Origin: Thamnidium elegans
Taxonomy: Eukaryota > Mucoromycota > Mucoromycetes > Mucorales > Mucoraceae
Length of the DNA stretch: 64,000 nucleotides
Assembly (NCBI GenBank): GCA_025201345.1
Contig: JAIXMG010000009.1
Location: 930,001 to 994,000, forward strand
Reading direction: 5' to 3'
Position 1 is the first letter of the stretch. Each line of letters starts with the position of its first letter. A model generated the notes under the pieces. That model was not told where the DNA came from, searched no databases, and was given only the letters and a program-made list of their open reading frames with translations. The translations under genes were made by a program, and so were the position numbers. Shown piece after piece: positions 1-64,000 of this stretch.

Positions 1-545
1 GGTAGAACAAGCCACTTTGATTTCTTGGACAAGTAAGAAATCAAAATTAGGCTTATTCGTCTTTATAAGGTTCTAATTAATATCTAAATGTTTCTTTTCA
101 TATTACATCTTCCGAAACGAAATAATTCAAAAAGAATAGTAGAATTGATGGTATTGGAGTGTCTTTGATTGAGTCTCTTTTTGCATACTAAAGCAAAAGA
201 TAGACTTGAGCAATTTTAGAAAAACTTGATACACAGGCTCACAAAAAAAGTACAGTGTATTACTTTTCACGTACATTTTACCTAATGCAAATAGTTCAGT
301 GAAAACTTTAGGTTTATATGAGCATTATAAAACAAAAGCACAAAATAAAAAAGAAGATTTATATGTAAAATAAATAAAGTTAATCACGATAATAATAGAG
401 GGTCTACTTACCCATATGATCTATTTATTCATCATATTGTATTATACAACTATTTGTTTTGTATACATTAATTAATCGTTTTTATTATACATGTGTGAAC
501 TTGTTGTTCCAATTTGATTCATGCAAATTTTTTTTATGTGGATAA

Positions 546-716
546 ACGAAATTAAGTGAGCGTGTCACACATTTGGTATCAACTTACAATGAGCTATATA
601 CAGTGAAAGAAGCAATCCAATACTTAGATATTTCAAAAGATATTGATAAAGGACGCATTAGAATATATCAAAGCAGAACTTTTATTGTTACTATTTTGGA
701 AATTGAAATTCTCTAG
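546..716 (+). other. Possible coding remnant, unrecognised
   Basis: A 57-codon open stretch with no ATG at its 5' end reads as a plausible charged, helical peptide (for example NELYTVKEAIQYLDISKD) and stops with TAG at 714-716. It has no recognisable family and no clear splice acceptor in front of it. It may be an exon or fragment of the gene whose last exon lies at 1202-1515, or a chance open frame in AT-rich DNA. The flanking DNA at 1-545 and 717-1201 shows no other convincing coding signal, apart from a T-tract of about 45 bases near 1107-1153. Confidence 0.2.
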
Positions 717-1102
717 CAACATCAATAGGCAGCAAAACTGCTCCCATCACTAATGACAATACTGTGTACTCCAAACATGTGATCAAACTTTTTTGGCCTT
801 TGACCTTCATTGAAGTCCGAACATTTGTCTGTATAATACGCCAAAAAATTATTTGATTTTTTCCCTTTCTTCCCTTTCTTTAGCATTATCAAAACCTATT
901 TTCTTTTACACAAAAAAAGCACAAAATATGTTTATAAAAGTCGCATTTATGCAAGACCTTATCCCCTCCAGAAAAATAAAAAGTATTATTACTTTTTGGT
1001 TTTATTGTAATAATTATACCTTGCCTCTGGTATACCTTTGGTGGGGCCCAAAAAGCTTTCACTTTATTAAAGGAAAAATTAAATTCCTCTGCTAAAAATT
1101 GT

Positions 1103-1155
<53 letters not shown>

Positions 1156-1201
1156 TTTATATTATACAATCTAAATATTTTAAACTAAAATATATTTATA
1201 G

Positions 1202-1515
1202 CTGCTGATAAGTCATACAAAGTGCGAATAAAGGAACTAGAAGAATTAACTTTACAAAAAAGCCAAATCGCTTTGGCCAAGGACATCATTTCCCGACGCG
1301 ACGATTCTCTCATAAAAGTAGGAGAGAAGTTAGTTTCTAGCCCAGAGTATTGCGAAGAGTTGAGACTAAAAATTAATGGAATTAACCAATTTAAAGCCTA
1401 CTTGCTCGCAGAGTTAATTGCAACAGAGATCCAATACGACAGTATCATAAGGGGTTTAGAAAAAGAAAGAGACTCTCTCTGGGAAGAAAGTAATCGAATC
1501 GTTGCGACTTTGTAA
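1202..1515 (+). CDS. 3'-terminal exon of an unknown coiled-coil protein
   Basis: The reading frame begins right after a good acceptor (tttatag, AG at 1200-1201) and runs about 104 codons to TAA at 1513-1515. The first in-frame residues (AADKSYKVRIKELEEL) are not preceded by an ATG, so this is a last exon. The peptide is rich in Glu, Lys and Leu with heptad-like spacing (KELEELTLQKSQIALAKDI; LEKERDSLWEESNRI), suggesting a coiled coil. I do not recognise the family. The upstream exons cannot be located; a long poly-T tract occupies the presumed preceding intron. Confidence 0.45.
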
Positions 1516-2070
1516 TCTTTTCCATTGTGTTTTTATACTATGGCACTGTTTCGATAATAAAATTTATATGCTGGATTTCCCACCTATTTTTTTCTTTGAA
1601 TATTTTGAGTACTACAGCAAAATGCTTAAACGTCCATTGGGTAATTTTTTCTTTATTCAGTATTATTACCCGGTAAGAATAAATAGTATATCATGCTTTA
1701 ACTGGAGGAGGTTCCTAGTTATCGCCAGGAATACCCAAGATACTAGTAACTATTATATATATTTCAAAAATAGGAGTGAAATCTAGTACGTATGTATCTT
1801 TCTTCTCAAATATAACCGTCTTTTTCTTATCGTACTTTTTTTTCAGTGATTGTAAAAGTTAGTGCTTTTAAAACACAATGGCCCTACAAAAGCAAGTGCA
1901 ACTTTTTTTTTACGATAGTATTATATCAATATTTTGCCGATATAGTATTTAGCTATATAACGCGTACTTTATTTAACTTGAAGCTGTTCAGTTTAGAGAT
2001 AATGTAGTCGAGTCTACACAGCGGGAGAAGAACGTCCATTTAAAAAAATAACAGGGGGTTCGCGATAGCG
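1516..2070. other. Intergenic, no gene seen
   Basis: AT-rich DNA with T-runs. Short open frames here have no coding character. It separates the coiled-coil exon from the decayed ORF at 2071-2547. Confidence 0.5.
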
Positions 2071-2547
2071 TTATTCTTTTAAACATGCAATTATTATATG
2101 ACCATTACCAGAAAACCAAGAGCCAGTGAAATCGTCTTCATATAACACAATATCCAGAACGGTGCCGTGCTCGGAAAACAATTTTAATAGGTAGGCCTTT
2201 ATGTATTCATAATCTTGAAGAATAATTCCGGAAAGAGTGACGCTAAAATATCATTGATGCCATAAACTCCAATGTTTGCTTTTAAAGAGTAATCTCAACC
2301 TTCGTACTTGAAAATCACAGGTTTATCAGAAGCATGATTACAACCATCGTTTGTACGCAAGGCTAATACGTACACGCGATGTGTATTTGTATTCTTTGAA
2401 ACCAAACCGAGACCTTGGCCTTTAGTGAAAGCCTTTCTTAAGGCCTTTAGTAAGGGCTTTTGCATGGCCTTATTTTCTATATGCAACATATAAATCACGG
2501 AATGAGATTTCAGTTCTTGGAGAAGATTTGATTTCAACAGGTTCCAT
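2071..2547 (-). pseudogene. Decayed ORF with RRM-like C-terminal segment
   Basis: Read on the minus strand from ATG at 2545-2547 (MEPVEIKSSPRTEISF...), the frame breaks after about 25 codons. It resumes in another frame (KALRKAFTKGQGLGLVSKNT ... KPVIFKYEG), meets a TGA near 2295, continues in frame (DYSLKANIGVYGINDILASL), then shifts again into DYEYIKAYLLKLFSEHGTV ... GHIIIACLKE with stop at 2071-2073. The last part resembles an RNA-recognition-like fold as found in ORF1/gag-type proteins of LINE elements, but that assignment is only an impression. Two frameshifts and one stop indicate an inactive gene or transposon relic. Confidence 0.5.
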
Positions 2548-2976
2548 AGCTGATTTTAAGTATAACAAAAAGTGTTGTAGATAGAAAGAAAAGCTACGCC
2601 CTCCTCCTTTTTTAACAGAACGAATGATCAGTTAATAACAACATATCAAAACTTACATATTGAAAAGATAAATCACTGCCCTCCTGTCGCGTATAAAATC
2701 TACTATTGGTCACAATGGTGCAAACCTCTACGTAATAACTCTCATCTAGGGAAATATGTAGCATATGTTCGTTTATTCATCATTGGCTATGATAAAAAAT
2801 CGCAGCTACTTTTTTAAAAAATGAAATCATAATGACGAAATGTGTTTCCATATAAGGTAATATGACGCAATTGACATTGACGTTGAAAAAAGTATAAATA
2901 TAAGGCGCTTTTTTTTAGAAAAAAAAAAAAAGTTTATTATTATCATTTAATACAATAATACAAAAAAAAAAAAAAA
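2548..2976. promoter_or_regulatory. Upstream region of the CsbD-family gene
   Basis: No gene is visible. A TATA-like stretch (gtataaatataag) lies near 2891-2903, and an A-rich leader of about 14 A's ends directly at the ATG at 2977, as expected for a short, highly expressed fungal transcript. The assignment as promoter is inferred from position. Confidence 0.4.
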
Positions 2977-3273
2977 ATGTCCTCTCCATCAAGAACTGAA
3001 GCTAAGAAAGATCAATTCATCGGTCACGCTAAGGAAAACGTCGGTTATGCAGTAGGCAATGAATCTCTTGAAACCAAGGGTAAAACTCAAGCTAATGCAG
3101 GTCAAGTTGAAGAGACTGCAGTCAATTTAACAGGGTATGTTCAAGGTGCAATTAATCAAGCAAGTGGTGTTATCCAAGGTACAGTCAATGCTATTACTGG
3201 AAATACCTCTGGTGAAGCAGAAAACAAGGTTCAAGAGAAAAAGGGTGAAGCACAAAAATCCTTAAACTCCTAA
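2977..3273 (+). CDS. CsbD-family stress-response protein
   Basis: An intronless 98-aa protein, MSSPSRTEAKKDQFIGHAKE..., ends in TAA at 3271-3273. It has the small, hydrophilic, Gly/Ala/Lys/Glu-rich layout of the CsbD family: an N-terminal block with AKENVGYAVGNESLETKGK, a middle block with VNLTGYVQGAINQASGVIQG and a lysine/glutamate-rich tail. Bacterial CsbD is a general-stress protein; fungal relatives have been described as cruciform/mismatch-binding or stress-induced proteins. No signal peptide or membrane segment. The start is set by an A-rich leader and the lack of any upstream in-frame ATG. An AATAAA-like signal (gtaaataaata) follows at about 3304-3314. Family membership is fairly secure; function is inferred. 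Confidence 0.8.
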   Translation: MSSPSRTEAKKDQFIGHAKENVGYAVGNESLETKGKTQANAGQVEETAVNLTGYVQGAINQASGVIQGTVNAITGNTSGEAENKVQEKKGEAQKSLNS

Positions 3274-4072
3274 AAAAAAAATTATTACATCTAAATTCAA
3301 TTTGTAAATAAATATATCCTTTTTCTGTTTCATAATTTTTTATTGTTGTTGCTCTTTATGCCAGTAGTAGACGCGTTTGTACAGAATTTATTAATAGTGG
3401 GAAATCGATAATTGCTCTTTTTTGCTTTGAAATGGTTTAATTGGACCACAGGGAGCTTTAAATAAATAGTTCTTGTGCATGATATTTGTTTTATAGTTTA
3501 CTAGAAATAAGCACAATATTTTTTTTTCTATCTGCAGAAAACCATAAATTATCAATGAAAATGGCGTGTACTACTTTGCTTCCAAGGTACTTCTTTACTT
3601 CTGCAAATAATTTCTATGTATATTTTCTATTAATTTTTTTTTAATCCGCGGAAAACCTGTATTACATTTCACTTCCATGGGAAAATACTTAAATCAGATA
3701 AGCTTTTATTGACGGATCATAGAATATAGTAGACTGTCAAAAAGTTAACGCAATAAAACCATACAAGTGCTTACTACTATATGTTTCCAAATAACATGCT
3801 TTATTACATTGATTTGTTAGTTACGCTTTTCTATATATCTAAATAACCGGTTATAGTGAATATGTTATAGCAGCAAAATCAGCCTCTTTTACTTGGTTGT
3901 AACATGACCAACAATCGTACTTTTTTTTTCCCTTACAATTTAGAGTTTGTATCTCAGATTTACATATGACTTCTTTTTGCTCTCATAATATGATTTAGTG
4001 ATCAAAAAGTTCGGATATAAAAAGTTGAAATTTTTTTCTTGTTCATTTTAACCATTTTTGTTTGTCAATAAT
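3274..4072. other. Intergenic region upstream of the MFS gene
   Basis: No coding signal seen. It contains T-runs and, near the right end, a TATA-like stretch (gatataaaaag, about 4013-4023) suitably placed for the transporter starting at 4073. Confidence 0.4.
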
Positions 4073-5476
4073 ATGTCAACAATAAAAAGTAACGAATTAC
4101 TTTCGCTGAATCAAAGGCTAATTCGGTCACCCCTCGTTTCCTGTATGGCCGGTTGTATCATCTTATGGGTTAGTTTTGGTATCCGTCAAACGTTCGGTGT
4201 ATTCTTGATCCCTATTACCGAAGAGACTGGTTGGACGCGATCTACGTTTTCAATTGCAGCAGCTCTATTACAATTATTATGGGGGTTTTCTCAACCTTTT
4301 TTAGTGTATTTAGCAGAAGGAAAAGTAGGTTTTGGTAAGACGATCTTTATTGGGTCAATCTTTTATGCAGTTGGTTGTTTTATGCTCTATGCATCGAATC
4401 AAGCATCCGGTTTATTTATTTTTGCTATGGGTGCTGTGATTGGTATCAGTGCTGGTGGTAATTCGTTCCCTAATGTGTTGGCTTCCATCGGTAGAAGATT
4501 TCCGCAAAACTCTAAACAGCAAAGTATGGCGTTTGGTATTGTGTCAAGTTTTGGAAGTTTGGGCCAGTGTTGCTTTTTACCAATAGCTAGAGCATTGTTG
4601 AACTCAATTGGTTGGAGAATGTCTTTTATTGTGTTTGGTAAGTTAAGAAAAATAAAGTACATAGTGTATCTCCGTATTTTCGGAGCTGCAGTAAAAAAGT
4701 TTTTTTTTTTCATTGTTTACTTTGAATAATTTGTACTTTATAAATAAGAATTGTTGGCCCCTGAGTTCAATATGGTTAATTAATCTTACAAAAGGTATAA
4801 TGATGGCAGCGTTAGCGCCACTCGCCTATTACTTGCAAACGGTTCCACCTATCCCGGCGTTACCAGACAACATCAAGACCAAAAACTTGGTAAAGAGTTC
4901 CGATTCCATTTCTGGCGAGAACGCAACTGAGAAGGTGACTGAACTGGAAGTTACGGAACAGGATGAATTTGAATGCCGTCCCTTAGAAGATATTTCCGCA
5001 CCTGACATCAAAACAGCTTTAAAAGAAGCATTTTCTTCGCCTACTTTTGTTTGTATCACTTTAGGGTTCTCAGTTTGTGGGTTTCATATTGCGTTTTTGT
5101 CGACTCATCTTCCTGCCTACATTGTAAGTTATAATCGATTTTTTATATTTTTTGGTTGCTAAATGTTTTTTTTTAAATATATTTTAGCAAGATAATGGTA
5201 TTGATTCTTCATTAGCCGGTAATGTCTTTTTTTTTTTTTTTTTTTTTTTTTTTTGCAAATCATATGTTGACACTGTTTCTTTTAGCTTGGACAATATCAA
5301 TTATGGGGTTAGGATCAATGTTTGGAACAATTGGTACTGGGTACCTTGTCACATTTATCAAACCTAAATATGTCTTGATGGGAATTTATGGATTACGAAC
5401 AGTTCTTCTTGTTATTATAACCTTTATTCCTTTATCAGTAACAACTGTAATTGTTTTTTCCGTGTTTTTCGGCGTA

Positions 5477-5507
<31 letters not shown>

Positions 5508-5826
5508 CGATTTAATTTACAATTTCTTTAAGTTTCTTTGGCTATCTACTGTTCCTCCTACAACTAAATTTGTTGGTACAGTATTTGGTCACCGATATCT
5601 TGGTACACTTACTTCTATTACGTTTGTGGGACATCAGATTGGAGCTTTCTTGGGCGCATACGTAGCGGGTGTTGTGTATGATAAAACTCATAGTTATGAA
5701 CGTATGTGGTATGGCTCCTTAGCGGTTTCTATTTTTGCGGTGCTTGTTAATTTTTGTGCGGGTGTTGAACCAATTAATGAAAAGAGAAAAAGACAGAGAG
5801 CTATTGATATTGAAAATATGAAGTAA
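4073..5826 (+). CDS. MFS transporter, monocarboxylate-transporter-like
   Basis: Five exons join in frame: 4073-4637, 4795-5123, 5188-5218, 5286-5473 and 5533-5826, giving a 468-aa protein. All introns are GT-AG, and two contain long T-runs (5219-5285 and 5474-5532). The start is the first ATG of the frame (MSTIKSNELLSL); codons further upstream lack an ATG. The protein has about twelve hydrophobic segments in two halves. The first half includes VSFGIRQTFGVFLIPITEET and WGFSQPFLVYLAEGKVGFGK; a hydrophilic loop rich in acidic residues (about 220-270) precedes the second half (ISIMGLGSMFGTIGTGYLV; GHQIGAFLGAYVAGVVYDKT). This layout matches the major facilitator superfamily, monocarboxylate/oxalate-formate type, a plasma-membrane proton-coupled carrier family. 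The substrate cannot be told. No damage is visible. Confidence 0.85.
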
Positions 5827-6812
5827 AGCTTTTTTTGTTGCTGTAAAAATGTAGCATGAATTTACATTATTTTCTTTTGAGTTTAAAAAAAAGAAGGATG
5901 ATCTACGCCTGGAATTTTTTTTTTTCAGTTTGGGGTTTTATCTCCTATTAGTTAAAGTTAATTATAGTTAATGTATGGCAAGTTGTTGTCTAACAAAATT
6001 GAAGAAGAAAGGAGAGAGTGTGTGTGGACCCTTCTCTTTTTTTTTTTTTTTTTTTTTTTTCTGGCGCTGCCTTTAAATAATCGGACTGTGATTTGATTTT
6101 CTTTGTTCCTGAAATGTTTTTAAACTAAGATAAGGTTGTTATAGTTACCATCTAATGTCCTATTCTATAACTATAATACATATGTATACATAGAGAAGGA
6201 AGGGAAAATAATAGCAGGTAAAAAAGAAAAGAAAAAGGTTTTGCATTTGAGAATATAGCAACTTATAGAATCAACTTCCGAGGTAGAAAAAAAAAAGCGA
6301 TTGCTGCTTTAAATAAAGATATTATAAAGTTGACATTGTCCTACTTCTGACATTAAACGCTAGGAACCCTACGCTCACTCGAGTTGAAATCAAAAATAGA
6401 TGAGATTACTTTCAATTATGCGCAACATAAAACGAATTTATATACTTTTTTATAATACACTTTTGATGTTACGCAAAGAAAAATGTCGCTTTTTTTTTTA
6501 AGCAGCCATATAAAGTTTTTTCTTTTTTCGTATTGTTATCCTATTTAGTCCTACAGTAAAGTATATATATATTTTTTTACTTTATTTAATACATGTGTAT
6601 GTATAAAATGTACACAAAAAAAAAAAGAAAGAGAAAGTAAACTACTACTCGGCCTAGGCTCATTTTAAAATTTCAACTCAGTAAGACATTTAACTACAAA
6701 AAAACTAGTTACCTTTTATTATTTTTTTTTAAAAAAAAGAAAAAAAAACTATATATATAAAAAAAAAGAAAAGACAAAAGGTATGCTGGAGAGATGAATT
6801 AATAAAGAGAGC

Positions 6813-6843
<31 letters not shown>

Positions 6844-6947
6844 CGAGTATTTTTTTTGTCGGCGTGTGCGTATAGAAGAATATGATAATTTGTGTGTGTG
6901 TGTATATATATATAAATTAGAATAAAAAAATTACATAGAATAAAAAG
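5827..6947. repeat. Intergenic DNA with microsatellites
   Basis: No gene is seen between the two convergent genes. The stretch holds poly-T tracts (about 6039-6060), a purine microsatellite of GAGA/GATA type (about 6803-6846) and a (GT)n(AT)n run (about 6891-6914) just before the end of the methyltransferase gene. Confidence 0.6.
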
Positions 6948-8290
6948 TTAATCAAACTGTTTTTGTACTAAAAAGGCATATAGACCCATAAATGACTTTG
7001 ACTGGATTAATGCGTGCCTGGTTCTACCCATCAGGGTATCATAGTTTTGATGATCAGTAATATTAAGAGATTGTTTCAACCAAGGTGATAAACCATCAAG
7101 TGTACCTTGAAATAATTGGATATATGCTTCACCAATAGGACCACCCCAACCTAGCGGCACCTCTCTGTATTCGCTCTGTAAGATTTTCATACCGCCTCCT
7201 GTTTCAGTCAGTAAGAAATCTAATTTAGCTCCTATTGAAGCATCTAAACCAAACGAAGCACAAAATGATTCAACTAAAAGAGGGGAAATAGAGGGTTGAG
7301 GTCAATTTAAAAGAAATAAACTTAAAAAAAAGAAAAAAGACTTACAAGCTTCTGTATAGCTTCTAGCAACAGAGTCAGAAGTTGTAATCTATTATAAAAT
7401 GTATGATTAGAATATACGGAAAAACCTTGGGCTCTTTTTTTCTTTTTTAGTCTTACCCGCATATCTAACTCAACACATTGAAAACAACCACCGTCTTTTA
7501 AAACACGTTTAATTTCGGAAATGATAAAAGGCCATTCATTTGTTTTAAAAGCAAGCACTACAAATCTATATTTACAATTTAAATATATAATATATAATAT
7601 ATATTATATGTTTTATAATTACCTCATTTGAATAAAATCTATATCAAAAAAAAAAAAAAAAAAAAAATTACATAAAAAAAGAAGAATGAATTTTTTTTTG
7701 TGCATCAGAAAAAAAAAAAAAAAAGGGTGTTACCAAAAGATTTATCAGGATAAGGTAATCCTTGTAATACATTTGCTTCAGTAAAACTAAGATTAACAGG
7801 TCTAATTACTTGTGGCCATAAACTACACATATCGATACCAGAAAAATGACAATTTGGGTACTCTAAACTGGTCTCACATAACCAAGTTGCAGGTCCACAA
7901 CAAACATCTAAAATATCTAATCCACCAGATTGAAAGTCCATCCGTTTTAATGCTTCAACCATGATATTACTACAATAATAAAAATATAAGAATATATACA
8001 CACGCAAAATATTATTATTATTATTACAATCCAAGTAATTCTTTGGTGACAAAGTGCTCTTCATGTAACCTATCAATCTCTTTGTCATCTCTCGGTAACA
8101 TGTATGTACTATCTGGGTTAGCATGATAACATCTTCCGAAAATTACTCTTTTTGAAGGCTTTTGATGTATAATACTGGGTTTTTCTTCTGCTTCTTCAGT
8201 TATAATAGTTGCAGCTGTCGAATTATTTCGAAATCCTGATCTTAGTTTTTTACTGTTACTTGGTGGATCGCGTGAAATATTACCACCCAT
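6948..8290 (-). CDS. SAM-dependent methyltransferase (class I, methyltransf_25-like)
   Basis: Six exons on the minus strand: 8028-8290, 7734-7969, 7623-7638, 7457-7565, 7346-7388 and 6948-7273, giving 330 aa. The third exon is only 16 nt (encoding parts of DFIQMR). After a basic, Ser-rich N-terminus (MGGNISRDPPSNSKKLRSG) and a YMLPRDDKEIDRLHEEHF segment comes motif I, LDILDVCCGPATWLCETS, at about residues 105-122, then CHFSGIDMCSLWP (acidic residue contacting the SAM ribose), ANVLQGLPYPDKSFDFIQMR and a post-motif helix WPFIISEIKRVLKDGGCF. The C-terminal third carries VPLGWGGPIGEAY. This is typical of cytosolic LaeA/TAM-like fungal methyltransferases. Substrate unknown. The start ATG (8288-8290) is the only sensible one. 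Confidence 0.85.
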
Positions 8291-8460
8291 TTTTTTTTTG
8301 TAAAAAAGGAAAAAGAAGTGAAAAAAAAAAAAAAAGAAAGAGAAAAGAAAGAGAAAAGAAAGAGAAAAGAAAGAGAAAGAGTGAACAAATAAAAGTAAAT
8401 TTCAACCCCTTTATTCTTTGGGGATCATCGGAACTTCCAGGATTCTTTGTACGCCTTTAC

Positions 8461-8515
<55 letters not shown>

Positions 8516-8840
8516 TTCCTTATAAAAACTCCTCTTCTCCTTCTCCTTTTGAACGTAAACTTTTCCTTTAGTGAAATTCTACGCATAGTATATATGTATA
8601 TAATACACTCAAAACAGGGGGTTCTTTCCCTCGCATGACGAAAAGAGGAGGAAAAAAAAAAAAAAAAAAAAAAGTCCTTCTTTTCTTTTTCTGTAAAGCA
8701 TATGATATCAATTATTAATTATCCAAAAGGTCATTCAAGGCCTCAATTTCTTAAATTCCTATAATTGGCAAAGAAATGTTCACGTAATACGAAAAGGATA
8801 AAGTTTTTATTTGGTAAGCAAATTTACTCACACAAAAAGA
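8291..8840. repeat. Purine-rich tandem repeat and poly-T tracts in the methyltransferase upstream region
   Basis: Directly upstream of the minus-strand methyltransferase start lies an AAGAGAAAAGAAAG-type tandem repeat (about 8329-8380). It is followed by a T-tract of about 52 bases (8463-8514) and an A-tract (about 8653-8673). Apparent Lys- and Phe-rich reading frames here come only from these tracts. Such purine/pyrimidine runs are common in fungal promoters; a regulatory role is a guess. Confidence 0.6.
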
Positions 8841-11800
8841 TTATATGCCATACATGAAAGATTTATCATCTTCCTCAATTGCTTTTAAAGTCTTTTGATA
8901 TAAACAATAAATAGCTAAACCTTGTAAAGCACTATACATAATAACTGATTCAGGTAATTTCTCTCTATCCCAACAAGTACTAGAAAACTTTTTAGCATTC
9001 AAAGTTTCAAAATCATGTTTAGCATCCATAAATTGTTTACGATCAGGCCAATCTCGTAAATAAAGATCTATAGATTGAATAAAGCTAAATGTCTCTGCTT
9101 TACCATAATTTGCTCTAAATGCTAAATCTACACAGGGCCCAATAGTAAATCCTAACTTTTTTGTCATTTCTTCTTCAATATAAGATGGTGACCAACATAC
9201 TCGTTTGATAGAAGGGTCAGTTAACAATCTGCCAAATTTAGTATTTTTTAGTGACCCAGCAGGTTTCATCATAAATGTCTTTTCTACAAGAGCTGTATAT
9301 GATTCACCAGTACTTAAATACGTTTGGATCGCTTTTAAAACAACTCCTCGGGTTCTACGAATAAAATGGTATCCAATAGCTACAGTAAAATTAGTTCCTT
9401 CTGGTGGCATATAAACCATATCCAATTCTTCAGGTGTTGTCAACTTTAACATGTAAAGCTCTGGCTCGGCGTCTTCACTGTAAAGATATGTACCATCTAC
9501 AAATGTAGGTAACGATTCAATAATTTGAGATTTTGTCTTTTCTTCCGTCTTTTTTGCTAAAAGGATTTTGGCATTTATAATAGGGAAATCCTCATCTCGA
9601 TTTGAACCATCATCGTCATCTGAGCCATGATAGTCAGCATAAGGATTTTCAATACGAGGTCCAGTAAATTTGGTACGAATAGGTATCTGGTTCATAGGCA
9701 TTTGCATTACATCAGGTCGTTCTTCTTTAACCTCCCAATTATTTTGATTTTTAGTGGAATTCATTGTACCTGTTTCACTATCACCAATCTTACCGCCACG
9801 AGTATAATTATCATGTACTTTAGTATTAAACTTGACAGGCTCAGAAGAAGATGTAGGCTCTTGTTGTTCAGAGATAGCGGGGTTCATGAGAGCATCCATA
9901 GTTAAATCTTTACCTTTTTTCCAATCGTCAATAGTAGAATTTACAAAGGTTTTCCATGTTTTACTACTCATTTGATCTTTCGTTTCTGGTGCCCATGTAA
10001 AACTGCCTCCTTGGTTTCCAACTTGAATACGGCTCTTGAGATCACTAGTGTATTTCTTTTTATCAGGTTTACAAGAGATAAATTGAGGTGATTTCTCTTT
10101 AGGCTCTAGGTTAGATGGTACATGAGTAGGTGATAGACGCAAGTTGTTGTTATTATTTGGGGATGACACGGGATTCAACTTTTGTTCAGTAGGTCTAGGT
10201 GAACTGTATGACTTTTTTGGAGAAGCTATAAAATAAAATAGGGTTTATACGTATATATTTTTTTTTTACTGATTAGTTTGTCATTTTCTTTGTTCATTCG
10301 TACCTAATACTTTTGGCTCATTCCATTGGTTAGGCGATCCTTTAGATGATGCATCCCATTTATTTTTCCATTGATTCCCGCCTGCTTCTGTATATGTACT
10401 CCATTGATTGGTACTAGACTGAATATTTTCATTATTCTTTTGACCTGTTTGAGTATTGATATCTGCTTGAGCTTGAGTGTTGCTGTAGTCGTTGTTATCA
10501 TCATCCCATTTAATATTCTCCTTATTATCTAAACTAGCGTCCCCCCATTTATTTGGTAGTTCCTTTGAGGTACCGGTTTTCCATTGATGTTTCGTACTTG
10601 TATCTTTTGACCATTGATATGTTTTTCCTTGAGCAGGTTGTTTTTGGTTTATTTTAGCAGCAAAGTTGTTTCCAATAAAAGGTTGATCATCCAGCATTTT
10701 CGTACCCCACGTATCATACTCGATTTCTGCATCGTTTGTCTCTTGCGTAGGCGCATCAGAGAATCGAGGTGATAGGACCTTTTGATCTAATAAGGTCGAA
10801 TTTAATTCTTGTTCCAGCGATTGAAGGCTAGTACTTTTATACGTACTGGTTGGCTCAATCACCCGGTCCGTACCGCTAGATTCAGCTGCGTTGGGAACGA
10901 CAGCCACGTCTTTTACAGATCGTTCAAGAGCAACTTGTAAATCACGCTGGAATCGAATATCTTCATCGTCATATCCATCCTCCGTAATACGAACAGCATT
11001 GGTCGAAGGCTGACGGATCACGGGTGGTTTGGCCGGATTCTTTGGTTTAACAATATTGATAGTTCCAGTATTAGGTGTTGAATTAATACCAGCAGCACGT
11101 TGAACATGCCATCTATCCACAGCCTTTTGAGATGATTGAGAAGTAACAGTGTACGGCCAATAATACTCTTCCAACGAAGGATAATGTTGCGTATACTCGT
11201 GCAAAGCCAATACACTCAAGACGTCAAATACAGCATACACCAAGGCCTTTGGTGGTAAAGGACACATTAACCAAATGCAATCATCGCCAGTAAACAAGAA
11301 CTGAGAGCCGGTCAGTTTCGCCTTTTGAAATTCATGATTGCCTATCCATTCTGAAGCAAATTTATTCAAAGCGTTTCCCAAATTCATTTGTTCCACAGCA
11401 ATTGGTTTTAATTTAGCTTGTAAATCAAGGACAGGCGATAATTCGATACCATGAATGTAGGATTCAATAGCTAACGCGTCGCTTCGAAATGCCCAGCCGA
11501 TAATGTCCAATGATTCGTCTTCTAAGATGCGTTTTAATTTATCAGTGACGACTTGTACACCAATAATATCAACTTGAATAGCATACCCCTTGTATTTAGA
11601 TACACCAATTTGAAGCAACTTTAGTTCAGGTAATGACTTACGAAGACCCAGAAATTCACAATCCACAGCAATACGTTTAGAATCGTATACATCCTCAATT
11701 ACCTGATCCAATTGTGAGGCGTTGGTTACAGATATACATGTAGCAATTTGTCCAGATGGTTCCAATTCCACTTGGATGGTTTGGTCATCTAGTCGTGTCC

Positions 11801-12128
11801 AGTTTGGTTCCAAGTCATGCGTGACATGTGTATAATAGTGTTTCTTACGATGAGTCTTTAATGCAGTGGGTGTTGATGCTGCGGCAGGAGTTGATACTGT
11901 GACGGGCATTGATACTGTGGACGATGGTGATAAGTCGGGTGAACGGTACGTTTTCATTGCCTCGTATGACTTGCCATGTCTTATTAACTTTTTTAACGAG
12001 ATAATGGAATTCTCAACCAGTTCATAGTCTTTATTTTCATATGTAAGTAGCCAGCAGTAGGCTGATTCGACAGTTCGTATAGTATTTTTCCAGAATTCTT
12101 CCGTAGTTAATGTAAATTCACTTTCCAT
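8841..12128 (-). CDS. Large 3'-5' exonuclease-domain protein (DEDDy, EXD-like)
   Basis: Two exons (10304-12128 and 8841-10225) flank a 78-nt GT-AG intron and give 1069 aa. After a helical N-terminus (MESEFTLTTEEFWKNTIRTV) and a Ser/Thr/Pro-rich stretch, residues about 130-320 form a DnaQ-like 3'-5' exonuclease fold. Exo I is RIAVDCEFLGLRK (Asp and Glu), exo II IIGWAFRSDALAIESY (Asp), and exo III VYAVFDVLSVLALHEY, with YxxxD marking the DEDDy subtype as in WRN/EXD/RNase D proteins. The middle (about 370-640) is low complexity with repeated Asn/Gln/Trp-Lys patterns. The C-terminal 250 residues resemble a second, divergent exonuclease-like domain (FVDGTYLYSEDAEPELYML; PCVDLAFRANYG) lacking an obvious full catalytic set. 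Likely an RNA- or DNA-processing factor; the exact role is unknown. The start is the first ATG after an upstream stop. Confidence 0.75.
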
Positions 12129-12343
12129 TTCTTGCAAAAAAAAAATTTGAACCAAGAAAATAAAAAAAAAGTCGTATGCAAAACTTTATTAGAAAAAAAA
12201 AATCAGACTCCTTCGGGTTTTATGAAATATTAAACCTGTTTTGATATTTCTTCTTCTTCCATACACGCCTAGGAATTAAAACAAAAAAAGAAAAAGTTAC
12301 AGCTTAAATTACTTCTCTCCCCCCTTTATTTTCTTCCCTGTAG

Positions 12344-14570
12344 TCCTGCAAAGTCCAGAATTTGATCCAGATACAAAGTATCCAAATACGTACTGCGGAT
12401 TCTGTGAGATCAATACGTTAAAACATGATAGGTACAGACAGCACTTGATGTATACACGGTCTTGATATTGAATTGATGACTCAAGTCTAGTGGATGGTGA
12501 GGTTAAACCGGATCCGCATGATCCCGATTGCTATTGTATTGTCCGAAAGACTTGTTCCAGCAATAAAACCGAGTATTGTAATCATTTACGGCAAGAACAC
12601 AGTACGGAATTTAAAACGAGCAAAAGTACAGAGAGTTAAAAATGCATTTTTATACATGTGTATATATACTTATTTTTACATAATTTGAAATCAATGGATT
12701 ATGATGAAGACATTTCAAGTACGAATAATATCGAGAGTTAATGTACCGACTGTAATCATACGTATCATTCAATTGCTGCGTACCGACGACATTTGAAAGA
12801 AGTTCATCAATTGGATGATTTAATTAACGCTCTTCGAAAAACATTTAAGGAAGTCAAAAAGAGAATCGAGGCCTGTGATTTCTTACCTAACCCCAATGAC
12901 CCAAACTTCTATTGTCGAGTATGTGAACTAACCTTATCAAAGCAAAACTCGCTTGTCAGCCATATCAGAGTACTTCACAATCTAGACAGCACTTACACCT
13001 ATAACTATGTCATTGCTGAGCCATCGCTGTTCGATTATTATCCGGAATACTGTAACTCTCGTTTCGCCTGTAAAAGATGCGACGGATTCTCGTTTGAGAC
13101 TCGACCTAAATTCCACGACCATTTTAGAAACTTTTCATCAGCTCCAACCACCAACTGGCGCCTGCGGCAACTTTCATTGTCAAAATGTAGCGGAAGGCAA
13201 CCAGTATAAATGTCGACCTTGCATGGATGGTAATACGGTAAAGAGACGTATCTTTGCATCGCAACCTTTGGTCAAAGTAAGCAGAGAATCGTTAGTGGCA
13301 AAGTATATCCCATCTTCAGAAATTAACTTGGAAAGTACCAGCTATGAAAAAGTAGCCCAGACGCCGACGGCCAGAGAGATAATATATTTAGTCAACCACC
13401 GCCAGCGTTGAAAGAAACTAGAATCATTACGTTTGAAGATTTGATAGCAAGTACTGCTGGTGGGTTTGATCGCATCACGGTAAATAATAATACACATGTT
13501 GAGATCAGCGATGATGAAGACGAAGTTTACGTACAAGATATAAATTGGAAGTAGGTAGAAACCCATTAGGTACACGTAATCCAGAAACGTCAAAATCAGA
13601 AATTGCGTTTTGTTCCATTTGTTCTATTAGTTTTAAAGAACCACAGGGATATGTGCAACATCTTAATGTTCACTGTATCGAATTAAACGATGCAAAAGAT
13701 GGAGGTTTAATAGAGGCACATGGATATACATGTACTACGTGTCATGTAAAGTATGATACGAAAGGAAGGTTTATTTGACACATGAGTATTGCACCACATA
13801 ATAACCCATCGTTTGATTAGATGTTTAAGGAACCAAATAAAAGACAAGTGGATGTACGAAGTTTCTATAAATGTCTTAAATGTAAATTGACATTTGATAC
13901 CAAACAACAACAACTTAATCATTTAAAGCAAGAACATTTAGGCTCAAGTATATTAAAAGCCTAATGGATGATGGCACACTTCATACTATAGATAGGCTCT
14001 ATATTGAATGCAAAGATTGTGAAGAATCTTATTATTCCTTGAGTACGTTACAAGCACACAGACAAGAGGTACACACCTTTTTTACCAGATCAAGAAACAG
14101 ATGTTACTCGTTATCACGTTTATCAAAAGCAATTGGGAATTCCTAGTCCTAAGCACTTTTGTATTGAATGCCGTATAAAATCATTAAAGGATAAAGTGCT
14201 GAAGGAGCAACACCTTTCGTTACATAGTTGGAATCGCGCTACTCGGGTCAATAGTGCTTATTGGAACGGCATCCATGCTATCAATCAATTACTAGATTTA
14301 AACGAGTTTGCTATTCCGCCTTTTTAGTGTGGCCCCTGCAGAAAGAATTTGAAAAGTTATCCTGCTTATAGACAGAATGTGGTGAATAAACATAATGTAA
14401 GAAATGCCTTCCCGACACAAAAGAATTATGACTCAAGCGTGGTGCCGGATATTGATGATCATAGGTTTTACTGCAAGTCGTGCCACTTTAAGTTTGCGGC
14501 TTGGGATAAGTATAGGCGACAACTCAAGACGTTTCATGAAATGCTTTTACCCAAGCTGAAAGCAAAATAG
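12344..14570 (+). pseudogene. Decayed multi-C2H2 zinc-finger protein gene
   Basis: At least eight C2H2-like fingers can be followed along the plus strand in shifting frames. They are YCGFCEINTLKHDRYRQHLM (about 12398), CTDCNHTYHSIAAYRRHLKE (about 12745), FYCRVCELTLSKQNSLVSHI (about 12908), FACKRCDGFSFETRPKFHDH (about 13063), CSICSISFKEPQGYVQHLNV (about 13613), a KCLKCKLTFDTKQQQLNHLK finger (about 13873), YIECKDCEESYYSLSTLQAH (about 14001) and FYCKSCHFKFAAWDKYRRQL (about 14466), ending in TAG near 14570. Stops and frameshifts (for example near 12740, 13140 and 13780) separate them, so no single intact product is possible even allowing short introns. Originally probably a nuclear DNA-binding protein of more than 600 residues. 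Confidence 0.7.
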
Positions 14571-14739
14571 TTCTACACACGAACATATATGTACATATAC
14601 CTTCCCCCCCCCTCTTTTTTTATTGCTGCAGCAGTAAAGAAATCCTAAACAAAACAAAAAAGCAGTACTGACGTGTTTTTCTTAGTTTTTTTTTTTTTTT
14701 TTTTCGTTTCTTTTTTTTTCTCTCTTTGCAAACCTCGTA

Positions 14740-16260
14740 ATGACACCCGATTTTACGTTTATTACTCGTGTCGATTTACTTGATAAAACGTTTGCGTCCA
14801 TTGAAAAAAAAGTACCACTTGAAAAAAAAAACCTCGTTAATTACAAAAAAAAAAAAAAAGACTGATGCATAATTTATATATATAGCTTTTACGTCAACGA
14901 CAAATTAATGACTGGAGAATAGATGTAACACCTTCATATACTGATGATATGAATGTAAGCTTTTTATTTTATTATTTTATTATTTTGTGCTTACTCTTTC
15001 TTTTAGGCAGCTTGTAATAGTACTTCAATGCTATTTCGACCTGTACTTCCAAGAATACCAACTCCACTACCACCACCAGTAACGCTACCACCGGTAACGT
15101 TACCGTCAATCCCACTACGCCGAGCACCACCGCTAATTCCTAATAACTCAGCGCAATCATGCCAACTTTTAATTCAACGGCAAGCGCAAAAGATCAAAGA
15201 ACTAACCCAAAAATCAATTGTAGAGCAAAACATAATGAAGAGTATTTATATGCTGAGACGAGAAGAAGAACGGTTACGACATTTAAACGAAATTAATATT
15301 CGAGATATTCAATTGAAAATGTTGAATAAAACAGTAGCTGAAAATAATCAATTTATTAAAGATATTGAAAGTATTGATATACGACAAAATGTACGTAAAA
15401 TTTACAAAAAAAAAGAAAAAGAAAAAAAAAGACATATGTAGATTAATGCGTGTTTATATATATATATATATATATATAGGATAGAGAAAAGGATAGGGAA
15501 ATGCTGTTATTAGATAAAGTTTATTTGATGCGAAAATTAAAAGTTGCAGAACTTCGGTTACATATGCGACAAGTTGAAATAAACGCGTTACGTGGATCAG
15601 ATAACCCATCAGAACATGATAGTTCTTTTTCTTTTACTCCTAAACCATCTCTTTTAACGCAGTATGATTCCTCATTGGAAGATCCAACATTTCATCAAAG
15701 TCGAACAATAGCTCAAAACGATACCTCACCAGAGAACCAAACAATAACTCGAAACAATACCTCACCCATTCCGTCCATAGCGCAACAGAAACACAACCAG
15801 ACCAAAGTCTCCTCAAGCACACAAACATCTTCTGCTGTACCAAGTCTAAGTACTCTGGCAATTGGATTATTAAAATCTACACAGCAATCAAACCAGGCAT
15901 ATACAACACAACCATCTCCTTCATTATCATTATCATCATCACCATCAAATCCCTGTAAAATTGAAACATCATCTACCTATAAAAAAAGAAAACTAACGAC
16001 TGATAATGGTAAATATATATATATTATGTGTTGCATAGAAAATAATACGTTTAAGAAGACTTATTGCCCTTGCAGATATAAAATTAAAATCAATTAAATT
16101 AACTTATAAGAGTCAATGGACTATATACGAAGACCAGTTACTTTTAGATAAAGTAAATTCACTTGGTACAGATGATTGGATAAATGTCTCTAGGTTTTTA
16201 CCTTGTCGATCTAATTCTGAATGCTTTTTGAGATATAAAAAAATCTCTACTACTAACTAG
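14740..16260 (+). CDS. Coiled-coil protein with C-terminal SANT/Myb-like domain
   Basis: Five exons join in frame: 14740-14811, 14886-14954, 15007-15390, 15480-16008 and 16076-16260, giving 412 aa. The product starts MTPDFTFITRVDLLDKTF. A Pro-rich segment (RIPTPLPPPVTLPPVTLP, about 55-80) precedes a long charged helix (about 95-200; REEERLRHLNEINIRDIQLK) and a Ser/Thr/Gln-rich linker. The C-terminal approximately 45 residues read WTIYEDQLLLDKVNSLGTDD...RSNSECFLRYKKI, with the spaced aromatic residues and helix pattern of a SANT/Myb DNA-binding domain. It is probably a nuclear DNA- or chromatin-binding protein; the family as a whole is not one I can name. The first exon and its start are less certain than the rest because the leader is T-rich and short. 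Confidence 0.65.
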
Positions 16261-16844
16261 ATCCCGTTATTATATGTATAAATCCTCCCTTTGGCTGTAA
16301 TTACGAGATCTCCTTAAAAAAGAAAAAGAAAAAGAGTCAGACTAACCGAAGACTGTTCGATTGTCCATATATAGCTTTTTTAAAATAAAAAAGGGACTTT
16401 ATATATAGAATCTTGACAGATGCCCGCTTTAATTTTTATCGCTCCTTTCAAATGCAGCTTTTTATTTTTAATCTGCTTGTTCCAAGTATTACATATGTTA
16501 AGAATAACTTTAAATCGCATGATTTTACAAAGGGGAGGAGGGAAATCCACTTTTAAATATCACTTGAAAGACATGTCCCAAATTTAGTAAAAAGGTTTAT
16601 GCACAAAAAGTTATTCAGAATATTGAAGCCCTCCTTTTCTTTTTGTTAGCGCGATAAATCAACATTTTTAATACACACACAAGAACTAATTTGTCAACAG
16701 TTTAATTTAAAACTATTTTGGCGTTATAATGACTGGATCTCTCACACACGTTATTAAATAATAATAAAAAAAAATGTTTTTTTTTTTGTTTTTGTTTTTG
16801 TTTTTGTTATGTATGTATGTATTTATTTTCTTTAGTCGTATAAA
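16261..16844. other. Intergenic region between convergent genes
   Basis: No gene seen. This is the shared 3' flank of the SANT protein gene and the NC2-alpha gene, with T-runs and a (TTTTTG)n stretch at about 16782-16808. Confidence 0.5.
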
Positions 16845-17401
16845 TCATTCCTCTTTCACTGCTCTGGGCTTTCTGGTTGCTCGTACTGGTTTTGGAGGGT
16901 CATCGGAAGGATGTGATTCTAAAGGATCCGGAATCTCTGATACAATATCTTTTAAGAAATCAAACTGATCGACTGTTTCAATAGTTTTCTTCCTACAATA
17001 TTTTTTAGTATATATATATATATATATATATTTCCATTATGTTTTAAACTTACAAATGAGCTACTGATAAACGTTTGGCATTACGGTTACGAGATTCTTG
17101 ACAAGCTTGATCTATTAAGGATTGCATAAATAACTCTAAAGCCTTGGCTATACACACATAAAAAAAAGTCGTTAGTAATATGTTATGCATAATAAAAGGA
17201 TACATGTATTTATTTTTACAAATTAAAATAGGTGTAGCTTGAGCTACTTTTCCAACATCTTCATCTAATTGCATAATCTTTTTGATTCGAGCCTATAACA
17301 ACAACAAAAATATTCCCCCTTATTTAATTAATAATTCAAATAAAAAACAAGTACATTTATTTACTTACAACGGGAAACTTTGTCTTATACTTTTTCTTCA
17401 T
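16845..17401 (-). CDS. DRAP1: Negative cofactor 2 alpha subunit (DRAP1/Bur6), histone-fold protein
   Basis: Four exons on the minus strand (17369-17401, 17220-17292, 17054-17147, 16845-16992) give 115 aa. The first exon codes only [11 protein letters not shown]. The histone fold follows: [20 protein letters not shown], then [40 protein letters not shown], and the diagnostic [14 protein letters not shown] at the end of the domain, which distinguishes NC2-alpha from NF-YC and Dpb3-type proteins. NC2-alpha pairs with NC2-beta (Dr1) and binds TBP on promoters to repress or modulate RNA polymerase II initiation in the nucleus. The tail is short and basic/acidic ([12 protein letters not shown]). 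Length matches fungal orthologues. All junctions are GT-AG and in frame. Confidence 0.92.
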
Positions 17402-18745
17402 CTTTTTTTATATATTGTATATGTTTTTTTTTTTTTTAAAAAAAAGAGGTTTTTTAAAAAAAGAAAGAGAGTGAGAGAGAAAAAAAAAACGCGATAATGT
17501 GGATTGTTGGCTTTTACAGTCACGCTTTTCCCTCTAAATAGTCACGCCAAGAGGAAGTGGTTACAACAAAAAGCAATTGCATCTTGTTGGATTGTTGTAT
17601 CATTTAGATAATAGTGGATATATGTATTTTACAACTTAACTGAGCTCGTTAATGTGAAATTATAGCCATTGAAATTGTCTTTTACGATGATACTCTCCAA
17701 CTCAATTGACATACTACTAACACATACAGATTTTATTGTAAGGAAATTTCTATTTTGTTAAACTAACCAAATTTTGGTGCTACCCCTAATGCTGGATTTA
17801 ATAAGGTTTGTGTAATAAAGAAAAAGAGTTTCCAATATTACCATTTAAACATTACCCTTCCCCCCCCCCTTTTTTTTTAATTATGTAATTACCCTCTACC
17901 CACCTATGTAGATGGCGTCATTTAGAGATGCGAAAATATTTACTAAATCCCAGACTATATATACATTAACGGCATTTTGATATACCTGCGATGTTTAGAG
18001 GTTCAATTTAAGTGGCGTATCACATTATTAGAGTTTATATCCCAATTACTATTGTATTTTTTGTTATTATATTCTGCAATCGGCAGTTACATTATCTTTT
18101 GAAAGCCATTTGGTCATTATCTAAATAAATAGCTCTGTAATATCTTAGTAATATTTTGAATGATCCTAATTTTTAAGCTCTTGCATAAAAAGATACAAAA
18201 CATACTTTTTTAAATAGTACGTTGGATGAGCTTAAGATCTTTTTTTGTCCATTATCCCTTTAAAATATATATTTTCTACATTTTGTAATGCTTATGCTTC
18301 GATAATAGCTTTTGAATCTTTACACATTTCATAATCGATCATCTTTTAATTATGTTTATTTTATGAGCGATTTTAACATATACGTATTTAGATCATGACA
18401 ATTAGCTCGTTCAGCCATACACGTTTGAAACACGCCACAATATCTTTATACACGACAACGCCTCTATGCATCACGGCACCTCTATAAGCCACAATATAAA
18501 ATACAGTACCTATTCCATCGTAATATTCAAATATACATCAAAATATAGTATCGATACCTCTACTCATAATAGCACTAAAAACGGCTTTTGCTTTGTATAC
18601 TCTTTGTTTCCTAATTTTTTCAAAGAAATAAGCTACAATGGGGGGTTTTTTTTTGTCAAAGCAACTAAGAGCAGTGAGGTTTTAAAAGTATTGTAGTTTA
18701 AAATAAGCAGTTCAAGAACACTTGCCAAAGTATATAGCAATACTA
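17402..18745. other. Gene-free region between NC2-alpha and the first piggyBac element
   Basis: No coding signal or RNA gene recognised. It holds A/T tracts (about 17425-17500), a C-run plus T-run at about 17862-17878, and unique-looking AT-rich DNA. Confidence 0.45.
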
Positions 18746-18749
18746 TTAA

Positions 18750-21070
18750 CAGGTAGAGATTACGCCTCCCTGCCCAAATGGGCAGTCTCTTAAAGTATAC
18801 ATTCCGTAAAAAAAAAATACATCTTTCATAAAACATTACATATTTTTAAAGACAAAGCTGTCTAGTATAAGTATGCTTTTTTTTTTTTTTTTTTTTTTTT
18901 TGTCATATGTATTTGTAAAGATATGATTTATGCAGAGAGCCTTGTTTTAGAGTTTTTTTACACTGCCCAAAAGGGCAGGCCCTTTAAAGGTCATTTAATA
19001 TATTAAAAAGGTTTTATTATTTGATATCCATAATATGACGAATAAAAAATACAATAATAAATGTTACTGAATTGTTTTTTCCTTTCCAACTTCAAGTAAA
19101 TGCGAGTGATAGCACTTTTGACAAAGGGGTATATTGGGATTACAAGAGCAGCATTTCTCTACTCTTGTGCCACTTATACCTTTGTTAATGCAAGCTCTAC
19201 ACGCAAGTCTTCGTCTCTTAAGCACTTTTTTGTTTTTTACACGCACAAAGTTGTATACTGTCACTTTTAAGAGTTCAACAACTTATTTCGTATTCAGCAT
19301 TACCCGTCAAGACTTCACAATGCTTCAAAAGTTAAAAAGCAAAGACGACTTTAAAGGCGCTATGGCCCACCTTTTCACCGTCTTCCGCAAAAACCTTGTA
19401 GCAGCTGAATGCATTAACCTCACAAATACCAAGGATAAAACCCAAGAATCTCATCTCCCACCTTTCGATAGAGATCACATCATGGTGCGAGGTGAGGTTA
19501 TTCCTGCGATTGTTTGCAATATCCACAGAACCTATTTTCTATATTACAAATCTCTTTTTTTTCAATGCTAGTAACAAACTTACTTTTATGCGTCTCATAC
19601 CCGTCAATTACATCAGATCGACTTATTACAGTTACATGGCCATTACTTTCTCCAATTCGTTTATAGGGAGTCATCCTAGTGGTTCCACACGAAGAAAGAA
19701 ATGATTTCACTTTCTTATCACGGTAATCACAAACAAAGGTCTTTCCATCATCACTGTTTCTGTGCATCGTATAATGACTTCCACGAAGAGCCTAAACCTG
19801 AGATGTTATATCAGTAGTAGGCATTCCCCTAGGCCAGTATCGACGCTTTGTTACTTGCATGATCGAATACAAGCCAAGCTCGCTTAGCATTCTTACCATA
19901 TCCGGAGAACCAAACCAAGAGTCAGCAATTACTGTCCTTCCACTGGAAAACCAAGGTTTTACCAGCCGTTTTACTGTGGCAAGCAAGTTACGCATACCAG
20001 GGCCATTATCATACTCCTTAGGACAAGGATCACTGGCTGTATCCAAGCGAATAATACAATTGGTATGGTAGTCAGCCAGTGTCATGAATTCTTGGCCGAT
20101 TGGATAAGGTTTTCGAGGTGCCTTCTTAACATTGGGCATACCAACACCTAGCCACTGATACATTGATTCATCAATTACCAAATACTGGCAGGGTGTCAAG
20201 CAAATAGCACAGTGGTTGTTAAAAGCTTCAATAGTTGACCTGATCTGATACAACGGATCACGAGCAAACTTTTCAGCAGAACATACTTCAAACACATGCA
20301 TCTTCATAATATCCTCAAATCTTTTCTGAGACATGTACTTATTACAACCGAGAGATAGCTTTATGTTACTGTTTCCAGCATTCCAGTAGGCTTTAATATC
20401 CTAATGTCTAACGGATGGCATTACTGATAAGATCGCAATCCATGTCAAATATTCAATAAAAGTCAACTCAATCCACGAAGTCAACACCATTCTTGCATTG
20501 ATGTTAATATTGCTAACAATAACATTGAGGTGTTCTAAGAGCAAAAAAAAAAAACAAGAAGTAATCAACAGGACGACAAAATCTAGCGTTGACTAGATTT
20601 AATTTAGCTTTTTTTGAAGCATAGCCATTGCTTGCCTGAATACGACTGTCTACGTAGACCTCTCCAGCAGCCCAACCGTCAGAAAGAATCAAATCTAACT
20701 CTTCCTCTACATTTTCATACTTCTCAGACTCGTCTGAATCATCCGACTCTTCTCTTACTACTTCTAGAGCCACAGGAACATTGTTGCTGACGCCCTCGTT
20801 ATTGCTGCTGAGGTTGTTTTGAGATTCCAGGTACCTGATGCATATTGCTGCAATTGGCATGATGAATGAAGGCGCTTCATCTAATTTTACTTCGTAACCA
20901 GCATTACCATTAACTTCGACACGACTAACGGCTATTCCTTCGAAGCTGAGACCTACAGCGGTCAGGTCGTACTTTTGTTGTAGAGTTTCTCGTACGTCCT
21001 TGTCCTTTATGAAACGTAAACTTACAGAAACATGTACATTGACGTCTAGTTTGGGATTAATACGTGGCAT
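18750..21070. mobile_element. piggyBac-like element 1 (3' end placed, 5' end not found)
   Basis: The element carries a piggyBac-type transposase pseudogene on the minus strand (19064-21070). Its 3' end is placed next to TTAA at 18746-18749, the standard piggyBac target, with the terminus starting caggtaga. Two 14-bp palindromes lie inside it: tgcccaaatgggca at 18771-18784 and tgcccaaaagggca at 18964-18977. A second piggyBac copy at 34427-35586 has the same architecture. The opposite terminus beyond 21070 was not identified, so the right boundary is only the end of the coding part. Confidence 0.6.
19064..21070 (-). pseudogene. piggyBac transposase (DDE_Tnp_1_7), broken
   Basis: From ATG at 21068-21070 (MPRINPKLDVNVHVSVSLRF) the minus strand gives an acidic N-terminus. 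After a frame break it encodes the catalytic core: FIEYLTWIAILSVMPSVRH, NKYMSQKRFEDIMKMHVFEV, PCQYLVIDESMYQWLGVGMP (first catalytic Asp) and GRTVIADSWFGSPDMVRML (second Asp), ending in a stop at 19792-19794. Further segments continue downstream: YRDKKVKSFLSSCGTTRMTP, a NNRRNNLTSHHDVISIERWE segment with the third acidic region, and a cysteine-rich C-terminal domain (CRACINKGISG...CCSCNPNIPLCQKCYHSH). Such a Cys-rich C-terminal domain binds terminal repeats in piggyBac enzymes. Several stops and frameshifts make the copy inactive. Confidence 0.8.
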
Positions 21071-21233
21071 TTTAATTAAACTTTAGTATAAGTAATGACT
21101 GAAAGTATAGAAAGAAAAAGTAGCGTTAAGAGAACCAAAACATTTATTAACTCATATATTTTCATGAAATCAATTCAAAATTAGAAAAAAGCTAGTGGAC
21201 TGTTTAAAATTCTTTGTTTTTTCATAATTCGTA

Positions 21234-22575
21234 ATGAGCTTATTTTTTTTCCGTGAAGACGGTTCCGGCAACATTACGAATGAGGATGGAACTGAAGCTA
21301 CGGATTTCGAGGTTGAAAGCAACCCTTACAATTTAAATAAACTGACAGATTTCGAGGAGTACCTGAAACCCCCTCCCCCCTTTGGATGTTGAAATGTCTG
21401 AAAATAACAGTACAGAAGTTGATAACAGTAAGGGTGTAAAAGATATTGGCTCAAGTAAAGGGCGAAAATATGAAATGCATGATGGAACTACTCGTGGGCT
21501 ATTTTTTATTAGAGATTGCAAAAAGGCTTATCCGTTCGTGCTGCGGCTTCCAGAGCTAATGTGAACCATAGCACCGCAAATAACTGGTATCAGAAGTACC
21601 TAAGCGATCCTGCTAATTATGAATTGGAAAAAAAAAAAGACTAACAGCAGTAACCGGCCTGTTTATAAGCTTCAGGAACTATGCAAACAGCATATAATTA
21701 ATTTTTTTGATGAAATCCTTCTGCTGTTATAACTGACGCTGTAGAAAGTTCGACAACAGCCTTTTAATGACTTGATATTAATAAGTTTAGAGTCGGTGAG
21801 TTTATGAAGGTCGAATGTAATCTCTCTTTAAAAGTCGCCACGTTGCATCCAAGACCTCGTAACGATGAAAGAAATTTAGAAAAGAGATTAAAGTGGGTTC
21901 AAGAGTGGATGGGCACGAACAAAAGACTATGTTTTTATTGACGAATCTGGTTTTGATATAAACATGAGACGCATTAGAGCATGGTCTAGGAAGGGTAATT
22001 CGTACTGGGAATACTAGGGCATTATCACATACTGCAATTGGAGCAATCTCGTCCATGAGTATTATTAATATTACTATGAGAGTACCTCTACCTCCTAAAA
22101 AAAAAAATCAAGATCCAAGGTGGTAAAAAAAAGAAAAGCTGCTTCGCCCAAAGCCTCCCAAACTAAAGGTACAACAACTGGCCATTATCTTAATTTTATA
22201 AGAGAGACACTGGACATTACGGATAGAAACCCTGAAATGAAAGGTTTTTATCTTATCGTGGATAATGCTCCGATCCATTCATCGAACGAAGTAAATCAGA
22301 TGGTAGAGGATAGAAAAAAAGACTATAAATGCGTATACCTTCCTCTATACTCTCCAGAGTTGAATCCGATTGAACAGTTTTGAGCTATAGTTAAGCATAA
22401 AGTAAAACGTAATCAGTTTATGGAGTCTGAAACACTCGCATAAAGAATAACTGAAGTATGTAACGCTGTCCCTTTATCTTATCTTGTCAACATTGCTCAA
22501 CACTCTAAAAACTATTTCGAAGACTGCTTAAACAAAGTCCCTTTTAATAAATTGTTCCGTACTAATTTCAGTTGA
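21234..22575 (+). pseudogene. Tc1/mariner-type transposase, heavily decayed
   Basis: Starts at ATG 21234 (MSLFFFREDGSGN) and continues in shifting frames. Recognisable are an HTH-type region (KYEMHDGTTRGLFFIRDCKK; SVRAAASRANVNHSTANNWY), the first catalytic motif VFIDESGFDINMRRIRAW (about 21930-21990), the second YLIVDNAPIHSSNEV (about 22250) and LPLYSPELNPIEQF with the catalytic third acidic residue near 22375. The tail VPLSYLVNIAQHSKNYFEDC ends at TGA 22573-22575. At least five stops or frameshifts are present, so it is dead. It abuts the 5' part of piggyBac element 1 head to head. No terminal repeats were resolved. Confidence 0.75.
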
Positions 22576-23038
22576 GTGTTCCATTTGAGAGTGGAAGCAC
22601 AGTATTAATTTATTTTTTTCATTTTCTCTTCACAATTAAAAAGTTACTAGTCAGATATACTAACTATCATTGTAGTTTTGGGGACTCTGATTAATTCTTT
22701 TTTCTGTAATGGTAGTGCTTATGGTACCAATTTTTGTTTTGTAATCTTTTTTCTTTGTGTGTGTTTACTGCATTTGATTCATCCTGTGGTATATTTTTCC
22801 GAAGAGACGGCTTGTGGGTTTACTCCCCTCAATCCGCTTTCTCTTACCGCAGGTTGAGGATGTTGTCTCTTTTGGAAAAAAGCCCTGCAGATGAGTCAAA
22901 TCTGTAAACCCACAAAAAAAAATGTAATGACGCAAATTGGTACCATACGCACGGGCTAGTAGAAAGTTGGAGCGATGCAAGTAGAGAAGGAAAGTATCAT
23001 AATAACATTCTGCTGCAAATAGTAAAAGATTGGTTACT

Positions 23039-23095
<57 letters not shown>

Positions 23096-23723
23096 TCCAC
23101 TACGAAACTGTTTCGAGCAGAGATGTATTCAAATAGAATGGAGGGCTCAAATGGTCAAGATGAACGAAATTAAAAGAAAAAAGAGAGGTTGAAGGTAGAC
23201 ATCAAGAGTTAAAGGTAATATTGGTTATCAAAGGTTTGAGTTTAAGAGAAAGGGCCGTAAAAAAAGAGAGAAGGCGTCTTAGAAAGAGAAAGGTAATATC
23301 TACCCTAATTCACATTAAATGTAAACGTTACCTTAAGGTTTTTGCCCTTTTAATAACCTATCCGCAATATTCTTAATAAAGCTTATTGTTCTTTTTACAT
23401 GTATTTGTCTTATTTGGTTTAACCTTTGATATAATACTTGACAGTCGTGATTATGTAATGCATACATGTCACCATTATTTTGTTCTAATTATAAACAGAA
23501 TGTGGTATCTTATTTTGGGCTCTGCTATTCTTTATATGCCTATCTTTCTTAAATATTTGATGTTTCCATAGATCATTTTTTAGTTAGCGCATGTGTATTT
23601 ATCAACCCTAAAAAATTACAGCCAGCACTCGCGCGCGCGGATGAAAAGGCGGGATTAGAAAGAATGATTGCTTTAAAGGTGACGATGATTTTTTTTTTCT
23701 CTTTTAACTTTTTCTTTTTTAAC
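22576..23723. other. Intergenic region upstream of the TFIIH gene with a 50-base T-tract
   Basis: No credible gene. A T-tract of about 50 bases lies at 23042-23091; the apparent minus-strand frame at 22765-23100 starts with poly-lysine encoded by this tract and looks spurious. The last 100 bases (cgcgcgcgcgg at about 23630, T-rich leader) are the probable promoter/leader of the gene at 23724. Confidence 0.45.
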
Positions 23724-26085
23724 ATGTGGCATCCAAACGAACAATTACTTCTTCGAGCTTCGGTTCGATTTAAAAAACACGATGGAACTTTATTCGTGAC
23801 ACCTAGAAGAGTAGCGTGGCAGCAGCAAGGATCTTCGCAGCTAACGCCTTCAATCTATTATAACGATATTTTAGGTACATTCGACCTTTTTTTTTATACA
23901 TGTATAAAATGAAAAACATTAAACTTTTTTATTATTATTATATAGGCTTAGCACAAACACCCGATGGCTCAGCTAAAGTATTATTAAAGATATCAACAAA
24001 GTCTCCAGTCTCAAAAGATTACACATTTCAATTTACGTCAGTAAAAAACATTCAAGAACGAGAAGCGATTAAAGCACAGATTACGGAATTGTTAGCTCGT
24101 GCTAGAGGTCTCAGCTCGGCTTCGACTTTAGGTACTCCTACTCCCATCACGCCCTCTTCTATTGCTGCCTCGCCTTCTCCCACTCCACAGAATGTAAACA
24201 ATACAGCATCTCCTGTTCCGTTACAACAACAGGCTACTACCAATAGTTCAAATCAAAAACAAAATATTGGGTCGCCTACGCCTGGTAGTCCAAAGTCTTG
24301 GAGACATGAGGAATTTAATGATAGAAGATCATTGTTGACTAGTAGTAGAGAACTACAAACTTTGCATAAAGAGTTGGTTGTAATTGGCAAAAGTGTGGAT
24401 GAAGAAGAGTTTTGGTCAAGTCCATATGTAAAGCGTATTAGACAGGTAATATATTCATTCTGTTGTTTTCGTAGTAGATACCAATCATTACTTTTTTTTT
24501 TAGAAATTAAAAAAAGATGCTGTTTCAAGAGAGGGAAAGCAAAAAGGAAAATCATCTCGAATGGTTGAATTAAAACCTGGACAACAAGAAGGATCAGATA
24601 TCAAGTATACTTTAACAAGTCAAATTATTCATAATATTTTCACTGAATTCCCATCAGGTACAAAAAAACAAAAACAAGTGTAAAAGTTAGCGTTAAATCC
24701 AAAAAAATTTTTAAAAAAAATTAGTTAAAAGAGCATACGATACAAATGTTCCTGATAGAGTAAATATTAACAATAATAGATTGCTTTCAGAAAGAAAAAG
24801 AAAACTGACATGCTTATATTTATAGATGACAGAGCAAAATTTCTGGAAACGATTTTTAGCTTCTCAATTCTTTCATAGATCGCGTACTGGCGGTAGATCA
24901 CAAACAACTCCTTATGACGATATTTTCGATCGATGTTTACAAGAAGAAGATGACGGTAAAAAAGAAAAATAATGACTAAATAATTACAAAGATACTTATA
25001 TTATAGATATATATAATATTAGAAAATTCTAAACCTCCACCCATGTCTCGTTTGGATAGAATTCGATTTGATATCGATTTATCAAGAACAGCAGAAGATC
25101 ACTTAGAAAGTGGAAATGCGCCTGATTTTACAATGAGGCCTGGACGAGAAGCTCAGTCTTTACCGTTAATTCGTAGATTCAATAAGCACTCTTCTCGGGT
25201 ACTTGAAGTACCTCCGTCGTAAGTTACCCCCTTTCTATCTGTATACATATACATATATATATTAACATCATTTATAATTAGAAAAAACAAACGTGATAGA
25301 AGTACTTTCGAAGAAGATATAGAGAAAGATATCATTATTAAAGAATTGTTAAATGAGGCTCCTTGTGAAAAGATCGTTCTTGATATACAAGATACCAGAC
25401 GTTATTTTGAGAGTCAAACTGGAGGACAGGATGAATTAAAAATTAATGAATCAGTAAGTATATTTTTATTTTATTAAGCAGTGGCACTAATTTTTATATA
25501 TACAAAAGGATACCGTCAATTTATTAAATGGTTATAAAACTGCATTTGAGGGTTGGCAGCCAGAAATGGCTAAACAAGTAATGGAATCAAGATTGGCGGA
25601 TAAAGTGTGTTTAGAGTTAACAGCAATTATTAAGAGGAAAGTTAGACATGATGATAAATCCGTAGCAGGTAATAGTTTTATTTATTTATTTATTGTTTGT
25701 GGATGCTAAAAAAAAAGAGAAAAATGATAGAGGTAAAATTACCACCTCCAGTACAACAAAAAGTTCAAAGTTATCATTCAGCTACAAACGAAATCCTTCG
25801 TCATTTTTGGTCTTCGTTTGAACCATATAAAGCTGAAAAGAATATTAGAATGATTGAAGAGTTAAGAAAGCAACAGGAAAAGTTGAAGGATATCTTAGTA
25901 ACTGTTGTAAATTACGAAGGAGATGCTGAGAAATGTAAACAGGTTAGTAAAAAAAAACCCTCTCCTTTTTACAATTTTTTTTTAAAAAAAATCCATTTTT
26001 ACTGTAGACTTTAATGCCAGTTTTACAAGCTGTTGATAGAGCTTTAGAGTCTTCGAAAAAGCGTGGAAAAAAGAAGCGCGTATAA
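23724..26085 (+). CDS. TFB1: TFIIH core subunit p62 / Tfb1
   Basis: Ten exons join in frame: 23724-23874, 23946-24445, 24504-24657, 24725-24759, 24826-24955, 25023-25218, 25282-25453, 25509-25668, 25731-25942 and 26008-26085, giving 595 aa. The N-terminus is a TFIIH PH domain (LLLRASVRFKKHDGTLFVTP, then YTFQFTSVKNIQEREAIKAQ). Two BSD-type segments follow: LHKELVVIGKSVDEEEFW and YDTNVPDRMTEQNFWKRFLA followed by SQFFHRSRTGGR. The C-terminal helical part includes NEILRHFWSSFEPYKAEKN and ends in a basic tail (KKRGKKKRV). Tfb1/p62 is the scaffold of the TFIIH core in the nucleus, acting in RNA polymerase II initiation and nucleotide-excision repair; the PH domain contacts TFIIE and activators. The start is the ATG next to the conserved domain; an upstream ATG at 23664 reads through a T-run and is less likely. 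No damage seen. Confidence 0.92.
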
Positions 26086-26937
26086 ATAAGAGACACTTAA
26101 GAAAAAAAGATATAGTGAATGTAAATAGCATATCTCTTATATGAAAATACATGAGATAAGATAATAAAGACTACACACCTACACATTAATATTATAAAAT
26201 AGGCAAGTCAGATTTTTTTCCAAAAATGTAAACTTATATTGTTAACGTCAACTAGTTTTTGATACTAGGACTTGAGAAGGGTATTATTATCTTCGGAACC
26301 TTAAAGGAACTTCATGATTTATAATTACATTCCAGGAAATAGAATACATGTTTCGGGAAGCATTGATGTCTCTTTGCTATAAGGTATTGCAGGATTGATT
26401 TAAGCAATGCAATACACCAAACAAAGAAGCACTGTCGCTTCTGACATTTTCCGTATTGTTTCCAGAGAAATTGGAACAAACCTATTTTTTTTTTCTTTAA
26501 ATATGTGTTACATAGTGACCTACAACTTTTGTGGTGTCACAAATCCAAGAAGGACGCTCGTTGAAGAGGATCCTCCTTAACAAGGATTGTCTTTTTAAAA
26601 CTTTCTTAAAATAATATATTTTTGTAATAATCTAAAATAATATAAATAGCCATCAAAAAAATCACAATCTAATAAAAATCAATTCACATTTTGTAAACAA
26701 CTTTATCTTATACTTCTCTTAACTTATAAAAGATCTTTAAGTTAGCTCTTTTATTTTTGCCTTTACTTTATATTTTATTTTGCTTCTGAATTCCCTTGGA
26801 TCTTACTTTCCATTGTACTTTTTTACCAAAACCCTTTATTTTCTTTATTTACCTAAGTCGTTCTACTTATAAAACAGGAACTGGTGCTCACTTAAACTTA
26901 CTATTATCTACGGGTTTCTTAGGGACCACCGAGTTAA
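26086..26937. other. Intergenic region between TFB1 and the MULE
   Basis: No gene seen. A solo copy of the MULE terminal motif (ttcttagggaccacc) lies at about 26916-26930, just outside the element, next to its left terminal repeat. Confidence 0.5.
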
Positions 26938-27038
26938 TTCTTAGGGACCACAGGGGTGTACATAGGGTAGCTCAGGATCGGGTACCCAGTGGTCCCTAAG
27001 AAACTCCCTATGTACAACCCGGTGGTCCCTAAGAATTA
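26938..27038. repeat. MULE terminal inverted repeat, left
   Basis: Reverse complement of 30214-30314 with only a few differences. Includes gctcaggatcgggtaccc at its centre and flanking CTTAGGGACCAC motifs in both directions, so each repeat can also fold on itself. Confidence 0.85.
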
Positions 27039-27246
27039 AATAAAAAAAAAATTAAACTAAAATACTTTCAGTTGCTATCAAAGTTATTTAATCAATACCC
27101 GTTATTTTATACTACTTATACCATATTATAAGATACGTAAAAAAAATCGTTTAATGGTCATATTATTCTTCGTATTTTATTATCTTTCTTACTAACAATA
27201 TAAAAAAAATAAGGTAGATAAAATATAGTTTATTAAGAAAAAAAAA

Positions 27247-27954
27247 TTATTCTTCATCGGAAGATTCAATTACAACAAGCTCATTCTTTTGTGCATCGAA
27301 AGGCTTGCCTTCAATATGTTTGGGGAATTGCCCAAAGAGATTCCATGTTGATTTAAACAATGTTGCATAGGAATCGTCTATGTGGAAGTATATATGGCTG
27401 ACAGAAGGATATGACATACGCCTATGACCGAACTTGACAGCCACCCAGTGTGCATTTTTTATATTTTGAATGTGGTATGGCTGTACTTTTACTTTTGGTT
27501 TCGTAGGAACCCTAAGAGGCAAAGCAGTGATAGCTTCATTGAAACGGCTTTTATTTCCGGCGTCGGGATACATACATACAGGTATGTCGTACGTATCTGC
27601 AATAACTTGGACACAGCCAGGATAGTCAAACCAAATAGGCAAGCTGGTAGTATAGCTATACATGTCTGATTTGATATTCTTTTCTAGACTTACGATGTCG
27701 AAACCAAAAAATCTTGCGTATTTGTCCTTATTAGCCTCAAATGCTACGAGCATATCTTTTTTAACATCCCTATACATATCTTCATTGCCATAGTGGAGGT
27801 ACGCAATGGCTCTATAGCCGCAGTTTCCATCTCCAACAGGGTCAAATATAGCATTTACGTTTGTACAATCAATAGACCAATGTAATACTGAAAGATCCAT
27901 CTGTTTACTTTTGACCTTGCTTTCACCGAAACAACTTTTTTTTTTTAGAAACAT
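27247..27954 (-). CDS. OTU-like cysteine protease domain of the MULE
   Basis: The frame encodes about 220 residues after the poly-lysine junction. It contains FDPVGDGNCGYRAIAYLHYG, the classic OTU catalytic block (Asp, Cys of DGNC), and the distal histidine motif NIKNAHWVAVKF; both are intact. OTU proteins cleave ubiquitin chains, and in transposons the domain is occasionally captured. The frame overlaps the end of the transposase frame by 32 nt within an 11-A run (minus strand). It has no good ATG context of its own: the first in-frame ATG at 27952-27954 lies inside the upstream frame. Loss of one A, or +1 slippage, would make one protein of about 950 aa. The C-terminus is acidic (NELVVIESSDEE). 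Confidence 0.75.
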   Translation of the reverse strand: MFLKKKSCFGESKVKSKQMDLSVLHWSIDCTNVNAIFDPVGDGNCGYRAIAYLHYGNEDMYRDVKKDMLVAFEANKDKYARFFGFDIVSLEKNIKSDMYSYTTSLPIWFDYPGCVQVIADTYDIPVCMYPDAGNKSRFNEAITALPLRVPTKPKVKVQPYHIQNIKNAHWVAVKFGHRRMSYPSVSHIYFHIDDSYATLFKSTWNLFGQFPKHIEGKPFDAQKNELVVIESSDEE

Positions 27955-30130
27955 CTATAATAGATTGTTGGGCAAGTTTTCTTTTTTTACTGGCATATAA
28001 CCCCGTATTTGACATACTAATACCATTTACAAGATTCAAATCTGTATTAGGGCTAAGGTCAATTGTGTCTACGTCTTCGTCGATGCAGGTGGAAGGACCA
28101 TTCTCTGTTACAACAACCGGTTTCTTGTTTTTCTTTACTCCAGAAATTATTTTTTTGGACATTTTTATAGCTATGTGCTTACCATAAACAATTCTATTAC
28201 GTCTAAATGCCGACTTTCTCACATAATCCTTTTTGAATGAGCTTAACCTAACGGATTTTTTTGGGCGTCCAGGAGATCTAACATCATCATATTCAGGAAG
28301 ACTTAAAGGTAATTCCATTGTACAGGACGGTTCAGATTCGATGGTATTTAAAATATTATCTAGAGTACTCATCAATCGAGCTGTTTTTTTGAAATCTTGG
28401 TTGAAAGAACGAAAGACTTGCTCGACCTTTACTACGTATTTCATCCAAGGCTTTTGAGTAAGTTCAAAATTAGCATTCTGATTTTTGTAAACAGAGTCTA
28501 ATCCGTCGATCAAATCTTCTGGTGTCTCAAACCGCCATCTCGTATCGATTTCGTTTAATTTAATTGGTTTATATGCATAAAGCTGGTGACAACAAGGAAT
28601 ACCATACCAAAATCTAGATTTACAATTGCAAGGACCTTCAATATCCGAAATATCTCTTAAAAGCTCGCACCTCAAAGATATAAGAGCACGATGGGTTACT
28701 TTTCCAATCAAATACTTTAAACGGGGATCATTCGCAACTAAAACATCTACCTCATATTTTTCTTTTCTTTCGATGTCATTGTATCCTCTTTCAAAATTCT
28801 TCAAGTTAACGTGAATCGTATCAAAGGATAAATCCAAAGGCTGGAGAGAAAACATTCCTTTTTTAAGAAGTGCATGGCCACTTTCAGCTCTTTGAGTGGT
28901 TGTACATCCGAAATGTTTATATATAGATGTAATATGACCTGCCCATCTTTCAAGGTACTTCTCCCATTCGTCGTCATAATACTTAATAAACCTTCTTCGT
29001 GTCTCGTCGCTTATAAAATTAGAAGGATTAGAAAAAATAGTATCTTTTTTTTTTAATTCCAAATATGCTTCCAAGTCAGAACATTTGAACATGCCAAAGA
29101 CATTGTTTTTGAAATCATTTACAATTGAAGAAGTTTTAAATTCTTTCAATGTTGCTTGCTTGTTCATATTTTGAATCATATGCCAGGTACATAGAAGTTT
29201 ACGATTATCTGGAAAATGGATATCAAGCTGATTGATCAGAGCAACACATTTATCTGTTACAAAGATAGTGTCGGTAGTATAGCAATCATGAGCATCTTTG
29301 AGAGTTTGAACAAACCAGTCGTACATCTCCTCTTTTTCATTTACGACCCAAGCAAAAGCAATAGGGAACGTTTTTAAAGTCTCTTTGCCAATGTCGCTAA
29401 CACCGAATGCACAGATCAAAGGCATTTTTAGATTGTTTGTGTTATACGTGGCATCTATGAGTATAACCTCTGGAAATCTCTTCGCTCTTTCAAGAAGAAA
29501 GGTGTTCGTAAAAAAAAGTCCATCAAGGTTTCCGGAAATAACATTACGTCTGTGTTTAGTGATGAAACCTTGACTTTCAATATGGTTGATAAGCAGAGTT
29601 GCGCCGCTGCTAGACTTGATATCTACTCGGTTCATCATACCGTACTTTAGGTTGTTGATATCATGGATTGTCAACTTACTAAAAGAATTTCCATCACTTA
29701 ACGTCGTTTGAATTTGCTTTGATGGGGTATTTAACTCAATACAGTGTTGAAGCCTTTTAATATCATTACAATCCAATAACTCTTTTCTACCAGTACTACT
29801 AGAAAGAACATTATCCGTATCGAGTGAATGATTATGATTCTCCTCATCAGTTTTTTTAGAAGGTAAGTAATTAAACCCGCTTCCCTTATTAGTTCCCAAC
29901 CTAACATAGAAAGGGCACTTAGATCTACAGCTATTCTTCCAGCGCTTACGATCGTCTTCTGTTAAATTACGTGAATTTCGATACTCTCCACCTTTTCTAC
30001 ATTTAAGATGAATAGTTGTTGCAGAAGAACGTGCAATTACTAATTCAAAATTGTTTTCAAGAGCATAGTCTTTAAGAATGTTTACTGCAATGTCTTTTGT
30101 TGAATTTTCAGGGATAAGCGACAAAGTCAT
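27923..30130 (-). CDS. MULE transposase with FAR1-like N-terminus and SWIM zinc finger
   Basis: A single open frame of 735 aa from ATG 30128-30130 (MTLSLIPENSTKDIAVNILK). Residues about 15-110 form a FAR1/WRKY-GCM1-like DNA-binding region (IHLKCRKGGEYRN ... KCPFYVRLGTNKG ... DEENHNHSLD). The DDE core of the MULE superfamily follows: EVILIDATYNTNNLKMPLI (first Asp), DTIFVTDKCVALINQLD (second Asp) and LLCTWHMIQNMNKQA, with further conserved residues. The SWIM zinc finger is CNCKSRFWYGIPCCHQLYAY (about 530). A basic linker with GRPKKSVRLSSFKKDYVRKS (an AT-hook-like GRPKK) precedes the end in a lysine run, KKKKLFR-stop. The transposase part is fully open. Neighbouring OTU frame and terminal repeats support an element that was active recently. 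Confidence 0.88.
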   Translation of the reverse strand: MTLSLIPENSTKDIAVNILKDYALENNFELVIARSSATTIHLKCRKGGEYRNSRNLTEDDRKRWKNSCRSKCPFYVRLGTNKGSGFNYLPSKKTDEENHNHSLDTDNVLSSSTGRKELLDCNDIKRLQHCIELNTPSKQIQTTLSDGNSFSKLTIHDINNLKYGMMNRVDIKSSSGATLLINHIESQGFITKHRRNVISGNLDGLFFTNTFLLERAKRFPEVILIDATYNTNNLKMPLICAFGVSDIGKETLKTFPIAFAWVVNEKEEMYDWFVQTLKDAHDCYTTDTIFVTDKCVALINQLDIHFPDNRKLLCTWHMIQNMNKQATLKEFKTSSIVNDFKNNVFGMFKCSDLEAYLELKKKDTIFSNPSNFISDETRRRFIKYYDDEWEKYLERWAGHITSIYKHFGCTTTQRAESGHALLKKGMFSLQPLDLSFDTIHVNLKNFERGYNDIERKEKYEVDVLVANDPRLKYLIGKVTHRALISLRCELLRDISDIEGPCNCKSRFWYGIPCCHQLYAYKPIKLNEIDTRWRFETPEDLIDGLDSVYKNQNANFELTQKPWMKYVVKVEQVFRSFNQDFKKTARLMSTLDNILNTIESEPSCTMELPLSLPEYDDVRSPGRPKKSVRLSSFKKDYVRKSAFRRNRIVYGKHIAIKMSKKIISGVKKNKKPVVVTENGPSTCIDEDVDTIDLSPNTDLNLVNGISMSNTGLYASKKRKLAQQSIIDVSKKKKLFR

Positions 30131-30213
30131 TGAGATTTTAAAAAAACTTAGTACTTGTTTTATTATAATTAGAAAAGAAAGATCGTTTTATTTTGAAACA
30201 ATTTTCAGGGGAT

Positions 30214-30314
30214 TAATTCTTAGGGACCACCGGGTTGTACGTAGGGAGTTTCTTAGGGACCACTGGGTACCCGATCCTGAGCTACCCTATGTACACCCCT
30301 GTGGTCCCTAAGAA
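30214..30314. repeat. MULE terminal inverted repeat, right
   Basis: Inverted partner of 26938-27038; the outer end reads ...gtggtccctaagaa. It lies upstream of the transposase start and probably also carries its promoter. Confidence 0.85.
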
Positions 30315-31234
30315 AAACGTATTATCTATTACCTTTTATTTTATTTCTCTACCACATACCAAATTCTAACATATGGTTAATTCTTGGTACACCATCATTT
30401 ACACCACCAGTACCAATTTATGTATTATTAAAATAAAGTTAAGCAGTAACATAATCAATCCTTTTATCTTTTATTTTAAACTTATAAAACAGAAACTGGT
30501 TGTCGCTATAACTCGATTTTGAATAACATATTTTTTTAAGTACGTCACCACCTTGAGAGAAGCTTCAATATTTATTAATGTGAATAAAAAAAAACAATTA
30601 ATAACAAGGATTTTTTTACCACATTATGGAAAAATCGACGGAATTGCATTGTTTGGGATACATTTTTCTGATTCTTTGATGGTCCAGATTCAATGTAATT
30701 TTTTTATATCTCTTCAATTTACCTTTGGGTGTTCTTTTAAGTTCTACTAAATAAAAATGAGAATGAGTAAGTAAAAGCAGGATTGAATTATTGATATTTT
30801 CCATGATGTTCATTTCAACCAGTGGGAAAAAAAAACATAACGTGCATCTACTTTATAATAAACTTTTTTTTCAAAACGGTCATTTTTGGGGAATTACGAT
30901 TACGACTCCTAATATGGATATTGGCGTTTAAGGCTGTTCCCAAGTGTAATGTTGGCCGGGAATTGACAGTCTCTGGTCGGAATAAACTGACGAGAGGTAA
31001 GAATGAGACTGTACAGACGAAGGTACTCGGCAATGATAGTTTACTGTTTTAATTAATGAAAAAAGGCTCAACCTGAAAAATCGATATCTCAGGGGGTGGT
31101 GTCGTCCGGTACTTTTTACTACTACTTTGGTTTATCCTGTCTTGTACTTCTAAGAACTGATAACCTCCAAAATTTATATAAACGAAAGAAAGACTCTGTT
31201 TTTATTAATAAAGGCCTTACAGGCTATATACTAC
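30315..31234. other. Unassigned AT-rich region
   Basis: No gene or element end recognised. Short frames at 30553-30750, 30822-31052 and 31096-31431 have no coding character; the last runs into a dispersed repeat. Confidence 0.4.
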
Positions 31235-31700
31235 AATGTCACACCAGTGTTATATCTACGTATTATATTTCAATAAATACTAATTTATATATACTTATAC
31301 AAGTCATATCCTCATATGTCACTTACATAAGCTATACACAAATCACAGTATTTATTTACAAATTAATCTCAGATATATTCTATTGTTCTATCGCTTTGAT
31401 CATAAAACTAGAAGACTGCTTAAACTCTTGACAAACAGAAGATAACTGGTTTACATAAATAATTGTCACATTATTTATAATCAACAAGCCTCTATCTTAC
31501 GTCTTTTGTTAAAGAAGCCAATTAGAAACATAATACGCATTGCTGCTATTGTAATTGACCTTCTAAAAGAATCTATTTATCTTTCCAAATTGCTCATTCA
31601 TTAATGTCTCGTTGAAACTGTCCAAGTTTCACATTAATGATAAGCGCTTATTCAACCCATAATATGTATATAAGGCACACACTTTTTCATTAATAAAAAT
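31235..31700 (+). repeat. Dispersed repeat R1, copy 1
   Basis: About 465 bp, diverged but clearly alignable with copy 2 (32140-32549, continued at 34393-34426). Shared blocks include tatacttatacaagt, cttctaaaa.gaa and ataagcgcttatt.aac followed by tgtatataaggcacacac. Part of it is also present, inverted, at about 56830-57062. No coding product recognised. Confidence 0.65.
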
Positions 31701-31843
31701 GACAATCTATTCTTAGTCTGATAATTATCTAGTTATTTTACTTTTTTATTTTATTTTTTGATATAACTTTTATTTTATAACCGTTAATATCACAACCAGT
31801 AACTCTTATTTTCAAACTCAAATTCATTACACTGTGATATATT

Positions 31844-32123
31844 GTGATGTAAATATGCGATGCTAGGAAGCATATAGCATATTACATGAGAGCAAGGAAC
31901 TTTGTGGTTCCCACCCTCCTCTTCCCTTTTAGTCTATTTTATTATTATTTAGTTTTTCTCACTTCGAAGATGAAGTATATAATTTTAAAATTTTATTCAT
32001 ATATATTATCATATTAAGTAGTACAAGATTCGAATTTAAATAAAGAAAAGATTGTATAACCACAAAGTTCCTTGCTCTCATGTAATATGCTATATGCTTC
32101 CTAGCGTCGCATATTTACATCAC
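31844..32123. mobile_element. Fold-back MITE with 66-bp inverted repeats
   Basis: Left arm 31844-31909 begins gtgatgtaaatatgcgatgc; right arm 32058-32123 ends gcgtcgcatatttacatcac. The arms match over about 66 bp with very few differences and enclose about 150 bp of AT-rich DNA. The trinucleotide ATT flanks both sides (31841-31843 and 32124-32126), a likely target duplication. No coding capacity. It separates R1 copies 1 and 2. Confidence 0.75.
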
Positions 32124-32139
32124 ATTACATTTCGAGCTG

Positions 32140-32549
32140 GTGTTGTACTTACGTAGTATATTCAATGATACAAATTTATACATAACTTATACAAGTATAT
32201 GTTCTCACATATTGCTTACATAAGTTATACACAAATGTTGTATATTATATATATCTACTCAGACACCTTCTATTGTTCTCTTTTATCGATTATATAAGCA
32301 TTAGACTGTTTTAATTCTTATCAAGGACAGATAACTGGTTCATAAATAATGCCCCAATTATTTTGAATGAACAAGCCTCTATCCTGGATCTTTTTATTTA
32401 GAAAAGCCAATTAGAAAGGTAATAAGCATTGCCGCTGTTACAATTGACCTTCTAAAGAAATTATTTATATTTCCAAATTGCTCATCCACTATTAGATGGT
32501 TAACATTGTCCATGTTTCATATTAAGTGGATAAGCGCTTATTTAACTTA
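32140..32549 (+). repeat. Dispersed repeat R1, copy 2 (interrupted)
   Basis: Same orientation as copy 1. It is interrupted at a TA dinucleotide by the Tc1-like element 32550-34392 and resumes at 34393 (tattttgtatataaggcacaca) until the TTAA at 34423-34426, where the second piggyBac element begins. Confidence 0.65.
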
Positions 32550-32947
32550 CTGTGAGGGGAAAAATGGTACCGTTTGATTGAAAAAATTAGGTTTTACATT
32601 AATGCAAGCATGTTTAAACATTTTATCGGCTTGAGTAATATTTTAATTTAAAGAGAAAAGCCTCGGCTATAAATGATGTAACTTATGCGCTTGTAACTTT
32701 ACTACAAGTTGAATGGTCAGGTCTCAAATATTCCCTGTCTATAATTTAAGAAAAAAATTAAATAGGTTACATTAGAATTCAACAGCATTCCTCTAGATTG
32801 GAATGTCGAATAAATTTCAAAATTGCTCCGAGTTATGCGGTATATACGCCCTTGCTAAAAATATTAAAAAAGTATATAAAGAACTGTTTAACGTTTCATA
32901 TTCTATCATTTCTACTTTGGTTTACCTTTTATATTGAATATTACATT

Positions 32948-33937
32948 ATGGTTCCCCGTTTATCCTCTGAATTCAAGAATTCGATCAAGTCTTTGCTGTT
33001 CCGTAAAGTACCTTACTCTAGCATTATGAAAATGTATCCAACAGTTTCCAAAAGTACGTTGACTCGCCTTAGGAAGCGTTACCTAGGTGATGGTCATGTG
33101 ACCAATGGTGGAAGACCAAGCAAAATTACCAATCAAACCAAGTCTTATATCGCAAGAAAGCTTCGAACAGGTGCGCTAGATAGTCCTCGAGGTGTCCGAG
33201 AAAGTATATATGTCATTGAGTGGCATCCGAAAGTCTCTCCGACAAATGGGTTTTAGGGCTAAAAGAAAAGTCAAAACGAATTTCGTTAGTAAAAAGAACA
33301 TGAAGCTTCGTCTGGCGTGCGCCAAAAAACCATAAGCATTTCACAATAGACCAGTGGCGTCAGTGGGTATTTTCTGACGAGACCAGGGTAAATATGTGGG
33401 GCTCCAATGGCAATTCTTTTTATTGGTCAGATGGTGGTAAAAACTTACGGCCTCAGATACAAGGAGATGGTGGAGGAGTTCTTTTCTGGAGTTGCATAAC
33501 AGCAAAAGGACCTGGGTATGGTACTACAATTATTGAGGGAGCTGTTAATTCAGAGGAGTACGTTAAGATTTTAGGTACATCTCTAATAGATACACTTGAC
33601 CACTTTGACATGACCCCAAATAACATACGTTTCCAGCAAGATAACGCAACACCCCCACACTTCTATAATCGCAAAACAGTGGTTTACAAACAACGGATTC
33701 TCTGTAGATACTGTGCTAGACTGGCCTGCGCAAAGTCCAGATTTGAATCCGATAGAGCATGTGTGGTACCAGTTAAATAATTACCCAACGAGGCCTGCAA
33801 CCAAAGAAGAACTAGCAGATCGAATCGAGAAGGAATGGTATAGATTTACTCAAGAGGACTGTCTTAAATATATTGACAGTATGCCGGCTCGAATTCAAGC
33901 AGTGATCAAGGCCAAAGGAGGAGCAACTCGCTATTGA
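32948..33937 (+). pseudogene. Tc1/mariner transposase (DD34E type), frameshifted
   Basis: Starts at ATG 32948 (MVPRLSSEFKNSIKSLLFRK). Two HTH segments (PYSSIMKMYPTVSKSTLTRL; GGRPSKITNQTKSYIARKL) precede LRQMGFRAKRKVKTNF. After a frameshift near 33330 the first catalytic motif WVFSDETRVNMW appears, then GGVLFWSCITAKGPG and the second motif RFQQDNATPPH. A further frameshift near 33670 leads to WPAQSPDLNPIEHVWYQLN with the third catalytic residue, ending TGA at 33935-33937. An early stop (after SPTNGF) and these frameshifts inactivate it. Confidence 0.85.
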
Positions 33938-34011
33938 GATATTTTCCTATTTTACTTTATTCATTAAAATTTTGTAATATACTAAATATTTTTTTACAAA
34001 TATTATGTCAC

Positions 34012-34270
34012 TGAAAGACATCCATACTTGCATGGATTTGATATTATAATATAAATTAAAATAAAATTATAAATTACTGATACATTGTAAATTAATATTA
34101 TAGAAAATAATTATAATAGCAACTTCCTATGATTAAGTTTCCAAATAACTTAGTCATGCTTTTTTTGATTGATTTTTTTAAAGAAAAAAAAATATGAGAT
34201 GTTTGAAGCTTGCGAAATATCTCACCTTATCTCTTAATAATTATTCACGGTAACTAGAAATCTTCCTCAC
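34012..34270 (+). repeat. 255-bp repeat shared with the CACTA element, copy 1
   Basis: Begins gaaagacatccatacttgca and ends near gaaatcttcctca. An inverted, almost identical copy lies at about 41713-41971 within the CACTA accessory gene. AT-rich, no ORF; the left end contains a short palindrome (atccat...atggat). Probably a small non-autonomous element, though neither TIR nor target duplication is evident. Confidence 0.7.
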
Positions 34271-34426
34271 TTGAAAGCCTCTTTAATTCTGAAGATGTGA
34301 TATTAGTTACAAGATTTTGAAGCAAGCACAAAAAAAATGGGAAGAAAAGCAAGTAATTTCCCAATTGGATGGTACCATTTTTCCCCTCACAGTATTTTGT
34401 ATATAAGGCACACATTATTTTATTAA

Positions 34427-35586
34427 CAAGTACTTTTACGACAAATCGGCCCTATAGGGCCGGTCACAAAAAATCATTTTTTACGATAATAAATATTTTT
34501 TAAAGAAATATGTTTATGAAAACATTAACTTCCACATCTTCTATATATTCTTACAATTTTTTATAAAAAAAGAAGGACACTTGCCTCACAAATATTTCAT
34601 CACAAAGTTGGTCAGTTTTTCAAAAAAATTAATCGGCCCTATAGAGCCGATTACAAAAATAGAAAAAAAAAAAAGGCTGTAGCAATATATTCTTTTTTAA
34701 AAAAATGAATATGTTATACCTTTATAAATGATTACATGGGAATATTATTATTCATTTCTTGGGCAAAATGTAGCTGATGGCATTTTTGGCACATGGCATT
34801 AAGGTTGCATGCGTATCTTTTAGAAACCCGAGGAGAAGGTTTTACACCCCGCTCCTTGCATGTTCTACATACCAATCTTTTTCTTTCAGGATATTGGGCA
34901 AGAACTACATACCTGTGAGCTTCACCAGAAGTTCGGCTTCTTGTATTTATAGGCCCTGCCTCTTCATAATTCCCGAAATCCTTGACCTTTTTGAGCAAAG
35001 ACTGTGTAAGCCTGCATTTAAAATCGGAATGAAGAATCCCTTCTGCATTATTCCCCCAGATCTTATAACAGCTGAAAGCATTGGCTTCAGCGATACCAAA
35101 CACAAATGACAAAAAGCGAACTTCCCAACGATAAGTCTTCATTATATCATGAAAACAAACCATGTTGTCTCTGCGGTTGTTGTTGGCATCTACACTGCCT
35201 ATGATGAAGAAAAAACAAAAATCAATTATCAAATATAGAGATACAATATAGATATACAAAGCTACAGTATCCTACTCTTTTGACTTTCATAATCTTCAAA
35301 AACCTGTGGACGGCGAAGGCCACTACCGTTGACCCCTTGGTATACCCGTGTGGAGGGACTCGTAGTACTACAAGAAGATATCAAAGCTTTCGCCTTTTTA
35401 TCTCTGTACGCGCAGACAAAAATGGTACGACCAAAGTCATCCACCTTCGACATGGAAGCAGAGCTTCCACGCTCAGGTTGAAGGCATTGTATAATATCAG
35501 TGCGAGGCATTCCCCTTGGCCAGTACACTCTTTTCGTTACTTGCATGATAGAGAATAACCCTTGATCTAATAATCTACTTGTCATT
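34427..35586. mobile_element. piggyBac-like element 2, truncated
   Basis: The 3' end adjoins TTAA at 34423-34426 and starts caagtac. Palindromes cggccctatagggccg (34447-34462) and cggccctatagagccg (34634-34649) lie between this end and the transposase stop, with spacing matching element 1. The 5' part is cut off at 35586 by the short CACTA derivative. Confidence 0.7.
34732..35585 (-). pseudogene. piggyBac transposase, C-terminal half
   Basis: The minus-strand frame starts inside the catalytic core (LLDQGLFSIMQVTKRVYWPR, GMPRTDIIQCLQP) and continues with YRDKKAKALISSCSTTSP. An intron (about 35206-35276, GT...AG, joining ESQK to SSVDANNNRRDNM) follows, then HDIMKTYRWEVRFLSFVFGI, NAFSCYKIWG and a Cys-rich C-terminal domain (RKRLVCRTCKERGVK ... 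CNLNAMCQKCHQLHF). It ends at 34732-34734. The retained part is open and better preserved than element 1, but the N-terminus and first two catalytic aspartates are missing, so the copy cannot act. Confidence 0.8.
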
Positions 35587-35915
35587 CACTATGGCCAGAT
35601 ATTTAGTAAATGATACTGTTATTAGTGGACATAGTTACTAAATACGGAATATATTCCGCTATTTTCAGTAGAAAATACTCTTCCCCTTTTTTTTATTCTA
35701 AATTTAGATTTTTTCTTTACCCGGGAATTAAAATATTAAAAAGGTGCATATCAATGTTCTATAACATATAGGTATATTACAGCGGCATAGTCGTTTAGAT
35801 CTTAGCACTTACATGTATAGAGGAATAAGTTAATTATCAAAGTACAAATAATATAGACAAATATATAAATTTATTTAAAGAAAAAAAAAGAAAAAAAGAC
35901 ACTGCCACGTTATCC

Positions 35916-35946
<31 letters not shown>

Positions 35947-36958
35947 GAGACGCTACGATAATAAAAAAAATTGATTTACTACATATATTCGTGCTTTCTT
36001 TTTTTCAGTATACGTAAGACTTACCATATAAATTTCAGAATCACGTATAAAAAAAGAGGTCGTTTAGCCAAGCAGAAGGTGACTTTTTTTTTTCAACCGC
36101 AGACGTAAGCGACCTTGCCTTTCCCCCCCCCCCTTTTTTTTTCTTTTCCTTTTTTATATATACTTTTACTTCACTTTATACACAAAAGACTAATCTCAAT
36201 GGTAACAATAAACTGAATCTCTTGAAATGGAACATAACTGTTTTTCTTCTTCTATAGTTCATTCGCCTCTATTGTATCCCTAAACGCTAAGTAAAGTATT
36301 TTTTTTTATTTTGTTCCACTGCTAAAACAATTTTTTTTTTGTTCGTTTGCTTTTAGATATTTAACCATTGAATACTATTATGGTTTACCTTAAGGTACAC
36401 ATCTTTTAGTTATTTTTATTTACCACCTATTAATATCTACAAACGTTTATATATTTACAGAGAAGAAACCGTTTAACCATATGTCTTGGTTTTTTATTTA
36501 CTTGTAAGTTTGATAATAACACTATTTATGTAAAACAGATTTTAACCATATATATTATGTAGAAGTAAGTTGTTATAAATGGCTACTGAATAAAGAACAA
36601 CGGCTACTAAATAAAAATCAATGGTTACTAAATAAAGAGCAATGGCTACTGAATAAACAGAGATTTTACTAAATAAAAAACAATGGCTACTGAATAAAGA
36701 GCAATGGTTACTGAATAAACAGACTCATGACGTATTTTTTGGTGGAATTTCTACTAAATAGGGTATATAAGATACCATTTCAATTTCAGTATCCAACTTA
36801 CTGCGTTCAGTGGAAAATATACTGCATAATAAATCCAGTATACATGGATACTAAATTCAGTAACCATACTATCTCATAGTTTCCGAATTTACAGTGTGCA
36901 TATTTAGAAACACTTCTACTGTTATTAGTATAAAAAACAACTTTATCTGGCCACAGTG
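35587..36958. mobile_element. Non-autonomous CACTA derivative (1.37 kb)
   Basis: Begins CACTATGGCCAGATATTTAG and ends ...ctttatctggccacagtg. Its left approximately 550 bp is the inverted copy of the right end of the large CACTA element (about 46527-47042), and its right approximately 800 bp is the inverted copy of that element's left end (40382-about 41300). It is therefore an internally deleted version in opposite orientation. It contains an array of caatggctactgaataaaga-type subterminal units (about 36575-36725). No coding capacity. No clear 3-bp target duplication. Confidence 0.8.
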
Positions 36959-38179
36959 ACTAGAAAAGTAAAAATAAATTATGACATACCTTTTTTTTTA
37001 TTCAGCCTAGCTTGGTTAACGCCCTACATAGATAAAATGAAAATAAAAGAAGGAAGTTGTCAAGCCATTTAGTCATTCCGGTAATCTTTACTATAAAGAA
37101 TAACAGCTAAGTTAACAGAGAATAAAAAAGAAAGAAAAAAGAATATAAAAAAAAAACTGTAACGATGTTATACCTTTCTGAAATGAGCGTTGTTTCTTAA
37201 AATATAAACGGAAAGAGGCAATGTAGTTGAAAGAACATCTTAAAATAAACTCTTCGCAGTTAACAGAACATAGAGACACATATTATTAGTGTTGAAATTG
37301 TAAAATCTGTTTATTGAAAGTGAAAAAAAAAGAAAGAGAAAAAAAAGAGAGAGAAAAATAAAGGGAGAAAAATAAAGGAAAAAAAAAAAGGACTATTTTC
37401 CGTAGTTATTACGCTAAAAACATAGCCTAACAGAGGAGTTGGCCAATAAAAAGCTCATCTGGTTATTAGGCTTTTCTTCTAGCATGTTTTGCTACTGGAG
37501 CAGACTCTACAGAGAACTCTTCAGTGTCAGCGAGAAAAGAAGTACTAAGGTAAAATAAAATAAAAGTAACATAAATTAGAATAAAAAAGTGTATAAACAA
37601 TGAAATTAACTTACAACACGTCCTCATCTATAGGACTCCCTACTTCGTTCTCGGAAGACATAGCGGAATCCTCATTGTCCAACTCCAAAATCTTTTTTTT
37701 TTTTAAAAAAAATGCTTATGATGAGAAACGTTTATGTTTCGGATGTTAATAAATATAAAAATAAAATTGAAAATAAAATGTAATTTTATTTTATTTTTTA
37801 TTTTTGTATTTATGGTTTTTGATGATATGTAATTAAAATAAATAAAAATAGCGAAGCTTGTTTTTATAATTATTTTAATATACATTGAAATCAAAAAAAA
37901 AAAAAACATTTCTAACATAAATGTTTCTCAGTAAAAAAAAAAATTGTATAAATTAAAAAATATATAGCAACATTTATTACATATATGGTGTTGGAGACCA
38001 TATTTTCTTTTTTAAAAAAACATTTCAATTATAATAATAATAAAAAATTAAAAAGAATACAAAAAAATAAATATACATGTATCTAAAGCCTTCCTTAAAA
38101 GGTTTTCGAGATTCTTTTGGCTAGCTTTTGCTTATGAGATGAGTATTTCTCATTCAAAAAACTTGTTACCATTGTTACC
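36959..38179 (+). repeat. Duplicated segment, copy 1
   Basis: About 1.2 kb starting actagaaaagtaaaaataaa is nearly identical to 59844-63180, where it is split by an IS1595-type element. It includes a small two-exon minus-strand ORF (37466-37661) conserved in both copies and ends ...aacttgttaccattgttac. The left edge is the end of the short CACTA derivative; the right edge meets a truncated IS1595-type end. Confidence 0.8.
37466..37661 (-). CDS. Small conserved two-exon ORF (41 aa), copy 1
   Basis: Exons 37615-37661 and 37466-37544 are joined across a GT-AG intron (gtaagtt...ccttag). The peptide starts MSSENEVGSPIDEDV and ends in a basic cluster (KHARRKA). The frame stays open upstream (KILELDNEDSA) to an AG preceded by a pyrimidine-poor tract, so this may be the last part of a longer transposon protein. 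The second copy (62445-62640) keeps the same frame and splice sites with several substitutions. Acidic body and basic tail suggest a nuclear accessory protein; function unknown. Confidence 0.4.
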
Positions 38180-38282
38180 TTTATGGTAACAAGTCATTCT
38201 TAAATATGATTGGCTATACGTAAAAAAATTGGTATAATAGTTACCATAATATTATTTTGAGTACAACGGTTCCGCCATAGTG
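38180..38282. mobile_element. Truncated end of an IS1595-type element
   Basis: The right terminus reads ggttccgccatagtg at 38282, matching the 5' CACTATGGCGGAAC terminus of the element at 60118-62235. Internal blocks such as taccataatattattt are also similar. Only about 100 bp remain. It sits inside the transposase fragment at 38283-38697. Confidence 0.6.
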
Positions 38283-38697
38283 GAATAGCATTTTGAGCAT
38301 CAAATTGCAACTCTTCATGATCTTGTAGTCTGTTTACCAGCCACTTGAAAGCTCCTTGATCGATGCCGAAGGTAGACCGTACGCTGTTGAGTGGATTGTC
38401 GTCGTCAGTCAAGCGAGCAAACTTCAACTCGAAGAATCGGATTCTCTAGACGTTTGTTGGTTAATCTTTAGTTGTAGTTACTGTTCGAGATCCAAACGTA
38501 TCGTTTAAGAAAAAGGGAAAAAGATCGATGGAGTAGCCAAATTGAGACTCGAATGAGTTTAAAAATGGCTTTGAACAAGATCCCCTTCTGCTCTTAATCG
38601 TTCTAGAGTACGTTGCAAGAACAAAGAAGATTCCTCGTGTAGTCTTTGTAACTCGAACCAGTTCATTTCCTAGGTATTTTCTTACTGTTCTATACAT
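38283..38697 (-). pseudogene. DDE_Tnp_4/Harbinger-like transposase N-terminal fragment
   Basis: Minus-strand pieces read NELVRVTKTTRGIFFVLATY (38461-38697), then after stops RIRFFELKFARLTDDDNPLN and GAFKWLVNRLQDHEELQFDA until the IS1595-type end at 38282. The segment with FKWLVNRLQDHEE resembles the N-terminal helical region of Harbinger-like/DDE_4 transposases. Internal stops and truncation make it a relic; the family call is tentative. Confidence 0.4.
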
Positions 38698-39569
38698 AAA
38701 CTAAACTGGCGTAAAAGAGTGTTTCTATTGTTAGGTTCAAACATAGTAATAATTGTGCTGAATAGTTAAAAAATATACGCGGTAAAAAAAAGGGGTGTTT
38801 TGTGTCATAATCTCTTTCTTTTTTTGGAATTAAAATTAAATATTGAAAAAGGAAACTTGCATGAGATGTAAACATTACACAGTCATTGTAATTACCAAGT
38901 TGTGTTTAAGCCATAAAACGAATTACAGCTAGTAAAGGAGGTTAACAAATGTAGTTAATTTATTTGGTTTAATTTTTTTATTTCGTTCAATTTTTGGTTG
39001 GTAAAGTTATATAATGATTGCTATAGCGTAAAATAATAATAACTGCTATTAATATTTGTTATAAAAATTAGTTTTAATATATTTAAAACCATGAAGGTAA
39101 ATCTAATTCAATTGAAAAGTCTAATTGATTACATCTGCGAAATACGCAGGAAATGAAAATACACCGCTAGTTCCGCTGAAAAATGTTCGGAGCCTGAACT
39201 TTATTTTGTGCCAATTCCACATCACACCCAAGGATTTCTTTCTCTTTTTAAGAAAAAATAATATTTTATAAATTTTGATTGGCCTAAAGGTTTGCAATAA
39301 GGTTCGAGTGATTTTAGGTGTGATTTTTCTTACTTTTGGGGGGGCTTATTTTTAAGACCGGAAAGTTCAGCCATTTATATTTTGGAGAGAAAACCCCCAA
39401 AACAGATTTTTGTTTCTCTTTTCTTTTTTAAGTAGACAAGATTTGGGCTGTTCCCAAGCAAAAAAAGAATACTACCCCCTCTTTTTGGAAAAAAAATTCT
39501 CCCCCATTAAAAAGGAAATTATAACCTTAAAAATTCATACTCCTCAGCCAAAAAATGCCGTTTGACTGC
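38698..39569. other. Unassigned AT-rich region
   Basis: No coding signal. It contains runs such as tttttgggggggg (about 39335) and palindromic bits, probably decayed transposon DNA. Confidence 0.4.
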
Positions 39570-39631
39570 CTTTTCTGTTTTTGTAAATACACCACCCTCC
39601 AGACGGTGGTGTATTTACAAAAACAGAAAAG
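39570..39631. repeat. Perfect 27-bp hairpin
   Basis: Arms 39570-39596 and 39605-39631 are exact reverse complements (outer part cttttctgtttttgtaaata, inner part caccacc), separated by 8 bases. Much longer and more exact than expected by chance in this AT-rich DNA; possibly the joined ends of a small fold-back element or a strong RNA hairpin. Confidence 0.8.
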
Positions 39632-39842
39632 AACACCCGTCTGACGTAATACGTACATGAATAAAAAAAGGCTAAACTAAATTATTTGACAGTAATAACT
39701 TTCTTTTTTTCGTTATTCAAAACTAAAATAAAACCCTCACAATTATTTTAAATTACCTTAAACATCAATGTTCAGTACTATCAACTTTAACAATTCTGCT
39801 ACAGTTTCTACAAGTTCCGGAATAGGTTCTGGATGGGATATA

Positions 39843-40381
39843 CAGTGGTGCTACTAACTCACTCACAAAAATAGAAAACAATATAGTGATAACTTAAATC
39901 AAGCTAATCAGATCAAATTAAAATTGAAATATGCGTAATTGTTTACTTTTTCTATTTATGTAAGAAAGTAGAGGAAATGATGACGTCATTAAGATAAACA
40001 AAAAAAATACAAATTTTTGGTTTTTTGTAAGAATGACGGAATATTTTATATCTGTTACTTTGAAGAATTAAGTATAATGATGTAGCTTTTTTTTAAATGT
40101 TATAAATACTACGACATCAGGCTTTCAAAAAAAAATATAAATCGTTTAACTTTTCCGCTTCTTTTTTCCTGTTTAGCATCAGTTGTTTTACAGCCTCAAT
40201 AATTTTTATATGCCCTATAAACTCAGCAAGGATAAACGTAATGACATCATATCTCTTATAAATAATGGTGACTCTACTAGCAACATTATTAAAAAAATTG
40301 ATGTATCAGAAGCAACTGTTAATCGAATAAAAAATCAGATTAAACCAGAACGTATTCGACAACAAGGTGGTAGGCCAGCTA
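39843..40381 (+). mobile_element. Tc1/mariner fragment, 5' half
   Basis: The left terminus cagtggtgctactaactcac follows a TA (39841-39842). Coding starts at ATG 40210: MPYKLSKDKRNDIISLINNG and DVSEATVNRIKNQI form the N-terminal HTH of a Tc1-like transposase, then GGRPATL. The large CACTA element interrupts it exactly at 40382. The rest of the gene is not found beyond 47042. Confidence 0.75.
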
Positions 40382-40616
40382 CACTGTGGCCAGATAAAGT
40401 TGTTTTTTATACTAATAACAGTAGAAGTGTTTCTAAATATGCACACTGTAAATTCGGAAACTATGAGATAGTATGGTTACTGAATTTAGTATCCATGTAT
40501 ACTGGATTTATTATGCAGTATATTTTCCACTGAACGCAGTAAGTTGGATACTGAAATTGAAATGGTATCTTATATACCCTATTTAGTAGAAATTCCACCA
40601 AAAAATACGTCATGAG

Positions 40617-40870
40617 TCTGTTTATTCAGTAACCATTTGTTTTTATTTAGTAAATTCTCTGTTTATTCAGTAACCATTGCTCTTTATTCAGTAGCCATTA
40701 TTTTTTATTCAGTAGCCATTATTTTTTATTTAGTAAATTCTCTGTTTATTCAGTAACCATTGCTCTTTATTCAGTAGCCATTACTCTTTATTCAGTAGCC
40801 ATTGCTCTTTATTTAGTAGCCATTGTTTTTTATTTAGTAGCCGTTGTTCTTTATTCAGTAGCCATTTATA
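40617..40870. repeat. CACTA subterminal repeat array
   Basis: About a dozen irregular units of roughly 20 bases with the core tattcagtagccattg or tattcagtaaccattg, occasionally tatttagtaaattctctg. The inverted array in the short derivative (36575-36725) has fewer units. Subterminal arrays like this bind the accessory TnpA protein in plant En/Spm; the same role here is inferred. Confidence 0.75.
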
Positions 40871-41409
40871 ACAACTTACTTCTACATAATATATATGGTT
40901 AAAATCTGTTTTACATAAATAGTGTTATTATCAACTTACAAGTAAATAAAAAACCAAGACATATGGTTAAACGGTTTCTTCTGTAAATATATAAATGTTT
41001 GTAGATATTAGTTGGTGGTAAATAGAAATAACTAAAAGGTGTGTACCTTAAGGTGAACCATAATAGTATTCAATGGTTAAATATCTAAAAGCAAACGAAC
41101 AAAAAAAAAATTGTTTTAGCAGTGGAACAAAATAAAAAAAAAAATACTTTACTTAGCGTTTAGGGATACAATAGAGGCGAATGAACTATAGAAGAAGAAA
41201 AACAGTTATGTTCCATTTCAAGAGATTCAGTTTATTGTTACCATTGAGATTAGTCTTTTGTGTATAAAGTGAAGTAAAAGTTCATATAAAAAAGGAAAAG
41301 GAAAAAAGATAGTAAAAGAAAAGGTAAAAAAAAAAAAAATAAAAAAAAAGAGCTTAGAATTTATAAGCGTACGAAAAAAAAAGTCACGTATTTTATTTTT
41401 TACTTTTTA

Positions 41410-42538
41410 TCAAACAATATTACTAGTTGTACTTTCATTGTCAAGAATACTAAATTCCAAATAGTCCAAGGAGGGTGCAGTATTCTCCTCCTGTCGAATA
41501 GTCTCTGCCTGCTCTTCAAGATAGCGCTAAAATAATAAGAATAAAAAATTAGCCTTAATTCATTTAATTATGACTTCAATACCATACATCAAATTGTCTT
41601 TTTGACTTCTTTTTGTGGGCTTGCTTTTTTGCCTTAAATCCTTCTTGTAGCAACAGTCTCGCACACCAACTGGATTTGCACCGAGAGATAAACATTCCAG
41701 CAGTATCAGCCCTTTGAGGAAGATTTCTAGTTACCGTGAATAATTATTAAGAGATAAGGTGAGATATTTCGCAAGCTTCAAACATCTCATATTTTTTTTT
41801 CTTTAAAAAATCAATCAAAAAAAGCATGACTAAGTTATTTGGAAACTTAATCATAGGAAGTTGCTATTATAATTATTTTCTATAATATTAATTTACAATG
41901 TATCAGTAATTTATAATTTCATTTTAATTTATATTATAATATCAAATCCATGCAAGTATGGATGTCTTTCTTTGTTCAAGTAACAGACTGTAGTATTTCT
42001 TGTCGATATCCTTGACATCATCTTTCCAACTTGACACAAGTGAAAATCCGTCTTGTTGCATACTCGACAAAACACTTCTAGCGATTCCTTTTAATTGGCT
42101 TCGTTGCTCCTTTAATTGGAATTTTGACGAAGGGGCAACTTCCTCTCCATGTTGAATAGTGTGAAGAAGTCTAAACATGTCATCTATTCTTCTAGTGGAA
42201 CTATAAGGTTTTTCCCCCTTTCTAAGTCCATAGGGATTTGGTTGTATTAAACGAGTTCTATTTGCACTATCAGTAGTGTTGACAGATTGAACATAAATGG
42301 CACGGTTAACATAGTCGATATCTAATTTTTTTTTTTTAGTCACCCAATCTGACGAAAGGAAAAAAAAGATATGATGTATATATATATTACCTGTCAGTGA
42401 TCTTTCAGTAAAAAAATTTAAATCGCTTCCAGTTAAAGTGGGACCATATACGGTATCTAAACGAGACGATATGGAATCTACCTTGTTGCCTAAAGCCTCA
42501 ATAGCATTGATCATTTGTTGCTCAGAGTTGGTGTTCAT
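41410..42538 (-). pseudogene. CACTA accessory (TnpA-like) protein gene, interrupted
   Basis: Starts at ATG 42536-42538 (MNTNSEQQMINAIEALGNKV), has a 42-nt intron at about 42349-42390 (GTAATA...CGTCAG) and continues LDIDYVNRAIYVQSVNTTD ... DDMFRLLHTIQHGEEVAPSS ... KDIDKKYYSLLLEQR. There the 255-bp repeat (41713-41971) interrupts it and adds a premature TGA. Beyond the repeat the frame resumes with RADTAGMFISRCKSSWCARL, a further intron (about 41529-41588) and RYLEEQAETIRQEENTAPSL to a stop at 41410-41412. It is divergent from the transposase, like tnpA/tnpD arrangements, but has no recognised domain apart from helical segments. Confidence 0.6.
41713..41971 (-). repeat. 255-bp repeat, copy 2 (inverted)
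   Basis: Inverted counterpart of 34012-34270 inserted into the coding region of the CACTA accessory gene. High identity between the two copies suggests recent spread. Confidence 0.7.
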
Positions 42539-43033
42539 TTTACTATGTAAGAAAAAATTATTTGAATAAAAAAAAAAAATGTCTTTATATAAATTTACCT
42601 TTTAGACCAGTTTTTTTTTCATTTCTTTTTACCAATCAGAAGAGTCTAAACATTGTCTAAAAGAGTAACTGCATAAATATCAAATGATCTTCTAACAAAC
42701 TTACATTTTATTGGTTAAGGTATTGAGCACCAATAACATTTGAATCTACCACTCCAAAATTGCAGTACGCAATATTTAACGTTAAACAAACTGCAATCAT
42801 TCAAAGAACCAATAATATCTACATAACCATTCAAATCTATCACCTTTCTTTTTTTTTTCTGAAGAACCAATTGTAATTGTTTTAATAATTCTTTCTCGAT
42901 TTGTTAAACTATATAAAAGGAGATCATTAAAAAGAGTTTTTTTTTTCTTTATCATACCAAGCACATTATTGTTTTTTTTATATCCAGCTCCTCTTTATCT
43001 TATACCCTTAACAGTAACTAAATAATCCGACTG

Positions 43034-46000
43034 ATGGATGATACTTGTAAACATACATGTGATATTTGTAAAAGTCAATTCTCAAAACTGAAAGAACTGT
43101 ATAATCATAAAAGAATTCATGCCCAAAATACAATGCCATCTGAAAAAGAAACTGTTGAAATTGATGATATTTTCAACGCTGACGATATGGATGTTGAAGA
43201 CCACTTAGACTATAGCAGCGATCCAATGGAAGAAGATGAATCATTTGAAGAGTGTACGTTGTCAATATAAATGTTTTAACTTCTTTATCTTAATAACTAC
43301 TTACTTTATATATCTATATATAGTTTCGTACTATGACATTTATAGTGTTCCCTATAAAACCGGTTGTACTTTTGAAGAAAATGAAGGCTAATCTCACATA
43401 TACCATCAAAGTAACGTTGATTAACATACTTTCACCATAACTGAACTCTTAAGTATCCATCTGTTTGATATCGTTTCAGATAATAATGTTCCTCGCGAGT
43501 GCTACCGTCAGTTAGTTAGGTTTGCAAACACTATAATAAGAGATATACAAAAAATACATGAAGGTTAGCTCTTTTTTTAAAACGAAAATATATAGACACG
43601 TATATTAACCTTTTTTTTTTTTTTTTTTTTTTTACAGAGTTTCCCAATCCTAAGATAATGCATGGTCCTGCGGTTGACAATCTTCTGAAACGTCATTCTA
43701 ATGTAAAGGCTCATATATATGATGCTTGTATTCAAGGGTGTCGATTGTTTAATGATAATTCCATGGAATGTAATTACTGCAAATCAGAAAGGTTTAGAAT
43801 AACTGAATCTGGATTGAAAGTACCAGCAGCAACACTGAAAGTTATTTCGATTGGTGATGTTATTGCACAGCTCTTGTCAAATAATAAGACACGTGAACTT
43901 CTTCGGTACCGTGCAGATCGTCAATCCGAACAAGGCGTCATATGTGATTATTTCGATGGAAACGCATACAAAAACTTCAAAAGCAAATACGGAGCCTTTG
44001 ATAACCCTGACGATATAGCTATAGCGTTGTATACAGATGGTTTTATAAACGATAACAAAGGAAAGACTAGTTTTACTATGATACACGCCATCATATTAAA
44101 TTATGATCCATTTTTAAGGTAAGCTATTTATGTATATGGCTATTAGTAGTTATATTACGATAGGGATTTTTTATTATTATTAATAGTTACTTACTTTTTT
44201 TTTTTTTTATCAAAAAAGATACACAGACGAATATGTTCTACAGCTAGCTGTTGTTTCCGGCCGTCGTAAGCCAGCCGACTTGGATTCTTTTCTGGCACCT
44301 ATAATATCAGAGTTAAAGGACCTATCAGAGCATGGCTTGGTGGTCAAAAAGTATAATCACGAAATTATATGTAGATCCAAGGTACATCTTATGATCGTTA
44401 CAGGGGATATGCCTGCCGTGTCTCAGATGTCACATACAAGTACATCAGCGGGAAAATATGGCTGCCGCATATGTGAGGTAAAAGGACGCCACCCAGATAA
44501 CATGAGCTCGGGAATGTACTTTTGTGATAATCAAGCTTCTCTTCGTCCCAAGGTTGATTATTTAAAAGGAAACGCTGTAAGTAAAAACATAAAATAAATT
44601 CGGTATGATATCTAACTTACTCTTTTACACATTATCTAGGAAACAATGATTTATAAACCATCCATTTTTTCCATCCTTCCGTCTTTCTCTGGATCACTTT
44701 ACTTTGCTTTAGATGAGCTTCACCTTATTTCTCATGGCATTGGAAAACATATCTATCAATTGATAACCGTTGATCTATATCCCAACAAGAATCAACACTT
44801 TTTCTATACCAAGAAAGATAAAACCATTTCAAAAGATAGATATCCATTTAGAATCAAACGCGCAGATCTTAAGCGAATTGGACAAAATATTACACTGTCA
44901 AGAAAAAATATACCGGTATCGTTTGAAGGTTCCTTTGATAATTTTATTGGAAATGCAGAAGGAGTAAGGGCTGTAGACTACCAGGACTTCTTGGTGAATA
45001 TTGTACCTGTTCTCGTTGTTCCTTTGATTACAAGTAGATCTTGTAAAAAAGCAATTCTGGCTCTCGTACGCGGCTGTGCCTTATCTCTACAATGGAACTT
45101 GACCGAAGATCTACTAACAGAAATTGATGTGTAAGTGATTTTTACTCTTTATACTTGGATTATACTGATTTTTTTTTCATAGAAATTTTGGTATCTGGCA
45201 TAATTACCTAACGCAGCAAGTGGATCAACGTAATATCTCGCGAAGCGTGTTCAGATCTGTCCAACATTACTTAAATCATATCACATTGGTCATCCGTGAA
45301 ATGGGCCCCCTTAGAACTTATAGTACAAGGTCGTTGGAAAGATCGATTGGTAAATATTCATCGGCCATAAAATCAAAAGTTGCAAGCGGTGCAAATGCAG
45401 GTAACGTCGTGGAGAGCTTTGGTGTAAGAAGCTATATAAAAAGCGTATTAGATATAAATGATATAATCAATCCTATTATACCTGCACCTTACTCCTCAAA
45501 CACATATATGAACAATCCAGATGAATCCAGCACAAGCCAATTATGGGAGCCCTTTATTTCGTCTTGCTTGAATTCACTCGATAGCATTATTGAAGGTGTT
45601 CCTGTCAAAAGCATAGTTAAATCTCTCAAAAAATATCATAGCCGCGTAACATCAATGCCTTTTGGTAGTATAGTCCTAACAAATCTTGATATAACGTTGG
45701 CTGCACGATGTTGGATTGACAACAGAATTTACTCGTCTCTTTTTGATAGAAGAAAAAAAAAAGAAAGTCGTAGAGGGAACCATTTTGTAATGTTTCATTC
45801 CTCATTTGTAGAGTAAGGTTTAAAACAATGTAAATATAACCATTTATCACTAACTTACTTTTAATAGTTCAAGGAATATTGTGAAGCAAGCATGGTTTGT
45901 AGGCTCCGTTGTATTCTTTTTTCAACATAAAAATCGAGAGAATAGTTCAAGTAGTGAATGCATATCGTTTCTTGCACTTGTAGAAGTTATGAAGGAGCAT

Positions 46001-46249
46001 ACCGTAAGCGAGTACGATAGAAATATTCCCGTCGTAAAAATGAATAAATCCAAAAAACAGCAGTTATTGGAAAATCCAAATTGTACTTTGATCGATCCAA
46101 AATACGCGGTAATCAACATTAACGATATTGTGAGACAAGTTGGGCTCGTTCAATCTATCACTAGCTCTGTATATCATAGTGTTATCTCTCCTTATTTCGT
46201 CTTTAACAACAATCTCGCTGAAACTGCCGGAAATATTGTAAACTTGTAA
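43034..46249 (+). pseudogene. CACTA Tnp2-type transposase
   Basis: Seven exons can be joined: 43034-43253, 43324-43563, 43638-44118, 44219-44576, 44640-45130, 45183-45812 and 45868-46249. The N-terminus is a C2H2 zinc finger (CDICKSQFSKLKELYNHKRI). Exon 3 has the Tnp2 signature YDACIQGCRLFNDNSMECNY, VPAATLKVISIGDVIAQLL, GNAYKNFKSKYGAFDNPDDI and ALYTDGF with a catalytic Asp. Later are LMIVTGDMPAVSQMSHT (second Asp), YGCRICEVKGRH zinc ligands and ALDELHLISHGIGKHIY (third region). Tnp2 enzymes cut CACTA ends in the nucleus. Exon 2 contains two in-frame TAA codons (about 43389 and 43431), so the copy is probably dead unless an intron there was missed; all other exons are open. Confidence 0.8.
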
Positions 46250-47042
46250 TCCCACTTTTGCCTGTAGAATATTTTTTTTTAAAAAACTTTAGTATGATAT
46301 ATTTTATAATAATAAAAAACCCCCCTTTTTTTTTGTACCTTTAATATACCTCATTGTATTTGTGTTTTTTTTAAACGTTTTAAAAATCCTTAACAGAGAT
46401 GTTGCCAATTAGGAACTGATTCCAATGTAGAGATGGTAGTGTTGTCAATAGTTAATATAGTGGCCATCTCTTTTTATTTTGTCTACTCTCATTGTGTTCA
46501 ATGTGAATTGAAAGATCGTTTTGTAAAGGTACAAAAAAAGGAGGGGGGAAGGCAAGGTCGCTTACGTCTGTGGTTGAAAAAAAAAGTCACCTTCTGCTTG
46601 GCTAAACGACCTCTTTTTTTATACGTGATTCTGAAATTTATATAGTAAGTCCTAAGTATACTGAAAAAAAGAAAGCACAAATATATGTAGTAAATCAATT
46701 TTTTTTTTTTTTTTTGGATAACGTGGCAGTGTCTTTTTTCTTTTTTTTTCTTTAAATAAATTTATATATTTGTCTATATTATTTGTACTTTGATAATTAA
46801 CTTATTCCTCTATACATGTAAGCACTAAGATCTAAACGACTATGACGCTGTAATATACGTATTTGTTATAGAACATTGGTATGCACCTTTTTAATATTTT
46901 AATTCCCTGGTAAAGAAAAAATCTAAATTTAGAATAAAAAAAAGGGAAGAGTATTTTCTACTGAAAATAGCGGAATATATTCCGTATTTAGTAACTATGT
47001 CCACTAATAACAGTATCATTTACTAAATATCTGGCCATAGTG

Positions 47043-47573
47043 TGATGGAAATTAAGAGTCTTTTTATAGACCTTAGAGAAACGATCTAATATTATAGTAT
47101 CATTCTTTTCATTTTCTATTTCAATTTCGCAACGGAACGAAACCCCAATTTACGATATTTTTTTCTTTCAAAATTAAATAAAAAGCACGTAGTAAGTTCA
47201 AACTTACGACTTTGTTTTAGAATATTAATTATAATATATTATTTAAATGTAACAAAACAATTGAATATAAGAATTAAATTTAATAACAAGTAATTAAAAT
47301 TATATATTATATTAAATATAAATAGAAACGTTTCTCTTAGAAATAAATGAAAATGTATAATTATAAGCTAAATGGATTCATATACGATACATAACCCTTT
47401 TATGGATGAGCACAATTTATACGGATAGATCATAACAACATATCTGGTTATAGAAATGATGTGTTTATATAATTGTGTCGAAGATTAATCAATAAGTACA
47501 AAAAAAGTATTATTTATAGATTTTACTAAAGTTTATTAATTAAGTTATTCTATTTATTATAGGTTTTAATTTT
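47043..47573. mobile_element. Tc1-family 5' end fragment and AT-rich DNA
   Basis: The stretch 47135-47230 (acggaacgaaaccccaattt followed by acgata, then aaaattaaataaaaagcacg) is the same 5' terminal region found, inverted, upstream of the Tc1 transposase at 57557-58270. No transposase follows here. The rest to 47573 is AT-rich without recognised features. Confidence 0.55.
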
Positions 47574-48519
47574 TTAATATTTAATGTTCATATTTATAAA
47601 GTATTGTTTTATTAATTCTTTACTGTTAAAGTCTTTTTCATTTACCCAAGTATTATCTTTAGAATCATAACCTTCCCATTTTACAAAAAACAAATACTCA
47701 CTGTTATTATCTAACCTGTGTTCTAAAATTGTTTCTATTTCATAAAAATGATTGTTTTTATTTAATTCTCTAATTAAATTAATATTTACTTTTCTAGAAC
47801 TTTTACCTTTTCTTCTTTTCTTTTTATTTAAACCTTTATATTATGGAAAGCCTACATCATCTTCTATATTTATATTATCTTCTTCATTATCATCTAATAC
47901 CATATTGTTGTCATTGTCTATGTCCAAATCATCAAATTCTTTCTGTAATTCTGTCATAATTTTAATTTTCTCTAATTGTTTTATTTCATTATTTAATACA
48001 ATATCTACTAATTTGTGTTCCGTTGGAAAATCAAAATTATCAGACATCCATAGCTTGTGGTGGTCTTGTGTAAAAATATTAAAGGTTTCAGTAAATAATT
48101 TTATATTTTTTAATAAAAATGAAACTTTTATTTGTAAGTTAACATATTTAAAATCATTTGTTTTTAATGTTGAATTATTATTACTAAATCTTTTAAATTT
48201 ATTATGAAGCTCACAAAATTGATTCTCAATAATAGATCTAAAGCTACCAAAGACATCGTTAAAGTGCCTTTCCTGTGCATTAAATTCTAATTCTGGTTCT
48301 TTTCTAATAGGATAGAAGAAGTTATTATCATTTAATTTAATATTTTTTTTACTACATAAATCTTCAAATTGTTTAATAAATAAAGTATATCCTCCATCAA
48401 CTGCTAAAACATCACGCCTGTCCATTTTATTATAAATTTTCATATTTAAAAACATACCACCATCAGAACTAGCACCACATAACTCACTATTAGAAACTGC
48501 AGTAAGGAGAACATTTTGT
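47574..48519 (-). pseudogene. DDE transposase with chromodomain, paralogue D (C-terminal part)
   Basis: The minus-strand frame reads VSNSELCGASSDGGMFLNMK, then RRDVLAVDGGYTLFIKQF (second catalytic Asp, DGGY) and DVFGSFRSIIENQFCELHNK (catalytic Glu) to a TAA at 47841-47843. In the same frame after this single stop, a chromodomain follows (FYEIETILEHRLDNNSEYLF, FVKWEGYDSKDNTWVNEKDF), ending at 47574-47576. One nonsense change thus separates catalytic and chromo parts. The N-terminal half is missing: the frame is cut near 48508 by the inverted repeat belonging to the next element. Confidence 0.7.
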
Positions 48520-48884
48520 ATTGCTTTAAATTTTATTTTTTTCGCAGTTTATTGATTTTCCATGTTATGCATATAATCATCAATAAATGCTGTATCATTG
48601 AAATCTTCTTGCCAAATCCATTCATTATATGTATCATCATATCCTTTCCATTTAACATAAAATTTAATTCTTTTTTTAAATTTTCTATGCTTTAAAATTC
48701 TTTCAACCTCAAAACTATCTTCATCTGTATAATTATTATCTTCTATATCCATATTATTTATTGTTAAATTACCACCATTATTATCATTAAAATAATTTCT
48801 AATAAATTCATCTTGTTGATTAGTCATATCTGTAATCCTTAAAATATCAAATTCATATATAATGTTATTTATATTATTATTTTG
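48508..48884 (-). repeat. Inverted copy of the chromodomain end of paralogue A
   Basis: Reverse complement of 54507-54885, apparently without differences in the coding part. It carries a free-standing chromodomain ORF at 48549-48827 (92 aa; VERILKHRKFKKRIKFYVKW), in divergent orientation to the transposase starting at 48914. The two arms form long inverted repeats around paralogue A. Confidence 0.8.
48549..48827 (-). CDS. Free-standing chromodomain ORF
   Basis: Ninety-two residues from MTNQQDEFIRNYFNDNNGG to HNMENQ, identical to the C-terminal 92 residues of paralogue A at 54557-54835. The domain shows the aromatic-cage pattern (FEVERILKHRK, FYVKWKGYDDTYNEWIWQED) typical of chromodomains that bind methylated histone H3. 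The ATG is internal in the parent protein. Whether it is expressed by itself is unknown; it may be only part of an inverted repeat. Its flank towards 48914 is a short AT-rich divergent spacer. Confidence 0.45.
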   Translation of the reverse strand: MTNQQDEFIRNYFNDNNGGNLTINNMDIEDNNYTDEDSFEVERILKHRKFKKRIKFYVKWKGYDDTYNEWIWQEDFNDTAFIDDYMHNMENQ

Positions 48885-49861
48885 AAAAACTGAAAAAGAT
48901 TCAATATAATAAAATGGATGTCATTATTAATAATGAGCTTACAAAGATTAATATCAAATATTGGCAATTTTTGGATAGAAACTACCCAATAAAAATATCT
49001 AATTACAAACATAGAGAAGAAATTAAGAACATTACAAATATACAGAAAATTAAAAAGGAATTAGTTGAAAAGTTAGGTTACACTGCTGTATTCTTTTTCT
49101 TAATTAATATTTTTGTTAAATATGATTATAAAGGTCCATATGTATTTATGGAAAAAGGTCTATGTATATTATATCATTTAGTTACAGGAAAATCTATTCG
49201 AGATATGAATGATTATATACCTTATACATCTTTTCATGCAATTTATAAGGAATTTTGGGACAATAACAAGAACGAATTAAATAGAAATATAACAGAATTA
49301 TTAGAAAACATGTTTTCATCCACTACTTTAAGAATTATAAATGCTAAAAAAATAAATCCAAGGGTACCATTTAAGATAGGGATTAATTGTAGCCGTTTGG
49401 GATATAAAAATAGTAGGGATTTGAAATTTGGAGAGATGATACATTGTAATTTTCCGCATCTTTTAAAGTAACTTTCGTGACTGTCAAATTATTATTGCGT
49501 GCGCTATAGGCCAAAATGTGTCAATTAAATAGGGTTAAATTCAAAAGCGCGTTAGGCTATGATTCAAAAAGCTTCAGATTTTCACACAATGCATTAATAA
49601 AGTTTCCACATATTCTCCAAAGTTTTCAAATTAATTCTAGCTATATTTCGGTCTCCGCGAGCGTTAAAAGTCTAAGATGCGCTGGGACAGCATAAAAACT
49701 ATTAAATACGGTTTGACAGTTAATTACGATAAAAATAGCTATATTTAAAATTATTAAATTTTAAGAAATTAATTTTATGTAATAAAAGAAGTCGTAATTG
49801 CCAAAAAACATTTTAACCAGCTTGGATATTTTTAATTTATTTTATAAGTTTCAAAAGTTTA

Positions 49862-49933
49862 TCTGTGTAGCTCGGTTTGTAGAGCGTCGAATTAGCAATC
49901 TTCGTGTCGCTGGTTCGACCCCGTACGTCAACT
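49862..49933 (+). tRNA. tRNA-like sequence (possible tRNA-Cys pseudogene or SINE head)
   Basis: The order is tRNA-like: a D-arm (TAGCTCGGTTTGTAGAGC), an anticodon arm with a CGAA...CTTCG stem enclosing a GCA triplet, and a T-arm block (GGTTCGACCCC). These match internal A- and B-box promoters. The acceptor ends (atctgtg... versus ...gtacgtca) do not pair and the residue before the anticodon is A instead of the invariant U, so a functional tRNA is unlikely. It lies within the left non-coding arm of the Merlin element. Confidence 0.35.
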
Positions 49934-51191
49934 TTTGTAAAAAAAAAATTTGCTTTTTTTTCTAAGATTTTTGATATATTTATTTTTTTGAACTGGTCAT
50001 AACTTTGCGAATTTTTATTTTTTTGAAATTCTGATTTGATATTCTTTTCTTTGGTAAAATTCTACATAAGTTCACATTAATAGTCTAGGTAATTTACTTG
50101 TAAAAAAAGAAATTGTTATTATTTTTCAAAAAAAGATGACATACTCAAATGATATTAAATTTACTTTGTATTTGCTTTAAAATGTGGAATAAATTTTAAA
50201 AACTTTTTAAGGATAGCTGTAAATAATTTTGATAAAGCTATTAATAATTTTAACGCGATTTCTATTTATTTCAAGTTAGTATCATAATTTTTGGTGGAGA
50301 TATTAAGGTTTTAATCATTATCTTCATTTTTTTAAATGCAAATTACTCAATCAATTTTTAAGCTAAAGTCTTTTTTAAATGCTCAAATAAAAGAAAACAA
50401 ACTGATTAAGACAATGTTATATTTATAGCTGAGACAGTTGCGAATTAAGGTATTTAAATGCTATAAAAAATAAGCATTTTTTATTTTTGTTTCTGCTATG
50501 AATTCTGAACAAACAGTCAGAACTACACAATTTTAGTTTTAAAACATGCGTAATTAACGGTTCTATTACGTATATAGGTTTTACTACGATTGAAAAAGGA
50601 AATTGGTGCTGATATTACCAAAAATTAAAAATGACGGATAAAATATGGTCCGAACTTATGATACAATAACGATAGGCGAATTTTAAAAATAGTTTTAAAA
50701 ACTAAGCTAATTTTCATATATACTTATCACTAATACATTCTTTATTTTATTTATATAATTCACTGTAAAAAGCAAAAAATAGTTCACCCAATTTCTTAAT
50801 TTCGTTCCTTTCGCAGTAAAAATCACATAATAACCCCTTTTTTTGGTCTATAAACTTATTTTTTGCTTACAGAGTGCTATATATAAGTTTAAAAACACTA
50901 TATTTAAGAGCTTTATTTTTTATAGCTCCTCAAAATATTGATTTTTCGGCTAGCGACAAGCATAATCAAATCCACGCAGTTTAAATTAAAGAGTGACTAC
51001 TTTAAATTTATTTATTTAGGGTAGGGGGAGCCTAGATATTTTCTTCTTCTTTCTTTAACTTTTTATCAATCATGTAAGTGCCAAAAAAAAAAAAAAACAT
51101 AATGCCATTAACCCATTGTTAATTTTATGTTTTGTTTATACATTTACTATACATTAGTTTTTTGTCGTTAATCTTAAGCATCTTATTTTAA

Positions 51192-52912
51192 ATGTCTTCA
51201 ATTATTCCTCGCTCTCGTGGTCGTGTTACTGGTCAAGTAGTTTCCACTTATCGTAGTCGCGTTTTAGATGGTGATGTCTTGGAATTAGCAAGAATGATTA
51301 CTCTCGAAAGAGGTGACATCTGGACGTAAGTTATTTTAAGCTACTATTATACCTACTTTAACAACTAACATTAAAATTTTCCGTGTTTAGTGTTCTTAAG
51401 GACCATTTTAGGGCATTCGATAGACAACCTGACGCTCGCTGTGGTATTCAAGGCTGTATTCACTACCCTACCTTATGGTGGCGAGAGGAAAGAGAGCAAT
51501 GGTACTTGTATTGTGGCGGAGGTTACTCTATCGGCGATGATGGTTCAACCGTTGGTCATAACGGACCTTTACGCCGTACTATTACGAACGGTTCAATGTT
51601 TTATCGTAAGAAAATGATCTTGCAGTACATGATATCTGCTATGTACCAATTCTTCCAAGGTGGGCGTATCACTGATGTTCTTAGAGGCCATAGTATCTCT
51701 CCTAACACGTTGTCTCAGCTATTGCTTGATTGCCAGCTTTTGATGTTATCTGATTATGAGAGCCATAATCTTGGTGAGAATCATCTTCTCGGAAACAACC
51801 CCAGGTGTCATCATATCCAGATCGACGAGTCAAAACTTGGTAAGCGTAAACATGGTCGTGGTCGTCCCGTCGAAGGTATCTGGGTGTTTGGAATGGTCGA
51901 AGCTCTTATTCCGGAGGATCCCAACGGACGTACGTATGAGTATACGGATTTTCGCACTGGTGCTACTGAGACTCGCTACCATTTTGAAGCTGGCAACCGC
52001 ATCTTTTTAACTGTACCTAACCGTACTGCTGCCACCCTCTTGCCAATTATTTACAAATTCTGTAAGTCCGGAACTGTTATCCGTTCCGATGGTTGGCGCG
52101 CTTATCGTAATCTTCATCGTCCTTCTCATGTAGACAATGGTCAATTGGACTTTAATGGCGAGAACAACCAGCTTTTTTTTAGAGCTCATCAAGTCGTTAA
52201 TCACAGTCAGGGATTTACTACAGTTGATCAAGTAACTACCAATCCGGACGTATCCTTAACTCCTGTTTCAGGTCATTTACACACAAACATAATTGAGTGT
52301 CTTTGGAGAGACTTGAAGGTCTTTATTGGGCCAAGATACCGTAACTCTAAGGATTGTCCTGGTAAGATTGTAGAGTATCTGTGGCGCTATGCCAATAGGG
52401 GTAGCTTCATCAATGGCATGAAGAGGTGTATTCGTGAGGTGCAGGTAGTACATGACGGTACTGTTGGTGGCGAAGGCTCGGTACCTTTTACAGCAGGTCA
52501 AGATGGCGAAGACCTTGAGGCTCAAGAGAGAAGGTTAAGACGAGAGGAACGTATGTTCGATCAGTGGGTTTCTAGAAGAAGAGAACGTGATGAAGACGAA
52601 GCAGTTCTATCAGAATCTGATGGTGATAATGATGACCCTCGCGCAGATGAGGATTATATCCCAGCAAGAGGAAGGGTGCCAAGACCTACCAATTTGGAGG
52701 AGCCCACTGGAGATGCAAACCAGCAGGTAGAAGACCAAAATGTTCGTCGTTCAAGCCGTGTTCCTGTTGCTGGTCGCGGTCGTGGTCGAGTAGGAAGACC
52801 AGCTCGTCAAGCAGCTAATCCTGCCAGTGTAGCTAGCCGTGGAAGACCTTCCAGAGGCTCCCGAGGTAGGGGCCGTCCTAGAGGCAGTGCTTCCCGTAAT
52901 ACTCGCTCTTAA
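51192..52912 (+). CDS. Merlin/IS1595-like DDE transposase with C-terminal AT-hooks
   Basis: Two exons (51192-51325 and 51391-52912) with a 65-nt GT-AG intron give 551 aa, beginning MSSIIPRSRGRVTGQVVSTY. A zinc-ribbon-like block (CGIQGCIHYPTLWW...YLYCGGGYSIG, about 65-105) is followed by an HTH-like segment (GGRITDVLRGHSISPNTLSQ). The ISXO2/IS1595 catalytic core is HIQIDESKLGKRKHGRGRPV (first Asp-Glu), GTVIRSDGWRAYRNL (second Asp) and HTNIIECLWRDLKVFIGPRY (conserved HxNxIE with the Glu). After an acidic linker the tail carries several RGRG/GRPxR AT-hook-like motifs (RGRGRVGRPARQ, RGRPSRGSRGRGRPRG), presumably DNA-binding. The gene is open throughout and visibly less AT-rich than its surroundings, suggesting a recently active, possibly horizontally acquired element. 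Confidence 0.88.
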
Positions 52913-54506
52913 TCTACTTTTTTTTTCTAATAAAACAATGCTAAAACAACATTATATTATTTTTGGATCAATAAAACTTTATATATTTTTACATGTTAGT
53001 CGAGTAACTTTATACGGCGATCAATACCGCAACCTATTTTTTCAGGTATAATGCTAGCTGTATTAGGGCCTGTACTGCTACGTATACTACCTATAGTACA
53101 ACCTAAAAAGGGTCAATATAGCAGACCAAGCTGAGGACATATTGGGGTTTACTGTATGTACGCTAGTTTAACATATTAGGTACGGTGATTTATCTACCAT
53201 TTAACTAACGAGTTTTTAAGTTAAACTAATTTTAAATTGCTCTAAAATAATCTAAAGATGTGTAGCTTTTCAAAAAATTAATTTATATTCTGATATTAGA
53301 ATTTTTTACATCGTCAAACTTCTATATCACGTGTTTTTCGGCCGTTTTTAAGTTATGTGCTGTTTTTAACGGCCCATATCTCCACCAATAATTAACATAA
53401 AAAGGCCGTTCTTACGTTATTTTTAGTTTCAAAGCATCTACTTTTAGATAAAAGGATATTTTTGCGGAACCCAAAATTTTTGTCAGGGGCCATATTATAC
53501 ACAGTCATATTATACCTCAAAATAGGGGTATTTCGACATTTTGACGAACGATTACTCAGAAACTAGCTTATGAAAATTGCTCAAATTTAAAGATTAGTTT
53601 TTAAAAATACTAAACTAACGTTCATTAAAATTTCATATTGATCGGAGTTAAATTGAAACCACCACTGAATTTAAACCTATTTAATTGACACATTTTGGCC
53701 TATAGCGCACGCAATAATAATTTGACAGTCACGAAAGTTACTTTAAAAGATGCGGAAAATTACAATGTATCATCTCTCCAAATTTCAAATTCCTACTATT
53801 TTTATATCCCAAACGGCTACAATTAATCCCTATCTTAATTATTAGCCAAATCCAATAGGTTTTAAAAATATCACATTATTTTTAGATGGTCATGATAGTA
53901 GAATAGATTACAAAGAAAAAGATATAAAGAAAAGAAATTTTTATTCTTATAAGTTCAAGAACTCAGGTTTAAGGACGCAAGTCATATATGATGTAAATGA
54001 GTTTGCAATTTATGTTTCCGATAGCAAACCATGCAAAAATTATAACGATGGACAAATGTTTTTAGATATGAAATTAGAGAATAAACTAAGTCAAAATGAT
54101 TGTATAGCATTTGATGGCGGCTATTATTATTATATTGAAAAATTTATTGAGAATTGTGATAGAAAAGGAAATGATAGAATAAATATAAATAATTTTATTT
54201 TCCCAATAAGAAAAAATAGAAATGTTGATTTAAATGATAGTGAAATACTATATAATGAGACATTTGGCAGCTTCAGAAGTAAAATCGAATCATGCTTTGG
54301 ATATCTTGGTAATAAGTTTAAAAAATTTAATAATAATGAGAGCTCAACCAAAGTGACTGATATAAAAATATATAACTTACAGTTAAAATTATCACTGCTA
54401 TTACTAAATATTAGAAAGTTTTGTGAGTTATATAATATACCTGCAAAACCTAACCATTTATTGTGGATTAATGATAACTTTGATTATCCTAATCCTAATA
54501 AAAATA

Positions 54507-54885
54507 ATAATATAAATAACATTATATATGAATTTGATATTTTAAGGATTACAGATATGACTAATCAACAAGATGAATTTATTAGAAATTATTTTAATGA
54601 TAATAATGGTGGTAATTTAACAATAAATAATATGGATATAGAAGATAATAATTATACAGATGAAGATAGTTTTGAGGTTGAAAGAATTTTAAAGCATAGA
54701 AAATTTAAAAAAAGAATTAAATTTTATGTTAAATGGAAAGGATATGATGATACATATAATGAATGGATTTGGCAAGAAGATTTCAATGATACAGCATTTA
54801 TTGATGATTATATGCATAACATGGAAAATCAATAAACTGCGAAAAAAATAAAATTTAAAGCAATACAAAATGTTCTCCTTCTTAT
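54507..54885 (+). repeat. Right arm of the 377-bp inverted repeat
   Basis: Contains the chromodomain end of paralogue A and its 3' flank up to ...aaaatgttctcctt. Inverted partner at 48508-48884. Confidence 0.8.
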
Positions 54886-55979
54886 TATATTTTGGTTTTA
54901 ATGTTAATTTTGAATTGCTTTTATCAGAAAAATAGGTAAGGTGAACAATTGCTTATAATGAAATGTATAACTTTAGCAAAATATATTCTGAATTCAAAAA
55001 GTAAAAGTTTATCAAGATAATATAATACAAACGAGAATATGTTTCTTAGAATTAACAATGCTTACTAATCAATTTTTGATGTAAAAAATAAATAACTAAT
55101 CGTTTCTGTCGCATTTATAAATCGGACTCATTTGAAATGTGATGGTCATGTGATAATATAATTCTTAGAAACAAATATTATTTATTTTTTACATCAAAAA
55201 TTGATTAGTAAGCATTGTTAATTCTAAGAAACATATTCTCGTTTGTATTATATTATCTTGATAAACTTTTACTTTTTGAATTCAGAATATATTTTGCTAA
55301 AGTTATACATTTCATTATAAGCAATTGTTCACCTAACCATATCGTTAATATCTGCTAATACTTGTGTTCTTAAACCACTAGTTTTTAATTTATATGACCA
55401 CCTTTTTTGGGTAGAAATATCTGGCTTACTATAATCAATTGTACTATCATGCCCGTCTAATAGTAATGTAATATTTTTAAAATTATCAGGATTTTTAATC
55501 TTAGCTGAATAAACTCTAATTTTAATATTTGAGAACATGTTTTGTAAACATTGATCTACATATTTATTTAAGTTTGTATAATTTTCTATCCAAAAATTCT
55601 TATAAAATGCATAAAAACTTGAATAGGGTAAATTTCTTTTAATATTTTTACTAGTAATTCCAGATATTAAATGAAAGATTACATATAATCCCTTTTCTAC
55701 TTCAAAATATGGACTTGGATATTCCTTATTAGTATATAGTTTTGTTAAAAAAAAGAATACAGCTGTATATCCTAATTTATCTAATAATTCTTTTTTTATT
55801 TCTTTAATTTCTTTGATATGTTTCAACTCTGTACGATGTTTATAATTATTATGTATCTGCTTCCAGTTTTCATTTAAAAATCCCCATTCATTTAATATAA
55901 TTTTGTCAATTTCATTTTGTAATAGTTTTTTGTATAAATCTAGATCTTTTTTATCAAGTGTTGAATGGTATTCATCCAT
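54886..55979 (-). pseudogene. DDE transposase (chromodomain family), paralogue C, N-terminal part
   Basis: From ATG 55977-55979 (MDEYHSTLDKKDLDLYKKLL) the minus strand encodes KLGYTAVFFFLTKLYTNKEY, NLPYSSFYAFYKNFW and ITLLLDGHDSTIDYSK with the first catalytic Asp, up to QVLADINDMV, where a MITE with a TAA duplication (54940-55333) interrupts it. Beyond the MITE the frame continues TYFSDKSNSKLTLKPKYNK to 54886 and is then cut by the inverted repeat. It aligns with paralogue A over its whole length. The piece overlaps paralogue D in alignment, so C and D are probably different copies rather than two halves of one gene. Confidence 0.65.
54940..55333. mobile_element. Harbinger-type (Tourist-like) MITE, 394 bp
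   Basis: The ends ggtgaacaattgcttataat and ...attataagcaattgttcacc form long inverted repeats (roughly 54940-55079 and 55195-55333, about 140 bp each), flanked by TAA at 54937-54939 and 55334-55336. A 3-bp TAA/TTA duplication and GG-start termini are typical of PIF/Harbinger MITEs. No coding capacity. Confidence 0.8.
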
Positions 55980-56829
55980 CTTTTTATTTATAATATGTAA
56001 TTCAATTTTTACGATAATAACCAACTAAACGAAAAAAAAACCCTGAAATGAATCAAGGAACAAAAAACATTGTGAGGTTCGATCACTATTTTTTGATTTT
56101 TCTTAAACTTTGCATACATTTTTGCATACTAACAGTAGGGAACGTAATATCATCTGGCAAATGATACCTTTTTCTTATTTTATTGTTGACATGGCACATA
56201 TATGATACAGTCCTTTGGCTAAAGACTATAGCTATATACAACTCTATAATAATTAACGCAGCGCTATATTAATTATCATATAAAGGTTCTTTTTTTTGGT
56301 CTTTTTTTTGTTATCATATGTATAACTACACAATATTCTACCGATCTTCGTTCAATACATAATCATTTTTTTTTTTTAATCTTTATAATTATACTTCTAA
56401 AAATAAGCTTCAATATAAGTGGCCGTTATAAATCATTTATAGATGGTAAGGAATCAGTCAGCGGTGGTACACTTGCTTTACATAGAAACATGTTGAATAT
56501 TTCTACTATAACCTCCCTCCTTAATAACCCGACGTATGAATAAATTATATCTTATATATCATACTCATATAACATAGTACAAGTCAACAATAAAATAAAG
56601 ATTCTAAATTTATTGTGTCTTCCTTGATTTTTATTTTAAATAATAAAAAAATTCAATTTTGTTAAAAAAAATATGTAAGATCAATAAATAAAATTTAATT
56701 AGTAAAAATTGACAAGTTCAGTAATGGTTGAATAGTCCCCGTCACTTCAATAACTTGTTACACTAATACTTTACGATTACATTTATCTCGTCGATATATA
56801 GAATAGTAATAAGATCTAAGTAATATGTA
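55980..56829. other. Intergenic region, no gene seen
   Basis: AT-rich DNA upstream of paralogue C with T-runs at about 56288 and 56366. No coding signal or repeat partner recognised in this window. Confidence 0.4.
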
Positions 56830-57062
56830 GCTAATATTACATTTATGTATAGTTTTGAGTAAAACTATGTATGTTATATTACTGTCTATTTCTTGGATAC
56901 AACGCTTAGACAGTTTCAACAAGACATTAATGAATGAGCAATTTGGAATAATAAAAATACTCTTCAGAGAACCAATTACAATAGCAGCGATGCGTATTAC
57001 GTTTCTAATTGACTTCTTAACAAACGACGTACGATAGAGGCCTGTTGATTATAAATAATGTG
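56830..57062 (-). repeat. Dispersed repeat R1, copy 3 (inverted, partial)
   Basis: Inverted relative to copies 1 and 2. Shared blocks include ccaaattgctcattcattaa, gctgctattgtaattg and gtcacattatttataatcaa. Only the central about 230 bp is kept. On the plus strand a short frame (NEQFGIIKILFREPITIAAM) is partly preserved in the other copies, which might hint at a once-coding origin. Confidence 0.6.
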
Positions 57063-57556
57063 ACTATAAGCGAAAAAATTGAAATCAACCAAAAACTCTC
57101 AAAAATGATTCTGGTAGTATGTTACACGAAGGTTACACAAGAAAAATCGTCTTTTATAGTAATTTTTTAACCCTCTCAATTATTCCAGATCCAGCGGTGG
57201 CCATATATGACCTAAGATCCATCCCTTTTACCGGGATTGATTTTTACAATTAAAATAAGAAATAAACGTTATTAGACATTTAATCTTATTCACCTGTTTT
57301 TATTAATTTTTCTGTGTTAAATCAAAGTATTTCTCCACAATTGATATCAGGAACTTTCCATTATGATTTATATCCTTGTCTTTACTAGATATGTCAATGA
57401 TATGAATGTTACCCATGTTATAATTATCGATACCAAAATACTATAAATATAGGTTGAACTTTATTTAATCATCTTTGTCTTTTTCTTGAAATAAAACCCT
57501 ATACAAAGTTTTCACAATACTTGTATTTGTCTTCCCTTCTTTTACCTGATATTCTA
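57063..57556. other. Unassigned AT-rich region
   Basis: No gene or repeat seen. Borders the truncated 3' side of the Tc1 copy at 57557. Confidence 0.4.
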
Positions 57557-58270
57557 TTACCTTATTATCCCCGTTCTAAACACATGTTTTACTGTGAGTC
57601 TACAATATTTATTTTGAATGGTCTCACCTGACCGAATCCAGCACCATTGACGGCCGTCGGAGTTAAAACGGTTAATTTTAGTTTCATCTGTCCAAATTAC
57701 TCTTTTCCAATCGTCTATCGTCCAATCTTCATGAGCTTTACACCATTCCAATCTGTCTTTAATATTTTGTACTCGGAGCAAGGGTTTTGCTTGTTTTTCA
57801 ATAGCTCCTAAACCTTTTTCCCGGAGTGCCCTACGAACTGTTTCTGGATTACACGACACCCCAAAATCATTCTCAAGAGCGTTTGAAACGCGATCACGTG
57901 TTACTTTCTGTACGCAAAATGTTTTATTCCTATCAGACAAGATACAAGGTCTACCCCCTTTTGACTTTGGAACACCAAGATCATACTCTTTACCAATTGA
58001 GGCAACTGTTGACTTACCGATACTAAGCTTTTCTGCCACCTGACGAGTAGAGAGCCCTTTTGAGGAACGTTTTGAATTATTTTTAATAGAACATATTGAA
58101 CTTCTTTTCTAAAAATAAAACAATTTTTTATATTCAAATTTTCCGTTATATTTAAATAATATCCTATAATTAAAAATCTAAATAAGTTGTAAGTTTTAAC
58201 TTACCACGGGCTTTTTATTTAATTTTAAAAGAAAAAAATTATCGTAATTTGGGATTTCGTTCCATTCCGA
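57557..58270 (-). mobile_element. Truncated Tc1/mariner element with transposase N-terminal half
   Basis: The 5' terminal region lies at about 58236-58270 (cgtaatttgggatttcgttc). Minus-strand coding begins near 58110 after an acceptor (tttttag) with KRSSICSIKNNSKRSSKGLS, followed by STRQVAEKLSIGKSTVASIG (HTH), SKGGRPCILSDRNKT, RRALREKGLGAIEKQAKPLL and the first catalytic motif KRVIWTDETKINRFNSDG. The sequence leaves the family after CRLTVKH at about 57590, where GGGS-type residues are expected, so the second and third catalytic residues are missing. A one-end copy of the same family lies at 47135-47230. Confidence 0.75.
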
Positions 58271-58521
58271 AAAAGTTCATTATTATAATTTAAATATTAA
58301 CAGAAATATAAATCGTTTCTCTTTTGTAAAAGAGAGATAATAGATTCCTTCTTGTTTTGAGATGTTGGCTTCATAAGAGATTTCAGCTAATGTTTCAATT
58401 AAAAGTAATTTTTTTTTAAGCTAGAACACTTCAGTCCAAACAGGGTAAGCTTTTATTTACTTCAAGTTTCTATTGGAATTGTGGTATTGAATTTATTAAA
58501 AAAAAAGTAACTTTTAAAAAA

Positions 58522-59290
58522 ACTCACAAAACTGTCCGAATGAAGTTATGGTATTTAACCATAAAAACTAACGCAAGTTATCACTCCAAATATATCTGAG
58601 GTGGTTACACAACAACCTCAGTTAGGTATCACTTATGACCCTGGTTCTTAAACTCAAATTATTTCTACTATAAAAAGGATATTTTACGAGGCAACCTTTT
58701 GTTCCCTCTCTTGTTTTTTAGAAGTCATTTTTTAATTAATAAAGATCCAAAAGAAGTTTCATCTTATTTACTGCTGTCTCTTTTTATTTCATAATTTGAT
58801 ACTAAATATCTCAGAAGTGGCGTTTTTTGAAGGCTAAAATATCAGCCAATATTCGGTATTTTGTACGACATAAGATTTGGAAAATCAGCGCCGCAATTTA
58901 CGCATTCGAATGATATATAATGAATAATGTTTCTGTTTTATATATAATTATTGATATTACAACAACTATAAATACATTATTATGTAACACCAATATAGTT
59001 CTTATCAACAAAATTAATCCATGGAAACAAATATATATTACGTGAAAAAAAATATGTTTTTAATTGGCAATTATATTTCCATGGTATAAACATATTAACA
59101 ATAAATTGTAATTATGTTCAAAGAATCAATAATATTCTTAAGCCTAAACGATTATTTTTAAAAAAACATTTTATATTTTATGGGTATTAAAACATTGTTC
59201 AATATGTATTAGTAGAAAATGTATATCTCCTATGATGTAATGATATAATGTCAAAATCATAAAACATTCGGACAGTTTTGTGAGTCACTG
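58522..59290. mobile_element. Tc1-like non-autonomous element
   Basis: The inner part of the left repeat is actcacaaaactgtccgaat at 58522; the right end is ...attcggacagttttgtgagt followed by cactg at 59290 and TA. The left outer five bases (cagtg) are missing or eroded. The interior has no transposase. Confidence 0.6.
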
Positions 59291-59843
59291 TATATGGTAT
59301 CAATGTTCTATTATGTCCTCTTTTTTCCCATATATAATTATTGTATTATGGTCAATTTGGTACCATATACGTTATAGGAACTAATATTGTATTATGGTCT
59401 CATTGTTACTCTCATCATTTATAATCATTCTTACGGCAAACCAAATAATTATCTCTTTATTTTGTATCAAATTATACATTTACGAAAAAAAAAAAAAAAA
59501 AAGGTACAGAAACGTTTGTCAATGTAGAGTCAACTATATTAAGTAACAGTTTTAGAAAGAGACAATACAAATATGTAAATATATACCTTTATGTTTGGGA
59601 AAATTTTGAAGTCCCTTTATCCCACCAAAGAAAAAAAAACAACCAAAGTTGACTATCTAAAAAGAATAATTTAGGCTAAATGAATGTAATTTAAACATTG
59701 TAAAACTTTAGCTCTGTACCTTTTTATACACAGTAATATAAATCGCGATTAATGTATCCTTAAAAAAAACGAAACCCGTTAAGCCATTTAACAATTACAT
59801 AGAACCCCATCAAGAACTAAAGCTAAATATATAAAACGACGTT
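59291..59843. other. Unassigned region with short diverged direct repeats
   Basis: Contains attattgtattatggtc-like repeats (about 59338 and 59388) and an A-run at about 59485. No gene seen. Confidence 0.4.
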
Positions 59844-60354
59844 AAGACTAGAAAAGTAAAAATAAATTATGACATACCTTTTTTTTTATTCAGCCTAGCT
59901 TGGTTAACGCCCTACATAGATAAGATGAAAATAAAAGAAGGAAGTTGTCAAGTCATTTAGTCATTCCGGTAATCTTTACTATGAAGAATAACAGCTAAGT
60001 TAACAGAAAGTAAAAAAGAAAGAAAAAAGAATATAAAAAAAAAACTGTAACGATGTTATACCTTTCTGAAATGAGCGTTGTTTCTTAAAATATAAATTGA
60101 AAGAGGCAATGTAGTTGCACTATGGCGGAACTTATGGTAACAGTGCACAATATGGAAACAAAATTGCCATAATATTAGTTATTCTGTAATCTGATTCGCT
60201 GCATATAAAAATTATGGTAACATAGGTACCATAAGTTGGATGTATATGCATATAAGTCTCAGGTCAATTTTAAACACCGAATATTTTACTTTTTGTACAA
60301 AATTGATTTTCCTTTTAAATATAAAATATAGTTTAGAATAATACATTATATAAT

Positions 60355-61228
60355 ATGTTTATAGAGTCATATCAAAATTTGAAGCATATATTTGACAATG
60401 AAGATAACGCATTAAATTACTTAATAGAAAATAAGTATGTGAATAAGTTTGATAAGTGCAGCATATGTAACTATGATATGAAATTAAATTTTAAGAAAAA
60501 GTTATACGTATGTAAATATTATAAATGCAGAAAAGCATTATCACCATTAAAAGGAACAATATTTAATAAGTTAAGATTACCATTAAATATTCAATTACAT
60601 ATACTATATTTATTTTTAGGTAAAGCTCCTTCGTCTTTTATAAGTTCAAGTTTACAAATTGATAAAAATACAGTAAGTAGATATAGTAAATTATTTAGAA
60701 AGTACATAAAAGATAAGCAACTTATTAAGCCAAGAAATAAAATAGGAGGAAGAAATGAAATTGTTGAAATCGATGAAACTAAAATAGCGAAAATATAATA
60801 AAGGACATAGTGTAGAAGGTGCATGGGTTATTGGAGGTATACAAAGAAGTAGATTAAAGAATAAAGTTAAAAATGAAAATAAAAAAATATTTTTAGAACC
60901 TATTGAAGAAAGAAATATAGAAAATATTAATGAAATAATAGAAAAATACATTAAGAAAGGTACTACAATATATACAGATTGTTGGAAAGGGTATAATAAT
61001 TTAAGTAAAATAGGATATAAACATAAAACAGTTAATCATAAAAAACATTTTAAAGATCCGGTTACAGGAGTCCATACAAATACAATAGAAGGAACATGGA
61101 ATGGACTAAAGCAAAGTATTATACCAAGAAATAGAAATAAAAAGGACATAGTCTTATATTTAAGGGAATATCAATGGAGAAAAAAGAATAGAGAATATAA
61201 TATTTGGAAAAACTTTTTAAAAGATTAA
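60355..61228 (+). pseudogene. IS1595/ISXO2-like transposase, one frameshift
   Basis: Starts at ATG 60355 (MFIESYQNLKHIFDNEDNAL). A zinc ribbon is present: CSICNYDMKLNFKKKLYVCK and YKCRKALSPLKGTIF, a layout normal for IS1595 family enzymes. HTH-like SSLQIDKNTVSRYSKLFRKY and the first catalytic motif EIVEIDETKIAK follow. A frameshift at about 60795 then separates YNKGHSVEGAWVIGGI, TTIYTDCWKGYNNL (second Asp) and GVHTNTIEGTWNGLKQSI (HxNxIEG with Glu), ending KNFLKD with TAA at 61226-61228. With one nucleotide changed it would be a 290-aa protein close in size to bacterial ISXO2-type transposases. Confidence 0.82.
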
Positions 61229-61260
61229 AAATTGAATTTACGTATAATAAAAAAAAATAA

Positions 61261-62184
61261 ATGAATAAAGATAATTTATATTTTAATATTAAAAAATCAA
61301 AATATTTATATTTGATACTAAAAATAAAAAAATTAGAATTAAGAGTTAATACATTAAAAAAAGAAAATTTATTCTATAAAAATTTAAATAAAAATAATGA
61401 AACCATAGAGAATAAGTGCTCCCGAGAAATATATTATGAAACAAAAGAAAACAAAGATGAAGAATATAATCATATTAGCAAGAACACAAATATAGAAAAT
61501 ACATTAGATTTTAATATTGACGATAATAATAATAATAATATATGCGAAGATTGTGGATTTGAAATTAATGAAAATGGATGTATTTGTCCTGATATATGTA
61601 AAAATAAAGATTGTGAAAATTATGACGAAGATGAGTATAATAAAATATGTAATATATGTAAAAATAAATTAGATAATAGCAACACTTTGGATGATGAATT
61701 AGATGAATTATATGAGGAGTCAAATACATTAAGTGATGTTGAAATGGGAGAAGAATTATGTAATGAAAATTATCCCAAAACTTATACAAATAAAAAAAGA
61801 AAAAAGTATAATAAATTAAATGAAGACGACGAAAATTTAAAAGTTATAAATAAACTAAGTAAACTAAATTTAAATATAAATAAGAATAAACAAGATAGTG
61901 TATTTGACAAAATAAAACTAAATAATAGAAATACATTAAAATTATTTAATGATATATATATAAAATACAGTAATAGCCAAATTGATGACAATTATATTAA
62001 TGATATTTATGAAATTTATGATAAAAATAAATCAAGGTTCATGAAAAATTTAGAAATTAGTTCTAAAATATATAATAATAAAAAAGTATCTAATAGTAAT
62101 TTTGTTTTTCCTTTATACACATTTAATAGCATAAAGAAAACATCGATTGATAACTTTATAACTTTGATAGAAAAGTTGGTTTAA
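61261..62184 (+). CDS. Accessory ORF of the IS1595-type element, Cys-rich, 307 aa
   Basis: Begins at ATG 61261 (MNKDNLYFNIKKSKYLYLIL), 32 bases after the transposase stop, and stays open to TAA 62182-62184. An N-terminal helical coiled-coil-like part (LILKIKKLELRVNTLKKENL) is followed by an Asn/Asp-rich linker and a cysteine cluster at about residues 95-140 (CEDCGFEINENGCICPDICK, CENYDEDEYNKICNICKNKL) with four CxxC-like pairs, a probable zinc-binding domain. An acidic stretch, a basic KKRKKYNKL segment resembling a nuclear localisation signal and a helical C-terminus complete it. No family recognised. Because it lies inside the terminal repeats it is probably an accessory transposition protein; this is inferred. 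Confidence 0.65.
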   Translation: MNKDNLYFNIKKSKYLYLILKIKKLELRVNTLKKENLFYKNLNKNNETIENKCSREIYYETKENKDEEYNHISKNTNIENTLDFNIDDNNNNNICEDCGFEINENGCICPDICKNKDCENYDEDEYNKICNICKNKLDNSNTLDDELDELYEESNTLSDVEMGEELCNENYPKTYTNKKRKKYNKLNEDDENLKVINKLSKLNLNINKNKQDSVFDKIKLNNRNTLKLFNDIYIKYSNSQIDDNYINDIYEIYDKNKSRFMKNLEISSKIYNNKKVSNSNFVFPLYTFNSIKKTSIDNFITLIEKLV

Positions 62185-62444
62185 AAAATATATGAGACCT
62201 TTATACATAGTGACCCCATAAGTTCCGCCATAGTGTTGAATGAGCATCTTAAAATAAACTCTTCGCAGTTAACCGAACATAGAGGCAAATATTATTAGTG
62301 TTGAAATTGTAAAATCTGTTTATTGAAAGTGAAAAAAAAGAAAGAGAAAAAAAAAGAGAGAAAAAAAAAGACTATTTTCCGTAGTTATTACTCTAAAAAC
62401 ATAGCCTAACAAAGGAGTTGGCCAATCGAAAGCTCATCTGGTTA

Positions 62445-62640
62445 TTAGGCTCTTCTTCTAGCACGTTTTGTTACTGGAGCAGACTCTACAGAGAACTCTT
62501 CAGTGTCAGCGAGAAAAGAAGAACTAAGGTAAAATAAAATAAAAGTAACATAAATTAGAATAAAAAAGTGTATAAACAATGAAATTAACTTACAACACGT
62601 CCTCATTTATAGGACTCCCTACTTCGTTCTCGGAAGACAT
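62445..62640 (-). CDS. Small conserved two-exon ORF (41 aa), copy 2
   Basis: Exons 62594-62640 and 62445-62523. Same start (MSSENEVGSPINEDV), intron position and length as copy 1, ending KRARRRA. The differences from copy 1 do not break the frame or the splice sites. See copy 1 at 37466-37661 for interpretation. Confidence 0.4.
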
Positions 62641-63180
62641 AGCGGAATCCTCATTTTCCAGCTCCAAAATCTATTTTTTTTTTTTAAAAAAAAATGCTTA
62701 TGTTGAGAAACGTTTATGTTTCGGATGTTAATAAATATAAAAATAAAATTGAAAATAAAATGTAATTTTTATTTTATTTTTTATTTGTGTATTTATGGTT
62801 TTTGATGATATGTAATTAAAATAAATAAAAATAGCGAAGCTAGTTTTTATAATTATTCTAATACACATTGAAATAAAAAAAAAACATTTGTTTCTCAGTA
62901 AAAAAAAAAAATCAGCCAATAAAAAAAAAAAAAAAAAAAAAAATTGTATAAATCAAAAAAGATATAGCAGCATTTATTACATATATGGTGTTGGATACCA
63001 TATTTTCTTTTTAAAAAAAAACATTTCAATTATAATAATAATAAAAAATTAAAAAGAATACAAAAAAATAAATATATATGTATCTAAAGCCTTCCTTAAA
63101 AGGTTTTCGAGATTCTTTTGACTAGCTTTTGCTTATGAGATGAGTATTTCTCATTCAAAAAACTTGTTACCATTGTTACT

Positions 63181-63830
63181 GTGATATTTAACGATAAAAT
63201 ATCAAAAAATAAGGGTACCCCACAAGATATGGGAGTAGCCCAACTGTGAGAGGTACAGATATGCTGGTGGTACAAATTTAGTATGGTTAGATAGCCGCTA
63301 TTTTTCCGCTTTTAATAAAAGATGTTTTATGACTTGCAAATAAATTTTGCATGACGTATGAATATCCGCGCTGCGCCAATATTCGTAGCGCCGCCAAAAA
63401 TGGTCGAAGATAAAAGATTAAACTACTGTTGAAAGCGGAAAAATAGCGACTACAACTTCAATTAATAACGTTTTTTATTTTATATACTAAAAAGGAAATA
63501 ATTTTTACGATTCTTCATACTTAATTAAATAAAAATTAAAAAAATATGTAAGTTTTGTAATAGTATTTATAGTGATTTAAATGTAATTGATTCAACTCTC
63601 AGTGGTTAATCAATTAAGTAAGTAGTTATGTCAGATAGAAGATCCTGTTTTATTAGTTATAGAGTGGGGGTATTTATAGTTAAGCGATATAATAGTATTA
63701 GTAATAAGGAATAAATATATATATAATGTGTAGTGTGATAATCATAAGTATTTATAATAAGTGCATCCGTTTAATATTCGGTAAAGGTTTTAGTAATGAT
63801 ATGCGATATTGAAGAGGTGATCATTATTCA
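63181..63830. other. Region beyond the duplicated segment
   Basis: Mostly AT-rich without genes; includes the small MITE at 63294-63450. From about 63600 to 63830 nothing is recognised; the minus-strand gene at the window edge ends at 63831. Confidence 0.4.
63294..63450. mobile_element. 157-bp MITE with TA duplication
   Basis: Ends gccgctatttttccgctttt and ...aaagcggaaaaatagcgac are inverted repeats of about 20 bp, flanked by TA (63292-63293 and 63451-63452), consistent with a Tc1/mariner-type MITE. GC-richer interior (atccgcgctgcgccaatatt). Confidence 0.7.
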
Positions 63831-64000
63831 TTATTGCTTAGCCTTTTTCCTTCTTACGTAATTCCTAACGGATGGCACAAACTTCCTTTTCTGGATCTTA
63901 GTCTTCTTGAGTCTGAGCTCGATATCAACTGGGATGTCCATAGGGTCTTCGGCTGTAGTCGTACCAGCCGAATTGTTTCGGACCGAACTGTTGAGTTCCG
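63831..64000 (-). CDS. C-terminal end of an unidentified gene, cut by the window edge
   Basis: The minus-strand frame is open from the window edge for 55 codons (ELNSSVRNNSAGTTTAEDPM, IPVDIELRLKKTKIQKRKFV, PSVRNYVRRKKAKQ) to TAA at 63831-63833. The tail is strongly basic, and base composition is richer in G+C than the surrounding DNA, as in real genes or the Merlin transposase. Family unknown; it could be a host gene or a retroelement gag-like tail. Confidence 0.45.
   Translation of the reverse strand, partial: ELNSSVRNNSAGTTTAEDPMDIPVDIELRLKKTKIQKRKFVPSVRNYVRRKKAKQ

Follow-up and report, generated by a model that had tools for sequence, protein, structure and literature searches.

Ginger1 DNA transposons, described in Hydra, Aplysia and the pea aphid, have terminal inverted repeats (TIRs) and encode a cut-and-paste transposase whose C-terminus carries an OTU or Ulp1 protease domain (PMC2836005). 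Their transposase is Gypsy-integrase-like, and the OTU-bearing members in the table of that paper are all from animals. Kaonashi and the plant MULE-Ulp1 elements are MULEs with a domain of the ubiquitin/SUMO-protease class, in this case Ulp1 (peptidase C48), which is strongly conserved in eudicots; in the Arabidopsis group described there, of non-TIR MULEs, Ulp1 is encoded by one of three genes and does not sit on the transposase (PMC6117577, PMC13317346). Helitrons and Helentrons bear OTU or VTD domains with conserved catalytic residues on rolling-circle elements, which have a Rep/helicase and no MULE transposase (PMC9741609, PMC4067079). The Helitron VTDs have been studied as deubiquitinases (PMC9741609, PMC4067079), and the activity of transposon OTU domains was given as not yet tested in PMC9741609.

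Among fungal MULEs, group 5 of MULE-Mucorales is described in a table as having one ORF, TIRs and SWIM, with a 10-bp target-site duplication (TSD) and a 40-bp TIR (PMC6446971). The term OTU is absent from the main text of this eukaryote-wide MULE survey, and the available part of PMC7928374 mentions MULEs in Mucorales and no OTU domain. No MULE-OTU element was described in the accessible text of the literature matches listed, a scope outside which the fungal cut-and-paste transposon survey PMC5751038 lay. Bacterial IS elements with transcriptional slippage on A-runs offer a precedent of another kind: a mobile element has overlapping frames across a long A-run, its copies keep this overlap, and what the shifted frame encodes belongs to the transposase (PMC1088944).

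The locus studied here lies in a window of 64,000 nucleotides from Thamnidium elegans (contig JAIXMG010000009.1, positions 930,001 to 994,000), the whole stretch of DNA that was analysed; coordinates refer to the window unless another contig is named. A complete MULE element was found on its minus strand at 26911-30319. The borders were set at these positions by a perfect 9-bp duplication, TATTATCTA, as follows.

26902-26910, no strand assigned: left copy of the target-site duplication TATTATCTA, an exact 9-bp match to 30320-30328, just outside the terminal repeats
26911-27039 (core 26938-27039), no strand assigned: one end of the element; the core of its terminal inverted repeat spans 102 nt and is 99% complementary to 30213-30314
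30213-30319 (core 30213-30314), no strand assigned: element end with terminal inverted repeat, partner of the core 26938-27039
30320-30328, no strand assigned: right copy of the target-site duplication TATTATCTA, perfect over 9 bp

MULE target duplications range from 8 to 11 bp (PMC6446971), and the element has TIRs (102 nt, 99%) as well as a TSD within this range (9 bp). Its copies and its intact TSD testify to past movement only. Two overlapping open frames lie between the inverted repeats, in agreement with the initial annotation, which had described both frames as fully open within one pair of terminal repeats.

In its probable single-frame form, the element resembles Ginger1 in combining a cut-and-paste transposase, TIRs and a C-terminal OTU part in one protein, but its transposase is a MULE, without a Pfam integrase family. 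It shares with Kaonashi and the plant MULE-Ulp1 elements a MULE with a protease-class domain, which is however an OTU by profile and not Ulp1, and with Helitrons and Helentrons a transposon OTU domain with conserved catalytic residues, although the rest of the machinery differs. MULE-Mucorales group 5 is similar in being a fungal MULE group with one ORF and TIRs, and its SWIM has a possible counterpart in the SWIM-like motif of the present element, but it differs in the lengths of its TSD and TIR. The IS elements are similar in their frame overlap over an A-run, whereas half of the junctions compared here are continuous and the shifted frame would encode an accessory protease. As far as the literature was searched, MULE-OTU is a new combination, in which a MULE carries an OTU in the way that Ginger1 carries OTU or Ulp1.

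Between the stop before 30187 and the stop codon at 27925-27923, the transposase frame is uninterrupted (754 aa from stop to stop), and its first ATG lies at 30130.

27923-30130, minus strand: MULE transposase frame, first ATG to stop, with a Pfam MULE domain, an AFT-like N-terminus and a SWIM-like motif at 28630-28586
29458-29444, minus strand: IDATY motif of the transposase frame
29260-29249, minus strand: VTDK motif of the transposase frame
28888-28874, minus strand: AESGH motif of the transposase frame
28630-28586, minus strand: CxC..CxH motif of the transposase frame, SWIM-like

Pfam identified MULE (PF10551) in the window transposase with an E-value of 2.7e-20 (73.1 bits against a cut-off of 27.6), together with ZSWIM1-3_RNaseH-like (E 1.1e-13) and AFT (E 9.8e-5), a family related to FAR1. 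IDATY, VTDK and AESGH are presumably where the acidic DDE residues of the transposase would lie. Where neither Pfam nor the OTU profile aligns a motif named in this text, its standing as a catalytic or zinc motif of its family is likewise assumed. The CxC..CxH motif is present in the window protein without a Pfam SWIM match; a distant relative, L029, gave a weak SWIM match (E 0.079), below the cut-off. With E-values up to 1, Pfam detected no integrase family in the window protein and no C48 (Ulp1 peptidase) in either window frame.

The second frame overlaps the end of the first and lies at +1 relative to it.

27954-27247, minus strand: OTU-like cysteine protease frame of 235 aa, +1 relative to the transposase, recognised by the profile of relatives
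27831-27817, minus strand: DGNCG, Cys motif of the OTU frame, by motif placement
27456-27445, minus strand: NAHW, His motif of the OTU frame, by motif placement
27936-27946, minus strand: run of 11 A where the frames overlap, compared with other copies

The OTU was recognised through a profile of relatives and not by Pfam on the window protein itself: PF02338 had no match in the window protein, nor in L029, L030, L009 and L011, and the best of the relatives tried, L033, reached E 0.0011 and 20 bits, under the cut-off of 23.3. Searched alone against PDB, the window OTU gave weak matches (E 0.014-0.09), the first of them to viral OTU-bearing polymerase proteins, OTUD1 and OTUD5; L033, a distant copy, found a viral OTU chain (E 8e-4), and L029 matched no OTU chain at E up to 1. 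A profile of six aligned genome copies, three close and three distant, matched OTUD5 at E 1.3e-6, with an alignment that begins at the Cys motif and extends to the His motif; the next matches were viral polymerase-protein OTU chains (7.6e-5 and 1.2e-4) and OTUD1 (1.5e-4). Asp42, Asn44, Cys45, Gly46, Asn167 and His169 were unchanged in all six aligned OTUs. D42, C45 and H169 are taken here to be the OTU catalytic residues. In L030, the G of DGNC is altered, and D, N and C are kept. AlphaFold, run on the OTU frame as a single sequence, gave a model with a pLDDT of 31.9, too low to be of use. From these similarities, the second frame was taken as a putative OTU-class cysteine protease. DGNCG, NAHW and the OTUD5 profile match thus bear out the earlier description of a +1 frame leading into an OTU with intact DGNC and His motifs.

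The junction between the two parts was compared in 12 copies, the window included. This set consisted of all 11 DNA-search matches that span the junction, from a search in which 40 of 59 candidates were scored, and of L031, which was obtained by protein search; the count takes in neither an OTU fragment reaching the junction end (C2:205722-205973) nor the distant elements. The transposase and OTU frames were continuous at six of the 12 junctions, with an A-run of 10 A in L009, 9 A in L011, L013, L016 and L020, and an interrupted run in L018. A +1 shift was found at four (the window with 11 A, L012 and L019 with 10 A each, and L031) and a +2 shift at two (L015, through a T-run, and L021). L012 and L019 may reflect one shared event, on which the junction-region tree does not decide. 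The copy nearest to that in the window, L009 (97.8% identity over 1,136 bp), reads through. All six continuous copies are damaged elsewhere by stops, insertions, truncation or frameshifts, and the other five shifted copies have stops or further frameshifts elsewhere. Among the 12 copies, the one in the window alone has both parts fully open, so that no undamaged single-frame copy was found. In the window, the stop codon of the transposase frame lies 10 nt past the 11-A run, the frame reading K-L-F-R-stop; the initial annotation was therefore right about the 11 A and not about the frame ending inside them.

We consider it probable, with good confidence, that this is a MULE transposase gene which in half of the copies compared continues into a conserved OTU-like domain, that the two were ancestrally one protein, and that the break is a change in run length. 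Since continuous frames occur in both families of copies, a single-frame fusion is the simplest ancestor, and from the compared sequences we infer this ancestral state as well as the cause of the break. The break in the window is likely a homopolymer length change, for which programmed slippage is not required. As it stands, the window copy would yield mainly an OTU-less transposase. The MULE-OTU fusion proposed earlier is thus backed by the sister copies. Of the two explanations of the frame suggested in the initial annotation, the gained A, beside which a miscounted run may be placed, is favored by the six continuous junctions, including that of the nearest copy, and slippage as the rule is not; continuity of all other copies, named there as the result that would speak against programmed slippage, was seen in part only, as five of 11 are shifted too.

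The 11-A count could also be an assembly error, the frame in the genome being truly continuous. This is compatible with the fusion, for which it would give just another cause of the break. Assemblies are typically weakest at homopolymers, and the nearest copy L009 has 10 A; however, one-A differences occur in the same run elsewhere (L012 and L019 versus L011, L013, L016 and L020), and genuine changes of an A-run are expected. We regard such an error as rather unlikely, though worth keeping in view.

It is less probable still that the A-run is a working slippage site for RNA polymerase or the ribosome, at which both an OTU-less transposase and the fusion are made whatever the run length. A conserved homopolymer at the junction was indeed observed: the run has 7-12 A in all 10 informative other copies (12 compared, two uninformative), and the six other coding A-runs of at least 7 comprise four that are interrupted in the second family, one that is kept there (28390-28384) and one that is not comparable. 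Moreover, each of the four +1 copies has a stop in the shifted transposase frame no more than five codons past the run, the shifted copies include the sole one with both parts open, and the six off-frame junctions among the 12 leave room for slippage, for which the bacterial IS elements on 9-A runs are a precedent (PMC1088944). On the other hand, six of the 12 junctions need no shift, and the shifted, overlapping frames are not conserved among homologues as in those IS elements (PMC1088944). With six continuous junctions, the nearest copy among them, a frameshift-dependent programme is not the rule of the family, and it was rejected as such. The kept junction run is suggestive only, because the comparison is in effect a single one between two well-separated families. 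Two consecutive AAA codons are likely anyway, as the transposase has 47 AAA and 21 AAG codons and a stretch of Lys codons easily yields an A-run under this excess; an early stop after the run is likely in AT-rich sequence. The window has 31% GC and, on its plus strand, six runs of exactly 11 A and four of exactly 11 T, so that an 11-A run by itself is not unusual.

Because only the window copy has both parts open and the continuous copies are damaged elsewhere, two readings of this copy are possible, a recent copy struck at its most mutable site and an active copy using slippage; the former was given more weight. A more elaborate proposal, which we hold to be improbable, is that the A-run acts as a switch: transcriptional slippage combined with fast replicative change of run length would make each element alternate between an OTU-less transposase ending shortly after the run and a transposase-deubiquitinase fusion, and the length would tune the resistance of a copy to ubiquitin-dependent control.

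The OTU part could instead be a decaying fragment of a host gene that was captured by accident and joined to the transposase. MULEs are known to take up host sequence (PMC6446971), and many shortened elements carry a damaged remnant of the OTU, but the substitution pattern is at odds with a decaying fragment. Between the window and the second family (L011, L012 and L021), the dN/dS of the OTU was 0.20 at a dS of about 1.0; that of the transposase was 0.11-0.15 (L011, L012 and L013), at a dS of 1.5-2.1, which is near saturation. Inside the second family, the values were 1.0-2.1 for the OTU and 0.40-0.41 for the transposase, a pattern of decayed copies. This difference between and within families shows purifying selection on both parts during the divergence of the families, with single copies decaying afterwards. 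The C-terminal OTU part was less strictly kept in comparison with the mini-element family described below (dN/dS 0.32-0.34; L013, L022, L023 and L028), and the window and L009 gave 0.65, on 11 changes only.

OTUs were also detected in more distant elements of the genome that bear MULE or SWIM-like parts, the window OTU matching sequences on C10 (E 3e-15), C27 (2e-13), C8 (8e-9) and C25 (9e-8). In L029, on C27, a MULE domain (Pfam E 2e-11) comes first, then a SWIM-like part and, downstream of both, the OTU. L030 (C8) and L027 (C10) have the OTU downstream of a segment judged SWIM-like by eye, and L033 (C25), compared in its OTU and linker, has the same two parts as L030. Not every MULE in the genome has a detectable OTU: among five distant places matching the MULE-domain region at 35-44% identity (C23:46326, C27:267708, C62:917092, C6:782573 and C12:185423), only that on C27 has its own OTU match within 3 kb. 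Near C6:782573 there are OTU matches at a distance of 2-3 kb, which are part of the closer copy L016. Viral contigs scanned for the OTU gave four pattern matches, and for the transposase two, none of them a relative.

Together with the catalytic residues invariant in six copies, the OTU dN/dS of 0.20 and the distant OTUs contradict accidental capture, which had been raised as an alternative in the initial annotation; we rejected it on this dN/dS and consider it very improbable. These data indicate that the OTU part is preserved by selection and is no accident.

A further 23 places match only the 3' part of the OTU (query from 2344-2360 on) with 79-85% identity, among the 40 of 59 candidates that were scored. 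The five that were examined are elements of about 1 kb with the same terminal repeats, starting inside the OTU; they are without the Cys half and have a frameshift common to them. As carriers of the whole OTU enzyme, the mini elements were rejected on these two features in the five examined. The OTU-only mini elements arose by internal deletion, and it is presumably the full element that mobilises them.

Fungal genes often have short introns, and one across the junction could restore the frame of the window copy; it was rejected by argument as scarcely credible, since a conserved intron needs equal length modulo 3 in all copies, yet the frames at the run differ, and close copies align at the junction with run-length differences only.

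Returning to the MULE-OTU fusion, its transposase part would bind the terminal repeats of the element and cut, and the OTU part would travel with it. Deubiquitinase activity of the OTU part, its target and its benefit are predictions: the OTU is predicted to deubiquitinate either the transposase that carries it or host proteins where the element inserts. The transposase would in this way escape degradation or silencing; its life would be lengthened, or repair and integration eased. Similar roles have been suggested for known systems, namely DNA repair for the Ginger1 protease (PMC2836005) and avoidance of degradation for the Helitron VTDs (PMC9741609), and the authors propose that proteases of this sort assist transposition or shield the proteins involved in it (PMC2836005, PMC9741609).

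The combination of MULE and OTU joins a set of unrelated transposons, Ginger1, Helitrons and plant MULEs, that carry a ubiquitin or SUMO protease. Being compact, and with selection acting on its two parts, the element would be a convenient system for testing the activity of a transposon OTU.

Five internal-deletion derivatives of about 1 kb (mini elements) were examined, one on each of the following contigs:

L022, C5
L023, C1
L024, C23
L025, C31
L028, C34

Their terminal repeats were the same as those of the full element, and their coding content was restricted to the C-terminal OTU part, in which the catalytic Cys was absent and one frameshift was common to all five. Single-base codon changes among these copies comprised 11 synonymous and 11 non-synonymous changes and one stop; amino-acid changes thus fell below the neutral share, which was assumed to be 0.75 (p 0.016).

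A more distant element type was represented by two copies:

L030, C8
L033, C25

In both, the OTU part was preceded by a long Lys/Glu-rich linker, which was frame-shifted in L030 relative to L033 at a Lys/A-rich stretch. The SWIM-like part was seen in L030. A Tc1/mariner-like frame, recognised by eye, also adjoins within this copy.

Two further OTU-family places showed about 50% identity:

L032, C64:319227-319733
C19:71201-71772

Open frames of >200 aa were present at both, and the region of the Cys motif was replaced by other sequence in L032.

On the + strand of the window, uninterrupted T-runs of 47, 50 and 52 bases were observed, and A-runs reached up to 29.

Pairwise distances identified one mosaic copy:

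L013, C34:1002022-1004517

Its transposase and OTU start grouped with the second family, and its C-terminal OTU part with the mini-element family. This composition suggests that the copy arose by recombination or conversion between elements.
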